From contig NZ_CP066776.1 in assembly GCF_010681825.2 (NCBI RefSeq), forward strand, positions 2,914,001 to 2,978,000: 64,000 bases of DNA, given 5' to 3'. The stretch's first letter is position 1. Each line of letters begins with the position of its first letter. Made by a program: the position numbers and the translations under genes. Below the pieces are notes generated by a model. That model was given only the letters and a program-made list of their open reading frames with translations. It had not been told where the DNA came from and did not search any database. Source of the DNA: Sulfuriroseicoccus oceanibius. GTDB lineage: Bacteria; Verrucomicrobiota; Verrucomicrobiia; Verrucomicrobiales; SLCJ01. Of the stretch, positions 1 to 64,000 are shown one piece after another.

Positions 1-3000
1 CTTCAGACAGGTCGCCGGTTGCCAATGACATTCCGTCCTCTTCTACAAACCCCTGAACTCGTGTTGCAGGATCCACTGCAATCGGCACATCGTCTTGCAC
101 CGTGATTTTGAAGAGCCCGTCCCCAGGGAGACCAACGCTATCACCGTCGAAGTCGGTTCCAACCAGCACGCTGGTGAAGTCGATCGCGTCGACACTGCCA
201 CCACCAGCAAGCTGCAGGGCTGTGTTTTCGCTATCGGTGCCGTCATCAACGTGATCGAGCTGGTCATTCAAATCGAAGTTCCACGATCCGTCTGGGTTCA
301 CCTCAAGGGTGAAGACCTCACGACCTCCCGCCTCGGCGGTCAGAACATTGCCGACCACGGTGTAAGTCACCAGTTCGCCCTTCGAGAGAAGCGCTGGCAG
401 ACCACTGACATCAGGATCCAGTTCCACGGTCACATCCTCGTCAGATCCATCAGAGAACAGTGCGCTCAATGAACCAGCTGCACCGCTGGTCTCATCGTCG
501 GCATTGGTATCGCCGACTTCCTTGTTACCCTCGGAAAGGTCACCGGTTGCCAGCGACATGCCGTCTTCTTCCACCGCTCCGATCACAGGTGCCGGCTGTA
601 CCGCAGGAATCGGCACGTCATCGGTCACAGTGATGGTGAAGAGCGGTTCACTTGGCAGACTCACCTGATCGCCGTCGAAGTCAGTTCCCACGATCAGACT
701 GGTGAAGTCGATCGCACCAACGCTTCCTCCACCGGCCAGTTGCAGTTCGGTGTTCTCGTCGTCGTTGCCATCATCGACATGGTCGAGCTGGTCATTCAGA
801 TCGAAGTTCCACGATCCGTCTGGGTTCACCTCGAGGGTGAAGACCTCACGACCTCCGGCAGATGCGGTCAGGATGTTGCCGACCACCGAGTAGGTCACCA
901 CTTCTCCCTTCGAGAGAAGCGCTGGCAGACCACTGACATCAGGATCCAGTCCCACGGTCACGTCTTCGTCCGCACCATCGGAGAACAACGCGCTCAACGA
1001 GCCTGCTGCACCGCTGGTTTCATCATCGGCATTGGTGTCGCCCACTTCCTTGTTACCTTCGGAAAGGTCACCAGTCGCAAGCGACATTCCATCTTCCTCC
1101 ACTGCGCCGGTCACCGGAGTAACTTGCGGCGCAGGCACCGGAATGTCGTCGGTTACGGTGATGGTAAAGAGTGGCAGATCCGGCAGGTTCACCGAGTCGC
1201 CATCCGCATCGGTTCCCACGATCACACTGGTGAAGTCGATCACATCCACGCTGCCACCTCCAACGATTTGCAGTGCGGTGTTCTCATCGTTCGCGCCATC
1301 ATCGACATGGTCGAGTTGGTCGTTGAGATCGAAGTTCCAGGACCCGTCCGGGTTCACCTCGAGAGTGAAGACTTCGCGGCCTCCTGCCGATGCGGTCAAC
1401 ACATTGCCGACCACTGCGTAGGTCACAGCCTCACCTTTCGAGAGCAGCTGTGGCAGCCCATTGGTGTCCACATCCAGGCTCACAGTCACTTCTTCGTCGG
1501 CACCATCGGAGAACAACGCGCTCAGTGAACCAGCAGCACCGCTGGTTTCATCATCCGCATTGGTGTCGCCAACTTCCTTGTTACCTTCGGAAAGGTCGCC
1601 GGTTGCCAATGACATGCCATCTTCCTCAACCGATCCAGTCACTGGGGCCGGCTGCACAGCTGGCACCGGCACATCATCTTGAACCGTCACGGTGAAGAGC
1701 AAATCACCTGCCAACTCAACGGTATCCCCGTCGAAGTCGGTTGCGACAATCACGCTGGTGAAGTCGATCGCATCCACGCTGCCACCACCTGCAAGCTGCA
1801 GTTCGGTGTTCTCGCTGTCGGTGCCATCATCCACATGGTCGAGCTGATCGTTCAGATCGAAGTTCCACGATCCGTCCGGATTCACCTCGAGAGTGAAGAC
1901 CTCACGCCCCCCGGCCGATGCAGTCAGCACGTTGCCCACCACTGCGTAGGTCACCAACTCACCTTTCGACAGCAAGGCTGGAAGCCCGTTGGTGTCAGGA
2001 TCGAGTCCCACGGTCACCTCTTCATCCGCTCCATCGGTGAACAGCGAAGTCAATGAACCAGCTCCACCATCGGCTTCATCATCCGCATTGGTGTCACCAC
2101 CCTCTTTGTTGCCTTCGGAAAGGTCACCAGTCGCAAGCGACATGCCATCCTCTTCCACAAACGCTGCAATTGGAGTAACTCCCACAACAGCCTCAGGCAC
2201 GTCATCCACCACGGTGATGGTGAACAACGGATCACCCGGCAGCCTGACCTCATCCCCATCGAAGTCGGTTCCGACAATCACACTGGTGAAGTCAATCGCA
2301 TCGACGCTGCCACCACCTGCAAGCTGCAGTTCGGTGTTCTCGTCGTCGTTGCCGTCATCGACGTGATCGAGCTGGTCGTTCAGGTCAAAGTTCCACGATC
2401 CGTCTGGATTCACTTCCAATGTGAAGACCTCACGGCCACCAGCCGATGCCGTCAACACATTGCCCACCACGCTGTAGGTCACGACCTCACCTTTCGAAAG
2501 CAAGGCAGGAAGACCGCTGGTGTCCGGATCCAGGCTGACTGTCACGTCCTCATCGGCCCCGTCCACAAACAGCGCGCTCAGCGAACCAGCAGCCCCGCTG
2601 GTTTCGTCGTCGGCATTGGTGTCGCCCACTTCCTTGTTACCTTCGGAAAGGTCACCAGTTGCCAGCGACATGCCATCTTCTTCCACCGATGCAGTCACCG
2701 GTGTGGCCTGCGGCACGGTCACCGGAATATCATCGGTAACAATGATGGTGAAGAGCTTGTCTGCAGGCAACTCAACGGAGTCTCCGTCGAAGTCGGTGCC
2801 GACAATCACACTGGTGAAGTCGATCGCATCCACGCTTCCACCACCTGCGAGCTGCAGTTCGGTGTTCTCATCATTCGCTCCATCATCGACATGATCGAGC
2901 TGATCATTCAGATCGAAGTTCCAAGATCCGTCTGGATTCACTTCAAGAGTGAAGACCACCCGTCCTCCAGCCTCGGCGGTCAGCACATTGCCGACCACGC

Positions 3001-6000
3001 TGTAGGTCACTACTTCGCCCTTCGAGAGCAGAGCTGGCAGACCATTGGTGTCCACATCCAGGCTGACGGTCACGTCTTCGTCCGCTCCATCGGAGAACAA
3101 CGCACTCAGCGAACCAGCACCTCCACTGGTTTCGTCATCGTCATTGGTGTCACCGGCTTCCTTGTTACCCTCGGAAAGGTCACCAGTTGCCAGCGACATG
3201 CCGTCTTCTTCCACGGCTCCCACCACTGGTCGGATATCCACCGCAGGAATAGGCACATCGTCAGTCACAGTGATGGTAAAGAGTGGCAGATCCGGGAGAG
3301 TTGCCGAGTCTCCATCCGCGTCGGTTCCCACGATCACACTGGTGAAGTCGATCACATCCACGCTGCCACCTCCGACGGTTTGCAGGGCGGTGTTTTCATC
3401 GTTCGCTCCATCATCGACATGGTCGAGCTGGTCGTTGAGATCGAAGTTCCACGATCCGTCCGGGTTTACCTCGAGAGTGAAGACTTCGCGGCCTCCTGCC
3501 GATGCGGTCAACATATTGCCCACCACTGCGTAGGTCACAGCCTCACCTTTCGAGAGCAGCTGTGGCAGCCCATTGGTGTCCACATCCAGGCTCACAGTCA
3601 CTTCTTCGTCGGCACCATCGGAGAACAACGCGCTCAGTGAACCAGCACCTCCGCTGGTTTCATCATCGGCATTGGTGTCGCCGACTTCCTTGTTACCTTC
3701 GGAAAGGTCACCTGTTGCCAATGACATGCCATCTTCCTCAACCGATCCAGTCACTGGGGCCGGCTGCACTGCTGGCACCGGCACATCATCTTGGACCGTC
3801 ACAGTGAAGAGCAAATCACCTGCCAACTCAACGGTATCCCCGTCGAAGTCGGTTGCGACAATCACGCTGGTGAAGTCGATCGCATCGACGCTGCCACCAC
3901 CTGCAAGCTGCAGTTCGGTGTTCTCGCTGTCGGTGCCATCATCCACATGATCGAGCTGATCGTTCAGATCGAAGTTCCACGATCCGTCCGGATTCACCTC
4001 GAGCGTGAAGACCTCACGGCCCCCGGCCGATGCAGTCAGCACGTTGCCCACCACTGCGTAGGTCACCAACTCACCTTTCGACAGCAAGGCTGGAAGCCCG
4101 TTGGTGTCAGGATCGAGTCCCACGGTCACCTCTTCATCCGCTCCATCGGTGAACAGCGAAGTCAATGAACCAGCTCCACCAGTGGCTTCATCATCCGCAT
4201 TGGTGTCACCACCCTCTTTGTTGCCTTCGGAAAGGTCACCAGTCGCAAGCGACATGCCATCCTCTTCCACAAACGCTGCAATTGGAGTAACTCCCACAAC
4301 AGCCTCAGGCACGTCATCCACCACGGTGATGGTGAACAACGGATCACCCGGCAGCCTGACCTCATCCCCATCGAAGTCTGTTCCGACAATCACACTGGTG
4401 AAGTCAATCGCATCCACACTTCCTCCACCTGCAAGCTGCAGTTCGGTGTTCTCGTCGTCGTTGCCGTCATCGACGTGATCGAGCTGGTCGTTCAGGTCAA
4501 AGTTCCACGATCCGTCTGGATTCACTTCCAATGTGAAGACCTCACGGCCTCCGGCCGATGCAGTCAACACATTGCCCACCACGCTGTAGGTCACGACCTC
4601 ACCTTTCGAAAGCAAGGCAGGAAGACCGCTGGTGTCCGGATCCAGGCTGACTGTCACGTCCTCATCGGCCCCGTCCACAAACAGCGCGCTCAGCGAACCA
4701 GCAGCCCCGCTGGTTTCGTCGTCGGCATTGGTGTCGCCCACTTCCTTGTTACCTTCGGAAAGGTCTCCGGTAGCCAGCGACATACCATCTTCTTCCACCG
4801 ATGCAGTCACCGGTGTGGCCTGCGGCACGGTCACCGGAATATCATCGGTAACAATGATGGTGAAGAGCTTGTCTGCAGGCAACTCAACGGAGTCTCCGTC
4901 GAAGTCGGTGCCGACAATCACACTGGTGAAGTCGATCGCATCCACGCTTCCACCACCTGCGAGCTGCAGTTCGGTGTTCTCATCATTCGCTCCATCATCG
5001 ACATGATCGAGCTGATCATTCAGATCGAAGTTCCAAGATCCGTCTGGATTCACTTCAAGAGTGAAGACCACCCGTCCTCCAGCCTCGGCGGTCAGCACAT
5101 TGCCGACCACGCTGTAGGTCACTACTTCGCCCTTCGAGAGCAGAGCTGGCAGACCATTGGTGTCCACATCCAGGCTGACGGTCACGTCCTCGTCCGCACC
5201 ATCGGAGAACAGCGCACTCAGCGAACCTGCACCCCCACTGGTTTCGTCATCCGCATTGGTGTCGCCACCTTCCTTGTTACCTTCAGAAAGGTCACCGGTT
5301 GCCAATGACATGCCGTCTTCTTCCACAGCTCCCACCACTGGTCGGATATCCACTGCTGGGATCGGCACATCGTCAATCACGGTAATTGTGAAGAGCAAGT
5401 CACCAGGCAACTCGACTGCATCTCCATCAAAGTCAGTTCCAACAATCACGCTGGTGAAGTCAATCGCATCGACGCTTCCACCACCTGCCAATTGCAGTTC
5501 GGTGTTCTCGTCGTTGTTGCCATCATCGACATGATCGAGCTGATCATTGAGATCGAAGTTCCACGATCCGTCTGGGTTCACCTCAAGAGTGAAGACCACG
5601 CGGCCTCCTGCTTCGGCAGTCAGGATGTTGCCCACCACTGCGTAAGTCACATCCTCACCTTTCGAAAGCAGAGCTGGAAGACCACTCACATCCGGATCCA
5701 GGCTCACGGTCACTTCTTCATCCGATCCGTCGGAGAACAGTGAGCTCAATGAACCTGCAGCACCGCTGGTTTCATCGTCGGCATTGGTATCTCCAGCTTC
5801 CTTGTTACCTTCGGAAAGGTCACCGGTTGCAAGCGACATGCCGTCTTCCTCCACCGATCCAGTAACCGGACGGATATCCACCGCAGGAATAGGCACATCG
5901 TCAGTCACGGTAATTGTGAAGAGCAAGTCACCAGGCAACTCGACTGCATCTCCATCAAAGTCAGTTCCAACAATCACGCTGGTGAAGTCAATCGCATCGA

Positions 6001-9000
6001 CGCTTCCACCACCTGCCAGTTGCAGTTCGGTGTTCTCGTCGTTGTTGCCATCATCGACATGATCGAGCTGATCGTTCAGATCAAAGTTCCACGATCCGTC
6101 TGGGTTCACCTCAAGAGTGAAGACCACGCGGCCTCCTGCTTCGGCAGTCAGGATGTTGCCCACCACTGTGTAAGTCACCAGCTCACCCTTCGAAAGAAGT
6201 GCAGGCAGACCACTCACATCCGGATCCAGGCTAACGGTCACCTCTTCATCCGATCCATCGGAGAACAGCGCACTCAGCGAACCAGCTGCACCGCTGGTTT
6301 CATCATCGTCGTTAGTATCTCCAGCCTCCTTATTACCTTCCGAAAGGTCACCAGTTGCCAACGACATGCCGTCTTCCTCAACCGAGCCCGTCACAGGCAC
6401 CGGCTGCACCGTAGGCACCGGCACATCATCAGTCACCGTGATGGTGAAGAGCAGATCACCTGGAAGGCTCACTTCATCTCCATCGAAGTCGGTGCCAACG
6501 ATCACGCTGGTGAAGTCGATCGCATCCACACTGCCACCGCCTGCGAGTTGCAGTTCGGTGTTCTCGTCGTTGTTGCCATCGTCTACGTGATCAAGCTGAT
6601 CGTTCAGATCGAAGTTCCACGAGCCGTCCGGGTTCACTTCCAAAGTGAACACTACCCGGCCTCCGGCTTCCGCGGTCAGGATGTTGCCCACCACGGTGTA
6701 AGTAACGATCTCTCCCTTCGAAAGAAGTGCAGGCAGACCATTGGTGTCAGGATCCAGGCTCACGGTCACTTCTTCATCCGATCCGTCGGAGAACAGTGCG
6801 CTCAATGAACCAGCAGCACCGCTGGTTTCATCATCGTCGTTGGTATCTCCAGCTTCCTTGTTACCTTCGGAAAGGTCACCGGTTGCAAGCGACATACCGT
6901 CTTCCTCCACCGATCCAGTAACCGGACGGATGTCCACAGCTGGGATCGGCACATCATCAGTCACAGTGATGGTGAAGAGCAAGTCACCTGGAAGCTCGAC
7001 GGTATCCCCGTCGAAGTCGGTTCCAACAATCACACTGGTGAAGTCGATCGCATCCACACTTCCACCACCCGCAAGTTGCAGTTCGGTGTTCTCGTCGTTG
7101 TTGCCGTCATCGACATGATCAAGCTGGTCGTTCAGATCGAAGTTCCAAGATCCGTCTGGGTTCACCTCAAGAGTGAAGACCACGCGGCCTCCGGCTTCGG
7201 CAGTCAGGATGTTGCCCACCACGGTGTAAGTAACAATCTCACCCTTCGAAAGAAGTGCGGGCAGACCACTGACATCAGGATCCAAGCTCACGGTCACTTC
7301 TTCATCCGATCCGTCGGAGAACAGTGCGCTCAATGAACCTGCAGCACCGCTGGTTTCATCGTCGGCATTGGTATCTCCAGCCTCCTTGTTACCTTCGGAA
7401 AGGTCACCGGTTGCAAGCGACATGCCGTCTTCCTCCACCGATCCAGTAACCGGACGGATGTCCACAGCTGGGATCGGCACATCATCAGTCACAGTGATGG
7501 TGAAGAGCAAGTCACCTGGAAGCTCGACGGCATCTCCGTCGAAGTCAGTTCCAACAATCACACTGGTGAAGTCAATCGCACCAACGCTTCCTCCACCGGC
7601 CAGTTGCAGTTCGGTGTTCTCGTCGTCGTTGCCATCATCGACATGGTCGAGCTGGTCATTCAGATCGAAGTTCCACGATCCGTCTGGGTTCACTTCCAGA
7701 GTAAAGACCACGCGACCTCCTGCCTCGGCAGTCAGCACATTGCCGACCACGACGTAGGTCACGACCTCACCTTTCGAGAGCAGCGCAGGCAACCCGGTCA
7801 CGTCCGGATCCAGGCTCACGGTCACCTCTTCATCCGATCCATCCGAGAACAACGCGCTCAATGAACCAGCAGCACCGCTGGTCTCGTCATCGTCGTTGGT
7901 ATCTCCGATCTCCTTGTTACCTTCCGAAAGATCACCGGTTGCCAACGACATGCCGTCTTCCTCAACCGAGCCCGTCACTGGAACAGGCTGCACCGTAGGC
8001 ACCGGCACATCATCGGTTACAGTAATGGTGAAGAGAAGCTCACCTGGAAGGCTCACTTCATCTCCATCGAAGTCGGTGCCAACGATCACGCTGGTGAAGT
8101 CAATCGCATCTACGCTTCCTCCGCCTGCGAGTTGCAGCTCGGTGTTCTCATCGTTGTTGCCATCATCGACATGATCGAGCTGATCATTGAGATCGAAGTT
8201 CCAAGATCCGTCTGGGTTCACTTCCAGAGTAAAGACCACGCGGCCTCCGGCTTCAGCGGTCAGGATATTACCCACCACGCTGTAGGTCACAACCTCGCCC
8301 TTCGAGAGCAGTGCAGGCAACCCGGTCACATCTGGATCCAGGCTGACGGTTACTTCCTCATCCGATCCATCGGAGAACAGCGCGCTCAATGAGCCAGCAG
8401 CACCGCTGGTTTCATCGTCGTCGTTAGTATCTCCAGCCTCCTTATTACCTTCGGACAGGTCACCGGTTGCCAACGACATGCCGTCTTCCTCAACCGAGCC
8501 CGTCACAGGCACCGGCTGCACCGCAGGCACCGGCACATCATCGGTCACTGTGATGGTGAAGAGCTGATCACCTGGAAGGCTCACTTCATCTCCATCGAAG
8601 TCGGTGCCAACGATCACGCTGGTGAAGTCGATCACATCAACGCTTCCTCCACCTGCAAGTTGCAGTTCGGTGTTCTCGTCGTTGTTGCCATCGTCTACGT
8701 GATCGAGTTGATCATTCAAATCGAAGTTCCACGAGCCGTCTGGGTTCACTTCCAAAGTGAAGACCTCACGACCTCCGGCCTCGGCGGTGAGGATATTACC
8801 CACCACGCTGTAGGTCACAACCTCGCCCTTCGAGAGCAGTGCAGGCAACCCGGTCACATCTGGATCCAGGCTGACGGTTACTTCCTCATCCGATCCATCG
8901 GAGAACAGCGCGCTCAACGAACCTGCTGCACCGCTGGTTTCATCATCGTCATTGGTGTCGCCAACTTCCTTGTTGCCTTCGGAAAGGTCACCGGTTGCAA

Positions 9001-12000
9001 GCGACATGCCGTCTTCCTCCACCGATCCAGTAACAGGACGGATGTCCACAGCTGGCACTGGCACGTCATCGGTCACGGTGATGGTAAACAACAAGTCACT
9101 TGGAAGCTCGACGGCATCCCCGTCGAAGTCGGTTCCAACAATCACACTGGTGAAGTCGATCGCATCAACGCTGCCTCCACCTGCCAGTTGCAGTTCGGTG
9201 TTCTCGTCGTTGTTGCCATCGTCTACGTGATCAAGCTGATCGTTCAGATCGAAGTTCCACGAGCCGTCTGGGTTCACTTCCAAAGTGAACACTACCCGGC
9301 CTCCGGCTTCCGCGGTCAGGATGTTGCCCACCACGGTGTAAGTAACGATCTCTCCCTTCGAAAGAAGTGCTGGCAACCCGGTCACGTCCGGATCCAGGCT
9401 CACGGTCACTTCTTCATCCGATCCGTCGGAGAACAGTGCGCTCAATGAACCTGCAGCACCGCTGGTTTCATCGTCGGCATTGGTATCTCCAGCTTCCTTG
9501 TTACCTTCGGAAAGGTCACCTGTTGCAAGCGACATGCCGTCTTCCTCCACCGATCCAGTAACAGGACGGATATCCACCGCAGGGATAGGCACGTCATCGG
9601 TTACGGTGATGGTGAAGAGCAAGTCACCAGGCAGCTCTACGGTATCCCCGTCGAAGTCAGTTCCAACAATCACGCTGGTGAAGTCAATCGCATCAACGCT
9701 TCCTCCGCCGGCCAATTGCAGTTCGGTGTTTTCGTCGTTGTTGCCATCATCGACATGATCGAGCTGATCATTGAGATCGAAGTTCCAAGATCCGTCTGGG
9801 TTCACCTCAAGAGTGAAGACCACACGACCTCCTGCCTCGGCAGTCAGCACATTGCCGACCACGACGTAGGTTACGACCTCACCTTTCGAGAGCAGCGCAG
9901 GCAACCCGGTCACATCTGGATCCAGGCTCACGGTCACCTCTTCATCCGATCCATCCGAGAACAACGCGCTCAATGAACCAGCAGCACCGCTGGTCTCGTC
10001 ATCGTCGTTGGTATCTCCGATCTCCTTGTTACCTTCCGAAAGGTCACCAGTTGCCAACGACATGCCGTCTTCCTCCACCGATCCAGTAACAGGACGGATA
10101 TCCACCGCAGGGATAGGCACGTCATCGGTTACGGTGATGGTGAAGAGCAAGTCACCAGGCAGCTCTACGGTATCCCCGTCGAAGTCAGTTCCAACAATCA
10201 CGCTGGTGAAGTCAATCGCATCAACGCTTCCTCCGCCGGCCAATTGCAGTTCGGTGTTTTCGTCGTTGTTGCCATCATCGACATGATCGAGCTGATCATT
10301 GAGATCGAAGTTCCAAGATCCGTCTGGGTTCACCTCAAGAGTGAAGACCACACGACCTCCTGCCTCGGCGGTCAGCACATTACCAACCACGACGTAGGTC
10401 ACGACCTCACCTTTCGAAAGCAACGCTGGAAGACCAGTCACGTCCGGATCCAGGCTGACAGTCACTTCCTCATCCGATCCATCAGAGAACAACGCGCTCA
10501 ACGAACCAGCAGCACCGCTGGTCTCGTCATCGTCGTTGGTATCTCCGATCTCCTTGTTACCTTCCGAAAGGTCACCAGTTGCCAACGACATGCCGTCTTC
10601 CTCAACCGAGCCCGTCACAGGCACCGGCTGCACCGTAGGCACCGGCACATCATCGGTTACAGTAATGGTGAAGAGAAGCTCACCTGGAAGGCTCACTTCA
10701 TCTCCATCGAAGTCGGTGCCAACGATCACGCTGGTGAAGTCAATCGCATCAACGCTTCCTCCACCCGCAAGTTGCAGTTCGGTGTTCTCATCGTTGTTGC
10801 CATCATCGACATGATCGAGCTGATCATTGAGATCGAAGTTCCACGAGCCGTCTGGGTTCACTTCCAAAGTGAAGACCTCACGACCTCCGGCCTCGGCGGT
10901 CAGGATATTACCAACCACGACGTAGGTCACGACCTCACCTTTCGAAAGCAACGCTGGAAGACCAGTCACATCAGGATCCAAGCTAACAGTCACCTCTTCA
11001 TCCGATCCATCGGAGAACAACGCACTCAGCGAACCAGCTGCACCGCTGGTTTCATCATCGTCGTTAGTATCTCCAGCCTCCTTATTACCTTCGGACAGGT
11101 CACCGGTTGCCAACGACATGCCGTCTTCCTCAACCGAGCCCGTCACAGGCACCGGCTGCACCGCAGGCACCGGCACATCATCGGTCACTGTGATGGTGAA
11201 GAGCAGATCACCAGGAAGGCTCACTTCATCTCCATCGAAGTCGGTGCCAACGATCACGCTGGTGAAGTCGATCGCATCAACGCTTCCTCCACCTGCAAGT
11301 TGCAGTTCGGTGTTCTCGTCGTTGTTGCCATCGTCTACGTGATCAAGCTGATCGTTCAGATCGAAGTTCCACGAGCCGTCTGGGTTCACTTCCAAAGTGA
11401 ACACTACCCGGCCTCCGGCTTCCGCGGTCAGGATGTTGCCCACCACGGTGTAAGTAACGATCTCTCCCTTCGAAAGAAGTGCAGGCAGACCATTGGTGTC
11501 AGGATCCAGGCTCACGGTCACTTCTTCATCCGATCCGTCGGAGAACAGTGCGCTCAATGAACCTGCAGCACCGCTGGTTTCATCGTCGGCATTGGTATCT
11601 CCAGCTTCCTTGTTGCCTTCGGAAAGGTCACCGGTTGCAAGCGACATGCCATCTTCTTCCACTGATGCGGTAACCGGACGGATGTCCACCGCAGGCACTG
11701 GCACGTCATCGGTCACGGTGATGGTAAACAACAAGTCACCAGGAAGCTCGACGGTATCCCCGTCGAAGTCGGTTCCAACAATCACACTGGTGAAGTCGAT
11801 CGCATCCACGCTTCCTCCACCCGCAAGTTGCAGTTCAGTGTTCTCGTCGTTGTTACCATCATCGACATGATCGAGCTGATCATTCAGATCGAAATTCCAC
11901 GATCCGTCTGGGTTCACCTCAAGAGTGAAGACCTCGCGGCCTCCTGCTTCGGCTGTCAGCACGTTCCCCACCACGCTGTAGGTCACAGCCTCACCTTTCG

Positions 12001-15000
12001 AAAGCAGAGCCGGAAGACCAGTCACATCAGGATCCAAGCTGACCGTCACCTCTTCATCCGATCCATCGGAGAACAACGCGCTCAGCGAACCTGCTGCACC
12101 GCTGGTTTCATCATCGTCATTGGTGTCGCCAACTTCCTTATTACCTTCGGAAAGATCACCGGTCGCTAGCGACATGCCATCTTCTTCCACTGATGCGGTA
12201 ACCGGACGGATGTCCACCGCAGGCACTGGCACGTCATCGGTCACAGTGATGGTGAACAGGAGCTCACCTGGAAGCTCGACGGTATCCCCGTCGAAGTCGG
12301 TTCCAACAATCACACTGGTGAAGTCGATCGCATCAACGCTGCCTCCACCTGCCAGTTGCAGTTCGGTGTTCTCGTCGTTGTTGCCGTCATCGACATGATC
12401 GAGCTGGTCATTCAGATCGAAGTTCCAAGATCCGTCTGGGTTCACCTCAAGAGTGAAGACCTCGCGGCCTCCTGCTTCGGCAGTCAGCACGTTCCCCACC
12501 ACGCTGTAGGTCACAGCCTCACCTTTCGAAAGCAGAGCCGGAAGACCAGTCACATCAGGATCCAAGCTGACCGTCACCTCTTCATCCGATCCATCGGAGA
12601 ACAACGCACTCAGCGAACCTGCTCCACCGCTGGTTTCATCATCGTCATTGGTGTCGCCAACTTCCTTGTTACCTTCCGAAAGGTCACCGGTTGCCAGCGA
12701 CATTCCATCTTCCTCCACCGCTGCGGTGACTGGGACGATCTCCGGTGCGGGCACCGGCACGTCGTCGGTCACGCTGATGGTGAACAAAAGCTCACCTGGA
12801 AGACTCACCGAGTCGCCATCGAAGTCGGTACCAACAATCACACTGGTGAAGTCGATGACATCCACGCTTCCGCCCCCTGCGAGTTGCAGTTCGGTGTTTT
12901 CGCTGTCGGTGCCGTCGTCCACATGGTCGAGTTGGTCCTTCAGGTCGAAGTTCCACGATCCGTCTTCATTCACCTCCAAGGTGAAGACTTCACGCCCTCC
13001 GGCCGATGCGGTGAGCACGTTCCCCACCACGACGTAGGTCACGGGCTCACCCTTCGAGAGCAAAGCAGGAAGCCCGCTCACGTCCGGATCCAAGCTCACG
13101 GTCACCTCTTCGTCCGAACCATCAGCGAACAAAGTGGTGAGCGAGCCAGGTCCGGCTCCGGTTTCATCATCGGCATCCGTGTCTCCAGGCTCTTTGTTGC
13201 CCTCGGACAAGTCGCCGGTGGCCAACGACATTCCATCCTCATCCACTGATGCAGTGATTGGCCTGATCTCCGGTGCAGGCACCGGCACGTCGTCGGTCAC
13301 GCTGATGGTGAACAAAAGCTCACCAGGAAGGTTCACCGAGTCGCCATCAGCATCAGTACCAACAATCACGCTGGTGAAGTCGATGACATCCACGCTTCCA
13401 CCGCCTGCGAGTTGCAGCTCGGTGTTCTCGCTATCGGTGCCGTCGTCCACATGATCGAGTTGGTCCTTCAGGTCGAAGTTCCACGATCCGTCTTCATTCA
13501 CCTCCAAGGTGAAGACTTCACGCCCTCCGGCCTCGGCGGTCAGCACGTTCCCCACCACGACGTAGGTCACGGGCTCACCCTTCGAGAGCAAAGCAGGAAG
13601 CCCGCTCACGTCCGGATCCAAGCTCACGGTCACCTCTTCGTCCGAACCATCAGCGAACAAAGTGGTGAGCGAGCCGGGTCCGGCTCCGGTTTCATCATCG
13701 GCATCCGTGTCACCAGGCTCTTTGTTGCCCTCGGACAAGTCGCCGGTAGCCAACGACATCCCATCCTCATCCACCGATGCGGTGATAGGGACGATCTCTG
13801 GTGCAGGTTCAGGCACGTCGTCCTGAACGGTAATGGTGAACAACAGCTCTCCGGGAAGGTTCACCGAGTCACCATCAGTATCAGTTCCAACAATCACACT
13901 GGTGAAGTCGATGACATCCACGCTTCCACCGCCTGCGAGCTGCAGTTCGGTATTCTCGTCGTTGTTACCATCGTCCACATGGTCGAGTTGGTCCTTCAGG
14001 TCGAAGTTCCACGATCCGTCTTCATTCACCTCCAAGGTGAAGACTTCACGCCCTCCGGCCGATGCGGTGAGCACGTTCCCCACCACGACGTAGGTCACGG
14101 GCTCGCCTTTCGAGAGCAAAGCGGGAAGCCCGCTCACGTCAGGATCCAGACCAACAGTCACTTCTTCGTCCGAACCATCAACGAACAAAGTAGTGAGCGA
14201 GCCAGGCCCGGCTCCTGTTTCATCATCGCCATTTGTGTCACCAGGCTCTTTGTTACCCTCTGACAAATCACCGCTACCAAACGACATCCCATCTTCATCC
14301 ACCGATGCGGTAATCGGTGTAACCTCAGGCGCAGGCACTGGCACGTCGTCTTGAACGATAATGGTAAACAACGGATTCCCCGACAGCCCGACGGAGTCTC
14401 CGTCGAAATCGGTTCCCACAATCACACTGGTAAAGTCAATAAAATCAACGCTGCCGCCGCCCACCAGTTGCAACTCCGTGTTCTCGTCGTTGTTACCATC
14501 ATCGACATGATCGAGCTGATCATTCAGATCAAAGTTCCACGAGCCGTCAGGGTTGACCTCAAGAGTGAACACCTCACGCCCTCCGGCCGATGCGGTCAGC
14601 ACATTGCCCACCACCGAATAAGTCACAGGCTCTCCTTTGGAAAGCAGCTGAGGCAACCCACTGGTGTCAGGATCAATACTCACAGTCAGCTCCTCGTCAC
14701 CACCTGAGGTAAACAATGACGTAAGGGATCCGGCACCACCACTGACCTCATCATCATCGGTGGTATCACCGGGCTCGCGGTTACCTTCGGAAAGATCCCC
14801 GTCCGCCAGCGACATACCATCCGCGCTCACGGTGCCAGTCACAGGCACAGCCTCCACGGCAACCTCAGGCACATCGTCTTTGAGAGTGAAGGTGAACATC
14901 TTGTCCCCGATAAGACCAGCCGAGTCTCCATCGAAGTCAGTACCGATGATCACGCTGGTCAGGTCGATGACATCCACGCTGCCTCCGCCCTGCAGTTGCA

Positions 15001-16942
15001 GTTCGGTATTCTCGCTGTCGGTGCCGTCGTCGACGTGATCGAGCTGATCAGTCACATCAAACGCCCACGATCCGTCCGGATTGACCTCGAGAGTGAACAC
15101 GACACGACCACCAGCCTCGGCGGTCAACACATTGCCCGTCACGCTGTAGGTCACAGGCTCCCCTTTCGACAGCAACTGAGGGAGTTGGCTCGTATCGCCG
15201 CTCAAACCAATGGTCAACTCCTCGTCGCCACCCACCGAAAACAGTTGGCTCAGAGCGCCTGCTGTCCCGGTTGCCTCGTCGTCATCCGTCGTAACACCTG
15301 GTCCCTTGTTACCTTCCGAAAGGTCGCCGGTCGCCAGCGACATACCACTCTCATCCACGGTGGTCTCAATCGGAGGCATGTCCACCAAGGCCACAGGCAC
15401 GTCGTTCTGCACCTCAAATGCCAACGTTCCCTCTGGAAGACCGCTCACACTGTCACCATCGAAGTCGACTGCCCGCAAGAGCTTGGAGAAATCGATGAAC
15501 GGCACGCTGGTCGAGCCATCAGGGCTGGTGCTCAAATCGACAGACCCTTCACCGCTACCAGGCACGTGATCGAGCTGGTCGTCCAAGTCCAGGCTCCACG
15601 ATCCCGCGGTATCAACCTCAAGAGTGAAGACCACGCGGTCACCATCAGTCGGCACTACCGCCTGAACGATATATTTTGTGCCCACGACCTGCAGCGTGTA
15701 CACCACAGGTTCTCCCTTGGAGAACAAGGTAGGCAGAGTCGAGAGGTTTTCTCCCACCAGCTCAAAAGTCAACGGGCGGTCGGCGCCAGAGAGGAAAAGA
15801 GCATTCAGCGAACCAATCGCCCCAGAATCCTCATCGGCACTGTAATCCGGCGCGCCCGGCTGATTACCCTCAGACAAATCACCAGGGTCACCAAATGTGA
15901 TCGAAATCCCATCCTCTTTCACCGATCCGAGAATCTGAACACCGTCGGCGCGCGCGATCGGGCTGTCGTCCTCAACCAGTACCGTGAAGATCCCCTCGGT
16001 CACCACAGTGCCGTCCGATACAAAAATAGGGATCTGAAATTCCAACTCATCCTCACCATTGGGATTCGGGTGATCCACTGGCCCCAACATGGCGACCTCA
16101 TAGTTGCCCGCTGCGTCAATCTTGATGAGGAACAGAGCCTCGCCTCCCGCAGTGCCCAGAAGTTCGCCAGTTCCAGCCCCACTCCACACAACCGGATTAC
16201 CTGTCGAAGTAAACGCGGTCAATGGCTCACCGAAGGTCACCGTCAACGGGTTCCCATCAGGATCCCGCAGATCCACCTGCCCACTTACGGAACTGCTATC
16301 GGTAAGGTCGAACGGGCGCACCAAACTGATGTTGTCCTTGTTACCAAAAGGCAAGCCCTCCGAAGAAACCACAGCCGTCTCGTTGTCGACGATAGGCGCT
16401 CTGTTCGGATCATCAAAAAACGGACGCGACGAGCGCTCCGATGGTTCCAAGCGCTCCGGCTCTGGCTCAGGTTCCTCTTCCCTTCTCAGAAGATCCAAAC
16501 GTTCTTCGTTGCGGTAGAGCTCAAACCCGTAAGGCCCCAGCGGCAGGAAGTCGTATGTGTTCGGATCATAAATCGCAGCCCACGCGTTGCTACCATCAAA
16601 CCCGGTTTGGTCGAACGCGGCAGGCGAGCCAAAAATCGTTCCGTCGATGCTCACCTGCAGCGGCAGCGTCCCATCACCGAAAAGGTTCTCCAAGATCGCG
16701 TAGAACCCATTGTCCCACACCACGCTGGTGATCCCTTCTTCGGTCCGCACCTCAACCACCTTCGGACTATCCTCGTCCTGACAGCAACCATCCTCATCTT
16801 CATCGATGATCTCAAACTCCAACCGCTCCAAGCGCTTCGCATTCGGATCGAGCTCCACTTCAATCGGACCTCCGAGGTCCACTTCGACCACTTTCTCCGC
16901 GACCTTCTCTTCTCCTACTTTTTTGATGACTCGGATCTTCAT
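1..16942 (-). CDS. Giant tandem-repeat adhesin-like protein, T1SS-143/VCBS-like (C-terminus outside window)
   Basis: The minus strand is open without a stop from an ATG at 16942 to the left edge, over 5,600 codons. An AAGAG ribosome-binding-like stretch lies just upstream. The N-terminus (about residues 1-200) has no signal peptide and is acidic, with DEDEDGCCQDED near 48-58 and an EPEPEPE linker near 160. After two more domains come 30 complete repeats of about 176 residues. Each contains SEGNK, a SALFSDGADEEVT-type strand, LSKGEPVTY, GREVFTLEVNPDGSW, DQLDHVDDG and GTDFDGDSV. This pattern matches the T1SS-143 and VCBS repeats of very large type-1-secreted RTX-like adhesins such as LapA homologues. 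The Asp-rich turns suggest calcium binding. Function as a surface adhesin or biofilm protein is inference. The secretion signal would lie beyond the left edge. The long plus-strand frames opposite are shadows of the repeat. Confidence 0.9.
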   Translation of the reverse strand, partial: MKIRVIKKVGEEKVAEKVVEVDLGGPIEVELDPNAKRLERLEFEIIDEDEDGCCQDEDSPKVVEVRTEEGITSVVWDNGFYAILENLFGDGTLPLQVSIDGTIFGSPAAFDQTGFDGSNAWAAIYDPNTYDFLPLGPYGFELYRNEERLDLLRREEEPEPEPERLEPSERSSRPFFDDPNRAPIVDNETAVVSSEGLPFGNKDNISLVRPFDLTDSSSVSGQVDLRDPDGNPLTVTFGEPLTAFTSTGNPVVWSGAGTGELLGTAGGEALFLIKIDAAGNYEVAMLGPVDHPNPNGEDELEFQIPIFVSDGTVVTEGIFTVLVEDDSPIARADGVQILGSVKEDGISITFGDPGDLSEGNQPGAPDYSADEDSGAIGSLNALFLSGADRPLTFELVGENLSTLPTLFSKGEPVVYTLQVVGTKYIVQAVVPTDGDRVVFTLEVDTAGSWSLDLDDQLDHVPGSGEGSVDLSTSPDGSTSVPFIDFSKLLRAVDFDGDSVSGLPEGTLAFEVQNDVPVALVDMPPIETTVDESGMSLATGDLSEGNKGPGVTTDDDEATGTAGALSQLFSVGGDEELTIGLSGDTSQLPQLLSKGEPVTYSVTGNVLTAEAGGRVVFTLEVNPDGSWAFDVTDQLDHVDDGTDSENTELQLQGGGSVDVIDLTSVIIGTDFDGDSAGLIGDKMFTFTLKDDVPEVAVEAVPVTGTVSADGMSLADGDLSEGNREPGDTTDDDEVSGGAGSLTSLFTSGGDEELTVSIDPDTSGLPQLLSKGEPVTYSVVGNVLTASAGGREVFTLEVNPDGSWNFDLNDQLDHVDDGNNDENTELQLVGGGSVDFIDFTSVIVGTDFDGDSVGLSGNPLFTIIVQDDVPVPAPEVTPITASVDEDGMSFGSGDLSEGNKEPGDTNGDDETGAGPGSLTTLFVDGSDEEVTVGLDPDVSGLPALLSKGEPVTYVVVGNVLTASAGGREVFTLEVNEDGSWNFDLKDQLDHVDDGNNDENTELQLAGGGSVDVIDFTSVIVGTDTDGDSVNLPGELLFTITVQDDVPEPAPEIVPITASVDEDGMSLATGDLSEGNKEPGDTDADDETGAGPGSLTTLFADGSDEEVTVSLDPDVSGLPALLSKGEPVTYVVVGNVLTAEAGGREVFTLEVNEDGSWNFDLKDQLDHVDDGTDSENTELQLAGGGSVDVIDFTSVIVGTDADGDSVNLPGELLFTISVTDDVPVPAPEIRPITASVDEDGMSLATGDLSEGNKEPGDTDADDETGAGPGSLTTLFADGSDEEVTVSLDPDVSGLPALLSKGEPVTYVVVGNVLTASAGGREVFTLEVNEDGSWNFDLKDQLDHVDDGTDSENTELQLAGGGSVDVIDFTSVIVGTDFDGDSVSLPGELLFTISVTDDVPVPAPEIVPVTAAVEEDGMSLATGDLSEGNKEVGDTNDDDETSGGAGSLSALFSDGSDEEVTVSLDPDVTGLPALLSKGEAVTYSVVGNVLTAEAGGREVFTLEVNPDGSWNFDLNDQLDHVDDGNNDENTELQLAGGGSVDAIDFTSVIVGTDFDGDTVELPGELLFTITVTDDVPVPAVDIRPVTASVEEDGMSLATGDLSEGNKEVGDTNDDDETSGAAGSLSALFSDGSDEEVTVSLDPDVTGLPALLSKGEAVTYSVVGNVLTAEAGGREVFTLEVNPDGSWNFDLNDQLDHVDDGNNDENTELQLAGGGSVDAIDFTSVIVGTDFDGDTVELPGDLLFTITVTDDVPVPAVDIRPVTASVEEDGMSLATGDLSEGNKEAGDTNADDETSGAAGSLSALFSDGSDEEVTVSLDPDTNGLPALLSKGEIVTYTVVGNILTAEAGGRVVFTLEVNPDGSWNFDLNDQLDHVDDGNNDENTELQLAGGGSVDAIDFTSVIVGTDFDGDEVSLPGDLLFTITVTDDVPVPAVQPVPVTGSVEEDGMSLATGDLSEGNKEAGDTNDDDETSGAAGSLSALFSDGSDEEVTVSLDPDVTGLPALLSKGEVVTYVVVGNILTAEAGGREVFTLEVNPDGSWNFDLNDQLDHVDDGNNDENTELQLAGGGSVDAIDFTSVIVGTDFDGDEVSLPGELLFTITVTDDVPVPTVQPVPVTGSVEEDGMSLATGDLSEGNKEIGDTNDDDETSGAAGSLSALFSDGSDEEVTVSLDPDVTGLPALLSKGEVVTYVVVGNVLTAEAGGRVVFTLEVNPDGSWNFDLNDQLDHVDDGNNDENTELQLAGGGSVDAIDFTSVIVGTDFDGDTVELPGDLLFTITVTDDVPIPAVDIRPVTGSVEEDGMSLATGDLSEGNKEIGDTNDDDETSGAAGSLSALFSDGSDEEVTVSLDPDVTGLPALLSKGEVVTYVVVGNVLTAEAGGRVVFTLEVNPDGSWNFDLNDQLDHVDDGNNDENTELQLAGGGSVDAIDFTSVIVGTDFDGDTVELPGDLLFTITVTDDVPIPAVDIRPVTGSVEEDGMSLATGDLSEGNKEAGDTNADDETSGAAGSLSALFSDGSDEEVTVSLDPDVTGLPALLSKGEIVTYTVVGNILTAEAGGRVVFTLEVNPDGSWNFDLNDQLDHVDDGNNDENTELQLAGGGSVDAIDFTSVIVGTDFDGDAVELPSDLLFTITVTDDVPVPAVDIRPVTGSVEEDGMSLATGDLSEGNKEVGDTNDDDETSGAAGSLSALFSDGSDEEVTVSLDPDVTGLPALLSKGEVVTYSVVGNILTAEAGGREVFTLEVNPDGSWNFDLNDQLDHVDDGNNDENTELQLAGGGSVDVIDFTSVIVGTDFDGDEVSLPGDQLFTITVTDDVPVPAVQPVPVTGSVEEDGMSLATGDLSEGNKEAGDTNDDDETSGAAGSLSALFSDGSDEEVTVSLDPDVTGLPALLSKGEVVTYSVVGNILTAEAGGRVVFTLEVNPDGSWNFDLNDQLDHVDDGNNDENTELQLAGGGSVDAIDFTSVIVGTDFDGDEVSLPGELLFTITVTDDVPVPTVQPVPVTGSVEEDGMSLATGDLSEGNKEIGDTNDDDETSGAAGSLSALFSDGSDEEVTVSLDPDVTGLPALLSKGEVVTYVVVGNVLTAEAGGRVVFTLEVNPDGSWNFDLNDQLDHVDDGNDDENTELQLAGGGSVGAIDFTSVIVGTDFDGDAVELPGDLLFTITVTDDVPIPAVDIRPVTGSVEEDGMSLATGDLSEGNKEAGDTNADDETSGAAGSLSALFSDGSDEEVTVSLDPDVSGLPALLSKGEIVTYTVVGNILTAEAGGRVVFTLEVNPDGSWNFDLNDQLDHVDDGNNDENTELQLAGGGSVDAIDFTSVIVGTDFDGDTVELPGDLLFTITVTDDVPIPAVDIRPVTGSVEEDGMSLATGDLSEGNKEAGDTNDDDETSGAAGSLSALFSDGSDEEVTVSLDPDTNGLPALLSKGEIVTYTVVGNILTAEAGGRVVFTLEVNPDGSWNFDLNDQLDHVDDGNNDENTELQLAGGGSVDAIDFTSVIVGTDFDGDEVSLPGDLLFTITVTDDVPVPTVQPVPVTGSVEEDGMSLATGDLSEGNKEAGDTNDDDETSGAAGSLSALFSDGSDEEVTVSLDPDVSGLPALLSKGELVTYTVVGNILTAEAGGRVVFTLEVNPDGSWNFDLNDQLDHVDDGNNDENTELQLAGGGSVDAIDFTSVIVGTDFDGDAVELPGDLLFTITVTDDVPIPAVDIRPVTGSVEEDGMSLATGDLSEGNKEAGDTNADDETSGAAGSLSSLFSDGSDEEVTVSLDPDVSGLPALLSKGEDVTYAVVGNILTAEAGGRVVFTLEVNPDGSWNFDLNDQLDHVDDGNNDENTELQLAGGGSVDAIDFTSVIVGTDFDGDAVELPGDLLFTITVIDDVPIPAVDIRPVVGAVEEDGMSLATGDLSEGNKEGGDTNADDETSGGAGSLSALFSDGADEDVTVSLDVDTNGLPALLSKGEVVTYSVVGNVLTAEAGGRVVFTLEVNPDGSWNFDLNDQLDHVDDGANDENTELQLAGGGSVDAIDFTSVIVGTDFDGDSVELPADKLFTIIVTDDIPVTVPQATPVTASVEEDGMSLATGDLSEGNKEVGDTNADDETSGAAGSLSALFVDGADEDVTVSLDPDTSGLPALLSKGEVVTYSVVGNVLTASAGGREVFTLEVNPDGSWNFDLNDQLDHVDDGNDDENTELQLAGGGSVDAIDFTSVIVGTDFDGDEVRLPGDPLFTITVVDDVPEAVVGVTPIAAFVEEDGMSLATGDLSEGNKEGGDTNADDEATGGAGSLTSLFTDGADEEVTVGLDPDTNGLPALLSKGELVTYAVVGNVLTASAGGREVFTLEVNPDGSWNFDLNDQLDHVDDGTDSENTELQLAGGGSVDAIDFTSVIVATDFDGDTVELAGDLLFTVTVQDDVPVPAVQPAPVTGSVEEDGMSLATGDLSEGNKEVGDTNADDETSGGAGSLSALFSDGADEEVTVSLDVDTNGLPQLLSKGEAVTYAVVGNMLTASAGGREVFTLEVNPDGSWNFDLNDQLDHVDDGANDENTALQTVGGGSVDVIDFTSVIVGTDADGDSATLPDLPLFTITVTDDVPIPAVDIRPVVGAVEEDGMSLATGDLSEGNKEAGDTNDDDETSGGAGSLSALFSDGADEDVTVSLDVDTNGLPALLSKGEVVTYSVVGNVLTAEAGGRVVFTLEVNPDGSWNFDLNDQLDHVDDGANDENTELQLAGGGSVDAIDFTSVIVGTDFDGDSVELPADKLFTIIVTDDIPVTVPQATPVTASVEEDGMSLATGDLSEGNKEVGDTNADDETSGAAGSLSALFVDGADEDVTVSLDPDTSGLPALLSKGEVVTYSVVGNVLTASAGGREVFTLEVNPDGSWNFDLNDQLDHVDDGNDDENTELQLAGGGSVDAIDFTSVIVGTDFDGDEVRLPGDPLFTITVVDDVPEAVVGVTPIAAFVEEDGMSLATGDLSEGNKEGGDTNADDEADGGAGSLTSLFTDGADEEVTVGLDPDTNGLPALLSKGELVTYAVVGNVLTASAGGREVFTLEVNPDGSWNFDLNDQLDHVDDGTDSENTELQLAGGGSVDAIDFTSVIVATDFDGDTVELAGDLLFTVTVQDDVPVPAVQPAPVTGSVEEDGMSLATGDLSEGNKEVGDTNADDETSGAAGSLSALFSDGADEEVTVSLDVDTNGLPQLLSKGEAVTYAVVGNVLTASAGGREVFTLEVNPDGSWNFDLNDQLDHVDDGANDENTALQIVGGGSVDVIDFTSVIVGTDADGDSVNLPDLPLFTITVTDDIPVPAPQVTPVTGAVEEDGMSLATGDLSEGNKEVGDTNADDETSGAAGSLSALFSDGADEDVTVGLDPDVSGLPALLSKGEVVTYSVVGNILTASAGGREVFTLEVNPDGSWNFDLNDQLDHVDDGNDDENTELQLAGGGSVGAIDFTSLIVGTDFDGDQVSLPSEPLFTITVTDDVPIPAVQPAPVIGAVEEDGMSLATGDLSEGNKEVGDTNADDETSGAAGSLSALFSDGSDEDVTVELDPDVSGLPALLSKGELVTYTVVGNVLTAEAGGREVFTLEVNPDGSWNFDLNDQLDHVDDGTDSENTALQLAGGGSVDAIDFTSVLVGTDFDGDSVGLPGDGLFKITVQDDVPIAVDPATRVQGFVEEDGMSLATGDLSE
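6..15878 (-). repeat. 30 complete tandem coding repeats, period exactly 528 bp
   Basis: The SEGN-encoding anchor occurs at 6, 534, 1062 and so on to 15318 in perfect 528-bp steps, which I checked at 7398, 11094 and 13734. The last, N-terminal-most unit is longer, with its anchor at 15873, a 555-bp step. No insertion or deletion is apparent in the 29 regular units. Units at about 1-13000 are highly similar, while those at 13000-15900, nearest the N-terminus, are more diverged. Confidence 0.95.
1150..5352 (-). repeat. Recent four-unit (2,112 bp) tandem duplication inside the giant gene
   Basis: The segment from about 1150 to 3240 is repeated nearly base for base at about 3262 to 5352, an offset of 2,112 bp or four 528-bp units. 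The best stretches are 1441-1560 against 3553-3672 and 1980-3060 against 4092-5172. Similarity falls to the ordinary inter-unit level outside these limits. A second, single-unit case is 9554-9840 against 10082-10368, which look identical. Confidence 0.85.
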
Positions 16943-17379
16943 AACGCTCTTGGGGGGGTAATGGGTTTGACGGCCTCTCGCCGGCTGGGAAAACGAACAA
17001 TGTTTAACTCGAGTGAATGATTAACCCTTCCGAAGCGGGTATCATTTCTCCATTTCGAGCGTCATATTTTTACCCTGACGTCATTTTTTAATCCACCATA
17101 ACCTAGAGAATTGTTGGTCAATTCTTAAAAATGACGCTGACAATTCTCCAACCCACCCGAAGCACACGCCAGAAAAAGTCCCGATGAACCCAATATCTCA
17201 AGGACATTAGCCGCCCTGTTCAGGCCTGCTCTTATCAGAAACGAGGAGCTGACTCTCACTTCTCATAGGCGCCAGACAGCCCGATTTGGCCGCTCTTGGC
17301 AAAAGTTCCCCCCAGGCGCGGAAACCATTTCCACACCAACTACAAATTCCATAACCCCACACCATAAAAACCACAGTGT
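16943..17379. promoter_or_regulatory. Leader region of the giant gene, with an inverted repeat
   Basis: No gene is seen in these 437 bp. They must hold the promoter of the giant minus-strand gene. An imperfect-centre inverted repeat (agaattg, 5-bp gap, caattct) at 17107-17125 is a possible operator, and an 8-bp palindrome TGACGTCA lies near 17078. The part next to the heptamer array shows no further structure. Confidence 0.35.
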
Positions 17380-18282
17380 GCCTCTAGCCTCTAGCCTCTA
17401 GCCTCTAGCCTCTAGCCTCTAGCCTCTAGCCTCTAGCCTCTAGCCTCTAGCCTCTAGCCTCTAGCCTCTAGCCTCTAGCCTCTAGCCTCTAGCCTCTAGC
17501 CTCTAGCCTCTAGCCTCTAGCCTCTAGCCTCTAGCCTCTAGCCTCTAGCCTCTAGCCTCTAGCCTCTAGCCTCTAGCCTCTAGCCTCTAGCCTCTAGCCT
17601 CTAGCCTCTAGCCTCTAGCCTCTAGCCTCTAGCCTCTAGCCTCTAGCCTCTAGCCTCTAGCCTCTAGCCTCTAGCCTCTAGCCTCTAGCCTCTAGCCTCT
17701 AGCCTCTAGCCTCTAGCCTCTAGCCTCTAGCCTCTAGCCTCTAGCCTCTAGCCTCTAGCCTCTAGCCTCTAGCCTCTAGCCTCTAGCCTCTAGCCTCTAG
17801 CCTCTAGCCTCTAGCCTCTAGCCTCTAGCCTCTAGCCTCTAGCCTCTAGCCTCTAGCCTCTAGCCTCTAGCCTCTAGCCTCTAGCCTCTAGCCTCTAGCC
17901 TCTAGCCTCTAGCCTCTAGCCTCTAGCCTCTAGCCTCTAGCCTCTAGCCTCTAGCCTCTAGCCTCTAGCCTCTAGCCTCTAGCCTCTAGCCTCTAGCCTC
18001 TAGCCTCTAGCCTCTAGCCTCTAGCCTCTAGCCTCTAGCCTCTAGCCTCTAGCCTCTAGCCTCTAGCCTCTAGCCTCTAGCCTCTAGCCTCTAGCCTCTA
18101 GCCTCTAGCCTCTAGCCTCTAGCCTCTAGCCTCTAGCCTCTAGCCTCTAGCCTCTAGCCTCTAGCCTCTAGCCTCTAGCCTCTAGCCTCTAGCCTCTAGC
18201 CTCTAGCCTCTAGCCTCTAGCCTCTAGCCTCTAGCCTCTAGCCTCTAGCCTCTAGCCTCTAGCCTCTAGCCTCTAGCCTCTA
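17380..18282. repeat. Perfect heptanucleotide array, 129 copies of GCCTCTA
   Basis: The block is exactly 903 bp, or 129 x 7, with no variant unit that I can see. Because 7 is not a multiple of 3 and the unit contains TAG on both strands (GCCTCTAG and its complement CTAGAGGC), every one of the six frames is stopped about every 21 bp, so it is non-coding. It begins just after 'cagtgt' and ends inside the stop codon of the adjacent Rrf2-type gene. Confidence 0.98.
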
Positions 18283-18693
18283 AATGTAGAACATATCGGC
18301 ACTCGCCGTGCCTGCCATGTCCTCAAGCGTCGTGGCATGCAACTTCGCATCGACATGACGCGCAATCTCCTGCCATGCCGAAACCACCCGCTGCCCGGAC
18401 TCCCCGAGCACCTCCAGATCCACATCAATCAAACCACCCTCAAGCGCCTCAACCACTTGCCCAAGTGAAATCTCACGCGGCGGCCGGGCCAACTGATAGC
18501 CACCAAACTTCCCCCGCTTGCTCGAAACCAAACCGCTCTTGCGCAAATCATTGAGAATCTGTAGCAGAAAACTGGAGGATACTTCCTCAGCCTGTGCCAA
18601 CTCCTCCACCCGCGACACACCTCCCGCATCATAACGGTTGGCCAGCTGCACCAACACACGACAGGCATTTTCAAGTTTGCGGGAAATCTTCAC
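18280..18693 (-). CDS. Rrf2-family transcriptional regulator (CymR-like)
   Basis: The protein has the typical Rrf2 opening KISRKLENACRVLVQLA, a winged helix with SSSFLLQILNDLRKSGLV, and the wing RGKFGGYQLARP. Total length is about 137 residues. I start it at the GTG at 18693 because family members begin with M-K-I-S; a TTG at 18723 would add ten residues. It has no cysteines in the region where IscR binds its [2Fe-2S] cluster, so it resembles cluster-free CymR, which represses cysteine-synthesis genes. Divergent transcription from cysE supports a sulfur role (inference). The TAG stop codon is contributed by the first unit of the heptamer array, so the C-terminus may have been trimmed or altered by the repeat. 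Confidence 0.85.
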   Translation of the reverse strand: MKISRKLENACRVLVQLANRYDAGGVSRVEELAQAEEVSSSFLLQILNDLRKSGLVSSKRGKFGGYQLARPPREISLGQVVEALEGGLIDVDLEVLGESGQRVVSAWQEIARHVDAKLHATTLEDMAGTASADMFYI

Positions 18694-18833
18694 GGTTTGA
18701 TTGATCGCCCGAACCCAGGCCAAAGTAAAATCAAATCCTCTGCAAAGTAATCAATCTTGTCAGCATTTCCCTTTTCGCTAGATTGCGCTAGATTGCGCCC
18801 TCCCGCCAAGCGGCTCGTTTCATCGCTCTCATC
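18694..18833. promoter_or_regulatory. Divergent promoter region between the Rrf2 gene and cysE
   Basis: A 10-bp direct repeat, CGCTAGATTG twice in tandem at 18776-18795 followed by CGC, lies 40-60 bp upstream of cysE. It is a candidate binding site for the neighbouring Rrf2 regulator; this is inference from position only. Confidence 0.4.
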
Positions 18834-19736
18834 ATGAACACACCTTTTCCCACCTCGTCCTCGCCGGGCGGAGAATCCAGCGTCCCTCACACCACACGAC
18901 GCCCCGCGGATCTCTCAGCCCACCGCAACGCGGATCCCGTATGGGACGCTCTTCAAGAGGAAGCCGCCCGCGCGATTCAAGCCGAGCCCATCCTCGCCGC
19001 AGCCATGGACGAGACCGTACTAGGCCAGCCGTCACTCGAAGCCGCGGTCGCTGCTCGAATCGCCGGCAAACTCGAGGGCCACGGCCTGACTGGAGCCCAG
19101 CTTCTGCGCCTTCTCGAAACCGCCTACCTCTCCGACCCTGCGGTAGGTGATGCACTGCGCTGCGACTTGATCGCTATTAAAGACCGCGACCCCGCCGCCG
19201 ACACCTACCTTGACCCTTTGATGTTCTATAAAGGGTTTCACGCGCTGTCGGCGCACCGTGCGGCTCATTTCTTGTGGAAACAAGGCCGTCACACACTGGC
19301 ACGCCTTCTCCAAAGCATGATCTCAGAAGCGTTCGCCGTGGATATCCACCCGGCCGCCCGCTTCGGCTGCGGTATTCTTCTTGACCACGCGACCTCTTTT
19401 GTCGCAGGTGAAACCGCCATCGTGGAAGACAATGTCTCGATCCTTCACGAAGTCACCCTGGGAGGAACCGGCAAAGAACACGGCAACCGCCACCCCATCG
19501 TGCGCTCGGGCGTGCTGATCGGAGCTGGAGCCAAAATCCTCGGCAGAGTCGAAATCGGCCAAGGATCTCGGATCGGCGCCGGCAGTGTCGTTTTGGCAGA
19601 TGTCCCAGAGCATGTCACCGTGGTAGGCGTTCCCGCAGAAGTCGTGGGACGGGCATCCAGCTCGGAGCCATCCGAATGCATGGACCATTGCTCGATGATG
19701 CAGTCATCCGACTTTGAATGGGGCACCGGCATTTGA
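18834..19736 (+). CDS. cysE: Serine O-acetyltransferase
   Basis: This enzyme acetylates L-serine with acetyl-CoA to O-acetylserine, the first committed step of cysteine synthesis in the cytoplasm. Visible are the N-terminal helical SATase domain (about residues 35-140, including DRDPAADTYLDPLMFYKGFHAL) and the left-handed beta-helix with hexapeptide repeats (about 165-270). The active-site region HPAARFGCGILLDHATS and GGTGKEHGNRHP are both present. The length of 300 aa is slightly above the usual 270 because of a 30-residue Ser/Pro-rich N-terminus and a tail with two cysteines. It is divergent from the Rrf2 regulator. Confidence 0.93.
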   Translation: MNTPFPTSSSPGGESSVPHTTRRPADLSAHRNADPVWDALQEEAARAIQAEPILAAAMDETVLGQPSLEAAVAARIAGKLEGHGLTGAQLLRLLETAYLSDPAVGDALRCDLIAIKDRDPAADTYLDPLMFYKGFHALSAHRAAHFLWKQGRHTLARLLQSMISEAFAVDIHPAARFGCGILLDHATSFVAGETAIVEDNVSILHEVTLGGTGKEHGNRHPIVRSGVLIGAGAKILGRVEIGQGSRIGAGSVVLADVPEHVTVVGVPAEVVGRASSSEPSECMDHCSMMQSSDFEWGTGI

Positions 19737-19928
19737 CCCGCGGAAATCAGTCCCCTTCACCCCCCACCACTTCGTTCCCGGACGCCCCTCCGATTCCCGC
19801 CAAGTCGACAGAATCTGGTTGCATCCCCGTCTATCGTGGTGAATTGAAACACCTTACTAGTCTAGATTTCCTTAAGATTGCCCAAGCTTGCCACCCGCCA
19901 GGGCCAACGGGCGAACTCCTCCACCCCT

Positions 19929-20390
19929 ATGTACCAGTCCCTGATTCTTCCTGTTGGCAGTTCCGACATCGACGGTCCTGATTTCATCCTCGTGCCTTGG
20001 AGCGAGGAAAAAGCAGCCCACTTCACCAAGCTCTCGCAGACCGCCCGCGAACTCGCTGAGGACAACGAGAACTTTACCTGCATCCGTTACCGCTCGCCTG
20101 AGGCAGCCGGTTTCTTCATGCCGGAAGAGGACGACGAATGGTTCGCCAAGCTGGAGAAACTCCACATCGACAACACCGTCGCATGGGCAACTGAATCCGC
20201 GGATGAACTCAAGGAACGCTGGGCAAAACTGCGAGTCCCACTTCCAGATCCACCACGCGTCTCGCTCTACAGCGACGGCAGCGCATTCCTCTCCGGCCCT
20301 GTGGCAATCTCGTCACTGCGCTGGGAAACCAGCTGCGGCATCAACGTCTGCGACACCGGTAAAATCACCCCGGCTTACAAGATGCGCTAA
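19929..20390 (+). CDS. Hypothetical cytoplasmic protein
   Basis: A 153-residue acidic protein that I do not recognise. It begins MYQSLILPVGSS, contains a charged helical middle (TARELAEDNENF and EEDDEWFAKLEKL) and ends with SCGINVCDTGKITPAYKMR. No signal peptide or membrane segment is visible. The frame is open further upstream, to 19878, but the Pro/Arg-rich N-terminal residues there look untranslated. It is followed by a strong terminator, so it forms its own unit or the end of the cysE unit. Confidence 0.7.
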   Translation: MYQSLILPVGSSDIDGPDFILVPWSEEKAAHFTKLSQTARELAEDNENFTCIRYRSPEAAGFFMPEEDDEWFAKLEKLHIDNTVAWATESADELKERWAKLRVPLPDPPRVSLYSDGSAFLSGPVAISSLRWETSCGINVCDTGKITPAYKMR

Positions 20391-20416
20391 TTCCCGGCTC
20401 GGACAATTTTCCATCC

Positions 20417-20463
20417 GCGGTCGGCGGGGCGGTCCTGCCATCCCCGCTGACCGCATTTTTTTT
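20417..20463 (+). terminator. Rho-independent terminator
   Basis: A 13-bp stem (gcggtcggcgggg paired with ccccgctgaccgc, one mismatch) with a 12-base loop is followed by A and eight or more T residues. It closes the unit that ends at 20390. Confidence 0.9.
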
Positions 20464-20574
20464 GTGTGCGGCGCGCCCCGAATCCGCTAAACACCTCAGA
20501 CGCGACCACAGCCTCCGAGCACTCGTGGCGCCCATCCCGTCGCACAACCATCGCTCACATCACGCATTCCTGAC

Positions 20575-22173
20575 ATGCTCACCACAATCCGCAAAAACCA
20601 GAAAGGCCTCCTGATTATCGTCACCATCGCAATCTGCGCGGCATTCGGATGGTTCTTCACCAAAGCCGATACCACGACAGGCCAGCACGTTCCTACTCTC
20701 GTGGTGGGCGATGCCAAACTCAAGGTGAGCCAGTACCGACGCATCAGCAACCAACAGATGATCGCAGCTCATCTCCAGTTGCCAGGATCCGAAATCATCT
20801 CCCCTCTCGTCAATATGCTGGGTCAGACCCACGGGGAATCCCTCGGTGACGGCGTCTACCCTGCCACCATCCAACTCGTCCGCAATGAAGCCAAGCGCCT
20901 TGGCATCGCGGTCAGCGACGACGAAGTCACGGAAATCATCCGCAACACCCCGGCATTCCAGACCAACGGACAGTTCGACGAATCACGCTTCCTCGCCTAC
21001 GAAGGCGGCGACCCATCCCAGCCATCGGAAGGCATCTACATCGTTCAGCAAACCCCATACGGTCCGGTTCCAGGCGAACGCCCTGTCACCCTCAGCCGCA
21101 GTGGTCTCACCGCAGCCGACATCAAGCAGGTCGTTCGCGACTTCCGCTCGGCCCAGAAGATCTTTGAAACCCTCGGGGCTGGCGTCCAAACACCTGAGTG
21201 GCGCGCTACACAACGCTACGAACTCCTCAACCAGATCATCACTGCAGACATCCTGGCATTCACCGATGCTCAATTTGAAAGCGAAGTCGACACCTCGGAC
21301 GAGGCAATTGCCGCCTACTATGAGGAAAACAAAGACCGCTTCATGAACCAGCCTCGCCTGGTGGTTCAGTACGTCAGCTTCGACCACAAGCCGACCCCAG
21401 CTGCTGAAAACGAAACCGAAGAACAAGCCGCCGCTCGTGCCAAGGCCGACAACGCTGCCAAAATCGCGATGCGCCGCAAGGCAGACGAACTCTACGAAGC
21501 CATCCGCACCGGTAGTTCGTTCGAGCTAGCCGCAGCAAGCTTCGAGGTCAGCCCGACACTCAGCGAACCTTTCGATGTCTTCAACGCACCCGCAGCTCTC
21601 CGCCCGGCACAACGCCAGCTCTTGGAAGTCCAAAGCAAGGACGCTCCAGTCATGTTCGTCAACGGCGACCACAGCTCGGTCGTTCTGTTGGTGAAAGACT
21701 TCCTCGCCGCTCAGCCAAAGCCACTCGAGTCCATCCGCGACGAAGTGAAAGCCGCACTGGTCAATGCCAACAGCGCAAACCTGGCTGAAGTCGCCGCCAA
21801 TGAAGCTCAGACCAAACTCGCCGAGCTCGCCAACGGAGGCACCTCACTCGCCGCCCTCAAATCCTCGGCAAACATCACCAACGGCACACTCACCGAAGGA
21901 CGCCAGGTCGCATTGACCGCTGAAGCATCCGCCGCTGACCGCACTCTCTTCGCCGAGCTCAGCTCGCTCAATGTTGGAGAACTCAGCACTGTCATCCCAA
22001 CCGCTGACGGCTTCCAGATCGCTCTGATCACCAAGCGTGAAATCGAGCGCTCGGAGACCCGCGAAGAAGAGATCGCATCCCTCGCCAGCCGACTCGCTCT
22101 CGAGGCCACCAACAACATCCAGAGCGAATGGTGGACTGAAGCGATCATCAACGCTAATCCACACGTCGAGTAG
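20575..22173 (+). CDS. SurA/PpiD-like periplasmic folding factor (peptidyl-prolyl isomerase family)
   Basis: A 532-aa protein with a single N-terminal membrane anchor (about residues 11-30, GLLIIVTIAICAAFGWFF) and a long extracytoplasmic part. Residues 45-220 look like a SurA_N/PpiD N-terminal chaperone domain (VGDAKLKVSQYRRISNQQ, then RLGIAVSDDEVTEIIRNTPAFQ with GQFDESRF). A parvulin-like segment follows after EEAIAAYYEENKDRF, and the C-terminal part contains GDHSSVVLLVKDF. Its predicted role is chaperoning outer-membrane or secreted proteins in the periplasm. Whether the isomerase site is active cannot be judged from the motifs. The next gene is 47 bp downstream. Confidence 0.82.
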   Translation: MLTTIRKNQKGLLIIVTIAICAAFGWFFTKADTTTGQHVPTLVVGDAKLKVSQYRRISNQQMIAAHLQLPGSEIISPLVNMLGQTHGESLGDGVYPATIQLVRNEAKRLGIAVSDDEVTEIIRNTPAFQTNGQFDESRFLAYEGGDPSQPSEGIYIVQQTPYGPVPGERPVTLSRSGLTAADIKQVVRDFRSAQKIFETLGAGVQTPEWRATQRYELLNQIITADILAFTDAQFESEVDTSDEAIAAYYEENKDRFMNQPRLVVQYVSFDHKPTPAAENETEEQAAARAKADNAAKIAMRRKADELYEAIRTGSSFELAAASFEVSPTLSEPFDVFNAPAALRPAQRQLLEVQSKDAPVMFVNGDHSSVVLLVKDFLAAQPKPLESIRDEVKAALVNANSANLAEVAANEAQTKLAELANGGTSLAALKSSANITNGTLTEGRQVALTAEASAADRTLFAELSSLNVGELSTVIPTADGFQIALITKREIERSETREEEIASLASRLALEATNNIQSEWWTEAIINANPHVE

Positions 22174-22220
22174 CCCCGAACCCCAAGTTCGGACCGCGGC
22201 CACGTCATAAGCATCCCACC

Positions 22221-22592
22221 ATGAGCGACCAATCCAACGCAACCACCGAAGAACGCGACGCTTTGTTCGATGACGCCAATGGCGACCTCGCTCTGGGGGA
22301 TATCGACGCCGCGATTCCCAAGTACCGCCGCTGTGTCGAAATCGACCCCGACTTCTTCGACGGCTGGCACGCTCTCGGGATGGTCTTGCTCAAGACCGAC
22401 CAAGTCCAGGAGGCCATCGGTGCGGGGTTGATGGCCACCACCCTCCGTCCAAACGATCTGCTCGCGTGGACATCACTCTCCCAGATGTACGTCCGTAATG
22501 GACAAATCGCCGAAGCCGAGGATGCCAAGGGCAATGCCCGCATCCTCTCGCTGGGTGGAAAGGTGGTTAAAGATACGCCACCATCCGCCTAA
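22221..22592 (+). CDS. Small TPR-repeat protein
   Basis: A 123-residue soluble protein with about three tetratricopeptide helix pairs: DANGDLALGDIDAAIPKYRR, then CVEIDPDFFDGWHALGMVL, then WTSLSQMYVRNGQIAEAED. TPRs mediate protein-protein contacts and no catalytic motif is present. It sits 47 bp after the SurA/PpiD-like gene and 131 bp before metG, probably co-transcribed with the former. Confidence 0.85.
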   Translation: MSDQSNATTEERDALFDDANGDLALGDIDAAIPKYRRCVEIDPDFFDGWHALGMVLLKTDQVQEAIGAGLMATTLRPNDLLAWTSLSQMYVRNGQIAEAEDAKGNARILSLGGKVVKDTPPSA

Positions 22593-22723
22593 ACCCATCG
22601 CCATCCGATTGAGGATGGCTCCCTTGTCTTAGACGGGATCGCCTCACGCTCACACCGCCGGAATCCGACACCCGGCAACCCAGAGCCCGATCCCGAATCA
22701 TGAACCACTAGTCTCTCTTTCCC

Positions 22724-24298
22724 ATGCGCCTGATTACCACCGCTATCGACTACACCAACGGCTCGCCTCACATCGGCCACGCCTACGAAAAGGTTCTCGC
22801 AGACGTCCTCACTCGCTACGACCGCTTCGCCGGCCGAGACGTCTACTTCCTCACCGGAGTAGACCAACACGGCCAAAAGGTCCAACAAAGCGCCGAGAAG
22901 GAGAACGTCCACCCGGCCACCTACGCCAACCGCATCACCAAGGGCTTCCTCAAACTGTGGGAAACCCTCGACGTCAAATACGACGGCTGGGCCGCCACCA
23001 CCGACCCACGCCACGCCACCTGCGTCCAGGCCATTCTGCAAAAGCTCCACGACGACGGCCAGCTCTACAAGAAGTCCCACCAGGGCTTCTACTCGGTGCG
23101 CCAGGAACAATTCCTCACCGATCGCGACCGCAACGAACAAGGCGAGTTCGGCCCGGAATGGGGCGAAGTCCAGGAAGTCGAAGAGGAAAACTGGTACTTC
23201 AAACTCTCAGACCACGTGGAATGGCTCCGCGGGTTCGTCGAGTCCCATCCGGATTTCGTCTTCCCTGAGTTCCGCCGTCAGGAACTTCTCAACGCGCTCG
23301 AAAAATCGGAAAAAGGCGGAGACCTTTGCATCTCCCGCCCGAAGAGCCGCCTGCGCTGGGGCATCGAACTCCCATTCGACCCTGAGTTCGTCACCTACGT
23401 CTGGTTCGACGCCCTGACCAACTACATCTCGTTCGCCGGATACGAAGCGGCCGACAACGCGGAGCTGCCTAAGTTCGAGTCGCTCTGGTCGTCGGAAACC
23501 GTCCACATCATCGGCAAGGACATCCTCGTCCCACCACACGGTATCTATTGGCCGATCATGCTCCACGCCATCGGCTTCTCGGACGAGCAAATGCCAAAGC
23601 TCCTCGTCCACGGCTGGTGGAACATTCGCGGCGAGAAGATGTCGAAATCCCTCGGCAACGTCGTCGACCCCGCCGAACTCGCCGAAACCTTCGGTCCAGA
23701 CGGCCTGCGCTACTACCTCGTGCGCGATATCGCCACCGGTGCCGACGCCGACTTCTCACCGGAACGCATCATCACCCGCTTCAACTCGGATCTGGCCAAC
23801 GATTTCGGCAACCTGTGCAATCGCACACTCAACATGGTCAAGCGCTACCGCGGTGGTGAACTCACCGCCGACTCCGGCTACGACGACGAAATCTGCCAAG
23901 CTCTCCGCTCCACCGGCGACTCCGCCCGCGCCGGCTACGCCGAGGCCATGGACAACAACCTCCCACACCTCGCTCTCGAGCACGTGTGGAAATGGATCGT
24001 CCAGACCAATCAGTTCGCCGAACAATCCGCTCCATGGGCGCTCGCCAAGGACGAAGACAAAGCAGCCCAGCTCGACGCTGTGCTCTATCACATGGCCGAA
24101 GTCATCGCTGAGGTGTCGCTGCTCATTGCTCCTGTCATGCCAGCCGCCGCAGCCAACCTCCAAGACCAACTGCGCCTGACACCAGAGCAACGCTCGATCA
24201 AACTCGGTGACCTCGGATGGGGCCTGCTTCCATCCGGCCACACCACCGGCAAACCGAAGCCGCTCTTCCCTCGTCTCCAACTCGAGAAAGAAGACTAA
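22724..24298 (+). CDS. metG: Methionyl-tRNA synthetase
   Basis: It charges tRNA-Met with methionine. The class I signatures are clear: PHIGH at residues 15-19 and KMSKS at 305-309, with WFDALTNY near 227-234 and the anticodon-binding helical bundle after about 360. At 524 aa it lacks the C-terminal EMAP-like tRNA-binding domain found in longer MetRS. The connective-peptide region (about 121-160) contains no cysteine, so the zinc knuckle of the E. coli type is absent. A terminator follows directly. Confidence 0.97.
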   Translation: MRLITTAIDYTNGSPHIGHAYEKVLADVLTRYDRFAGRDVYFLTGVDQHGQKVQQSAEKENVHPATYANRITKGFLKLWETLDVKYDGWAATTDPRHATCVQAILQKLHDDGQLYKKSHQGFYSVRQEQFLTDRDRNEQGEFGPEWGEVQEVEEENWYFKLSDHVEWLRGFVESHPDFVFPEFRRQELLNALEKSEKGGDLCISRPKSRLRWGIELPFDPEFVTYVWFDALTNYISFAGYEAADNAELPKFESLWSSETVHIIGKDILVPPHGIYWPIMLHAIGFSDEQMPKLLVHGWWNIRGEKMSKSLGNVVDPAELAETFGPDGLRYYLVRDIATGADADFSPERIITRFNSDLANDFGNLCNRTLNMVKRYRGGELTADSGYDDEICQALRSTGDSARAGYAEAMDNNLPHLALEHVWKWIVQTNQFAEQSAPWALAKDEDKAAQLDAVLYHMAEVIAEVSLLIAPVMPAAAANLQDQLRLTPEQRSIKLGDLGWGLLPSGHTTGKPKPLFPRLQLEKED

Positions 24299-24319
24299 GC
24301 ACACCCAATTCTCCCAAAA

Positions 24320-24358
24320 CGCCGCGACCGGTCCCAAAACCAGTCGCGGCGTTTTTTT
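24320..24358 (+). terminator. Rho-independent terminator of metG
   Basis: A perfect 9-bp stem (cgccgcgac/gtcgcggcg), extendable inward, is followed by seven T residues. Confidence 0.92.
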
Positions 24359-24372
24359 GTACCTGACAAATC

Positions 24373-24906
24373 AACCACAGAGAACACCGAGTACACAGAG
24401 CTTCTCATCCATTGCTCAAGACCTGCTCTTAAACTTCATGATTCACATCAGTGCCACAATATAACATGATAACGATCCAGCGAAAGAGAGCGCAAAAAAC
24501 TACGATCCGATTTCCAGAGCAGTCATCGGCTGTGCAATCGAAGTACACCGTAGCCTCGGCCCACGCCTACTGGAGCCCGCATATCATAGATGCCTGGAGC
24601 ACGAGTTGACTCTCGAAAAGGTGCCCTACCAATCAGAGGTACCCCTACCGGTTCGCTACAAAGGGACACGATTGGACTGCGGATACCGAATGGATCTCGT
24701 GATCCACGAGCACCTTACCGTGGAACTCAAGAGCGTAAGAAAGATAGAGCCCATCCACGAAGCTCAACTCCTAACCTACATGAGACTATCCGGCCTCAAG
24801 GTTGGTCTATTGATCAATTTCAACGTCCCCCTCCTGAGAGAGGGTATTCGACGCTTCGTGATCAACCAACCAATGAAACTCTGTGTTCTCTGAGTCCTCT
24901 GTGGTT
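24373..24906. repeat. Inverted 28-bp 'accacagag' repeats flanking the GxxExxY gene
   Basis: The left copy is at 24373-24400 and the inverted right copy at 24879-24906; they match at 24 of 28 positions. Both are built from the degenerate 9-mer ACCACAGAG/AACACAGAG. The stop codon of the enclosed gene lies inside the right copy. Related 'ctctgtggtt' sequences recur at about 50627, 58749, 58925 and 60063. Confidence 0.75.
24466..24893 (+). pseudogene. GxxExxY-family protein (PD-(D/E)XK-like), frameshifted near its start
   Basis: Downstream of 24500 the frame encodes a full GxxExxY protein: ISRAVIGCAIEVHRSLGP, then LLEPAYHRCLEHEL, LDCGYRMDLV, VELKSV and EAQLLTYMRLSGLKVGLLINFN. That frame has no ATG, GTG or TTG before 24606, which would delete the GxxExxY motif itself. 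An ATG at 24466 in another frame would join it in register if the A6 run at 24494-24499 had one more A. So it is either a one-base frameshift, a sequencing error, or a rare-start gene. The family is found in many copies in scattered bacteria and its function is unknown. The inverted repeats around it suggest it moves as a unit (inference). Confidence 0.65.
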
Positions 24907-24954
24907 CAAATACTCGTCGCTTCCTGGTTCCTCAGTCGCTCCGTGGTTCCCCCC

Positions 24955-25021
24955 TTTCCCATCACACCCCCTTTCCCATCACACCCCCTTTCCCATCACA
25001 CCCCCTTTCCCATCACACCCC
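24955..25021. repeat. Four tandem 17-bp units overlapping the mqo stop codon
   Basis: The unit tttcccatcacaccccc starts at 24955, 24972, 24989 and 25006. The final unit supplies the last codons and the TGA stop of mqo, so the array extends directly downstream of the coding region in the mqo direction. Confidence 0.9.
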
Positions 25022-26491
25022 AAGCGCCTCATCCGCAAGCGGCTTCACCCTTGCGTAGCACTCCGGATCCTCCACCAGCTTCACGCCATAAGTCGGGACC
25101 ATCTCAGCCATCAGCGCCTTCCCTTCCTCGCTATTCAGCAAATGCGGGAAGCTCTTCTCGATCGCCTCGATCATCACATTCACACACACCGATGCTCCAG
25201 GCGACGCCCCCAACAACGCCGAAATCGACTTGTCCGCACTGGTCACCACTTCCGTGCCAAAATGCACAATCCCCGCCGAGCCATCCTCCTCGGTGATCGC
25301 CTGCACGCGGATCCCCGCATCGATCAACCTCCAGTCCTTCTCGTCAGCTGCCGGGTAAAACCGATGCAACACATCCATTCGGTCCTTCATGCTCTGCGTG
25401 CCCTGCTGCACCAAATACTTCACCAGGCCGAGGTTGTAAGCTCCCACTTTCAACAGGGTGAACAGATTGCTAGGCTTCACCGACTTCATCAAGTCAGTCT
25501 GCTTGCCGCCCTGATGAAGAAACTTCATCGTCCACGACGCAAACGGCCCAAACAGAATCGCCTTTTTGCCGTCAATCACACGGGTGTCCAAATGGGGTAC
25601 CGCCATGGTTGGTGCCTCTTCCTGTGCCTGACCGTAAACCTTCGCCTCATGCTGGCTCACGATCTCCGGATCGTCACACACCAGCCACTGACCACCAATC
25701 GGAAAACCGCCATAGCCGTGAGCCTCAGGAATCCCAGCCTTTTGCAACAGCGGCAAACTCCCGCCCCCCGCACCCACGAACACAAACTTTGCCGTGTTCT
25801 TCTTCACCTCGCCGGTCTTGAGATCCCGCACTTCAATCTCCCAGCGCCCATCTCTCTTCGACAGATCCGTCACCCGGTGCGATGCCACCGCATTGCACCC
25901 ATCTTGCGCAGAAAGCCACGCAATCAGTTTCCGCGAGACCTCACCAAAGTTCACATCCGTCCCATTCTCCATCTTGGTCGCCGCCACCGGCACGTCGCCC
26001 CGCCCGTCCATCAACAATGGCGCCCACTCACCAATCATCTCGCGATCCGTCGTGTACTCCATCGTTGAAAAGAAGTGATGCTTGGAAAGCGCCGCGTGCC
26101 GGTCCTTCAAAAAGTCCACCTGCTCCTGCCCATGCACGAAACTCAAATGCGGCACCCGGTTGATGAAATCTCTCGGATTCTCGATCATCCCACTGCGCAC
26201 CGCATACGCCCAAAACTGCCGCGTCTGCTCAAACTGCTCAAAAACCTCGAACGCCTTGTCCACATCCACCGTTCCATCCGCACGACGGTTCGGCGTGTAG
26301 CTCAACTCACAGATCCCCGCATGCCCGGTCCCCGCGTTGTTCCACGCATTGGACGCCTCCTCGGCAAACCCATCAGCCACCTCATAAAGCTGAATCCTCA
26401 ACTTCGGGTCCAATTTCTTGAGCAACGCTCCAAGATTCGCCGACATCACGCCACTGCCAATCAACACAACATCCGGGTTCTCAATCTGCAT
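25013..26491 (-). CDS. mqo: Malate:quinone oxidoreductase
   Basis: A 492-aa FAD enzyme of the cytoplasmic membrane surface that oxidises malate to oxaloacetate and reduces quinone, serving the TCA cycle. It has the dinucleotide-binding start DVVLIGSGVMSANLGALL, the family motif EEASNAWNNAGTGHAG near 43-58, and the C-terminal FAD-contact region EEDGSAGIVHFGTEVV with LGASPGASVCV. The length is normal for the family. Its last two codons and stop come from a 17-bp tandem repeat. The opposite-strand frame of equal length is a shadow. Confidence 0.95.
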   Translation of the reverse strand: MQIENPDVVLIGSGVMSANLGALLKKLDPKLRIQLYEVADGFAEEASNAWNNAGTGHAGICELSYTPNRRADGTVDVDKAFEVFEQFEQTRQFWAYAVRSGMIENPRDFINRVPHLSFVHGQEQVDFLKDRHAALSKHHFFSTMEYTTDREMIGEWAPLLMDGRGDVPVAATKMENGTDVNFGEVSRKLIAWLSAQDGCNAVASHRVTDLSKRDGRWEIEVRDLKTGEVKKNTAKFVFVGAGGGSLPLLQKAGIPEAHGYGGFPIGGQWLVCDDPEIVSQHEAKVYGQAQEEAPTMAVPHLDTRVIDGKKAILFGPFASWTMKFLHQGGKQTDLMKSVKPSNLFTLLKVGAYNLGLVKYLVQQGTQSMKDRMDVLHRFYPAADEKDWRLIDAGIRVQAITEEDGSAGIVHFGTEVVTSADKSISALLGASPGASVCVNVMIEAIEKSFPHLLNSEEGKALMAEMVPTYGVKLVEDPECYARVKPLADEALGV

Positions 26492-26730
26492 GCGCCGAAT
26501 CTAATCAAAAGCTATCATATAGGAAGCGGGAAATTCGCCTAATACACCAATTTGTTTCCAAATTCACTCCACCGCATAGCACGCCCTCCCGTGGACTCAT
26601 TTCCCCAAAAAAAGCTGTAAGAAACCTCGTCCCATCGTGTATCCACCTGCACATAAAGTTGCACAAACAGACCGCCATCTAATCCCAACGCACGCCCGCC
26701 CCCAACGATCACCTTCAAGCCCTGCCAACC

Positions 26731-29004
26731 ATGCCAAAAACACTCACCCTCGCCTCGCTCGCTCTCGTAACCAGTACTCTCGCGGCAGACCAGAAAATCA
26801 TTCAGTCCTATCAGTTCACCGGCAAGGAAACCGCTGCAGAGAAAATCGAGATCGCCGCAAATATCGTCCCTCACGAACGACAACTGGCCTATCACCACGA
26901 AGAGTTCATCGCGTTCATCCACTTCGGACCTAACACCTTCACAGGAAAGGAATGGGGCAACGGCATGGAAGATCCAAAAGTCTTCAACCCCACCAAGGTC
27001 GACACAGACCAGTGGTGCCGGATCATGAAGGACGCAGGCATGACCAAGGTCATCATCACCATGAAGCACCACGACGGGTTCTGCACTTGGCAAACCCGCT
27101 ACAATGACCAGTTCTCTGTGCTGGCCTCACCATGGAAGGACGGCCAAGGGGATGTCCTCAAACTCCTTTCCGCCTCAGCCAAGAAATACGGCCTCAAGCT
27201 CGGTGTCTACTTATCACCAGCCGACCTCTATCAGATCGAGCACCCCGAAGGCCTTTACGGAAACCTCTCAAAAAAGGTCGATAGCGTCATTCCCACAGCA
27301 CCGGACTCATTCCACTCCGACCCCATGAAGCAGCGCGAGATCGACCACGATATGCCTGTCTTTCACGCCAAGGTCGACGATTACAACCGCTACTTCATGA
27401 ACCAGCTCTACGAACTGCTCACCGAGTATGGAGAAATCCACGAGGTCTGGTTTGATGGAGCCCATCCAAAGCGCAAGGGCGGCCAAACCTACGACAAAAA
27501 ATCGTGGTTCAAAATGATCCGTCAACTCGCCCCTGACGCCGTCATTTTCGGCGGACCAGACATCCGGTGGTGCGGAAACGAACACGGAGGCACCCGGAAA
27601 AACGAATGGAACGTGATCACCATGCACGACATGGACGATCATTCCGGTCTCGATCGCCGCGAAGAAACCATCGGTTACGAGTCGGAAATCGTAAAACCGT
27701 CCTTCACCGTCTACGGCAAGGAGTGGAAAGCAAATTTCCTCAACTACTCTATCTCTGAAGTCGACACCTCGATCCGCGGTGGATGGTTCTGGCGCAATGA
27801 TCATGAACAACCCGTCAAAAGCGCAGACTGGGTATTCGACGTCTATGAACGCTCGGTCGGAGGCAACGCCGTCTTCTTGCTCAACATCCCACCGAACAAA
27901 GATGGCGTCTTCTCTGAACGGGATACCCAATCGCTCCTCGAAGCCGGTCGCCGTATCAAAGCCACCTACAGAACGAATCTCGCCGCAGGATTGCAATCTG
28001 ATGCCCCTAATCTGGATGATCAGGACCTCAACACCTTCTGGCAACCCGATGGCTTGTCCGGCCAGTTCACGCTGACGCTGCCACAACCACAAACCATCAA
28101 CCGCTTCACCCTCCAGGAGTCCATTACCAAAGTGGGCCAACGGGTCAAATCCCATGCCGTAGACGCATGGATCAACAACCAATGGCAGGAAGTCTCGGCG
28201 GCCGAAGCCATCGGCTACAAACGCATCCACCGCTTCCCGGCTGTCACTACGAATCAATTCCGCGTCCGCATTCTCGACGCCCGGGCAACACCCTCCATCG
28301 CCGAAGTCGCCGCCCATTATTATCAAGCCCCTCCGAAGAGCGTTACCATCACCGCGCATCACGGTATCGTCACCTTGAACACCGCCTCCACCGCCGGCCA
28401 CGACACGCCTTCCCCGGACTCACTTGAAATCCGATACACGCTCGATGGCACTGAACCCACCCAGACATCGCCACTCTACTCCGGCCCCATCACACTCAAT
28501 GAGGGCGGCACTGTATCTGCCCGCAGCTTCGCCGGCAACGCGATGGGGGAAGTCACAACCACTCGCGTCGGGATAAGCTCCGAGGGATGGAAAACCACCG
28601 CAAGCAGCGCCCACGCCGGGTACGACGCCTCCAAAGCCACCGATGGAAATCCAAACACATTCTGGCATACATCGTGGGCACCCGGAGCTCCCGCACACCC
28701 ACACACGCTTACCATCGAACTCCCTCAGCCTCGCAAAATTACCGGCTTCACCTATCTGCCCCGCCAAGACAAACGAGTTCCAGACTCCATGATCGAGAGC
28801 TTCAAGCTCGAAGCATCTCTCGATGGCAGCACCTGGTTCGCTCTGGGACATGGAGAGTTCGGCAACATCCTTAACGATCCTTCACAGCGCACGCATCTCT
28901 TCAAAAAAACGACACACCTCAAATTCTTCCGCCTCACCTCTTTGAGTTCCCCACAAGGCAAACCCTACGCCGGCGCCGCCGAAATCAGCCTCCTCGCAAA
29001 CTAG
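26731..29004 (+). CDS. Secreted alpha-L-fucosidase, GH29, with two CBM32-like domains
   Basis: It releases alpha-L-fucose from glycans. A signal peptide (LASLALVTSTLAA, about residues 6-19) is followed by the GH29 barrel (about 45-410). Visible motifs are EFIAFIHFGPNTFTGKEWG, VIITMKHHDGFCTW and EVWFDG, where Asp242 is the expected nucleophile. Then come a discoidin/F5-8C-type domain (about 415-530), a chitobiase C-terminal-like beta domain (about 535-605, with EIRYTLDGTEPTQTSPLYSG) and a second F5-8C domain (about 610-757). The enzyme is 757 aa. The fucI/BMC locus 9-20 kb away could use the released fucose (inference). Confidence 0.93.
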   Translation: MPKTLTLASLALVTSTLAADQKIIQSYQFTGKETAAEKIEIAANIVPHERQLAYHHEEFIAFIHFGPNTFTGKEWGNGMEDPKVFNPTKVDTDQWCRIMKDAGMTKVIITMKHHDGFCTWQTRYNDQFSVLASPWKDGQGDVLKLLSASAKKYGLKLGVYLSPADLYQIEHPEGLYGNLSKKVDSVIPTAPDSFHSDPMKQREIDHDMPVFHAKVDDYNRYFMNQLYELLTEYGEIHEVWFDGAHPKRKGGQTYDKKSWFKMIRQLAPDAVIFGGPDIRWCGNEHGGTRKNEWNVITMHDMDDHSGLDRREETIGYESEIVKPSFTVYGKEWKANFLNYSISEVDTSIRGGWFWRNDHEQPVKSADWVFDVYERSVGGNAVFLLNIPPNKDGVFSERDTQSLLEAGRRIKATYRTNLAAGLQSDAPNLDDQDLNTFWQPDGLSGQFTLTLPQPQTINRFTLQESITKVGQRVKSHAVDAWINNQWQEVSAAEAIGYKRIHRFPAVTTNQFRVRILDARATPSIAEVAAHYYQAPPKSVTITAHHGIVTLNTASTAGHDTPSPDSLEIRYTLDGTEPTQTSPLYSGPITLNEGGTVSARSFAGNAMGEVTTTRVGISSEGWKTTASSAHAGYDASKATDGNPNTFWHTSWAPGAPAHPHTLTIELPQPRKITGFTYLPRQDKRVPDSMIESFKLEASLDGSTWFALGHGEFGNILNDPSQRTHLFKKTTHLKFFRLTSLSSPQGKPYAGAAEISLLAN

Positions 29005-29408
29005 CCTCCCAGCACTCTCTCGTCCTCGCCCCGACCGCGATTTGATGCCAGCCATCAATTGCAATCAATTGCACTCGCAGCACCACCAAAACACACAACC
29101 GACTCATAGCAAATCACTTCCAAACCACTAGAAATAGAAACCAACTGACCAACGTTGGCGCAGAGATGGCGCAGAAAAGATCACACCACGTCTCCATCGC
29201 CGCCTACTCCGAATCAAGAAAATCTTCCCTCCCGGAAAAATATGAAATATTTCTCTATTTCTACCTAATCCATTGCCTAACTCCACCGTTCCTTACACAG
29301 CGGAGGCTCTCGCGCTTATGTTGCGGCGCAAAGCTCCGTTAGTCGCTAGTTAGACTGGGGTTGTTCTGACTAGCGACGTTTTTTTGCCCAGATCTCACTC
29401 AGTTCACC
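29005..29408. other. Gap after the fucosidase gene: REP-like palindrome, low-complexity stretch and terminator
   Basis: No coding sequence is seen. It contains the left REP-like hairpin (29040-29058), a degenerate ggcgcagaga direct repeat near 29157-29176, an AT-rich part at 29220-29275, a possible stem-loop at 29299-29339 and a strong terminator at 29342-29385. Confidence 0.6.
29342..29385 (+). terminator. Strong plus-strand terminator without an obvious gene
   Basis: A 13-bp stem with one mismatch (gtcgctagttaga with tctgactagcgac) and a 10-base loop is followed by G and seven T residues. The nearest plus-strand gene ends 338 bp upstream. A second stem (cggaggct/agctccg) lies just before it, so the pair may be the 3' end of a small RNA. 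Confidence 0.8.
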
Positions 29409-30563
29409 TTAGCCCCAGACATCCTTCACAAGATTCTTCATCGTGAAGTGATTCTCATCCTGCAGCCTCCCCCGTTTATCAGGAACGCGTATCCGACTCG
29501 CCAAAGTCTTTCTCTTGTCAGAGAAGCTCCCCGCGTAGCGCCGGAAGGCATCCTCCACAAAGCCCCGCGTTCCAATAACCAAGCTGTCGCTGAAATACCG
29601 CGTCCTCCGCATCAAATGACGCGTAAGCGCTGAATCGTTGGTGGAACCCTGTCGATCACCAACACGAGCTTCACGTGCGATTACAAAAGCCAACGCCTCC
29701 CGGTAGAGCTTACGCGCCGTCCCGTCACCTCGCTCCCAACTGTCCACCGCACAGTGCACAGCCTTGCAGATCCCTCGGCGAGCCCGGCGACTCCCACCAG
29801 CCTCAGCTTCCGCCCAGCCGCACCATCGATAATTCACGGGATCATCCACAAGCCTGGCCCTCACTGGGTTCAGATCAATATACAGAGCCACACTACGCAT
29901 CGCCGCATCACTGCCAATCAACACACTCTTGAACCGCTCCATCCAAAGCGTGCCTTTGCGTTCATGCCTACGATTGTACCAACGGGTAAACCGGACCTTC
30001 ACCTCATTCACAAAGCGTGACACATCGCACATTCGCGCCAGCAATCGCTCGATAATCTCTTTTCTCGCCTTCTCCTCTCCCCGCTTGCGCAGCGTCTGCA
30101 GCTGGTTCTCTAGGATCTGCACCGCATCGAGCGAGTACAAACACGAGATATGCTTCAGCAGCAATTTTTCTCCGCCAGGTTGCCTGAACTTCTCCAACGT
30201 CTTCTCCGCATCCGGCACCACGGCCAACACGTGGAAATGGTTTCCCATCACCGCGTACGTCACCACCTTCACCATCGAAAAGCGCGCCATCTTCCAGATC
30301 AGCTTTCTCAGAGCCTCCTTTTCCACATCATCGAAGAACACCTCGCCCCCCACGGTGCGACTCATCACGTGGTAACAAGCATCACGCCCCTTCTCCCCGA
30401 GAATCCGCTTTCGTTTGCGCTGCATACTCACCACTTTTCCGTCCGGTCCCTCGCGCAGATCCCACCATCCTGCGCCAACTTTCGCCGCGGTCTTTGCCTC
30501 GATACCAACCAACGCCCTACGCAAATCATCGCCCATTCCACGGGCCTTCGCTGTCGTTCTCAT
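29409..30563 (-). CDS. REP-associated tyrosine transposase (RAYT, Y1_Tnp family)
   Basis: The HUH single-strand nuclease core is visible: CYHVMSRTVGGEVFF, then the HxH motif in GNHFHVLAVV, and the conserved RFTRWYNRRHERKGTLWMERF carrying the likely catalytic tyrosine. SVALYIDLNPVRARLV follows. Proteins of this family nick REP hairpins. The C-terminal 130 residues, including a basic DKRKTLASRIRVPDKRG stretch, extend past the core. The start is uncertain: the frame stays open to 30617, inside the right palindrome, and M at 30563 is only one option. Inverted REP-like palindromes lie on both sides. Confidence 0.85.
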   Translation of the reverse strand: MRTTAKARGMGDDLRRALVGIEAKTAAKVGAGWWDLREGPDGKVVSMQRKRKRILGEKGRDACYHVMSRTVGGEVFFDDVEKEALRKLIWKMARFSMVKVVTYAVMGNHFHVLAVVPDAEKTLEKFRQPGGEKLLLKHISCLYSLDAVQILENQLQTLRKRGEEKARKEIIERLLARMCDVSRFVNEVKVRFTRWYNRRHERKGTLWMERFKSVLIGSDAAMRSVALYIDLNPVRARLVDDPVNYRWCGWAEAEAGGSRRARRGICKAVHCAVDSWERGDGTARKLYREALAFVIAREARVGDRQGSTNDSALTRHLMRRTRYFSDSLVIGTRGFVEDAFRRYAGSFSDKRKTLASRIRVPDKRGRLQDENHFTMKNLVKDVWG

Positions 30564-30711
30564 ACCAATGATTACGTCGCGAAATGGTGCGCGGCCGCAT
30601 TTGATGGCTGGCATCAAATTGTAGCTTCCTTTGCCTGATGGGTGTTAGCGGGCGCTTGAAAAGCGCAACATGGAGCAAGGCGAGGCATCTGATTTTGGCT
30701 GCGCCTCGTAG

Positions 30712-32970
<2,259 letters not shown>

Positions 32971-33048
32971 TCCCACCTCTCAAAGCACGTGCCGGCACGC
33001 CAACGACAGCCGACGCGTGCTTCCCATATACCCCACCCCTTGCCTCCC

Positions 33049-33573
33049 ATGAAAAAGGCCATCCTTCTCATCGATCTCCAAATGGACTACTTCCCTGGAG
33101 GTTTGTTCCCGTTATGGAATGCAGACCCATGCCTCGATGCGGTCAAACACGCCATCGATCTCGCAAAACAACGCGAAGTCGAGATCATCCACATCCAACA
33201 CATCGCGAATCCGGAGGCTGGCATCGCCCCGTTCTTCAACAAAGGTACCGACGGCGCAGCCATCCACCCAGATGTACTCGCCGCCGCACCGGAAGCTCCG
33301 GTAGTGATCAAAGAATACGCTGACTCGTTTCATGAAACCGGTCTCGAGCAACTACTCACCGACCTCGGAGTCGGGGAGCTCTTCATCTGCGGAATGATGA
33401 CCCAAAACTGCGTCACCCACACTGCAATCTCGAAAGCAGCCGAGAAATACAAAGTCACTATTCTGCCCGACTGCTGCACCTCGGTCAGCGAGCCAATCCA
33501 CCTGATCGGCCTCCACGCTGTCTCCACCCGCGTCCCGCTCATTCCCGCCGATCAAGCACTCGGCAGTCAATAA
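33049..33573 (+). CDS. Isochorismatase-family cysteine hydrolase (nicotinamidase-like)
   Basis: A 174-aa soluble hydrolase of the isochorismatase fold. The catalytic set is visible: Asp9 in LIDLQMDYF, Lys in VVIKEYADSF, and Cys in GMMTQNCVTHT. The substrate cannot be predicted within the family (isochorismate, nicotinamide, other amides). The start is the ATG at 33049; earlier codons in the frame look like leader. It is 38 bp ahead of the royal-jelly-like gene and may share its transcript. Confidence 0.88.
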   Translation: MKKAILLIDLQMDYFPGGLFPLWNADPCLDAVKHAIDLAKQREVEIIHIQHIANPEAGIAPFFNKGTDGAAIHPDVLAAAPEAPVVIKEYADSFHETGLEQLLTDLGVGELFICGMMTQNCVTHTAISKAAEKYKVTILPDCCTSVSEPIHLIGLHAVSTRVPLIPADQALGSQ

Positions 33574-33611
33574 ACTGCGCACCATTTCCAACTGCTCCCC
33601 CATTCTCCGCA

Positions 33612-34679
33612 ATGAAACATCCACTCACCGTGTTGCTGGCTGGCGCTCTGATCGCCTGCCCGCCAGCCCATGCTCAGAAGGACGGCCAGCCGCCGCTCAA
33701 AGTCGAAGCCTCATCGGCCAAACAATGGACCGGAGTCGCGATTAGCTCCGACGGACGGCTATTCGTGAACTATCCGTATTGGTCCGATAACGTTCCCGTC
33801 AGCGTAGCGGAGATCAAAGACGGCAAAGCAGTTCCCTACCCGTCGCCCGAGTGGAACGACCGCACCAGCGACGCGCATTTCAACGCGGTGCAATCCGTAG
33901 TCATCGATGCCAAAGACCGCCTTTGGGTCCTCGATACCAACAACCCGCAATTCAAAGGCGTACAGAAGCAGGGCCCCGTGCTCTACCAAATCGACCTCAA
34001 AACCAACCAAAAGGTCAAAGCCTACCCATTCCCGGAAGGAGTCTACCGCCCCAACTCCTACTTCAATGATGTGCGCATCGACACCGAATCCAACGTCGCC
34101 TACCTCACCGATTCCGGTAACGGTGCGTTGATCGTGCTCGATCTCAAATCCGGCGAATCACGCCGCCTGCTCGAAGGACATCCGTCGGTGAAAAGCGAAC
34201 TCGACCAGCTCGTGTGCGACGGCGTCGTCTGGAAAAACAGCGTGGACGCCGACGGCATCGCCCTGACTCCTGACCGGCAGTATATCTACTTCATCGCCCT
34301 CACCAGCCACACGCTCTACCGGGTTGAAACCGCAGCTCTCACAAATCCCGAGCTCTCCCCAGACGAGCTGGCAGAGCAGGTCGAACAGGTCGCCAAGGTC
34401 CCAGCCACCGACGGGATGATGTTCGATTCCACTGGCAACCTCTGGCTCGGAGGCCTCGAAACCAACAGCATCAACCAACTCCACCCCGACCACAAAGTCA
34501 GCGAAGTCCTGCAGGCGCCGAGCATCCGCTGGGCCGACTCATTCGCCATCGGCCGCGATGGACGGATCTACTTCACCACCTCACAGATCCACATTCCAGA
34601 GGACAAGCGCCAGCAATACCAAGTGCTCTCGTTCACCCCCGCTGATCCTGCGGACACCACCGCTCCACCAGAACCCTAA
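33612..34679 (+). CDS. Secreted major royal jelly protein/yellow-family beta-propeller
   Basis: A 355-aa exported protein with a clear signal peptide (LTVLLAGALIACPPAHA then Q). The body matches the MRJP/yellow six-bladed propeller: WTGVAISSDGRLFVNYPYW, AVQSVVIDAKDRLWVLDTNN, SYFNDVRIDTESNVAYLTDSG, DADGIALTPDRQYIYFIAL and GNLWLGGLETNSI. Bacterial members are often annotated as L-dopachrome tautomerase-related or SMP-30-like; their reactions are mostly unknown. It is 12 bp from the following SDR gene, so the two are very likely co-transcribed. Confidence 0.88.
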   Translation: MKHPLTVLLAGALIACPPAHAQKDGQPPLKVEASSAKQWTGVAISSDGRLFVNYPYWSDNVPVSVAEIKDGKAVPYPSPEWNDRTSDAHFNAVQSVVIDAKDRLWVLDTNNPQFKGVQKQGPVLYQIDLKTNQKVKAYPFPEGVYRPNSYFNDVRIDTESNVAYLTDSGNGALIVLDLKSGESRRLLEGHPSVKSELDQLVCDGVVWKNSVDADGIALTPDRQYIYFIALTSHTLYRVETAALTNPELSPDELAEQVEQVAKVPATDGMMFDSTGNLWLGGLETNSINQLHPDHKVSEVLQAPSIRWADSFAIGRDGRIYFTTSQIHIPEDKRQQYQVLSFTPADPADTTAPPEP

Positions 34680-34691
34680 CCTCACCCGCTA

Positions 34692-35438
34692 ATGAGCAAT
34701 CAAACCATTCTCATCACCGGAGGCAACGCCGGCATCGGTCTTGCAACCGCCAAGCTCTTCGCCTCCAATGGATACAATGTCGCGATCATAGGGCGTCGCG
34801 CGGAGCAAAATGAATCCGCGGCCGTTGCTATCAAGGAGATCGGCGCAAGCTGCCTTCCCCTCACAGGCGATGTCACCGACGAAACATTCATCCGCGATGC
34901 CGTGGCTCGGACCAAAAGCGAATTCGGCGGCCTGCACCATGTGTTCAACAACGCGGGCGTCGAACAGGTTCCATCGCCACTCCCCGACCAAACGATCGAC
35001 GACTACCGCAAGATCATAGATGTCAACGTGATGGGCGTGTGGCTGGTGATGCGCGAGACCATTCCAACCATCATCGAATCCGGAGGGGGCTGCGTGGTGA
35101 ACACATCATCCGTCGCGGGACTCATCGGCATGGTTCAAATCCCACTCTACATTGCCGCCAAGCACGCCGTGATCGGCCTCACCAAAGCCGTCGCGCTTGA
35201 ATACGCGCAACAAGGCGTGCGCATCAATGCCGTCTGCCCCGGTGCCGTGCAAACCGATCTCTACGATCGCTTCACCGGCAAAAACGCGGAGATGGAACAA
35301 GCCATCGAAGCCATGCACCCCATGGGCCGCAGCGGCACACCTGAGGAAGTCGCCTCCGCCGTGCTCTACCTCTGCCGCGACGCCACCTGGACCACCGGCC
35401 AAAGCATCGTCATGGACGGCGGGTTCACCGCGCAATAG
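34692..35438 (+). CDS. SDR-family oxidoreductase
   Basis: A 248-aa classical short-chain dehydrogenase. It has the cofactor motif TGGNAGIG at residues 8-15, an NNAG at about 83-86, the Ser of NTSSVAG and the catalytic YxxxK in YIAAKHAV. The PG motif [13 protein letters not shown] and the C-terminal [11 protein letters not shown] complete the fold. It reduces or oxidises a carbonyl or hydroxyl substrate with NAD(P)(H); the substrate is not predictable. It is the last gene of the isochorismatase/MRJP/SDR unit. Confidence 0.93.
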
Positions 35439-35580
35439 CGCCAGCACATCGCCTCGAGCACCGGGCAAGGCTCACTGATGCATGGTGGGCTCCCGGTGGC
35501 TCCAGCGCATAAATGGGAGCAAAAATCCTCTTGTTGAGAACTCGCTAGCCCCCCTAAGCTCCGCGCGATATCCGTGCCTC

Positions 35581-35598
35581 GTTAACCATTTGGTTAAC
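35581..35598. promoter_or_regulatory. Palindrome GTTAACCA-TT-TGGTTAAC, possible operator
   Basis: Two perfect 8-bp arms with a 2-bp centre lie 36 bp upstream of the next ATG, where a repressor or activator could bind. No other copy was noticed in the window. Confidence 0.45.
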
Positions 35599-35634
35599 CA
35601 GTGCAAGAGAGCTCAACAAACGATCTTCGCCCCT

Positions 35635-36159
35635 ATGAAATACCCCACCCTGATCCTTCTTTCTTTGCACCTTGGCTTCAGCGCATACGCTGACGATGCA
35701 CTCTCCGCCTGTGTCGCGGAAGTTGAGCAAAAGTTCGTCGACATCGACCAAACCATCACCAACTACTTCAACCAGAGCGACGCCACAGCCGAGCCGCTCC
35801 CAGCCAGTGAGGTGATCGTCCGCCAAGTGTGCATGGAAGGGATCGAAGAAAATACCCAAAAGGTCAACAGTCTGAGCGCAGACGACAAGGTCAAGAGGGC
35901 CGCCAGAAAAGAGACCAAACGCATCAAAAATGCACTGGTTCACCAGCACCAAGCCGAACTTACCCAAATCGCGCTCGACATTCTCCAGCGCAAAATCAGT
36001 GAATCGCTCAAGAGGGGCAGCGAGCTGATTGTTAAAAAGGCCCGCTCCGAGGACCACACCTTAAAGGGCTTCGACGGTGAATGGCTTCAAGAAGCCATCA
36101 CCACCTACCGCATCTCAAAGCGCCGCCTGGATGCGATTGAAAGCGCTGCCGCAGAGTAA
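35635..36159 (+). CDS. Exported hypothetical protein, helical
   Basis: A 174-aa protein with a signal peptide (MKYPTLILLSLHLGFSAYA). The mature part is almost wholly helical and charged (ADDKVKRAARKETKRIKNAL, then QIALDILQRKISESLKRGSEL), with two cysteines at about 27 and 80. I do not recognise a family. I chose the start at 35635 because it gives the signal peptide and lies just after a palindrome; the frame is open upstream to 35482. Confidence 0.7.
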   Translation: MKYPTLILLSLHLGFSAYADDALSACVAEVEQKFVDIDQTITNYFNQSDATAEPLPASEVIVRQVCMEGIEENTQKVNSLSADDKVKRAARKETKRIKNALVHQHQAELTQIALDILQRKISESLKRGSELIVKKARSEDHTLKGFDGEWLQEAITTYRISKRRLDAIESAAAE

Positions 36160-36225
36160 TCGGAGCGGCTTTATCCTCCGCACGCCAGCTTCCCGGCAGG
36201 GTTTCTCTCCCCCATCCCCCGAGCG

Positions 36226-36441
36226 ATGTACTATTTCGTAACCGCCACCTGGCTTGTCGTAACCACCGTCAGCTACGTTCAGGGCAACCGTAAGTTCCCC
36301 ATGGTGCTTGCGGTTCTTGGAGTATTGCTTCAGCTGGGAATCTGGATGCTGGGCATCGGCTACATCGGAATGGTTGGTTTGGCGATCCTTGCAATCGCCG
36401 GAATGTTCTCCGTACCTGAGATCTTTTTCCCGGGGCGTTGA
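36226..36441 (+). CDS. Small membrane protein, 71 aa
   Basis: Almost the whole protein is hydrophobic: segments at about 3-19 and 25-62 form two or three transmembrane helices with a short polar loop QGNRKFP. The ending PEIFFPGR is polar. No family recognised. It lies 27 bp before the next gene, which also encodes a membrane protein, suggesting one transcript. Confidence 0.65.
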   Translation: MYYFVTATWLVVTTVSYVQGNRKFPMVLAVLGVLLQLGIWMLGIGYIGMVGLAILAIAGMFSVPEIFFPGR

Positions 36442-36468
36442 TGACTTGTCTGCTAGAGTCACTGCCGA

Positions 36469-37155
36469 ATGGTCAATATCCAGACATGGCATAGGATTTG
36501 CCTTAGCGCTTACTTGATTTTTCCAAGTATCCTCGCCGTATGGATGCTTCCGAAAGACTCGCCTTGGCAGCTAGCCGCGATCATCGGGATAGGATGGGGA
36601 CTCTTCATCGCGGTGACCGGCGCCGTCATCGGAGTCATTTTCACCTTTGGCAAACTGCGCTTCGGCTGCCCCCGCTGTCATGCTCCGAGTTTGGCAACTG
36701 GAGGCGGCCGAACCATGGGCCTGCAGTGCCCACGTTGTGGCATTTTAGAACTCCAGCCAGGGCGACTTTCCGGGCTATACGTTCAGCCCAAGAAAAGACC
36801 ATCACAGCTTGCGGAGAAGCTCCGGCTAGCACCGATCTCACCGCTGCTAGCTCCGATGCGGCATTGGTTCGCCTTCTCCATCATCTTCTCCCCCGTCGTA
36901 GCATCAGTGATCGCTGCGTCGGTGATTCACAGGTTCAGTTTCATTTACCTCCTAATCCCAGGCTTCTGGTGCTATGCCGTCGGCGGCTTCATCATTGCAG
37001 CGATCGCTAGCGGCCAAATCAGCGACAATCAGGGCACCGCCACTCGAACGCAGTCGCCGCTTCGCTTTTGGAGCAAAGTGGGACTGTGGAGCCTGTTCTA
37101 TCTTTTTGCGGCAGCATCTCCCATCGGCATCGCCCTGCAAGAAAGCGCCAAATAG
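36469..37155 (+). CDS. Membrane protein with a cytoplasmic zinc-ribbon-like loop
   Basis: A 228-aa protein with about four transmembrane segments (near 12-26, 33-60, 132-152 and 155-180, with another near 205-222). Between the second and third is a CPRC-(about 19 residues)-CPRC pair, in FGCPRCHAPSL and LQCPRCGILEL, a typical four-cysteine zinc ribbon. Function unknown. The start at 36469 (ATG) is the first in frame and is followed by a hydrophobic stretch. Confidence 0.7.
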   Translation: MVNIQTWHRICLSAYLIFPSILAVWMLPKDSPWQLAAIIGIGWGLFIAVTGAVIGVIFTFGKLRFGCPRCHAPSLATGGGRTMGLQCPRCGILELQPGRLSGLYVQPKKRPSQLAEKLRLAPISPLLAPMRHWFAFSIIFSPVVASVIAASVIHRFSFIYLLIPGFWCYAVGGFIIAAIASGQISDNQGTATRTQSPLRFWSKVGLWSLFYLFAAASPIGIALQESAK

Positions 37156-37899
37156 CCATTCAGCAAGGATCCACAACGAGACTGCCAACGACTTGCCAAC
37201 GTTTCCTGCCCTCGACTTTCCAGCACCCTCTCAGGGTGCGCGATCGGGGCGTCCATCAACCCACAGGGCTGAAGCCCTGTGCTTTGGTCCAACCTCCTTT
37301 CAGGAGGGATGCTGGAAGGACAGCGCTGCAGCCTGATGATTGGCCGCACCAACGCATTCTTCGGGATGAATGATTGTTGCGACGCGATGCCGATAAATGA
37401 AAAGCGATGTCCACGCCTTAGCCGACGCTGCCGCTTCCGCATCGACAGAAAATCCACCAGGCAACTCGATGCGGGCCATACCTTCCCTGAAAGGGAAATG
37501 GAACCCAGCCCAGGGTGACGGGAGCCTCAGGCGACCACACCCTGGGGAATCGCACCGCACCAGCCAACCGGCCGAGCGGGCGTCGCCACCGAAGCGGACT
37601 GCCTACCCGATGGCCGCCTCCTGCCATCATCGGACACCTTAATGTCGTGCAGCGCGGCTGCGTCAATCAGGACACGTTTTGTTCAATTCGACCTGAAGCA
37701 AAGCGCGTTGATCACCACCACCGGCTCCGCCTGCAATCGAAAGCAGTGATTCTCACTGCACTCCCAAACGCCATCGCTTCATCGGCCGGTAATCTGCAAA
37801 GTCCCACGCAAAAAGATCAGATTACCGAGTCGCCTACCTTTTCGTGGCTTCTCGTGTTTCTTGCGGCCCATCCGTCAGGACACGTTCGTCCTGCCTTCC
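37156..37899. repeat. Gene-free region with a GC-rich dispersed intergenic repeat
   Basis: No gene is visible. It contains the hairpin-like phrase cagggctgaagccctg near 37263-37278. At about 37485-37640 it holds a 150-bp repeat (cagcccagggtg, then ggagcctcaggcgaccac, then accctgg) whose close relatives lie at 55430-55585 and 55790-55920. The remainder, up to the dehydrogenase stop, shows nothing definite. Confidence 0.65.
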
Positions 37900-38829
37900 C
37901 TACCCTCGGGCGACTTGGCGGAGCATGTCTTTGAGCGCTTTGGCGGAGGCTAGCAACGCTTGCTTTTCCTTCGGCCACAAATCGATCTCAAGATGCTTCT
38001 CCACCCCGTGTCGTCCTACAATAGTCGGTACACTCAGGCAGACATCGCGCAGACCGTAGGCTCCCTGTTGGAGACTCGAGACGGGCAACAACTGCTTCTT
38101 ATCGAGCGCGATGGCGTGAACAGTTTCGGCAATCGATGCCCCGACCGCCCATCCGGCCCCGCCCTTGCGCGAGATCACTTCGGCTCCGCTCTTCTTGGTA
38201 CGTTCAAAAACCTGGCGCTGGTAATTGGCGTCGCACCCATTCACTCCGGCAAGCGGCAAGCCGCCCACAGTAGCAGACGACCACACCGGCAACATACTGT
38301 CGCCGTGCTCGCCGAGAATCAGCGCCTTCACCTGGGTCGGAGCCAGCTCAAGGTCGTTGGCGATCAGCGAGCGGAAACGTGCCGTGTCGAGCATCGTGCC
38401 CAGTCCGATCACCTGTTGCCATGGCAAACCGAGATAGCTCACCGCGAGATGCGTCAGAATATCCACCGGGTTCGAGACGACGAACACAATCGCGTCGTCC
38501 TTCATTCCCGCCGACTTGATGCTGTGGAGGATCTGGGAAAACAACCCCACGTTCCGGTTGATCAAATCGAGTCGTGATTCGTCCGGCTTGCGGCGCAGAC
38601 CTGCGGTGATGATGAACACATCCGAGTCCGCGGCACGGGCATAGTCGCCGGCATAGATGCGCTGGTCTGACAAGCACGAGGCCCCGTGGAGCAAATCGAG
38701 CGCCTCGCCCTCGGCGAGCGCTTCATTGGCATCGAGAATCTGGATCTCGGAGACGATGCCGGCGCACTGGAGGCAGATCGCCGCATTCGACCCGACGCGG
38801 CCACCGCCGCCGATGATGGAAACTTTCAT
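37900..38829 (-). CDS. Malate/L-lactate-type dehydrogenase of the BMC locus
   Basis: A 309-aa NAD-dependent LDH/MDH-family enzyme. The Rossmann motif GGGGRVGSNAA (residues 7-17) is followed by Asp33 (ILDAN), which indicates NAD preference. The active-site His175 (LGEHGDSML) and Arg151 (DTARFR) are present. The discriminator position in AGLRRKPDESR is Arg80, as in malate dehydrogenases, where lactate dehydrogenases carry Gln. So malate/oxaloacetate, or another substrate, is more likely than lactate. It is the last gene of the BMC operon, 69 bp after the aldolase. A role in recycling NADH made by the aldehyde dehydrogenase is inference. Confidence 0.88.
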   Translation of the reverse strand: MKVSIIGGGGRVGSNAAICLQCAGIVSEIQILDANEALAEGEALDLLHGASCLSDQRIYAGDYARAADSDVFIITAGLRRKPDESRLDLINRNVGLFSQILHSIKSAGMKDDAIVFVVSNPVDILTHLAVSYLGLPWQQVIGLGTMLDTARFRSLIANDLELAPTQVKALILGEHGDSMLPVWSSATVGGLPLAGVNGCDANYQRQVFERTKKSGAEVISRKGGAGWAVGASIAETVHAIALDKKQLLPVSSLQQGAYGLRDVCLSVPTIVGRHGVEKHLEIDLWPKEKQALLASAKALKDMLRQVARG

Positions 38830-38898
38830 GAACTGGTTATTGGGGATTGGTTACTAGGGACTAGTAATTAGGGAGAAGTGCGACGCTGGGGCGTCGGG

Positions 38899-40023
38899 CT
38901 ATTTCTTGGCCGCCATGATCTCGTCGGTGATGCGTTTGACCAACGCCTCGGCATCCGGCACGAAGTCGGCCGAGTCATCGACCATCGCGGGGCTGATTGC
39001 GGTGAACGTACCAGGGCGGAAATCGTCGTGGCACAACTCACATTCCTTCATCCCCTCGCGAGGATCCTCCATCCCGATCGAGCGCCGGATGTCGAAGATA
39101 TCCTGCATCTTGTCGCTCGGGATGCGCTGGAGCTTGCCGCCATTGAGCTGGCTTGCCACCCACACGGTCTGGCAGGCGGTCTCCATATTTTCCAACTTCC
39201 AATAAGCATCCTCCACGTCCGTGCCCCAGGTCATCACGCCGTGGTTAGCGAGCAGGATGGCGGGGTTGTCTTTTCCGATCTCCGCCACCGCCGACGCATT
39301 TTCCGGGCTACCCGGCGTCTGGTACGGCACGAGGCGAATGGGTCCGGTGAAGATTTCGGCTTCCGAGCAAAGGCAGGTCGGCGGTTCGATCCCCGCCACC
39401 GCGTAAGCCGTGGAATACGGAGGGTGTCCGTGGATCACGCTCTTGGCCTTCGGCTGCAACTTCATGATCGCCAGGTGCGTGTTCGCCTCACTGGTTCGCT
39501 TGCGCCAGCCGGCTTTCTGATTCCCGTCGAGATCAACCAGCGCGATGTCATCGGCGACCAATTCCCCCTTCGAGCGCAGGGTCGGCGTGCAGAGCACCAA
39601 GTTGTCCCCGACTCGCACCGTGATGTTACCGCCATTGCCGTCGACCATATTGCGCATCCACATCTTGTGGCCAACGTGCACGATGGCCTCCTTCAACTTC
39701 TGGATCTCCGGAGAATAGAAGAACCGCTGGATCTCCTCGGGCGTCTGAGGGTCCTGCCCGGCAGGCCAGTGATACTCAAAACTCGGGACAATCGGCTCCG
39801 GCGGCACGGTCGGCACGCCGGGTGGCAACGGTGGAAATCGGTCGGCGGCAGATGGGGCGGACTTAATTCCCTGCCCCGATGCGTATGCCGGTGCTTGTTT
39901 GCCCGCTGCGCGGATCGCATCACGCGCCGACGGTGTGAGCACCGCCCCCGCGGGGATGGTGTCGAGGCTCATGCCGCTGCGCAGCATTTGCTGGATGTCT
40001 CGTTCGGTAAATACCTTCTTCAT
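38899..40023 (-). CDS. Class II aldolase, L-fuculose/rhamnulose-phosphate type, BMC-associated
   Basis: It splits L-fuculose-1-phosphate (or L-rhamnulose-1-phosphate) into DHAP and L-lactaldehyde. The zinc ligands are seen as His198 and His200 (IHGHPPYS) and His261 (ANHGVMTWG), with Glu179 in SEANTHL. Compared with the 215-aa E. coli FucA, it has a 100-residue N-terminal extension that begins MKKVFTERDIQQMLRSG and continues with LTPSARDAIR. This resembles the targeting helices of encapsulated enzymes. There is also a 70-residue C-terminal extension with a CELCH motif. I start at the ATG at 40023, two bases after the preceding BMC-P stop. Confidence 0.93.
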   Translation of the reverse strand: MKKVFTERDIQQMLRSGMSLDTIPAGAVLTPSARDAIRAAGKQAPAYASGQGIKSAPSAADRFPPLPPGVPTVPPEPIVPSFEYHWPAGQDPQTPEEIQRFFYSPEIQKLKEAIVHVGHKMWMRNMVDGNGGNITVRVGDNLVLCTPTLRSKGELVADDIALVDLDGNQKAGWRKRTSEANTHLAIMKLQPKAKSVIHGHPPYSTAYAVAGIEPPTCLCSEAEIFTGPIRLVPYQTPGSPENASAVAEIGKDNPAILLANHGVMTWGTDVEDAYWKLENMETACQTVWVASQLNGGKLQRIPSDKMQDIFDIRRSIGMEDPREGMKECELCHDDFRPGTFTAISPAMVDDSADFVPDAEALVKRITDEIMAAKK

Positions 40024-40024
40024 A

Positions 40025-40327
40025 CTAGCTAACAGGCTGGTAATGGATTGAATCAAAAATCGTGACGCTGATAGCGTCGATGGGTGTGGGTCGGTCGAAT
40101 GGCGCGGCGGCTTCCGCTCCCTCGACAAACCCGATAATGTCGCCCTGCCCCGCTCCAACGGCGTCGTACACGACCAGTGTCGGCTGGGCGGTGATGGCAG
40201 GTGCTTGGGTGAGGCAATCGTTGAGCTGCCCGGCGTCCACAGGGTTCACCAACAACCAGCGGCCGCCATCGAGCGACGGTTCCTGGGTGTTCATGACCAC
40301 TCTGCCGATAACGTGTCCGATCCTCAT
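40025..40327 (-). CDS. BMC-P (EutN/CcmL) shell pentamer protein
   Basis: A 100-aa EutN/CcmL-domain protein that caps the vertices of the shell. It starts MRIGHVIGRVVMNTQEPSL, with VVYDAVGAGQGDIIGFVEG in the middle, the signature of the fold, and ends IDAISVTIFDSIHY. It overlaps the upstream BMC-P gene by 4 bp (ATGA), which implies translational coupling. Confidence 0.94.
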   Translation of the reverse strand: MRIGHVIGRVVMNTQEPSLDGGRWLLVNPVDAGQLNDCLTQAPAITAQPTLVVYDAVGAGQGDIIGFVEGAEAAAPFDRPTPIDAISVTIFDSIHYQPVS

Positions 40328-40590
40328 GCCTCTACCTCGTCAATGATTGCCTGGATGAACATGCGGGCCGGTGACTTTTCATCGTGGACTAGTCCGCGGG
40401 CGGCGATGCCGTCGCTGCTCACGACCACCCGTTGGTGCAAGCCGGCACCCAGCGTATCGAGCGCCACAATCGGCGTCCCCGCGGCTGCACCGTCGGCATC
40501 CAACGGTTGCACCAGCAACATCTTGAAGCCACCCAACGACGGGTGCTTGGTAGATGCGACTGCGTTTCCAACGACTTGGGCGTGAAGCAT
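40324..40590 (-). CDS. BMC-P (EutN/CcmL) shell pentamer protein
   Basis: An 88-aa pentamer protein: MLHAQVVGNAVASTKHPSL, then KMLLVQPLD, ALDTLGAGLHQRVVVSSDG and MFIQAIIDEVE. It is the shortest of the three BMC-P proteins here. The stop overlaps the start of the next gene. Confidence 0.94.
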   Translation of the reverse strand: MLHAQVVGNAVASTKHPSLGGFKMLLVQPLDADGAAAGTPIVALDTLGAGLHQRVVVSSDGIAARGLVHDEKSPARMFIQAIIDEVEA

Positions 40591-40641
40591 AGGGTTGATC
40601 AGTTCAGCGATGGGAAATTGTCAGACTTGAGCCTCGTGGCA

Positions 40642-42135
40642 TCACACGATGCGCAGGTTCTCGACCATGACGCAGCGGCGTGTGCGGGTGAATGTCTTCG
40701 GTGTGGTGATCCCTTCCCCCGTGGTCGTGGCGATCGAGTAACTCAGGTAGCCTTCGCCGCCCAATCCGAGCCCCGCCACGCACGAGCCATTTTTGATGAA
40801 GATCGTGGTATCCAAAGCTCGCGCCATGTAGGTCATGCGGTCGACATTGGTCGAGTGAATGATCGCCGAATGGCGGTAGCCGTGCTCGGTCTCCTTGGCC
40901 TGCGCCACCCCGGTCTCAAAGTCAGGAACGCGCACCACTGGCAGCATCGGCATCATTTGCTCTTTTTGCACAAACGGATGCTCGAGCGGAGCCTCGGCAA
41001 AAAGCAGCTCTGTCTTGGATGGAACCGTGACGCCCGCGTGCTTCGCCAGCACCGCCGCATCCGCACCGATCAGGTCGCGGTTGAGTACCTTCTGCGCACA
41101 CCCACCGCCGCCGTCGACGGTTGAAAACGCCACATCACCGAGCTTCTCGAGCTGTGCTCCGTTCAAGCGCACGGCGCCGGCTCGCTCCATCTGCTGCAGG
41201 AACGCCTCAAATACGGAGTCCACCACAAACACGGCCTTCTCACCGATGCAGAGCAAATTGTTATCGTAGGCAGCACCAGCGATGATGCATTCCGCTGCCT
41301 TATCGAGGTTGGCGGTTTCATCCACCACCACCACCGGATTGCCGGGACCGGCGCAGATCGAGCGCTTGCCCGACTTCATCGCAGCTTCTACCACGGCAGG
41401 GCCACCGGTGATGGCCAGCAGCGCGATGTGTGGGTTGTTACAAATTTTATCGAACGTTTCGATGGTAGGCTCCTCGATCGTGCAGATCAGATGCGAGATC
41501 CCGAGCTCCTTTTCGATCGCCTGGTTGTAGGCGCGCACCGCCATTGCCGCGCTCTTGGCTCCGCCTGGATGCGGGTTGAAAACCACCGCATTGCCAGCTG
41601 CCACCATGTTGATCACATTGCCGGTCAAGGTCGGCACCGAATGGGTGACCGGCAGGATCGCCCCGATCACACCAAAAGGCGCGTACTCCTCGAGCATGAT
41701 CCCATAGTCGCCGCTCATCGCATCCGGCCGCAGCCACTCGACCCCCGGCACCTTGTCGATAATCTGCAACTTCTCGATCTTGTGGTCGAGGCGGCCGATC
41801 TTCGTCTCGTTCAATTCAAACCGTCCCCACGCTTCGGCGTTGGTCAAACAAACGCGTTTGACGATCTCAATCACTTTGGCACGCCCCTCCACCCCAAGCT
41901 CCTTGAGCTGGAGAAACGCCTGATGCGCCGCCTCCGACGCCTGACACACGTGCTTGAACACACCATACGTGCCCCCCACACCCGGTGCCTTGGCGCAGGG
42001 CTTCTCCGCCGACGCTTGCGCTGGCGCTGATGCCGCAGGCGCAGGTGCGCTTGGTGCCTGCCCTTCGATGACTCCCAGGCGGGCGATCACGTCTTCCACC
42101 ACCCCGCGCAATGTGTCTTGATCGATTGTTCTCAT
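40642..42135 (-). CDS. CoA-acylating aldehyde dehydrogenase (PduP/EutE-like), BMC core enzyme
   Basis: A 497-aa enzyme predicted to oxidise L-lactaldehyde with NAD and CoA to lactoyl-CoA inside the shell (function from the family; substrate from context). The N-terminal helix IDQDTLRGVVEDVIARLG (about residues 4-21) is an encapsulation-peptide-like sequence. It is joined by a Pro/Ala linker (about 26-52) to the catalytic domain from about 57. The catalytic cysteine is Cys296 in DNNLLCIGEK. It lies 8 bp after the BMC-P gene at 42144. Confidence 0.95.
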   Translation of the reverse strand: MRTIDQDTLRGVVEDVIARLGVIEGQAPSAPAPAASAPAQASAEKPCAKAPGVGGTYGVFKHVCQASEAAHQAFLQLKELGVEGRAKVIEIVKRVCLTNAEAWGRFELNETKIGRLDHKIEKLQIIDKVPGVEWLRPDAMSGDYGIMLEEYAPFGVIGAILPVTHSVPTLTGNVINMVAAGNAVVFNPHPGGAKSAAMAVRAYNQAIEKELGISHLICTIEEPTIETFDKICNNPHIALLAITGGPAVVEAAMKSGKRSICAGPGNPVVVVDETANLDKAAECIIAGAAYDNNLLCIGEKAVFVVDSVFEAFLQQMERAGAVRLNGAQLEKLGDVAFSTVDGGGGCAQKVLNRDLIGADAAVLAKHAGVTVPSKTELLFAEAPLEHPFVQKEQMMPMLPVVRVPDFETGVAQAKETEHGYRHSAIIHSTNVDRMTYMARALDTTIFIKNGSCVAGLGLGGEGYLSYSIATTTGEGITTPKTFTRTRRCVMVENLRIV

Positions 42136-42143
42136 ACCTTTCT

Positions 42144-42455
42144 TTACCCGTTGCAGCGATAGATTTTGCTTCCCTGGACGTCGACCGAATCCACGATCGC
42201 GATCACCGCGGCGTCCACCGGCAAGGGCTTGAGCCCCTCCGCCAACCGCGCCGAACTTCCCTGGACAAACATCACCAACTCCCCTTCTCCAGCTCCCACA
42301 TTGTCCACCGCGACAATCGTGTTCGACCCATCGCGGAAGCGCGTCGGATCCTTTTCATCGACCAATTGCGGCCGCAGCATCAGCAGCTTCTTGCCACTCA
42401 TGCTCTCGTCTTTCTTGGTGGCCACCACGTGGCCGATGACTTTTGCTAGAAACAT
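42144..42455 (-). CDS. BMC-P (EutN/CcmL) shell pentamer protein
   Basis: A 103-aa EutN/CcmL protein: MFLAKVIGHVVATKKDESM, KLLMLRPQLVDEKD, TIVAVDNVGAGEGELVMFVQG and VIAIVDSVDVQG. It is the third pentamer paralogue of the operon and the closest to canonical CcmL/EutN. Confidence 0.95.
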   Translation of the reverse strand: MFLAKVIGHVVATKKDESMSGKKLLMLRPQLVDEKDPTRFRDGSNTIVAVDNVGAGEGELVMFVQGSSARLAEGLKPLPVDAAVIAIVDSVDVQGSKIYRCNG

Positions 42456-42531
42456 GGGATCTGGGAGTTGAAATAAGGTAAGACCTGGTGCCTGTCGGCC
42501 CGCCCGATCTGTTCATCGGGCCGCCGTGGCG

Positions 42532-42825
42532 TTACTTGCCCTTGGCTGCGGTTGTTGGCAGCACGTCGCTGATCGCTTCATCCGGGCGTGCGATCACGTG
42601 GGCGCTGATCACTTCGCCGATTTGGGAAGCGGCGGCGGCACCGGTATCAATCGCCGCCTTCACAGCGGCCACATCGCCCTCGACGACCACGTTGCACATC
42701 GCGCTACCGATCTGCTGCATCGGCGCGGCGAGTTGAACGTCTGCGGATTTGAGCATCGCATCAACACCAGCAACCAGGCAGGTGAGTCCACGGGTTTCTA
42801 GAATTCCAATTGCTTTATTAGCCAT
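42532..42825 (-). CDS. BMC-H shell hexamer protein
   Basis: A 97-aa single BMC domain forming shell facets: NKAIGILETRGLTCLVAGVDAM, then [19 protein letters not shown] and AHVIARPDEAI. The pore region reads QQIGSAMC, that is Gly40-Ser41-Ala42 with Cys44, in place of the usual Lys-Ile-Gly-Ser-Gly. Its C-terminus has a short TTAAKGK tail. It is separated from the two other BMC-H genes by ackA. Confidence 0.96.
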   Translation of the reverse strand: MANKAIGILETRGLTCLVAGVDAMLKSADVQLAAPMQQIGSAMCNVVVEGDVAAVKAAIDTGAAAASQIGEVISAHVIARPDEAISDVLPTTAAKGK

Positions 42826-42855
42826 AATATTTGGTTGGTTTGGTTAGAAAATGAA

Positions 42856-44049
42856 TCATTTGCAGGTCGCACATCCGGCGACCTTGCGTTGGACCTCGCG
42901 CACCAGCACGAGCTCCTCGTTTGCCGGGATAACCAGCACGCGAACCTTGGAGGCGTCGCTGCTGACCACCGCCTCGCCGCCCCGGCAGTCGGCATTGCGT
43001 TTTGGATCGATCTCCACGCCAAAGCCCTCGAGCCCACGGCAAATCGCATCGCGCAGCCACGCGTTGTGCTCGCCGATCCCAGCGGTAAAGACCAAGGCGT
43101 CGAGCCCGCCGAGATCGAACAAAAAGCTCGATGCCCATTGACGCGCCGAGTGGACCAACAACTCGATCGCACGCTGTGCGTCGGCATTCCCATCATCGGC
43201 AGCTGCCCTCACGTCACGCAGGTCGTTGCTCACACCGGAAACTCCGAGCAAGCCGGACTCCTTGGTCAGCACGCGCTCGGCCTCATCCAACGTGATGCCG
43301 AATGTCTTGAGCGCATAAGGCAGCGCCCCCGAGTCGAGATCCCCTACCCGGTTGTTCTGCGGCAACCCGCTCTGCGGAGAGAACCCCATGCTGGTGCCGA
43401 TCGCGACACCATTGCGGATCGCCGTGACCGAACTACTGCCCCCCAGGTGAAACGAAATCACCCGCAACGGAGCGCCGGCCACCTCGCGAGGGCCATCGGT
43501 GTACAATCCCCGCGCCACCTTAGCCACGTCGTCGCGCCCGAGCAGTTCCGCCGATCGCTCGGCAATGAACTTGTGGCTGGCGCCGTGGAACCCATAACGG
43601 CGGATCCCGGCGTCGTGCCACGTTTTCGGAACCGCATACCACGTCGCCGCTTCCGGCACCCACTGGTAGAACGCAGTCTCAAACAATGCGATCAATCGCG
43701 CCTGCGGCAACAAGTGCTGAAACTGACGAATCCCTTCCGCATACGGCGGATTGTGCGCTGGTGCCACGGCGGCAAAGCCTTCGAGCGCGGCGATCACCGA
43801 GTCATCGGCATCGACACAACCCGACAAATCCTTGCCCAGCACAGTCTTGAATCCCACCGCATCAATCTGCGATGGCTCGTCAACCGCACCGTCGGCCACC
43901 AATGCGTCCAGCGCCTGGCGGATCACATCGGCATAATCGGTGACACGCTCGTAACCACCGGACGCGACCACGGATTCGGTGCCGCCCTCTACCCTGTAGA
44001 GACGGTACTTGAATGAGGTGGACCCCAGGTTGGCAATCAGAATTCGCAC
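42856..44049 (-). CDS. ackA: Acetate/propionate-type kinase of the BMC locus
   Basis: A 397-aa ASKHA-fold kinase that makes ATP from an acyl phosphate. It starts MRILIANLGSTSFKYRLY and contains FHLGGSSSVTAIRNG, TSMGFSPQSGLPQNNR and FTAGIGEHNAWLRD. The loop QNNR replaces the usual MGTR of acetate kinases, so its substrate may be lactoyl phosphate (inference from the pathway). It lies between BMC-H genes in the same direction. Confidence 0.93.
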   Translation of the reverse strand: MRILIANLGSTSFKYRLYRVEGGTESVVASGGYERVTDYADVIRQALDALVADGAVDEPSQIDAVGFKTVLGKDLSGCVDADDSVIAALEGFAAVAPAHNPPYAEGIRQFQHLLPQARLIALFETAFYQWVPEAATWYAVPKTWHDAGIRRYGFHGASHKFIAERSAELLGRDDVAKVARGLYTDGPREVAGAPLRVISFHLGGSSSVTAIRNGVAIGTSMGFSPQSGLPQNNRVGDLDSGALPYALKTFGITLDEAERVLTKESGLLGVSGVSNDLRDVRAAADDGNADAQRAIELLVHSARQWASSFLFDLGGLDALVFTAGIGEHNAWLRDAICRGLEGFGVEIDPKRNADCRGGEAVVSSDASKVRVLVIPANEELVLVREVQRKVAGCATCK

Positions 44050-44086
44050 GGCGATCAGATCAGTATGAAATGCGCTGACGGATCAG

Positions 44087-44365
44087 TTACTTGATCCAAG
44101 GACCAAGCTTGCCCAAATCCTCGTGAGGGCGTGGGATCACCAACACCGAGTTCACTTCGCCCACCTGCGCTGCAGCTTCCGCGCCGGCATCCACGCCAGC
44201 TTTCACCGCAGCGACGTCGCCGACAAAGAACCCACAAACGAGTCCCGAGCCGATTTTCTCCCATCCGGTCATCGTCACATCCGCAGCCTTGATTGCTGCG
44301 TCCGATGCTTCGATCAACGCGGTGAGCCCTTTGGTTTCGATCATTCCAAGTGCTTGTTTTGCCAT
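44087..44365 (-). CDS. BMC-H shell hexamer protein
   Basis: A 92-aa BMC-domain protein: [21 protein letters not shown], pore [10 protein letters not shown] (canonical Lys37 and Gly39-Ser40-Gly41), then [18 protein letters not shown]. It is 46 bp after the other BMC-H gene. Confidence 0.96.
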
Positions 44366-44410
44366 AACTTTCTCCTTTTGAATTGTGGAAGGTTTCTTAT
44401 CGATCGGTGG

Positions 44411-44680
44411 TTAGATCCCGAACTGCTTGAGCAAGCCAGCTACCGGACGGGCGATGACGTGCGCGCTGACCAACTCGCCGACACGCGCGGCGGCTTCCGC
44501 ACCGGCATCAACAGCGGACTTCACGCTGCCGACATCGCCCTGCACGAGAATCGTGAGGTAGCCCGCACCGATCTGCACCTGCTTGACGATTTCCACGTCC
44601 GCCGATTTGGCCATCGCATCCGATGCCTCGACGCTGCCGACGTAGCCTACTGTTTCGATCATACCCAGAGCCTTGTTCAT
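44411..44680 (-). CDS. BMC-H shell hexamer protein
   Basis: An 89-aa BMC-domain protein: MNKALGMIETVGYVGSVEAS, pore VQIGAGYLT (Gly-Ala-Gly), then [19 protein letters not shown] and SAHVIARPVAGL. It follows pduL by 47 bp. It is about the shortest possible BMC-H. Confidence 0.96.
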   Translation of the reverse strand: MNKALGMIETVGYVGSVEASDAMAKSADVEIVKQVQIGAGYLTILVQGDVGSVKSAVDAGAEAAARVGELVSAHVIARPVAGLLKQFGI

Positions 44681-44727
44681 GGTAGTTTTGTGTTAGTGGT
44701 ATTGGTTGATGGTTAGCGCGCTGAGAT

Positions 44728-45408
44728 TCACTTGATCAGCTCGCAAAATGTGTCCGGCTTGAGCCCGCAGGCATTGCCTTCATCGGTGTCGATATGCGCC
44801 TCGAGCTTGAAGCTCTCGTCCACGCGCACGACCAGGTTGTCGAAGGTCACACCGCACTCGCCGTGGACCTTGAGTTTCATTTTGTCCATGTGGGAGACGC
44901 CGTAATACGCCGCGTCATCCGGGTGCATGTGCACATGCGGCGCGGCGCGGATCACGCCCTCCTCCATTTTGAAGTAGCCGTTCGGCCCCATCAGCATGCA
45001 GCCCGGCGTCCCCGCCACATCGCCAGACATCCGGGTGGGAATATCAAAGCCCAGCGAGATCGCATCAGTGTACGCCAGCTCGATCTGGTTGAGATCGCGG
45101 CACGGACCGAGCACCCGCAGGTTCGAGATCACCCGGCTGCGCGGACCGATCAAGGTCACCGCCTCAGCCGCGGCATAGGCACCATGTTGGTAGAGGTCTT
45201 TGACCGGCGTCAGCTGGTGGCCCGGCCCGAATAGAGCTTCCACCGCCTCTTGGGTCAGGTGGCAATGACGGGCACTCACATTTACTACCAAGCCATTTGG
45301 CGCCTTCGCCTGACGCGGCAACGGCAATCCCATTTCCCGATAGACCCGCTCCCGAACCAAGTGTTCGACAACGGCGCGAGGTGTTTGTTGATTGAAGGAT
45401 CCAGCCAT
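44728..45408 (-). CDS. pduL: PduL-type phosphotransacylase
   Basis: It converts acyl-CoA plus phosphate to acyl phosphate and frees CoA inside the shell. Both PduL zinc-ligand motifs are visible: SARHCHLT (His48, His50) and APHVHMHPDDA (His158, His160), together with LGPCRDLNQIELA. The N-terminal amphipathic helix TPRAVVEHLVRERVYREMG is an encapsulation-peptide candidate. I begin at the ATG at 45408 (226 aa); the frame runs 16 codons further, into the divergent promoter. It is the first gene of the operon. Confidence 0.95.
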   Translation of the reverse strand: MAGSFNQQTPRAVVEHLVRERVYREMGLPLPRQAKAPNGLVVNVSARHCHLTQEAVEALFGPGHQLTPVKDLYQHGAYAAAEAVTLIGPRSRVISNLRVLGPCRDLNQIELAYTDAISLGFDIPTRMSGDVAGTPGCMLMGPNGYFKMEEGVIRAAPHVHMHPDDAAYYGVSHMDKMKLKVHGECGVTFDNLVVRVDESFKLEAHIDTDEGNACGLKPDTFCELIK

Positions 45409-45512
45409 GAAAAATTTCGTTCGATCCGAGTCGATTTCCCATATTGCGATTGACAAGTCAACGCATAATCAAGATTTTCCCAAATAAACCCAACCAAACG
45501 CAGATTTCCACC
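45409..45512. promoter_or_regulatory. Divergent BMC operon/deoR promoter with a TTGAC-AA-GTCAA palindrome
   Basis: The 104-bp gap must drive both the BMC operon and the regulator/sugar genes. A perfect 12-bp inverted repeat TTGACAAGTCAA at 45450-45461, flanked by partial symmetry (gcg/cgc), is the best operator candidate for the adjacent DeoR protein. The arms also look like -35 elements on both strands. Confidence 0.5.
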
Positions 45513-46271
45513 ATGCTTGCCGCCGAGAGACACCACCAGATCATGAACAAGATTGCGTCCCAGGGTTCGGTCCGCACCAAGGAGCTCGCCGATGAACTCG
45601 AAGTCACCGACGAGACCATCCGGAAGGACCTGGAGCTCTTGGAAGGCCAAGGCGTACTGGTGCGCACGCACGGTGGCGCCGTTCCCGCGCGCCGCGGCCA
45701 GCGCGAGTTGACCCTGACCGAACGCCAGCTCCTCAACCGGGAAGCCAAGCAAGCCATCGCCAAAGCGGCAGCACAGCGCATCCAACCCGAGGAGACCATC
45801 TTCATCGACGCCAGCTCGACCGCGCTTGGAGTGACCCAATACCTCCCCGACTTTCCCATCACCGTCATCACCAACTCCCACGACGTCATCTCCGCACTGG
45901 CGGGGATCAGCACGGTGGAGCTGGTCTCTACCGGCGGCGTGTTCGAATCGCGCTCGCGCTCGTTCATCGGACTCGACGCCGAGCGCTCGCTGCAACGTTA
46001 CAACATCCACCGCATGTTCTTCTCCGGCAACGGGCTCGACCTGCAGCGCGGAGTAAGCGAAGGCAACTCCAGACAGGCCGCATTCAAAGAGCACGTGATG
46101 GCGGCTTCGGAGGACGTCTGCTTGCTAGCCGACGAAAGTAAAATCGGCCGCCGCTCCGCCTTCTTCTTCGGCGACTGCACGCAACTGAGCACGCTCATCA
46201 CCACCTCCAAGGCGGACAAGAGTATCACCGACTCGCTAAAAAACTTGGGAATCGAAGTGATCACTGCTTGA
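45513..46271 (+). CDS. DeoR/GlpR-family transcriptional regulator
   Basis: A 252-aa regulator: N-terminal winged helix (AAERHHQIMNKIASQGSVRT, ELADELEVTDETIRKDLELL) and the family box GVLVRTHGGAV. The DeoR sensor domain follows with IFIDASSTALGVTQYL, GLDAERSL and LLADESKIGRRSAFFF, which binds sugar phosphates in this family. The start is the ATG at 45513. Position between the BMC operon and the sugar genes argues that it responds to fuculose- or rhamnulose-phosphate or DHAP (inference). Confidence 0.92.
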   Translation: MLAAERHHQIMNKIASQGSVRTKELADELEVTDETIRKDLELLEGQGVLVRTHGGAVPARRGQRELTLTERQLLNREAKQAIAKAAAQRIQPEETIFIDASSTALGVTQYLPDFPITVITNSHDVISALAGISTVELVSTGGVFESRSRSFIGLDAERSLQRYNIHRMFFSGNGLDLQRGVSEGNSRQAAFKEHVMAASEDVCLLADESKIGRRSAFFFGDCTQLSTLITTSKADKSITDSLKNLGIEVITA

Positions 46272-46316
46272 GATAATCCCAAAAATTCCCAAGCATCCAA
46301 AAATCTCCCCCACCTG

Positions 46317-47789
46317 ATGCAAGTATTCCTCGCCATTGATCTAGGAGCCGGATCCGGCCGTCTCGTCGCCGGAAAATTCGACGGCGCCCATCTCAGCCTC
46401 GATGAAGTCCACCGGTTCGGCAACGAAGGCGTCGAGATCAACGGCGGCTCGTACTGGGACACGACCCGGCTATTCCACGACATCCTCGACGGCCTGCAAA
46501 TTGCCGCCAAACGTTATGGCGAGTCGCTCGTCTCCGTTGCCACCGACACCTGGGGCTGTGACCACGCGCTGCTCGATGCCAACGGCAACCTGCTGGGCGG
46601 CCACCACCAATACCGCGACCCTCGCAGCAACGGCATGCAGGAAGCCATGTCCGAGCGTATCCCGCTCGACCAGGTCTACGCCAGCACCGGTATCCAACCG
46701 GCATTTTACAACTCGAGCCTCCACCTGTTAGCCGAGCGGATCAAAGGCAACCCGTGCTTCCAGATTGCGCACCGTTTGCTCTTCACTCCCGACCTGCTCG
46801 CCTACTGGCTGAGCGGTGTGATGGCCAACGAACGATCGATTGCCAGCACCAGCCAGCTCTACAACCCATTAACCCGCGACTGGGCGTGGGACGTCATCGA
46901 CGCACTGGAGCTCCCCCGCTCCATTTTCGGTGAAATCGTCCGTATCGGCACGGTGTTGGGTGAGATCACCGAATCCGTCGCTGCCAGAACCGGTGCGCCG
47001 GCCAAGCTAAAAGTCGTGGCATCCGCCGGGCACGACACCGCGTCCGCCGTGGCAGGGCTCCCGATGGAGCGCGGCGGGCTTTGGCTCTCGTCCGGCACGT
47101 GGTCCATCCTCGGAGTGGAGTCGGAAAAACCGGTCACCACACCGGATGCGTTTGCCGCAGGGCTTTCCAACGAAGGTGGCGTCAACAGAACCACGCGCCT
47201 GCTACACAACGTCTCGGGTCTCTGGTTGATCCAAGAATGCCGCCGCCACTGGGCGGACAACGGGGACGATCTGAGCTACGCAGAGATGGCAGATCTTGCC
47301 GAAGCCGCCCCCGCGCACACCGCGTTCATCGACCCGAACGATCCGTCATTCGCCACACCCGGCGACATGCCGCAGAAGATTCAGGCATTCTGCCGCAACA
47401 GCAGCCAACCCGTCCCAGAAACCAAAGGCGAAATCCTGCGCGTGGCCACCGAGAGCCTCGCACTGAAATACCGCCAAGTGGTCGAATCACTCCGCTCGGT
47501 GACCGGACGCACATTCGCCCAACTTCACGCCGGCGGCGGAGGCATCCAGAACGAGTTGCTGATGCAGTCCACCGCCAACGCCATCGGGATTCCCGTCGTA
47601 AGCGGACCTACCGAAGCCACATCCTGCGGCAACATCATCACCCAAATGGTCGCCACCGGAACCATCCGCGACGTCACCGAAGGACGCGGGATCGTCGCCC
47701 GCTCGATGGAGACCAAAACCTTTACCCCTGATCCAGAGCAGTCATGGGACGCGCATTACCAGCGTTTCCTCGCCATCGCTCATCACTAG
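46317..47789 (+). CDS. rhaB: Rhamnulokinase-type FGGY sugar kinase
   Basis: A 490-aa kinase that phosphorylates L-rhamnulose or L-fuculose at O-1 with ATP. It opens with the phosphate-binding loop [14 protein letters not shown] and has [48 protein letters not shown] and [12 protein letters not shown]. The motifs are closest to RhaB, yet the partner isomerase here is FucI, so the natural substrate may be fuculose. It lies 45 bp after the DeoR gene and 28 bp before fucI. Confidence 0.93.
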
Positions 47790-47817
47790 GCCCATTCAAC
47801 CTGTATTACCCCCAACT

Positions 47818-49602
47818 ATGAAATCCGTGTTCACACCTGACAACCTACCGAAAATCGGTATCCGCCCGACCATCGACGGCCGCCGCGGCGGCGTCCGCGA
47901 GTCGCTCGAAGAACAAACCATGAACCAGGCCAAGGCCACCGCCGCCTTGATCTCGCAATCGCTGCGCTACCCGGATGGCTCGCCGGTCGAATGCGTCATC
48001 GCCGACACCTGCATCGGCGGCGTGGCGGAAGCCGCGGCCTGTGCCGACAAGTTCCGCAAAGAAAATGTCGGCGTCTCGCTCACGGTGACTCCATGTTGGT
48101 GCTACGGATCCGAGACCATGGACATGGACCCGCACACACCAAAGGCGGTTTGGGGGTTCAACGGGACCGAGCGCCCAGGCGCGGTCTACCTTGCCGCGGC
48201 GTTGGCGGGGCATTCGCAGAAAGGGTTGCCGGCCTTTGGCATCTACGGTCGTGACGTGCAGGAAGCCTCTGACACATCGATCCCGGACGACGTCGCCGCC
48301 AAGATCCTCGCCTTCTGCCGCGCCGGATTGTCGGTCGCGTTGATGCGCGGCAAGTCCTATCTTTCTCTGGGCGGCACGTCGATGGGCATCGCCGGCTCGG
48401 TCGTCGATCCCGACTTCTTCCAAGACTACCTCGGCATCCGCGTCGAAGCCGTCGACATGACCGAAGTCGCCAGACGCATGGAACGCGGCATCTACGACCC
48501 GGACGAATACGAAAAGGCCCTCGCTTGGGTGAAGCAGAACTGTCCGGAAGGCAAAGACTACAACTCGCCGGAAACCCAGCGCTCCCGCGAGCAACTCGAC
48601 TCGGAATGGGAGCAATCAGTCAAAATGGCGATCATCGCGCGTGACCTGATGGTCGGCAACGAGCGCCTGGCCGAGCTCGGCTACGGTGAAGAAGCCCACG
48701 GCCGCAACGCGATCTGCGGTGGATTCCAAGGCCAGCGCCAATGGACCGACCACTACCCGAATGGCGACTTCATGGAAGCCATTCTCACCACGTCCTTCGA
48801 CTGGAATGGAAAGCGCGCGCCTTATCAGTTTGCCACGGAGAACGACGCCCTCAACGCAGTGACCATGCTCTTTGGCAACTTGCTCACCAACACGGCACAG
48901 ATCTTCGCCGACCTGCGCACCTATTGGTCACCGGACGCGGTCAAACGCGTGGCGGGCCACGACCTCACCGGCGCGGCATCCGACGGTCTGCTCCATTTGA
49001 TCAACTCGGGACCGGCGGCACTCGACGGCACCGGCAAAATGTCCGTCGACGGCAAACCTGCGATGAAGCCGTTCTGGGACATCACCGACGACGAAGTCAA
49101 AGCCTGCCTCGACGCCACCACCTGGCATCCCTCGATCACCGAATACTTCCCGGGCGGCGGCATGAGCACCCGCTACGCAACCAAAGGGGGCATGCCCGCC
49201 ACCATCGCCCGCCTCAATTTGATCAAAGGCATCGGTCCCGTGCTTCAGTTGGCCGAGGGCGTCACCGTCGAGCTGCCGCAAGACGTCCACGACGCGCTCG
49301 ACGAGCGCACCAACCCATCGTGGCCTACGACTTGGTTCTGCCCGAAACTTACCGGCGAAGGCGCGTTCACCGACACGTATTCCGTGATGAACAACTGGGG
49401 CGCCAACCACTGCGTCATGAGCTACGGCCACATCGGTGCCGATCTGATCACCCTCGCCTCCATGCTGCGCATCCCGGTCTACATGCACAACGTCAGCCAC
49501 GAGCGCATCTTCCGCCCATCCTCGTGGGCCGGCCACGGCACGGCTGACAAGGAGTCCGCCGATTTCCGCGCCTGCACCAACTACGGGCCGCTCTACAGCT
49601 AA
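47818..49602 (+). CDS. fucI: L-fucose isomerase
   Basis: A 594-aa manganese-dependent ketol-isomerase converting L-fucose to L-fuculose. The family start [20 protein letters not shown] and [20 protein letters not shown] are clear. The metal ligands correspond to Glu in GDFMEAIL, Asp in TENDALN and His in WGANHCVM. The length matches E. coli FucI (591). It ends the DeoR-kinase-fucI unit and is followed by a terminator-like hairpin. Confidence 0.96.
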
Positions 49603-49637
49603 CCGAGCATCTGAGTTCGTGCTTCAGATTCGCAGTC

Positions 49638-49669
49638 AACCCGCCGCAGTCCTTCCGGGCCGGCGGGTT
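49638..49669 (+). terminator. Probable terminator after fucI
   Basis: A perfect 9-bp stem (aacccgccg/cggcgggtt) with a 14-base loop; the T tract that follows is weak (gatttgtg). Confidence 0.65.
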
Positions 49670-49757
49670 GATTTGTGTTCAAAATGGGTAAGTTATGCCG
49701 ATCTATAATACGGTAATCACAAGAGAGTTGCCCTTGCCCAACCTCAATCCGTGAGGC

Positions 49758-50516
49758 ATGAGTTACATTTTGACCGATCACCCACCCGCAGCCATGTCCA
49801 AAACGAGCCCCACACCAGGTCACGACGAGCATGTTTCCCTCAGTGCCAAGGTTGAGCACAGCTTGAAAGAGCGCATCCTCAACGGCGATTGGGAAGAAGG
49901 ATTCAAATTGCCATCCGAAGGCAAGCTCTGCACCGAGTTTGGCGTCAGCCGTACCGCGGTACGTGAAGCCATGCGCCAGCTGCGCGGTCAGGGGTTGATC
50001 GAAACCATCAATGGCAGCGGCAGCTACGTCAGTGGCGGACGCTTGGAAAACGTAGCCCAGGCCATGGTCGCCTACTCGCGCCTCGCCGGCACCCGCGATG
50101 CCTCTCAGGACTTGGTCGACTTCCGCATCGTCATCGAAGGGGAAGCCGCCAGCCGCCTCGCCGAACAGGACGACCGCAGCGCCTTGGCCAGCAAAATGTG
50201 GGAGGCCTACCACGAAATGGAAAGCGCCGACAACGGCCTCGACTTCGCCAACGCCGACATCCGCTTCCATTTGTCCCTCCTCGAGACCTGCGGCAATGCA
50301 TTCATCAACATGATGGGCCAGGCGCTCAACGCTCACTACGAGCGCTTCATCCGCCTCGCCCACTCGGCCGACGACCCAACCACCCGCAACATGACCCTCG
50401 ACGAACACAAGCGCATCCTCGATGCCATCGAGTCGGGCGACAGTACCATGGCTCGCGACACCATCGGCGCCCACCTCGGGTCCGCCGCCAGCCGCCTGCG
50501 CAAGATCGACGAGTGA
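49758..50516 (+). CDS. GntR/FadR-family transcriptional regulator
   Basis: A 252-aa regulator: winged helix about residues 25-95 (KVEHSLKERILNGDWEEGFKL, PSEGKLCTEFGVSRTAVREAM, GLIETINGSGSYV) followed by an FCD all-helical sensor domain (VDFRIVIEGEAASRLAEQDD, NADIRFHLSLLETCGN, DEHKRILDAIESGD). FCD proteins bind organic acids through a metal site. Its place after fucI suggests a role in the fucose regulon. The start could also be the ATG at 49794. Confidence 0.9.
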   Translation: MSYILTDHPPAAMSKTSPTPGHDEHVSLSAKVEHSLKERILNGDWEEGFKLPSEGKLCTEFGVSRTAVREAMRQLRGQGLIETINGSGSYVSGGRLENVAQAMVAYSRLAGTRDASQDLVDFRIVIEGEAASRLAEQDDRSALASKMWEAYHEMESADNGLDFANADIRFHLSLLETCGNAFINMMGQALNAHYERFIRLAHSADDPTTRNMTLDEHKRILDAIESGDSTMARDTIGAHLGSAASRLRKIDE

Positions 50517-50534
50517 TCATCACCAATTTCCACC

Positions 50535-50570
50535 AAGCGCCGCCTCCTCCCCGGGACGCGGCGCTTTTTT
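50535..50570 (+). terminator. Rho-independent terminator of the GntR gene
   Basis: A perfect 9-bp stem (aagcgccgc/gcggcgctt) is followed by more T residues, giving a run of six. Confidence 0.9.
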
Positions 50571-51221
50571 CGTACTCACGCAGAGCCGCCAAGACGCAGA
50601 GGCTCTGCTTCTCAATATCTCTCTGCCCTACGTGGTTCCAATCACATCACCCGTGATCGCTTTTACGGATCCGCAGATGACGCCGATTCCGCAGATTTCT
50701 TTTGGCAGGAACGGTATTCAGGAAGTCCGGTCATCTGCGCAAAGGGCCACGTCGCCATCATCCGGTTTAATAGCCACGAAAAACACAAAGAGCCACAAAG
50801 AGGCTTCGTCTCTCCGCAACACGCAACGCCCCCTCGGACCGCCGGTTTCCCATCCGGCCACCAAACCCAACGGAGCGCAGCGACCACTCCCCCTCGGATT
50901 GGCAGATCCCCGGTCGCTCGTGACCGATACTCACGCAAAGTCCCCAAAGACCCAAAGAGGAAGACATACTAAAACTTCGTGCTCCTCATGCCCTTCGTGG
51001 TTCCAATCACATCACTCGCAGTCGCTTTTTAGGATCCGCAGATTCCACCGATTCAAATCATGTCGATCATGTAAATCCTGTCTAAAAAACACCTACCCCG
51101 AGCGCAGCGACCATTTTCCAAACATAAAACCTAATCACCTAACCACGTAAAACAGGGAACCTCACGCAAAGCGCTCAATAAACGAAAGGCGTCGCCGCTC
51201 CGAAAACCTCCCCTCCACCAA
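50571..51221. repeat. Gene-free region filled with dispersed intergenic repeats
   Basis: No gene is visible. It contains the repeat beginning ggatccgcagatgacgcc at about 50667-50782 (copy at 59754-59867). It also contains the repeat ccctcggaccgccggttt at 50831-50887 (copies at 58541-58597 and 59897-59953), and the repeat with tcctgtctaaaaa and gagcgcagcgacca near 51075-51112 (copies near 58817, 58997 and 60140). A ctctgcc/ctctgtgg-type phrase lies near 50627. Confidence 0.8.
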
Positions 51222-51267
51222 TAAAAATGCGCCCCACCCACCGGAGATTTCCGGGAATGGGACGCAT
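51222..51267 (-). terminator. Minus-strand terminator of the YugP-like gene
   Basis: An imperfect stem (atgcgtccca and tggggcgcat as outer arms, cgga/tccg inside) is followed on the minus strand by TTTTTATTGG, 24 bp after the stop codon of the gene at 51291. Confidence 0.8.
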
Positions 51268-51290
51268 GATAAATTCATCGAGAACCACCC

Positions 51291-52037
51291 TTAGTCACGG
51301 CGGCCGAGAAGGATCATCAGCCAGTAGCCCAACTGAGCAAGCGCGGTGAGCGCACCGACGACATAGGTCATCGCCGCCCAGAACAACGCATTCTTCGCGC
51401 GATCGTGCTCAATGCGTCCGGCAATGCCGCTGCGCTCCATCCACGCCAGTGCGCGGTTACTCGCATCGAATTCCACCGGCAACGTGACCAACGAGAAACC
51501 AGCGATCACCGCCAGCGAAATCACCATCGCCCACAGCATCCATACCGAGCCCGTGTAAAACAGACCGAAGATAAACGCGAACATCAAGTACTGCTGGATC
51601 TGGCTGGCAAAGCTCACCGCCGGCACCATCTTCGAGCGCAGCTGCAACCAGTGGTACGCCTTTTGGTGCTGCACCGCGTGGCCGCATTCGTGCGCCGCCA
51701 CGGCTGCCGCCGCAACATTCGCCATGTGGTAGACCGGCTCACTCAGGTTCACCGTCTTATCCATCGGATTGTAGTGGTCGGTCAATTGGCCAGGTGTACT
51801 GATCACCTGGACGTCCGTGATGCCATTGTCGCGCAGCATTCTTTCCGCCACCTCGCGCCCGGTCATCGGCAGAGGAATGTCGGAGTACTCGTGGAAGCGC
51901 CGCTTGAGCGTGTGGCTCACCAGCATACTCAGCAGCATCATGCCGCCGATGATAATCAGGTAGGACATGCTGAATCCGCCACCCTGGCTTTGCTGGGTAG
52001 CGGCGATCACGTCTGGGAGGAAGTCGATGTTCATCAT
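51291..52037 (-). CDS. YugP-like zinc membrane peptidase
   Basis: A 248-aa membrane protein of the neutral zinc metallopeptidase (YugP) family. A first membrane helix (about 24-42) is followed by the characteristic SDIPLPMTGREVAERMLRDNGI and STPGQLTDHYNP. The zinc motif HECGH sits in AAHECGHAVQH, and then two or three more helices, FDASNRALAW, and a final helix near 225-243. The substrate is unknown. The start is set at the double ATG at 52037/52034; the longer frame upstream lacks family similarity. Confidence 0.9.
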   Translation of the reverse strand: MMNIDFLPDVIAATQQSQGGGFSMSYLIIIGGMMLLSMLVSHTLKRRFHEYSDIPLPMTGREVAERMLRDNGITDVQVISTPGQLTDHYNPMDKTVNLSEPVYHMANVAAAAVAAHECGHAVQHQKAYHWLQLRSKMVPAVSFASQIQQYLMFAFIFGLFYTGSVWMLWAMVISLAVIAGFSLVTLPVEFDASNRALAWMERSGIAGRIEHDRAKNALFWAAMTYVVGALTALAQLGYWLMILLGRRD

Positions 52038-52240
52038 AGATTCTATACGAGTCGATCTACTAAACGTCACCGGAATCACATCGCGACTAGAAATCAGATG
52101 GAATTTTCCACCCGCCCGCAGCCGGTGCCTGCCTGCCCAATTTGCACAGGATCCGCACAGACTCAGGAGACGCAATGGCCGGTTGGTTGCAAATCGTGTA
52201 AAATGATCGACTTTGCACCACTTTTATTCCCGCTTTTCCC

Positions 52241-53278
52241 ATGCTCCACTGGCTCCAAGACAAATCCGCGTTCCCCCTCTACCTGGCTCCCATGGCCGGG
52301 GTGACCGACTACGTCTTCCGCCAGATCTGCCACGAGCTCGGCGCCGACGTCATGGTCACAGAGTTCGTCTCCGCGGAAGGCATCATCCAGCAGGACGAGC
52401 GTACCCGTCGTTACACCGAGTTCCCGGACGAACAGCGCCCCGTCGGGGTTCAGCTCTTTGGCGCCAATCCGGAGAACCTCGCCAAAGCCGCACAGAAGGT
52501 CGTGGCCTGGAAGCGCCCCGACTTCATCGACATCAACTTCGGCTGCCCGGTGAACAAAGTGGTCTCCCGCAACGGCGGATCTTCGCTCTTGCGCGACTGC
52601 CCATTGCTCGGCTCGGTTGCTGAGGCCATCGTCAAAGCCGTCGATGTCCCCGTCACCGCCAAAATCCGCGTCGGCTGGGACCAGCAATCCATCAACGCGG
52701 TCGAGGTCTGCAAACTACTCGAAAATGTCGGCGTCCAAGCTGTCGCTATCCATGGCCGCACCCGCTCGCAGGGCTACACCGGCGAAGCCAACTGGGACAT
52801 CATCGGCGAATGCGCCGACAACGTGAACATCCCCGTCATCGGCAACGGCGACATCGCCACCGGCGCCGACGTCCAGAAGCGCAAGACCGAAACCAATGTC
52901 GCAGGTGTCATGATCGGCCGCGCCGCCATGCAGTACCCATGGGTCTTCCGCGACGCCAAACATTTCCTCAAGACCGGCGAACTACCAGAACCCGCCTCCG
53001 TCCAGGAGCGATGGGAGTTGATGCGCCGCCACGCCACCCTCGCCATCGAACGAGGCCACAAAGGCAACGAGCGCCAAACCCTCACCGGCATGCGCTCACG
53101 CTTGATGGCCTATTCGAAAGGCTTGCCTGGCGGTCGCACACTGCGCACACAGTTCTCCCAAGTCTCATCCATCAGCGAACTCGAAGACATCGCAGCGACC
53201 CACATGGCATCGTTAGACGACCTTCCGGAGCACCAGCGCTCCCTGTCGCACCCACAGATTTCCGGCAAAGGCATCTAA
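52241..53278 (+). CDS. dusB: tRNA-dihydrouridine synthase B
   Basis: An FMN enzyme that reduces uridines of tRNA to dihydrouridine. It has LAPMAGVTDYVFRQICHELG, the catalytic cysteine in DINFGCPVNKVVSRNGGSSL, TAKIRVGWD, AIHGRTRSQGYTG and IGNGDIATGADV. The length of 345 aa is normal. It lies 46 bp before the M48 peptidase gene in the same direction. Confidence 0.95.
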   Translation: MLHWLQDKSAFPLYLAPMAGVTDYVFRQICHELGADVMVTEFVSAEGIIQQDERTRRYTEFPDEQRPVGVQLFGANPENLAKAAQKVVAWKRPDFIDINFGCPVNKVVSRNGGSSLLRDCPLLGSVAEAIVKAVDVPVTAKIRVGWDQQSINAVEVCKLLENVGVQAVAIHGRTRSQGYTGEANWDIIGECADNVNIPVIGNGDIATGADVQKRKTETNVAGVMIGRAAMQYPWVFRDAKHFLKTGELPEPASVQERWELMRRHATLAIERGHKGNERQTLTGMRSRLMAYSKGLPGGRTLRTQFSQVSSISELEDIAATHMASLDDLPEHQRSLSHPQISGKGI

Positions 53279-53324
53279 CCCCACGCCCTTCCGCCTCCCC
53301 TTCCCAGGTCCCCGTCTCTATCAC

Positions 53325-54611
53325 ATGACTCCCTTCGCCATTGCGCTCCTCATCATCGTCGGTGTTTTTCTTTTGGAAAGTGTCGCCACCGTTCTAAATA
53401 GCAGATCCACAGCACCGCGTCCGCCGAAGGGATTCGAAGGAGTTTACGATCTCGACCGCTACGCCCGCTCGCAGGAGTACAAGCGCACCAACTCGGAGTT
53501 CGGCTTGTTCCAGAACATCCTCTCGCTCGCGGCACTGCTGGCATTCTGGTTGCTCGGCGGCTTTGGCTGGTTGCACGAGTGGTCGCAGACCTGGCAGATG
53601 AACGAAATCCTGCGCGGTGTCTGCGTGATCGGCCTCGTCGGAGCGGTATCAAGCCTGATCTCGCTGCCATTCTCGATCTACGACACCTTCGTCATCGAGG
53701 AACGTTTCGGCTTCAACAAAACCACGCCACGCACGTTCATCACCGACCAACTCAAGTCCATCCTGCTGGCGGTGCTCCTTGGCGGACCGCTGATCGCCGG
53801 CGTGCTCTGGATCTTCCACACCTTCGACAACGCCTGGCTGTGGGCGTGGGGCAGCCTTACCGCCGTCACACTCCTCCTGTCCTATCTGGCACCGCGCTTC
53901 ATCATGCCGCTCTTCTACAAGTTCACCCCACTTGAGGATGGTGAGCTGCAAAGTGCCATCAACGTCATGGCGGAGCGCTGTGGGTTCCCCGTCACCGGCA
54001 TCTACGTCATCGACGGATCGCGCCGCTCGTCCAAGGCCAACGCCTTCTTCACCGGCTTCGGCAAAAACCGCAAGATCGCTCTCTTCGACACCTTGATCGA
54101 CAACCACACCACCGAAGAACTCGTCGGTGTGCTCGCCCATGAGATCGGCCATTTCAAACTTCGCCACATCATCCAGCAAATGGCGTTCGGCATCCTGCAG
54201 ACAGGCCTGATGCTCTATTTGCTCAACTACTTCGTCACCAAGCCGGAGATCTACCAAGCCTTCAACGTGAACCCAGGAACTGATCTGCCCGTTCACTTCG
54301 GCATTATTTTCTTCATGATGCTCTACGGCCCGATCGCCCTGATCCTCGGCATCATCACCAACAAACTCAGCCGCATCCACGAGTTCCAAGCCGATGCCTA
54401 CGCCGCCAAGGCCACCGGCACGCCGAAAGCCCTCGCCTCCGCGCTGAAAAAACTCACCGCCGACAGCCTCGGCAATCTCACCCCGCATCCAATGGAGGTC
54501 TTCCTCCACTACTCCCACCCGCCGACACCAAAACGCGTCGCGGCCCTGGAACAGATGCCCGTCAAACCTCTCGACCCCGCCCCAGCAGCTGCCCAGGGAG
54601 AAAGCGCGTAA
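53325..54611 (+). CDS. M48-family metalloprotease (Ste24/CAAX protease-like)
   Basis: A 428-aa membrane zinc protease. It has about six transmembrane segments; FGLFQNILSLAALLAFWLLG and VLLGGPLIAGVLWIF are two. The active-site HEIGH is in GVLAHEIGHFKLRH and the third ligand is in RIHEFQADAYAAK. SRRSSKANAFFTGFGKNRKI precedes the site, as in Ste24 proteins. It probably serves membrane protein quality control; substrates are unknown in bacteria. No terminator with a good T tract was seen after it. Confidence 0.93.
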   Translation: MTPFAIALLIIVGVFLLESVATVLNSRSTAPRPPKGFEGVYDLDRYARSQEYKRTNSEFGLFQNILSLAALLAFWLLGGFGWLHEWSQTWQMNEILRGVCVIGLVGAVSSLISLPFSIYDTFVIEERFGFNKTTPRTFITDQLKSILLAVLLGGPLIAGVLWIFHTFDNAWLWAWGSLTAVTLLLSYLAPRFIMPLFYKFTPLEDGELQSAINVMAERCGFPVTGIYVIDGSRRSSKANAFFTGFGKNRKIALFDTLIDNHTTEELVGVLAHEIGHFKLRHIIQQMAFGILQTGLMLYLLNYFVTKPEIYQAFNVNPGTDLPVHFGIIFFMMLYGPIALILGIITNKLSRIHEFQADAYAAKATGTPKALASALKKLTADSLGNLTPHPMEVFLHYSHPPTPKRVAALEQMPVKPLDPAPAAAQGESA

Positions 54612-55590
54612 TTCCATTAAACGGTCACCTTGGTATAGCCGATAGGATTGACTGGGTGGGATCAGAGATGAAGAAAGTGATCTTGGAGGGATCTTTTCGA
54701 GTGCTGCTGCGCTGCCCATATCTCAGGTAGCCCGCTAGCATCGCGGTTCGCGCCTTGCCTCACTCGAAAAAGCTCTCCGCCATTCCGTCAAGTTGACCGT
54801 TCAATTGCTATTAGACCGCCCTTGCAGGGCCCGCCTCCGGCGCAGGGTGAGATCCGAGTGCGTGGGCTGTCGATTGCGTGGGCTGTGTGGGATCCAAGAA
54901 CGCAGGACGAGTGTGGATCCGTGGAGCACGGGTAGCTGAACGCGAGATAGCGCCGGAGGTGCGGACTAGCTCAGCCCACGGCAACGCCGTGGGGATTGGC
55001 GAGTTAGACGATGGAGCCCTGCAGGGGCGGTCCAATTGGTGATTCAAGGAACTGATGGCGGATCTTCGGGGATTACACCATTTGAACGGTCACCTTGGCG
55101 TAACCGATGGTGAATAGGATTCCGCCCCCTAAATAACGACGACTTTCGCCGAGAGTAGGTGCACATTGGTGATCAACGCCGTCGCGAAGCGACAGATTAC
55201 CGGCTAGCCGGAGGTTTCAACCTCCGGATATCAGTGCTCGGGTGCAGCGTCCCGTAGGGACGGTTTACACGAGTCGGGGGGGCTGCGAGGTAAACCGCAC
55301 CTCCGGCGTAAATTGATTAGAGCGACCAGACCTGCGGATGAATCCGCTGGCTAACCGGTAAGTCATCACTTCGCGATGGAGGGTGAGCTAGGTTTGTCCG
55401 GAATGGAACTAACTGAAGCCCTCTGGCGTAAAAACCTCCCTGCAAGGGAGACGCAAACCAGCCCAGGGTGCAGGGAGCCTCAGGCGACCACACCCTGGGA
55501 TATCCCGCGCAGAAGCAGGCAAGGCCAAGCCAGCGACACCGCCGACGCGCATCACCCACCCGCCGGCCGCTCCCGACACGGCGAGATGCA
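54612..55590. repeat. Gene-free region with nested inverted and direct repeats
   Basis: No convincing gene. A direct repeat, aacggtcaccttgg followed by a diverged ta-ccgat, occurs at about 54619 and 55084. Between them an inverted repeat of about 21 bp with two mismatches (agaccgcccttgcagggc against gccctgcaggggcggtcc) lies at about 54811 and 55016. A perfect 9-bp hairpin ccggaggtt/aacctccgg is near 55208-55227. A copy of the cagcccagggtg repeat is at 55430-55585. Confidence 0.7.
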
Positions 55591-55745
55591 TCAAGAGTCT
55601 GTCGGACATTGCCGTTAAAGCTCCTGAGAATCGCATATTCGCACGCACAAGATTTTCAAAACCCAATGAATTGAGACTGTGGCCATCAAGAGCGCATCTT
55701 ATTGATATTGGGCGAAAAATTACCGCAAGTCCGACAGACTCTTCA
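55591..55745. mobile_element. MITE-like element, 149 bp, 14-bp terminal inverted repeats, TCA target duplication
   Basis: The terminal repeats AGAGTCTGTCGGAC (55594-55607) and its exact complement GTCCGACAGACTCT (55729-55742) enclose 121 bp of AT-richer DNA without coding capacity. The trinucleotide TCA flanks both ends (55591-55593 and 55743-55745), as expected for a 3-bp target duplication of the TNA type used by part of the IS5 group. No transposase is present. The similarity of the inner sequence continues imperfectly beyond the 14 bp. Confidence 0.7.
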
Positions 55746-55957
55746 GCCCCGGCAGCATCAATTTCTCGCTGAATGCGAGTCTCATAACAGCCTGGGGTCA
55801 GCGCACCTCAGGCGAGTGCCCCCCCAGGAAAATCCACCACAGCCCCTCGGCCGAGCGTGCGATACCGCCAACGCGCAGCCCCCGTCCCGACGGCCGCTCC
55901 CAACACGCCAAGGCGCGTTAAAGCCCCCTGAATCGGTGCCGGCAATCGCCCGCGACA
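55746..55957. repeat. Third copy of the GC-rich intergenic repeat
   Basis: The stretch at about 55790-55920 is related to 37485-37640 and 55430-55585 (cctcaggcga, then gccgagcg, ccgccaacgcgc and cgacggccgctccc). No gene is visible. Confidence 0.55.
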
Positions 55958-57538
55958 TCACTCCATCAACTCGATCTCACCTGGCTTCCAGCTCTGGTCG
56001 AACCACGACTCCAGTGGCCCGTAGATCCGCAAAATCGCAAACCACCCCTTGCCTCGCACGGTTTGGATCCAGTTGGCTTCCTTGCCCTCTGGGGCTCTGG
56101 GACCAAAGTACAGATCCACCGACCCGTCGGCATTGGTCTCATACTCGCTCTTCTTACTATTCAGACTTGGGAGCGGCTGATCCGTCTGGAGCTGCGACCT
56201 GGTCTGTGGGTCGTACACCACCACCGACCAGAAATCCTTCGCCGGCACGTCGGCCGGAATATTGAGCCGATAGGTCTCAGATCCATTGAGGAAGTCCCCC
56301 TCCTTGTCGCGGTCGATCCACGCATACTGAGATCCAACTCCCACCATCTTTGCAGCCATGGCCGGAGTGTTCACCGTCGCGAAGTAAAAGAACATCGTGC
56401 GCGCATCTTGGTAGCGTCCACCATGACCGCCATCCTTGAGCCAGCGATAATCGCCCCCAATAAATGCCGTCTTCCATTGACTGTCTTCGTAGATGAACGC
56501 TGCCGGATCACGCGCATCGAAGCTAATCGCACGCGCCATCCCATTACCAACCGCCGCCGCCTCCTTGAGTAGCTCCGCAGTTCGTGCGTCCGGTTTGAAC
56601 GGCTTGCCTTTCTCAATCCCGATCGCTGCCGCCAGTCCCCGCAGCTCAGGGTCCACCAAACCGACCGGTTCCTTCTGGATCACGTGGTTCAGCTCCTCAT
56701 AGAACATTTCATTGTTCGCGTGGATGGTATTGAGCACCTTTTTGGAAAGGTTGAGAAACTTCATCTGCGGCGGCCGCTTGGCATCCTTCAGTGGGTAAAT
56801 CTTCAGTCCGTCCTTGAACATCTTCACCGACGCGTCCGGCTTTCCATCCACGAGGAACCCTCGCAGGATCAGCCAGTTGGTATACGACGGCGATTGCACC
56901 ACATAATAACTCTCTGTCTTGCCCTCGACCGTCACCGGCACCACTTGCCCCGCTTGCGAAAACGCTATCGGCATCCCGATATAATCCGGCGGCAAAATCA
57001 AATACTTCCCCCCTTGCCCGCGGTCAGGTCCCGGAGCGCCCATGTCCACCACAAACCGAAAGAACGCATCGTTCACCGTTCCCGGCCCGCAGTTCGGAGG
57101 GATCTCCACCACCGTCGGCCCATCGCGCTCCAAATCCAGCATCGCCGAGGCATACACCGTGTCTGTGTTCCCCGTCAGAAACAGCGGATTCGAATCCATC
57201 AAATCCTCAGTGATCCCTACATGATGCGCTTCCGTCACCCCTGCTTGCAGGTGCCCCACTCGCAGCGCCTCAATCGAACAAGCCGGCATCCAGTTCAGAA
57301 AAACCTCCACCGCCCGCAGGTACACTAGGTGGTCGTAGAGCTTCTGCGACGTCTCCTCACTCGGACGACCATCATCAAAAACCAACTCCCCCAAATACGC
57401 CGTGTCCACTTTGTCAGGCGTTAGAATCTCCGGTGGAATGATTGTGTTATACCCCTTCGGAACCTCGGGATCGGCAGAGAGAGGGTGAATAGCAAGAGAG
57501 GACAGTGCGGCAATGACTGCAAGCTGGGAAGTTTTCAT
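55958..57538 (-). CDS. Exported DUF1254/DUF1214 protein
   Basis: A 526-aa protein with a signal peptide (LAVIAALSSLAIHPLSA). The N-terminal half has the DUF1254 pattern (VYLRAVEVFLNWMPACSIEAL, NPLFLTGNTDTVYASAMLDL, GPTVVEIPPNCGPGTVNDAF, RGQGGKYLILPPDYIG). The C-terminal half has DUF1214 (NGSETYRLNIPADVPAKDFW, SVVVYDPQTRSQLQTDQPLP, WFAILRIYGPLESWFDQSW). These paired domains are common in environmental bacteria and their function is not known. It stands alone, between repeat-rich gaps. Confidence 0.92.
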   Translation of the reverse strand: MKTSQLAVIAALSSLAIHPLSADPEVPKGYNTIIPPEILTPDKVDTAYLGELVFDDGRPSEETSQKLYDHLVYLRAVEVFLNWMPACSIEALRVGHLQAGVTEAHHVGITEDLMDSNPLFLTGNTDTVYASAMLDLERDGPTVVEIPPNCGPGTVNDAFFRFVVDMGAPGPDRGQGGKYLILPPDYIGMPIAFSQAGQVVPVTVEGKTESYYVVQSPSYTNWLILRGFLVDGKPDASVKMFKDGLKIYPLKDAKRPPQMKFLNLSKKVLNTIHANNEMFYEELNHVIQKEPVGLVDPELRGLAAAIGIEKGKPFKPDARTAELLKEAAAVGNGMARAISFDARDPAAFIYEDSQWKTAFIGGDYRWLKDGGHGGRYQDARTMFFYFATVNTPAMAAKMVGVGSQYAWIDRDKEGDFLNGSETYRLNIPADVPAKDFWSVVVYDPQTRSQLQTDQPLPSLNSKKSEYETNADGSVDLYFGPRAPEGKEANWIQTVRGKGWFAILRIYGPLESWFDQSWKPGEIELME

Positions 57539-57660
57539 GACAAAGCGGAGTGAATCGGATCAGGGACGCAGAAGCGCTACGCCCACCGCTCAACCAGCGG
57601 ACGCCACAGTCACTCCGCCTGCACCAGATTCCGCCACGAGGCCATCACCAGCACCTCCAA

Positions 57661-58257
57661 TCATGGGATCGGCGGCGGCACATTCGCTCCACTCACCGGC
57701 TCCTCCTTGGGTGCGTTTAGTAACTTAACCAGCCCCCATATCGCCAGCCCTAGCCCAACCACGACAATCAACGCAGACACCCCGAACACACCGAATATCA
57801 GCTTGAAAACCTCCATGAAGCGCGACTTCCCAAACGAAAACACACGCGGCTCAAAGCGCCCATCCACAACAACCGTCAACTGCTCCGGCCCATCCAAATC
57901 CACATAGCCCACACTCCGACTCGACCTCCCGCCACTGGTCGATGAAAACGACCGATCCGCGAAAAATGCCACCCGCTCGCCTGCTCCATCAGTCACCACA
58001 ACCTCCAATCCATCCGGCAAATCCTCGGGCCGATGATAATTCCGCCCGTCATAGAAGCTTTGGAAGTCATTCATCAAATAATAGCGACCAGACTCAGCCG
58101 CTTGATAGTCGATCGCGCCCGGCCCAAGGAACTGTTGTTGCTTCGTCTCCTGAGTGATCACCGGCAAAATCCACAACACCGGCACCACAAACACCCCGGC
58201 AAACAACAACACAATCCCCGCGATCAAAGTCTTCAGTCCCTTCTTCATACGCCCCAT
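57661..58257 (-). CDS. Membrane protein with an extracytoplasmic domain, unknown
   Basis: A 198-aa protein with a transmembrane helix near residues 11-32 (LIAGIVLLFAGVFVVPVLWIL) and a second near 155-180 (LIFGVFGVSALIVVVGLGLAIWG). The approximately 120 residues between include a Ser/Gly-rich loop (SFSSTSGGRSSRS) and end in a Pro-rich tail PVSGANVPPPIP. I start at the ATG at 58257, which has GGAGGG upstream; the longer open frame upstream is a repeat artefact. No family recognised. Confidence 0.7.
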   Translation of the reverse strand: MGRMKKGLKTLIAGIVLLFAGVFVVPVLWILPVITQETKQQQFLGPGAIDYQAAESGRYYLMNDFQSFYDGRNYHRPEDLPDGLEVVVTDGAGERVAFFADRSFSSTSGGRSSRSVGYVDLDGPEQLTVVVDGRFEPRVFSFGKSRFMEVFKLIFGVFGVSALIVVVGLGLAIWGLVKLLNAPKEEPVSGANVPPPIP

Positions 58258-59105
58258 TGCTAGCGGATACCCTCCACCAAAGCAACACCTCCCCCGCGCT
58301 GGTGGGTCGACATTCCCGTCGACATCCACCCCAGAGCGCAGCGACCACTCTCTCCGACGCCGGCTACCTCCCCCCCCTCCCCCTCGTGAGGGAATGAAGG
58401 AATACTCACGCAGTGACTCCAAGACGCAAAGGATCCTAATTCGCCCCCGATTCAGCGCGCCTCGACCCTCACTGGTCTGATAGCCACGAAAAACACAAAG
58501 AGTCACAAAAGCCCTTCATCTCTCCACAACACGCGACGCCCCCTCGGACCGCCGGTTTCCCATCAGGCCGCCAAACCCAACGGAGCGCAGCGACCACTTC
58601 CCCACTGGAACGCCGAGCTCCAGATCGGCAAACCGCCCGATCCGGCGCAGCCGCACTGCAAACCTAACCACGCAAAGCAAATAGCCTCACGCAAAGCCCC
58701 CAAAGCCCCAAAGTTTCCGTTCTTCAAAGCCTCTGTGCCCTTCGTGTCCTCTGTGGTTCCAATCACATCACCCGTGATCGCCTTTACGAATCCGCCGATT
58801 CAAATCATCACCATCCTGTAAATCCTGTCTAAAAAGCACCAACCCGGAGCGCAGCGACCACTTTTACAACATAAAACCTAACCACCTAAAACGCCCTCCT
58901 GAAACCTCTGTGCCCTCCGTGTCCTCTGTGGTTCCAATCATATCCCCGCAATCGCCTCCAGCGATCCGCCGACTCAAATCATCCCCATCATGTAAATCCT
59001 GTCTAAAAAGCACCTACCCGGAGCGCAGCGACCACTCTCCCAACATAAAACGTAACCACATAAAACCTAAAACAGCCCTACCCGGACACCCTCCATCCCC
59101 CCACT
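58258..59105. repeat. Gene-free region with dispersed intergenic repeats
   Basis: It contains repeated phrases: agccacgaaaaacacaaag near 58481, the ccctcggaccgccgg repeat at 58541-58597, cctctgtggttccaat near 58749 and 58925, and two copies of the tcctgtctaaaaagcacc/gagcgcagcgaccac unit near 58817-58862 and 58997-59033. Short frames here (such as ones reading TTEDTKGTEA) are products of the repeats, not genes. Confidence 0.75.
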
Positions 59106-59141
59106 TTGCATCCTGCGATATCGGCGTATACTGTCGCCGTT

Positions 59142-59606
59142 GTGTCACTCCTGCCACCCAAGCCACCTGTCTCGTCCGCCGCACGTCACGTCGTCTTTTT
59201 CGATGCCGAATGCCTGATGTGCGACGGCACCGTGCGCCTGCTCATGGACAGGGACGAAGGCAATGTCCTCCATTTCGCCACGCTCCAAGGCCCGCACGCC
59301 CGCAAGCTCATCGACGACGGCCATCTGCCCGACACACATGACCTTCTCGGCACACTGGTTTTCGCCGAAAACCTCGGCGATCCCACCCACCAAAAGGTGA
59401 CCCTGCGCTCGACTGCCGTCCTCCGCATCTGTGACAAAATCGGCGGCTGGTGGCGCGTCGTGGGATGGCTTCGCATCATCCCCCGTCCAGTCCGCGACGC
59501 CGTCTACAAGTTCATCGCGGCCAACCGCTACAAGTGGTTCGGCAAACGCCCGAACGACGCCTGCTTCCTCCCCGATGCCGACCAGGCCGCCAAGTTCATG
59601 GACTAA
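59142..59606 (+). CDS. DCC-family thiol-disulfide oxidoreductase
   Basis: A protein of about 154 aa with the DCC-family signature FDAECLMCDGTVRLLM (DxxCxxC), then LHFATLQGPHARKLI, STAVLRICDKIGGWWRVVGW, PVRDAVYKFIAANRYKWFG and CFLPD. Its thiol redox role is predicted from the family; partners are unknown. The start is the GTG at 59142 or the TTG at 59106, which adds 12 residues. The gene is isolated between repeat regions. Confidence 0.9.
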   Translation: MSLLPPKPPVSSAARHVVFFDAECLMCDGTVRLLMDRDEGNVLHFATLQGPHARKLIDDGHLPDTHDLLGTLVFAENLGDPTHQKVTLRSTAVLRICDKIGGWWRVVGWLRIIPRPVRDAVYKFIAANRYKWFGKRPNDACFLPDADQAAKFMD

Positions 59607-60274
59607 GCGCCCGCAACGCATCCACTCCGGCGCATCCCTTCATTCCGGGACACTCACGCAGAGACCACGCTGTCGCTAAGACGCAGAGCCTCCAACGCGG
59701 AGAACCTTCGGGCCCTTCGAGCTTCCAAGCACATCAACGCTGATCGCTCTCACGGATCCGCAGATGACGCCGATTCCGCAGATTTTTTTGGCAGGAACGG
59801 CGTTCAGGAAAACCGGTCATCTGCTCAAAGGGCCATGTCGCCCTCATCCGGTTTAATAGCCACGAAAAGGCATCCTATCTCCGCAACACGCAGAGCCCCT
59901 CGGACCGCCGGTTTCCCATCCGGCCACCAAACCCAACGGAGCGCAGCGACCACATTGCCAACATAAAACTTTAATCACCTAACCACCTAAAACGCACATT
60001 CCTCACACAAAGCCCCCAAAGACCCAAAGTTTCCGTCCCTCAAAACCTCTGTGTCCTCTGTGTCCTCTGTGGTTCCAATCACATCCCCGCAGTCGCCTTC
60101 AACGATCCGCAGATGACGCCGATTAAAATCATCACCATCCTGTAAACCCTGTCCAAAAAACCTCCCCCCAGAGCGCAGCGACCACTTTTCCACTGGAACG
60201 CTGAGCATTGCTCGGCAAGCCATCCCATCCGTCGCAGCCGCACTAAAAACCTAACCACTTAAAACACACATTCC
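59607..60274. repeat. Gene-free region with dispersed intergenic repeats
   Basis: It contains a copy of the ggatccgcagatgacgcc repeat at about 59754-59867, the ccctcggaccgccgg repeat at 59897-59953, cctctgtggttccaat near 60063, and the tcctgtccaaaaaacc/gagcgcagcgaccac unit near 60140-60183. No gene is visible. Confidence 0.75.
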
Positions 60275-61528
60275 TCACCCGCTGCGGATCATCACGTGGT
60301 CCATCGGGCTCTTCACCCCGCAGCCATTCACGCCTTTGGCCACGTGCGTATAGATCTCCGTCGTCGTCACATCCGCGTGGCCCAGCAGTTCCTGGATCGT
60401 TCGCAGATCCGTGCCGCCTTCCAGCAAATGGGTGGCAAAACTATGACGCAGCGTGTGACTCGTCACCCGCTTCTGCACCCCGGATGCGGCCACCGCACGC
60501 CCCAGCGCCCGACTATAACTCTTCGCCAGCACATGATGCCTGCGCACCAGCCCCGTGGTCGGATCGCGCGACATCTCATCCGCTGGAAACATCCAAAACC
60601 ACGCCCACTTCTCCCCCGCCTTCGGCCACTTCCGCTCCAACGCCGGAGGCAGCCACACACCCGGGGCCTCCGCCTCTCGATCCTTCTCATACAACGCCCT
60701 AAGCGACTCCTTGTACTCCAGCCAGCGGTCACCCATCCCCTGCGGCAACACCGTGACCCGGTCCTTGTCGCCCTTACCACCGTGCACCGTCAACTGCCCA
60801 CGCTCCAGATCCACATCCTTCACCCGTAACTGCACCACCTCCTTGATCCGCAACCCAGCTCCATACTGCAACTCCGCCATCGCGCGCCACCGCCCCTCCA
60901 TTTTGTCCAGGATCGCCACAATCTCCGCCACCGACAGCACCGTCGGCATCCGCCTGGGCGTTTGCTTCAGAGTCACCATCAAATCCACCTCCTCCCGACC
61001 ACACACATCGCGGAAAAAAAACGCCAACGCATTCAGCGCCTGCTTCTGCGTCGCAAACGCCACCTGCCTCTCATCCACCAGATAGGCCAGCCAATCCCGC
61101 GCCACCGCCGAATCCATCACCCGCTCCTCGGTCTTGGCCCACACCGCAAACCGCCCGCACCACCCCGCATAGGTCTCCCTTGTCCTCAGCGCCAACCCGC
61201 GCCGACACCCCACACGGTGCACCGCTTGCCGCACCCGTTCATCCAGCGTCGTTGGGGTCACCCCACGCTCCCGACACCGCTCCAGCCAATCCAAATACCA
61301 CCGCATCGCCTCCGCCCATTGGTCCAGCTGCCAACGCTCACGCGGCGCACTCAGCACCTGCGCCCGCCAAAACTCCCGCGCCGATTCCGCCCCCGGTGCC
61401 AGCCGATACCGCTGCCGCCACTGGTCATACCACCCCACCACCACTTCATACCGCGCCTGATCCTGGGCCGACACATCACGCGCCGCCAACAAATCATCCC
61501 GCCATGAGACATTTGAACACCTGTTCAT
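60275..61528 (-). CDS. intI: Integron integrase (IntI-type tyrosine recombinase)
   Basis: A 417-aa site-specific recombinase that moves gene cassettes at attI and attC. All catalytic residues are visible: Arg227 ([10 protein letters not shown]), Lys252 (GGKGDKDR), His358 and Arg361 ([13 protein letters not shown]), His384 ([10 protein letters not shown]) and Tyr393 (EIYTHV). The IntI-specific patch is present at about 296-333 ([18 protein letters not shown], then GLVRRHHV), as is the ending [12 protein letters not shown]. It is about 80 residues longer than IntI1, mostly at the N-terminus. GGGAGG lies 14-19 bases upstream of the ATG. It is divergent from the cassette array, the canonical layout. 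Confidence 0.96.
61514..61527. promoter_or_regulatory. SOS-box-like palindrome over the intI start codon
   Basis: TGAACACCTGTTCA has 6-bp inverted arms and fits GAAC-N4-GTTC, the LexA box type of Gram-positive bacteria. It covers codons 1-5 of intI. LexA control of intI is known in other integrons; that it applies here is inference. Confidence 0.5.
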
Positions 61529-61810
61529 AGGAACACACTAAACCTCCCAACCACACCCAGCCCAGCAAAAAATCGCTCCTTAACATCCGCTGACATTCCA
61601 ATGAATCGAAGCGAATGTTCAACTCCAACACCTCTCCCAACCATCAACCAATCCAAACTTCTCCCCGCCACCAAAAAAACCACCCCAAACCGCCCCCAAT
61701 CCTTGACTCCATAGGCCCTGCCGCCCACACTCCCTCCCTCAAACCACCCGCCCCAAGCTCACCCGATATTGAGCCCGTGGGCGTAAACTAATACTGTTCT
61801 CCAAAAATAA
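61529..61810 (+). promoter_or_regulatory. attI region and candidate cassette promoter Pc
   Basis: The core site GTTCTCC is at 61796-61802, matching the attC ends (GTTCGCC, GTTCGGC, GTTCTGC), so recombination falls after 61796. Just upstream, TTGAGC (61769-61774), a 17-bp spacer and TACTGT (61792-61797) form a plausible sigma-70-like promoter directed into the array. The rest of the gap is unusually C/A-rich and non-coding. Confidence 0.65.
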
Positions 61811-62436
61811 ATGCGACCACTCCTTATCACCATGGGTATTCTATCCTTTTTCAGTTCAAGCAAGGGGCAGGAAAAGCCTCATAAACAACAGCCAATCGCC
61901 ATTGTTGTGGATCTCAAAGAACATAAGATTGGCTCAACCTTGCTAGGTTCTTCAATTGCTGCCACCGACTCTTTTCAGACAGTTGGACAAGGTTGGGAGG
62001 TTGGCACCAAAAATGGATTACTAGACTACGGGCTCTTTGAGATTGGTTGCTTCCAGGGCTCTTACACTCGCGCTGGAGAGCCCATCGAGATTGGAAAGGA
62101 CACAACTCAGAATGACATTTTGAAGATGTTCGGAGAGCCATACTGGACTGACCGTTCCGATGGCGAGGTCATTATGTTCTATGAGTATAAGGCTGGGACA
62201 GTTGAGCTTCAGTTCGAGTTTCCGGATGGCAAGTCTCTCGGCATTATCACGCTCCTAAAGGATGGTGTTCTATCTGAAGCCACCCAGCGCAAAGCATATG
62301 GAGTGACCAAGCCTTGGCCGCCAAAGTAATCGTCTGGGAGAACAAGCCGGCGCAGCCAACCGCGATAACGCTGGATGTTGTTCGCAGGATCTGTAGGCTT
62401 TCACAGTTGCCTGGCGCGGTTGTCTGGCCTTTTACG
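61797..62436 (+). mobile_element. Integron gene cassette 1 (640 bp)
   Basis: The cassette starts with TTCTCC and ends with the G of the attC1 R' core. Its R'' core GGAGAAC is the exact complement of G+TTCTCC, so the circular form would have a perfectly paired core. It contains one gene. Confidence 0.92.
61811..62329 (+). CDS. Cassette 1 protein, exported, unknown
   Basis: A 172-aa protein that starts with a signal-like sequence (MRPLLITMGILSFFSSSKGQ). The mature part is beta-rich with an acidic middle (FEIGCFQGSYTRAGEPIEIG, TQNDILKMFGEPYWTDRSDG, GTVELQFEFPDGKSLGIITL). The segment ILKMFGEP-W recalls small lipoproteins whose fold tests 'is the gene model stable', but I do not assign a family. 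Base composition is less GC-rich than the flanks, as is usual for cassettes. The gene ends 7 bp before the attC1 R'' core, the normal tight packing. Confidence 0.8.
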   Translation: MRPLLITMGILSFFSSSKGQEKPHKQQPIAIVVDLKEHKIGSTLLGSSIAATDSFQTVGQGWEVGTKNGLLDYGLFEIGCFQGSYTRAGEPIEIGKDTTQNDILKMFGEPYWTDRSDGEVIMFYEYKAGTVELQFEFPDGKSLGIITLLKDGVLSEATQRKAYGVTKPWPPK

Positions 62437-62442
62437 TTCGCC
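62337..62442 (+). repeat. attC1 recombination site (106 bp)
   Basis: R'' GGAGAAC (62337-62343) and R' GTTCGCC (62436-62442) bracket inner arms gcagccaaccgcg and cgcggttgtctgg, which pair with one mismatch. It is about 90% identical to attC2. Confidence 0.92.
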
Positions 62443-63091
62443 CCAAAAATGAACCTTCTTGCAGACATCGAAATTGGGCGGATCGTGAGCGTATCGTTGA
62501 TCGCGATGGTAGTCCCGATTGTACTCGGCTTCCTTTATCGATCAGCTCAACGAGATTCACATCAGGCGGCCACAGAGAAGCGAGTCGATTATCCGAAGAC
62601 GCTCAAGATACTCGTTTGGGCAGGATGGGGCTTCACGATTGCGATTGCCATCATTGCAGCCTTCACGGCTAGAGGACACGATTTTTGGCCCGCCTTCTTG
62701 TGTGTTCTACTTTTCGTTGGACTCACCCTATCTCTCCATCTGGAAGCCTATTTCGTGACGATCACCTGGGATGACGGAACCATCTATACCCGCTCTCCGT
62801 GGCGGTGCTCCAGGATGATTCCGCTATCCAGCGTCAGGCACTGTGATTTTTCGCAGACGCTGCAGTGGTATCGCATCCGCACCCAGGGCTACGGCATCGT
62901 CAGGTTGCACATATTTGCTCGGGGCATCCCGCAGCTTCTTGCCGCACTACCGGTTCCGAATCCCGGGTATCCGCCGAAGCAACAAAATCAAGGCGAACAA
63001 GTCGGCGCAGCCAACCGCGATAACGCTGGATGTTGTCCGCAAGATCTGTAGGCTTTCATCGTTGCCAGGCGCGGTTGTCTGGCCTTTTACG
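62437..63091 (+). mobile_element. Integron gene cassette 2 (655 bp)
   Basis: It starts with TTCGCC and ends with the G of the attC2 R' core. The attC2 R'' core GGCGAAC is the exact complement of G+TTCGCC. One gene fills it. Confidence 0.93.
62449..63051 (+). CDS. Cassette 2 membrane protein, unknown
   Basis: A 200-aa protein that starts only 7 bp into the cassette (ATG at 62449). Three transmembrane helices are likely (IVSVSLIAMVVPIVLGFLY near 12-30, VWAGWGFTIAIAIIAAFTA near 55-73, FWPAFLCVLLFVGLTLSLHL near 78-97). A soluble C-terminal beta domain follows (VTITWDDGTIYTRSPWRCS, IPLSSVRHCDFSQTLQWY, IVRLHIFARGIPQLLAAL), loosely like a bacterial PH domain (inference). The last 20 or so residues are encoded by attC2 itself. 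The frame also stays open through attC1 upstream, but that part is not expected to be translated from the natural start. Confidence 0.8.
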   Translation: MNLLADIEIGRIVSVSLIAMVVPIVLGFLYRSAQRDSHQAATEKRVDYPKTLKILVWAGWGFTIAIAIIAAFTARGHDFWPAFLCVLLFVGLTLSLHLEAYFVTITWDDGTIYTRSPWRCSRMIPLSSVRHCDFSQTLQWYRIRTQGYGIVRLHIFARGIPQLLAALPVPNPGYPPKQQNQGEQVGAANRDNAGCCPQDL

Positions 63092-63097
63092 TTCGGC
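62992..63097 (+). repeat. attC2 recombination site (106 bp)
   Basis: R'' GGCGAAC (62992-62998), R' GTTCGGC (63091-63097), and the same inner arms as attC1. Same length and nearly the same sequence as attC1, which suggests that the two cassettes obtained their sites from a common source. Confidence 0.93.
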
Positions 63098-63880
63098 ATT
63101 AACAATGAGAGCACTTATCACCGCGGCACTGATCTCGCTGGCTGGCTTCGCTAAAAGCCAAGAGATTGAGCAGAAACTTGAGACGCTCAATCGCGAGGTT
63201 GAATCCCTCCAACGAGAAATCCGTGAAATTGAAGATCCCGACCAAAAGGCATCAGCTTGGGAGGCGCTTAGGGAATACACGGCTGCGTGGTATCCATTCT
63301 CCTTTCTCTATGCTCCGAATGGTTCGGACGATCTCCAGGAGGACTCTACTGAGGAGGTGCTTCTTGAGGCCGTCTATGGCGCCTTTACAGCCGAACAGGC
63401 TCATTATGGTCGCTCAATAATCCACACGGAAGGAGATGATGAGAGGGCGCGGGAGCTCATGATTCTTCGAGCGGAGACTCTTTGTCGAATCTATCCACTA
63501 GGACGACGTATCGGGTTTGAGGAAGATGTCTATTTTGCTCAGATCATCTTGCGTATCTATGAACATTCTCCTCATGCCGTAGCCGCAGCACTCAAGGATA
63601 ACCTTAGTAGGTGGCACGGTGACGAGCGAGCTATTGCGCTTTTAGTCCTTGGACATCAAGGAGACATCACCGCCCAAAATGAGCTTGAGGAGTTGGACAG
63701 CGAACGAGTTAAGAAGCTATCTGTGGTGGCGAGAGCTTATTTTAATCCCGAAACAGGCAAAGCCGAACAAGGCGTCGCACCACAATCCGCTACCCGCGCC
63801 GAGTCGGAGTCAGAGAGTAGCTACAAACCTCAACCAGATTCGGAGTCGCGCTCCCGGTAGCGGATGTGTGGACTTCGACG
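63092..63880 (+). mobile_element. Integron gene cassette 3 (789 bp)
   Basis: It starts with TTCGGC; the attC3 R'' core GCCGAAC is the exact complement of G+TTCGGC. It ends at the G of the attC3 R' core at 63880. Confidence 0.9.
63105..63860 (+). CDS. Cassette 3 exported protein with coiled coil, unknown
   Basis: A 251-aa protein with a signal peptide (MRALITAALISLAGFAKS) followed at once by a coiled coil (EIEQKLETLNREVESLQREIREIE, about residues 20-43). The rest is helical (EEVLLEAVYGAFTAEQAHYG, MILRAETLCRIYPLGRRIGF, VYFAQIILRIYEHSPHAVAA), resembling HEAT or TPR-like packing. The last 33 residues (Ser/Glu-rich, SESESSYKPQPDSESRSR) are encoded by attC3. No family recognised. The start is the ATG at 63105, 8 bp after the attC2 core. 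Confidence 0.8.
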   Translation: MRALITAALISLAGFAKSQEIEQKLETLNREVESLQREIREIEDPDQKASAWEALREYTAAWYPFSFLYAPNGSDDLQEDSTEEVLLEAVYGAFTAEQAHYGRSIIHTEGDDERARELMILRAETLCRIYPLGRRIGFEEDVYFAQIILRIYEHSPHAVAAALKDNLSRWHGDERAIALLVLGHQGDITAQNELEELDSERVKKLSVVARAYFNPETGKAEQGVAPQSATRAESESESSYKPQPDSESRSR

Positions 63881-63886
63881 TTCTGC
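63762..63886 (+). repeat. attC3 recombination site (125 bp), distinct sequence
   Basis: R'' GCCGAAC (63762-63768) and R' GTTCTGC (63880-63886). The inner arms ccacaatccgctacc and ggtagcggatgtgtgg pair with one mismatch or bulge. The sequence is unlike attC1/attC2 apart from the cores. Confidence 0.85.
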
Positions 63887-63891
63887 TGAAA

Positions 63892-64000
63892 ATGATGCCT
63901 CACCGGAAAGCTCTTCTTCTTGGAGCATGCGGAACTGTCCAAGGACGATTCGGCCGATGGTTCAACCCGATCTTGGCGGAGATCTCCAACGAATATGACC
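63892..64000 (+). CDS. Cassette 4 gene, partial at the right edge
   Basis: An open frame from the ATG at 63892 (MMPHRKALLLGACGTVQG, then RWFNPILAEIS) runs off the window. It starts 12 bp into a new cassette beginning TTCTGC. Too little is present to identify it; an NAD-binding-like GACGTVQG glycine motif is a faint hint. Confidence 0.45.
   Translation, partial: MMPHRKALLLGACGTVQGRFGRWFNPILAEISNEYD

Follow-up and report, generated by a model that had tools for sequence, protein, structure and literature searches.

The closest described systems are REPtrons, in which a class-2 TnpAREP gene (RAYT) is associated with REPs. In the available text of two studies (PMC6006769; PMC8266576), TnpAREP/RAYT genes are described as domesticated and mostly single-copy, without evidence of mobility of their own, and the part available of the second, a 2021 paper (PMC8266576), makes the points on copy number and mobility for tnpAREP. 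Local accumulation of REPs near the gene was reported for three marine gammaproteobacteria and one betaproteobacterium in the accessible portion of Nunvar et al. 2010 (PMC2817692), and excerpts of Di Nocera et al. 2013 (PMC3733652) describe REPtrons and TIRtrons, as well as an enrichment of GTAG repeats in one verrucomicrobium. The palindrome and the two-part element considered below, and mobile RAYTs in Verrucomicrobia, were undescribed in the titles and abstract openings among the literature matches listed, a search that covered few subscription journals and preprints.

The locus analyzed here lies in a 64,000-nucleotide stretch of Sulfuriroseicoccus oceanibius DNA (the window). We regard it as probably a REP/RAYT-type (REPtron-like) locus of a verrucomicrobial lineage, with a protein like the class-2 Y1 transposases of subclass 2.3. 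The unit would run from a 5' palindrome to about position 29235 and have a second copy at 820 kb, the same palindrome combined with a box would form solo elements, and the transposase would act on the hairpin.

The RAYT gene and the extent of its unit

A first-pass annotation of this DNA had described a RAYT gene bounded by exact 19-bp inverted palindromes, and these are present where it placed them: ATTTGATGCCAGCCATCAA lies at 29040 to 29058 on the plus strand, with an exact inverted copy at 30601 to 30619 on the minus strand. From shuffled sequence, 0.02 matches are expected at up to 3 mismatches, and 3 mismatches were reached in 0 of 100 shuffles. The inverted arms extend to 29040 to 29062 and 30597 to 30619 (23 nt at 96%). 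Each palindrome also folds as a hairpin in single-stranded DNA, as had been proposed (-5.8 and -4.5 kcal/mol; z -1.93 and -1.56), although on energy alone this signal is modest for both. A reading of the palindromes as intrinsic terminators was rejected by eye, as no T-run follows them. The features of the locus are as follows.

29040 to 29060, plus strand: palindrome heading a separate solo element, in the orientation opposite to the RAYT (sequence match, solo alignment)
29155 to 29174, plus strand: second box of the 29040 solo, TTGGCGCAGAGATGGCGCAG, with GGCGCAG twice (98 and 109 nt past the palindrome core)
29235 to 29408, minus strand: 3' noncoding part of the RAYT unit, common with the 820-kb paralogue (blastn, 84% over about 158 nt)
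29342 to 29377, minus strand: predicted 3' hairpin in which the copies here and at 820 kb differ by two compensatory pair changes (DNA fold z -4.35 in the window, -4.58 in the paralogue)
29409 to 30563, minus strand: RAYT-type Y1 (HuH) transposase coding sequence, likely 384 amino acids from ATG30563 (PF01797, NF047646, motifs, Foldseek)
30465 to 30479, minus strand: GTTGGCGCAGGATGG box inside the coding sequence (codons VGAGW), a box common to the solo elements (GGCGCAG starts 124 nt past the 17-nt palindrome core)
30599 to 30619, minus strand: 21-nt palindrome ATTTGATGCCAGCCATCAAAT, the 5' edge of the RAYT unit (paralogue homology begins at window position 30623, 4 nt outside)

The reported overlap between the right palindrome and the transposase frame holds for the open frame of 402 amino acids, which begins at TTG30617 on the minus strand between the palindromes. 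For the true coding sequence the overlap is doubtful because congener proteins start at the equivalent of ATG30563 (MKTAQ... versus MRTTAKAR...), which probably leaves the palindrome 35 nt upstream. Assignment of the gene to the RAYT-type Y1 transposases is borne out by a PF01797 (Y1_Tnp) score of 35.5 bits against a cut-off of 23, a profile that 24 of 24 aligned family members match (E up to 0.001), and by NHFH at residue 108 and YIDLNP at residue 228 of the 384-residue form, the HuH and Y---NP motifs of RAYT/class-2 TnpAREP. The score for NF047646 (REP-associated tyrosine transposase) is 63 bits, under its cut-off of 80. An AlphaFold model of moderate quality (pLDDT 64.4, pTM 0.59) gave IS608 and ISDra2 transposases as the best Foldseek matches and the REP-bound Escherichia coli protein 4er8 at rank 27; the titles of the best 27 PDB chains all name IS200/IS605-type or REP-associated transposases, with none at E ≤ 0.001. 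Sequence searches of the PDB returned nothing relevant.

The proposal that the two palindromes bound one compact unit did not survive comparison with the paralogue at 820 kb, which is 86% identical over 1.4 kb. The match begins just outside the 5' palindrome, at genome position 2944623 (820293 in the paralogue), and ends at 2943235 (821682 in the paralogue; window 29235), 175 nt before the downstream palindrome. The paralogue carries the 5' palindrome (820299) and lacks the downstream one, its next palindrome being about 2 kb away. The common 3' noncoding stretch has a mean column identity of 89% in a two-row alignment, against the blastn figure of 84%, and its next best match in the genome has an E value of 0.16. 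An Rfam scan of 28900 to 30800 gave no match at E up to 1. A T-run follows the 29342 to 29377 hairpin on the plus strand, and this hairpin may also stop plus-strand transcripts entering from the neighboring plus-strand gene. Inspection by eye led us to drop an attC-like reading for the 3' region.

The edges of homology with the paralogue speak against the two palindromes as ends of one unit. Delimited in this way, the RAYT unit appears to run from the 5' palindrome at 30599 to 30619 through the gene to hairpins ending near 29235, and the left palindrome at 29040 reads as part of a separate solo element with its own second box. A single compact mobile unit made of the RAYT and both inverted palindromes, on the model of classical REPtrons, whose two flanking REPs are part of the unit, is unlikely; exact inverted copies do lie on both sides of the gene, and rayt genes are stated to be always flanked by two inverted REPs in the accessible portion of Nunvar et al. 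2010 (PMC2817692), but the downstream copy is missing from the paralogue, the common unit stops at 29235, and the left palindrome has the two-part anatomy of a solo.

A third RAYT copy near 59 kb has a full-length frame of 411 amino acids, is about 71% identical to the other two, and adjoins a RAYT fragment. In place of this palindrome it carries a TGACTGCAGGTGTCA-type sequence, and a full-length RAYT without the palindrome lowers our confidence in the reading we favor. The genome also contains a second RAYT-like pair (L031 at 1834 kb and L032 at 356 kb, 95% identical over 1127 nt), and the regions around them contain TGACTGCAGGTGTCA-type sequences, as does the 59-kb RAYT.

Two-part solo elements in the genome and the genus

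The genome-wide count that the first-pass annotation had suggested shows that the palindrome is not confined to this locus. A search of the 3.5-Mb genome for TTGATGNCNGNCATCAA gave 11 exact places and 2 with one mismatch, compared to 1 per strand for a reversed-pattern control. With the one-mismatch place at 2120572 judged a chance match and dropped, 12 credible places remain, comprising the 5' ends of two RAYTs (30599 to 30619 and the 820-kb paralogue) and 10 solo copies; a related sequence is also found at RAYT loci of relatives, as described below. The outcome that the first-pass annotation had named as its refutation, a palindrome missing from the rest of the genome and from related RAYT loci, thus did not occur. 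Twelve copies are few for a REP family, and the canonical REP foot GT[AG]G, sought 0 to 2 nt from the 5' hairpin foot on either strand, was present at 0 of the 12 places.

The solos have a recurrent anatomy. All 10 lie outside mechanically called open reading frames of at least 100 amino acids. In 9 of the 10, GGCGCAG follows the palindrome within 110 nt, inside TTGGCGCAGGAT or a variant of it; the box is absent from the solo at 191794. Spacing between palindrome and box is 65 to 66 nt in six solos, 76 nt in one, and 98 to 100 nt in two, one of which is the 29040 element. The palindrome and GGCGCAG are nearly invariant and the spacer is not, with a mean column identity of 52% across the alignment of nine solos. 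We take the solos as two-part elements, apparently noncoding and intergenic, in which the palindrome is joined to a TTGGCGCAGGAT-like box most often 65 to 66 nt away. The sequence TGGCGCAGRATNG has nine occurrences genome-wide: three are in RAYT coding sequences and three in solos, and the others are at 384130 (about 220 nt from a solo), 688740 and 2385142. It starts 124 nt past the palindrome in the RAYT copies here. For 5 of the 10 solos, one of the two palindrome-bearing RAYTs is no more than 10 kb away, a number reached in 0 of 200,000 random draws, and the solos include two direct pairs, 194 and 156 bp apart.

A congener (G001) has a related palindrome at 18 distinct places (21 rows, three pairs of which overlap; control 0). 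The box is present at 10 of these places and absent from 8, with a spacing of 64 to 66 nt in six and with two places sharing one box; a GT[AG]G foot was found at 1 of the 18. Boxes similar to those of our genome are found in six of seven congener RAYTs, and the ends of six of the seven copies differ from the congener solo palindrome. Two congener palindromes stand inverted about 90 bp apart (L205; contig C83 of G001, 19587 to 19713), resembling a REPIN-like doublet. Across 288 genomes of the order, the two-part pattern was found six times in our genome, seven times in the congener, and once each in 4 of the remaining 286, with 0 for the control.

These distributions bear on what the solos are. 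They could be an immobile conserved regulatory or structural site, such as an mRNA-end hairpin or a protein binding site, of which the RAYT carries one as its 5' regulatory region. Their intergenic positions, several of them between converging mechanically called open reading frames, together with the recurrent spacing and the unconserved spacer, would agree with such a site. We nonetheless consider it improbable, as the solos accumulate around two RAYT copies, occur as closely spaced direct pairs, and have a pattern restricted to the genus in the sampled order apart from the four single hits. That they are dead internal-deletion remnants of RAYT units, reaching from the 5' palindrome to the N-terminal codons and having no function of their own, is more doubtful still: a box does lie 124 nt past the same palindrome in the RAYT coding sequence, and most congener RAYTs contain similar boxes, but a spacing of 64 to 66 nt recurs in 6 of 9 boxed solos here and 6 of 10 in the congener, despite a decayed spacer and RAYTs only about 50% identical between the two genomes.

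The REPtron-like reading builds on what can be read from the sequence, namely the palindromes, the unit edges, the two-part elements, their clustering near two RAYTs, and the HuH and tyrosine motifs. Under it, the transposase would bind the hairpin in single-stranded DNA, and its HuH/tyrosine site would cut next to the hairpin. It would then copy or move either the unit that encodes it or the short two-part elements, in many cases to sites close by, with the box as a candidate second end of the solos.

Left ends and copies of related RAYT genes

Related loci were retrieved by six peptide patterns, one of which (MMPAIKCG) overlaps the palindrome, from records titled Verrucomicrobia, Verrucomicrobiales, Verrucomicrobiaceae or Prosthecobacter. 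Of 38 such loci, 34 were examined for ATGCCAGGCAT (L078, L079, L087 and L088 were left out). Near the gene start, 29 of these 34 have the sequence with no more than 1 mismatch; it lies about 50 nt before the start codon where the start position was read. Allowing up to 3 mismatches in the core raised this to 33 of 34, a laxity at which chance matches are not rare. The left ends in genomes G018 and G048 have other sequences.

Pairing within the hairpin was compared in 63 RAYT-linked rows, among them 33 of the 34 examined loci, 16 rows from a 40-locus set (all G018 and G048 rows, L124, L129, L140 and L142 left out), and 12 rows of genome G007 picked by the pattern itself, with the duplicate L058/L127 included. 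Positions at distances 3 to 5 from the center are paired in 57 to 63 rows and those at distance 2 in 51; the outer pairs mostly fail, with distance 7 paired in 17. Our own solos pair well outward (distances 6 to 8 in 9 to 10 of 10), and congener solos are paired at distance 7 in 5 of 15 and at distances 8 and 9 in 12 of 15 each. The own solos carry G-C at distance 6, a position with A-T in many RAYT-linked ends, and mostly T-A at distance 9, where congener solos carry C-G; such two-sided changes favor a hairpin. Because pairing often fails at the RAYT-linked ends, what is conserved there may be the sequence GATGCCAG rather than the hairpin.

Genome G007 has 17 exact ATGCCAGGCATNNAGT places and one RAYT match at E ≤ 1e-20; several of these copies lie near contig ends, as expected of an assembly-breaking repeat. 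Short tandem duplications with a period of 9 to 15 nt were also seen at RAYT 5' edges, where they comprise flank and the first element bases and end inside the palindrome. They occur in 9 of 53 copies (L139 with about 10 repeats, L191, L071, L080, L189, L192, L200, L127 and L084), compared to 4 of 914 random positions. The flanks of L058 and L127 are 100% identical, so that this one place is counted twice and the 53 copies are 52 distinct ones; the set leaves out copies in which no core was recognized and one copy too close to the edge of its contig. Some G018 and G048 copies, which have other ends, show similar duplications on inspection by eye.

Several genomes carry multiple RAYT copies, which allowed the edges of within-genome similarity to be located by blastn in G001, G044, G040, G018 (8 of 32 matches listed) and G048 (8 of 14). 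The matches listed for these five genomes are about 34 to 58% identical to the window protein. Similarity begins 45 to 70 nt upstream of the start codon in 14 of 21 G001 pairs, 13 of 21 G044 pairs, 5 of 6 G040 pairs, 28 of 28 G018 pairs and 18 of 28 G048 pairs. Its 3' edge lies in the interval from 30 nt ahead of the stop codon to 15 nt beyond it in 15 of 21, 19 of 21, 4 of 6, 23 of 28 and 3 of 28 pairs, respectively; in G048 the common part usually extends further and in many pairs reaches about 250 nt beyond the stop. Flanks of the copies are mostly unrelated, with some repeats in common. The eight G018 copies compared (L144 to L151) are 90.5 to 95.4% identical, and since in 27 of 28 pairs their similarity does not reach the stop codon, each appears to take its own C-terminal tail and stop codon from the flank at its insertion site. 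Copies present in several genomes as one unit with sharp edges suggest, by comparison of sequences, that these class-2 Y1 genes are mobile.

No empty site was found, either by joining the flanks of RAYT copies or by comparing flanks between genomes. When the flanks of 38 copies were joined over a range of edges as a test of insertion into genes, five copies (L135, L147, L148, L154 and L157) gave the longest open frames across the join, with 286 to 349 nt on the shorter side; two of the five use edges at the limit of that range, and none is claimed as an empty site. The flank comparison gave one site common to two genomes (L139/L060), occupied in both.

The chances seem to us evenly balanced for a wider reading in which the Verrucomicrobiales class-2 (subclass-2.3-like) Y1 genes are autonomous mobile elements. 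Many would have the short upstream GATGCCAG palindrome as their left end and the end of the coding sequence itself as their right end, the stop codon coming from the target in one genome, and one genus would have generated miniature elements of the palindrome and a TTGGCGCRG box. If true, this would provide a DNA partner for the subclass-2.3-like group and show that TnpAREP-type genes are able to move.

Comparison with known systems

Inverted repeats also surround the RAYT-like genes of TIRtrons (TIRYT), as described in the available part of Di Nocera et al. 2013 (PMC3733652), whereas the repeat here is a short palindrome whose downstream copy belongs to a separate element. The locus shares the Y1 HuH fold with the class-1 IS200/IS605 elements, and the several intragenomic copies with sharp edges in relatives are also alike. 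It differs in its class-2 tyrosine motif, YIDLNP rather than Y---Q, and in a right edge near or inside the end of the coding sequence in G001, G044, G040 and G018.

Among TnpAY1 proteins, the likeness is to subclass 2.3 as set out in the accessible text of Quentin et al. 2018 (PMC6006769), with NHxH and Y[IV]DLNP motifs, HuH and tyrosine separated by a long stretch, a long C-terminal tail, and several copies per genome in many relatives. NHFH and YIDLNP are nearly identical to the NHYH and YVDLNP of that subclass, and 120 residues separate HuH and tyrosine, compared to 113 in four of five Alteromonadales/Vibrio plasmid proteins (the fifth had no regex match) that we infer to be subclass 2.3 from length, motif and taxonomy. 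A tandem duplication of about 40 nt, seen by eye, lies upstream of one such subclass-2.3-like transposase gene, on a Pseudoalteromonas plasmid (L231). Unlike subclass 2.3, the window protein has an N-terminal extension and lacks the 10-amino-acid b1-aA insertion; a 9-column gap is present in 9 of 9 verrucomicrobial alignment rows, its placement at b1:aA judged from the text available of PMC6006769. No REP-like sequence was found for subclass 2.3 in the portion of that study available, in contrast to the associated palindrome here.

With REPtrons (class-2 TnpAREP with REPs), the locus shares a Y1 HuH transposase with the Y---NP motif, an adjacent palindrome, dispersed intergenic copies, and accumulation near the gene. 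Palindromes flank the gene and recur elsewhere in the genome, as in REPtrons, but the downstream one lies outside the unit, so the flanking pair does not belong to it as a whole. Copies are also few and without the GT[AG]G foot, and in the solos the palindrome is paired with a nonpalindromic box instead of an inverted REP. We judge the locus to be a REPtron-like variant whose architecture is distinct. Of greater interest is the apparent mobility of the wider family, as judged from comparison of its sequences. A multicopy family with sharp edges and a candidate terminal hairpin makes both RAYT mobility and the DNA partner of subclass 2.3 testable, and the family could be intermediate between insertion sequences and REP systems.

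Follow-up and report, generated by a model that had tools for sequence, protein, structure and literature searches.

Six cassette arrays, each headed by an attI site, were found in the chromosome of Sulfuriroseicoccus oceanibius. Two of these sites adjoin an integrase gene (coding for IntI_A or IntI_B), and the other four have none. We consider it probable that this organization is a multi-platform integron, in which one or both integrases would serve several promoter-attI landing sites in trans. A broader form of this proposal, on which we remain evenly divided, is a system distributed over the genus: few integrases would serve many promoter-attI sites in trans (six here, at least ten in a genus-mate), with cassettes circulating between sites and several first-in-line cassettes expressed at once. 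The integrase gene intI_A and the beginning of its array, A3, lie at one end of the window, i.e. the whole stretch of 64,000 nucleotides analysed here (G000:C1:2914001-2978000, from a single-contig genome of 3,496,488 bp). Their features are given in Table 1 together with those of the other arrays.

Table 1. Features of the window (window positions, A3 locus) and of the other arrays (chromosome positions, contig C1)
Feature	Position	Strand	Description
intI_A, integron integrase	60275..61528	minus	417 aa, divergent from the cassettes
Putative cassette promoter Pc	61703..61731	plus	TTGACT, 17 nt, CACACT
attI region	61732..61796	plus	ends in AACTAATACTG^TT; crossover after G61796
Cassette 1	61797..62436	plus	start GTTCTCC; R'' GGAGAAC, exact complement of own start
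ORF of cassette 1	61811-62329		172 aa, no Pfam match
attC of cassette 1	62337..62436	plus	type A, 100 bp; bottom-strand fold z -3.2 (circular)
Cassette 2	62437..63091	plus	start GTTCGCC
ORF of cassette 2	62449-63051		200 aa
attC of cassette 2	62992..63091	plus	type A, 100 bp; R'' GGCGAAC
Cassette 3	63092..63880	plus	start GTTCGGC; R'' GCCGAAC, exact
ORF of cassette 3	63105-63860		251 aa
attC of cassette 3	63762..63880	plus	type B, 119 bp; bottom-strand fold z -4.4 (circular)
Cassette 4, start only	63881..64000	plus	GTTCTGC; end lies outside the window
Array A1	2,268-2,304 kb	plus	65 cassettes, headed by IntI_B
IntI_B	G000:C1:2267069-2268445 (L017:1069-2445)		458 aa, head of A1
Array A2	2,735-2,726 kb; attI 2735059	minus	15 cassettes, no integrase
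Array A3	2,976-3,003 kb	plus	47 cassettes
Array A4	C1:1717477; Pc element 1717363		no integrase, few cassettes
Array A5	C1:1981317 / 1981365		no integrase, short
Array A6	about C1:1595372-1595374	minus	no integrase, short
Promoter-attI copies in genus-mate G001	contigs C70, C90, C56, C136, C16, C110, C101, C46, C62, C71		ten copies

Integrase, putative promoter and attI of array A3

In a profile search, IntI_A scored 327 bits against the NCBIfam model TIGR02249 'integron integrase' (cut-off 265), and it displayed Pfam matches to PF00589 and PF13495. V. cholerae IntI4 (2a3v) was its top PDB match by sequence (E 6e-62) and also its nearest solved relative by fold, and the alignment of both proteins spans the integron-specific insert. 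Residues H358, R361, H384 and Y393 were invariant, and R227 nearly so, in a family alignment with 19 relatives. A non-integron Xer recombinase was considered and rejected, since the score reached the integron integrase cut-off and not those of XerC and XerD. The tree placed IntI_A in a clade of 20 sequences composed exclusively of Verrucomicrobiota (SH-aLRT 100); its relatives in genus-mate G001 and other Verrucomicrobiales displayed about 48-61% identity. Ahead of the canonical integrase, IntI_A carries an extra N-terminal helical domain (residues ~1-95), predicted as four helices before the core-binding domain with a pLDDT of about 90 there. The same domain, with conserved tryptophans, was observed in its Verrucomicrobiales relatives.

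A preliminary description, made from the sequence of the window, had presented this locus as a sedentary chromosomal integron with an IntI bearing the family patch and divergent from three complete cassettes. The TIGR02249 score and the insert alignment bear this out for the integrase and its arrangement, while the 47 cassettes and the similarity of their attC sites support the sedentary character, with which the all-Verrucomicrobiota clade of the integrase is in keeping. The three R''/own-start pairs (Table 1) are exactly as the description gave them. It had further expected the array to extend past the window and the fourth cassette to end in an R'' GCAGAAC: the array runs to about position 3,003,030 of the genome, and this R'' was found right of the window. 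Within the window, the 3' end of the cassette 3 ORF overlaps its attC, and cassette 2 is a 97.7% copy of A1_16 in array A1 (DNA match at G000:C1:2277252-2277918, 97%). No Rfam family matched the window when gathering thresholds were applied. Since Verrucomicrobiota were already listed among the phyla with integrons (PMC8618304), the A3 locus taken alone belongs to a known kind.

The putative Pc displayed a weak -10 and was not called by a sigma-70 consensus scan, so that conservation is what marks it as a candidate promoter. The 30-bp Pc element occurred exactly three times in the genome, at A3, A2 and A4, each time ahead of an attI (reversed control 0), and a TTGAC-type element was observed at the corresponding position in many relatives. 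The Pc pattern of this genome did not transfer to the other genomes searched, genus-mate included; attI sites were for this reason read there from each array. At the head of A3, the GTT junction at 61796 and the conserved attI end point to an attI adjoining intI_A, and relatives keep its layout (GATAT...ACTGTT). The 13-bp attI end WAMKAAWACTGTT was recorded six times in the genome, always at an array head (reversed control 0), against about 0.5 occurrences expected by chance in 3.5 Mb at the genome's G+C; the pattern was written from the six heads themselves, and the search adds only its absence elsewhere in the genome.

Cassette borders, attC sites and cargo

Two further large arrays, A1 and A2, were found by DNA search and made the border rule, by which each R'' is the reverse complement of the start of its own cassette, testable far beyond the three cases of the window. 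The rule was examined over A1, A2 and A3, with attC sites placed initially by BLAST for the most part and in a few cases by eye. Exact reverse complementarity to the own start was observed for 101 of 115 R'' boxes. When only informative cases were counted (own and next start differ), 93 out of 106 fitted their own start and none the next one (0/106). When the R''/start pairing was permuted, 9.3 of the 115 boxes matched on average and never more than 21, and chance agreement of R boxes was rejected on this basis, as the preliminary description had argued from its three-for-three agreement. The failures were nearly all unusually long double cassettes, within which the rule itself indicated an overlooked attC (50-122 bp). 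After these had been split, the arrays comprised 127 cassettes (A1 65, A2 15, A3 47), 124 of which were exact; 115 of the 118 informative cases fitted their own start and 0/118 the next cassette. The splitting step used the border rule itself and is partly circular, so that 101/115 is the less biased figure. Such agreement (124/127 own, 0/118 next) is the known signature predicted by circular-cassette capture, in line with the earlier proposal; the rule is a known cassette property and no evidence for a new kind.

The AAC/GTT cores of the general attC consensus (R'' RYYYAAC, R' GTTRRRY) were present in nearly all of the 127 cassettes of the three arrays, and the type A attC sites (98-103 bp, n=83 in the genome) displayed a mean pairwise identity of 0.88. 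When the bottom strand of an attC site folds, R' pairs with R'' (PMC2727003). The attC-like bottom-strand fold that the preliminary description called for was indeed found, with a mean z of -3.3 over the 127 sites in circular form; as integrated, the three attC sites of the window displayed z values of -1.4 to -1.9 (-19.2 kcal/mol for that of cassette 1). The circular form folded more stably in 117 of the 127 sites, the means being -24.0 vs -20.9 kcal/mol for the integrated form, as expected from the textbook model of a circular cassette. Two cassettes displayed a mutated core mirrored on both sides, namely A1_44a (about G000:C1:2294734-2295220, start GATCTCC, R'' GGAGATC) and a cassette at about 4215-4680 of L014 (start GCTAGAA, end TTCTAGC); selection bias is possible, since it was a search for the complement that revealed both.

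The arrays had a G+C of 0.52 vs 0.58 in the window, and a start codon lay at most 30 nt from the cassette start in 113 of the 122 cassettes with a usable ORF. Few of the 89 cassette proteins from A1-A3 submitted to Pfam matched any family. Orphan immunity proteins were abundant among the recognisable cargo (Barstar twice, WapI, SMI1/KNR4, SUKH, Imm21, Imm32 and Imm39), and PADLOC named the anti-phage family PD-T4-7 in two cassette proteins; both searches gave counts per family, not per cassette. Seven similar cassettes of ~385 bp were also observed in A1 (A1_02, 03, 10, 12, 20, 21 and 53; bodies 83-96% alike). Most of them are devoid of a complete ORF of at least 50 aa, and they are possibly non-coding or promoter-bearing.

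Integrase-less platforms and the displacement of cassettes

The protein search of the genome revealed no integron integrase besides IntI_A and IntI_B, the other matches being shorter tyrosine recombinases. IntI_B is codirectional with its cassettes. It displayed 43% identity with IntI_A over their shared part; in the tree it lay away from IntI_A and grouped with a single integrase from the same order. The arrays of these two distant integrases nevertheless use the same two main attC types.

Arrays A2, A4, A5 and A6 correspond to the formal definition of a CALIN (no intI nearby; 15 attC in A2, few in A4-A6). They are better called integrase-less platforms, as each begins at the shared attI end. 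A5 and A6 were found with the attI of IntI_B as query and, as at A4 (attI followed by a cassette GTTCTCC...GGAGAAC), cassettes follow their attI. The first cassette behind the attI had an exact R'' match at A2, A4 and A5, and one mismatch at A6. A4-A6 are short and some of their cores are mutated (e.g. GCT for GTT), so that they look partly decayed. A4 sits just downstream of a purH-like gene, a name read by eye from the sequence. Between the -35 box and GTT (about 105 bp), the promoter-attI regions of A2 and A3 were about 95% identical, and upstream of this stretch no similarity between the two was detectable. Further upstream, A2 and A4 were weakly similar to each other over about 120 bp (score 24 vs a shuffle maximum of 15). 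These similarities suggest a relationship among the integrase-less platforms and, for the attI of A2, later homogenisation with its A3 counterpart or copying from it.

Fourteen families of coding cassettes were represented by two to four copies each, with bodies 94-100% identical, located in different arrays or far apart within one. No two copies of a family had both neighbours in common, and no block of two adjacent cassettes was shared by copies in any of the 14 families. Near-identical copies of 4 of the 15 cassettes of integrase-less A2 occurred in A1 or A3, the pair A2_07/A3_06 reaching 100%. Judged from these sequences, displacement of single cassettes is most readily ascribed to IntI and differs from what block duplication leaves. 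On the folded bottom strand, attC x attC recombination by IntI would release the cassettes in circular form, and IntI would re-insert them between G and TT at a promoter-adjoining attI. It is most likely that the integrases serve the integrase-less platforms in trans as well; if so, arrays would trade single cassettes, and several cassettes would stand first behind a promoter at the same time.

In genus-mate G001, one promoter-attI module was present ten times, each time on another contig (70-100% identity), and at seven of the ten the first cassette had an exact R'' match. Only the copy on C71 adjoins an intact intI; one lies beside a broken intI and one beside a C-terminal intI remnant. The remaining seven showed no trace of intI in the stretch examined; since some G001 stretches stop at contig ends, this absence carries less certainty than one in the window's single-contig genome. 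The additional platforms likely originated by duplication of whole integrons followed by loss of intI, a process seen halfway in G001, and are likely maintained by integrases acting in trans. Near purH of G001, the stretch read showed neither attI nor attC, which gives no support to A4 being an ancestral platform there. Among other relatives, the genome of L072 displayed a second attI copy without integrase, and two related Verrucomicrobiales genomes had one attI copy each. In closed genome G048, an integrase was present and no array was recognisable by the border rule.

Several observations count against the multi-platform reading: the weak -10 of the putative Pc, the single attI copy of these two Verrucomicrobiales genomes, and the short, decaying A4-A6, whose mutated cores fit relics. 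It is conceivable, though rather unlikely in our opinion, that the chromosome simply has one or two ordinary chromosomal integrons accompanied by dead relics, the integrase-less arrays being old copies that lost intI and ceased to recombine. Besides the few cassettes and mutated cores of A4-A6, the broken intI still lying beside two of the G001 promoter-attI copies is in favour of such relics, and one recognised origin of integrase-less arrays is the loss of intI (PMC8618304). A2, however, fits them poorly: its 15 cassettes are well formed and exactly bordered, four of them are near-identical (up to 100%) to cassettes of other arrays with different neighbours, and its promoter-attI is still about 95% identical to that of A3. 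The arrival of these cassette copies could nonetheless predate the loss of an integrase gene at A2.

The cassette copies could also be attributed to processes independent of IntI, namely ordinary duplication or homologous recombination among the repetitive arrays, for which the attC sites, about 88% alike, offer homology. The differing neighbours in all 14 families and the lack of any shared two-cassette block make this improbable. Off-target insertion at non-attI sites and rearrangement of one large array have both been proposed as routes to integrase-less arrays (PMC8618304), and the attI-like ends would then be coincidental. We give very little credence to this explanation: WAMKAAWACTGTT is common to all six heads and absent elsewhere in the genome, the 30-bp promoter element is common to three of them, and the similarity of A2 and A3 over about 105 bp extends beyond the crossover. 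The multi-platform integron remains our preferred reading.

Relation to known integrons

Like sedentary chromosomal integrons of the Vibrio type, the system described here has an IntI with the insert, an attI, tens of cassettes with highly similar attC sites and a cargo mostly of unknown function. It differs from them by the presence of several attI-headed arrays in one chromosome and of two distantly related integrases with one attC pool. CALINs, i.e. clusters of attC without integrase, are known for example from Xanthomonas and, according to the accepted view, are mobilised in trans (PMC12444791). A2, A4, A5 and A6 resemble them as attC arrays without intI nearby. Unlike CALINs as these are usually pictured, which is no formal criterion, all four start with an attI, accompanied at A2 and A4 by a recognisable promoter element. 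Detection of attI by IntegronFinder 2.0 is limited to class 1 (PMC9024848), so that attI heads of such arrays would normally go unnoticed. No description of CALINs with their own attI and promoter, in multiples, was found in the literature, and a search for genomes with several attI sites returned nothing relevant; its coverage was incomplete, which makes this absence weak evidence.

An intI oriented in the cassette direction is known from the integron of the Treponema denticola type (PMC3607928). IntI_B of A1 shares this orientation, but coexists with the divergent IntI_A platform in the same chromosome. Likewise, more than one intI occurs in 22% of intI-bearing genomes (PMC9024848); two integrases are also present here, in contrast accompanied by four further attI platforms without integrase gene.

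The attC pool common to two very different integrases makes integrase specificity testable within one genome. The usual description of an integron has a single attI next to a single intI, and arrays without integrase are normally regarded as fragments. If the platforms are live, attI copies would be a useful search target, since current software ignores attI outside class 1. For such genomes, live integrase-less attI arrays would call for a revision of array counts, of expression models that give the promoter to the first cassette only, and of the view of CALINs as debris.
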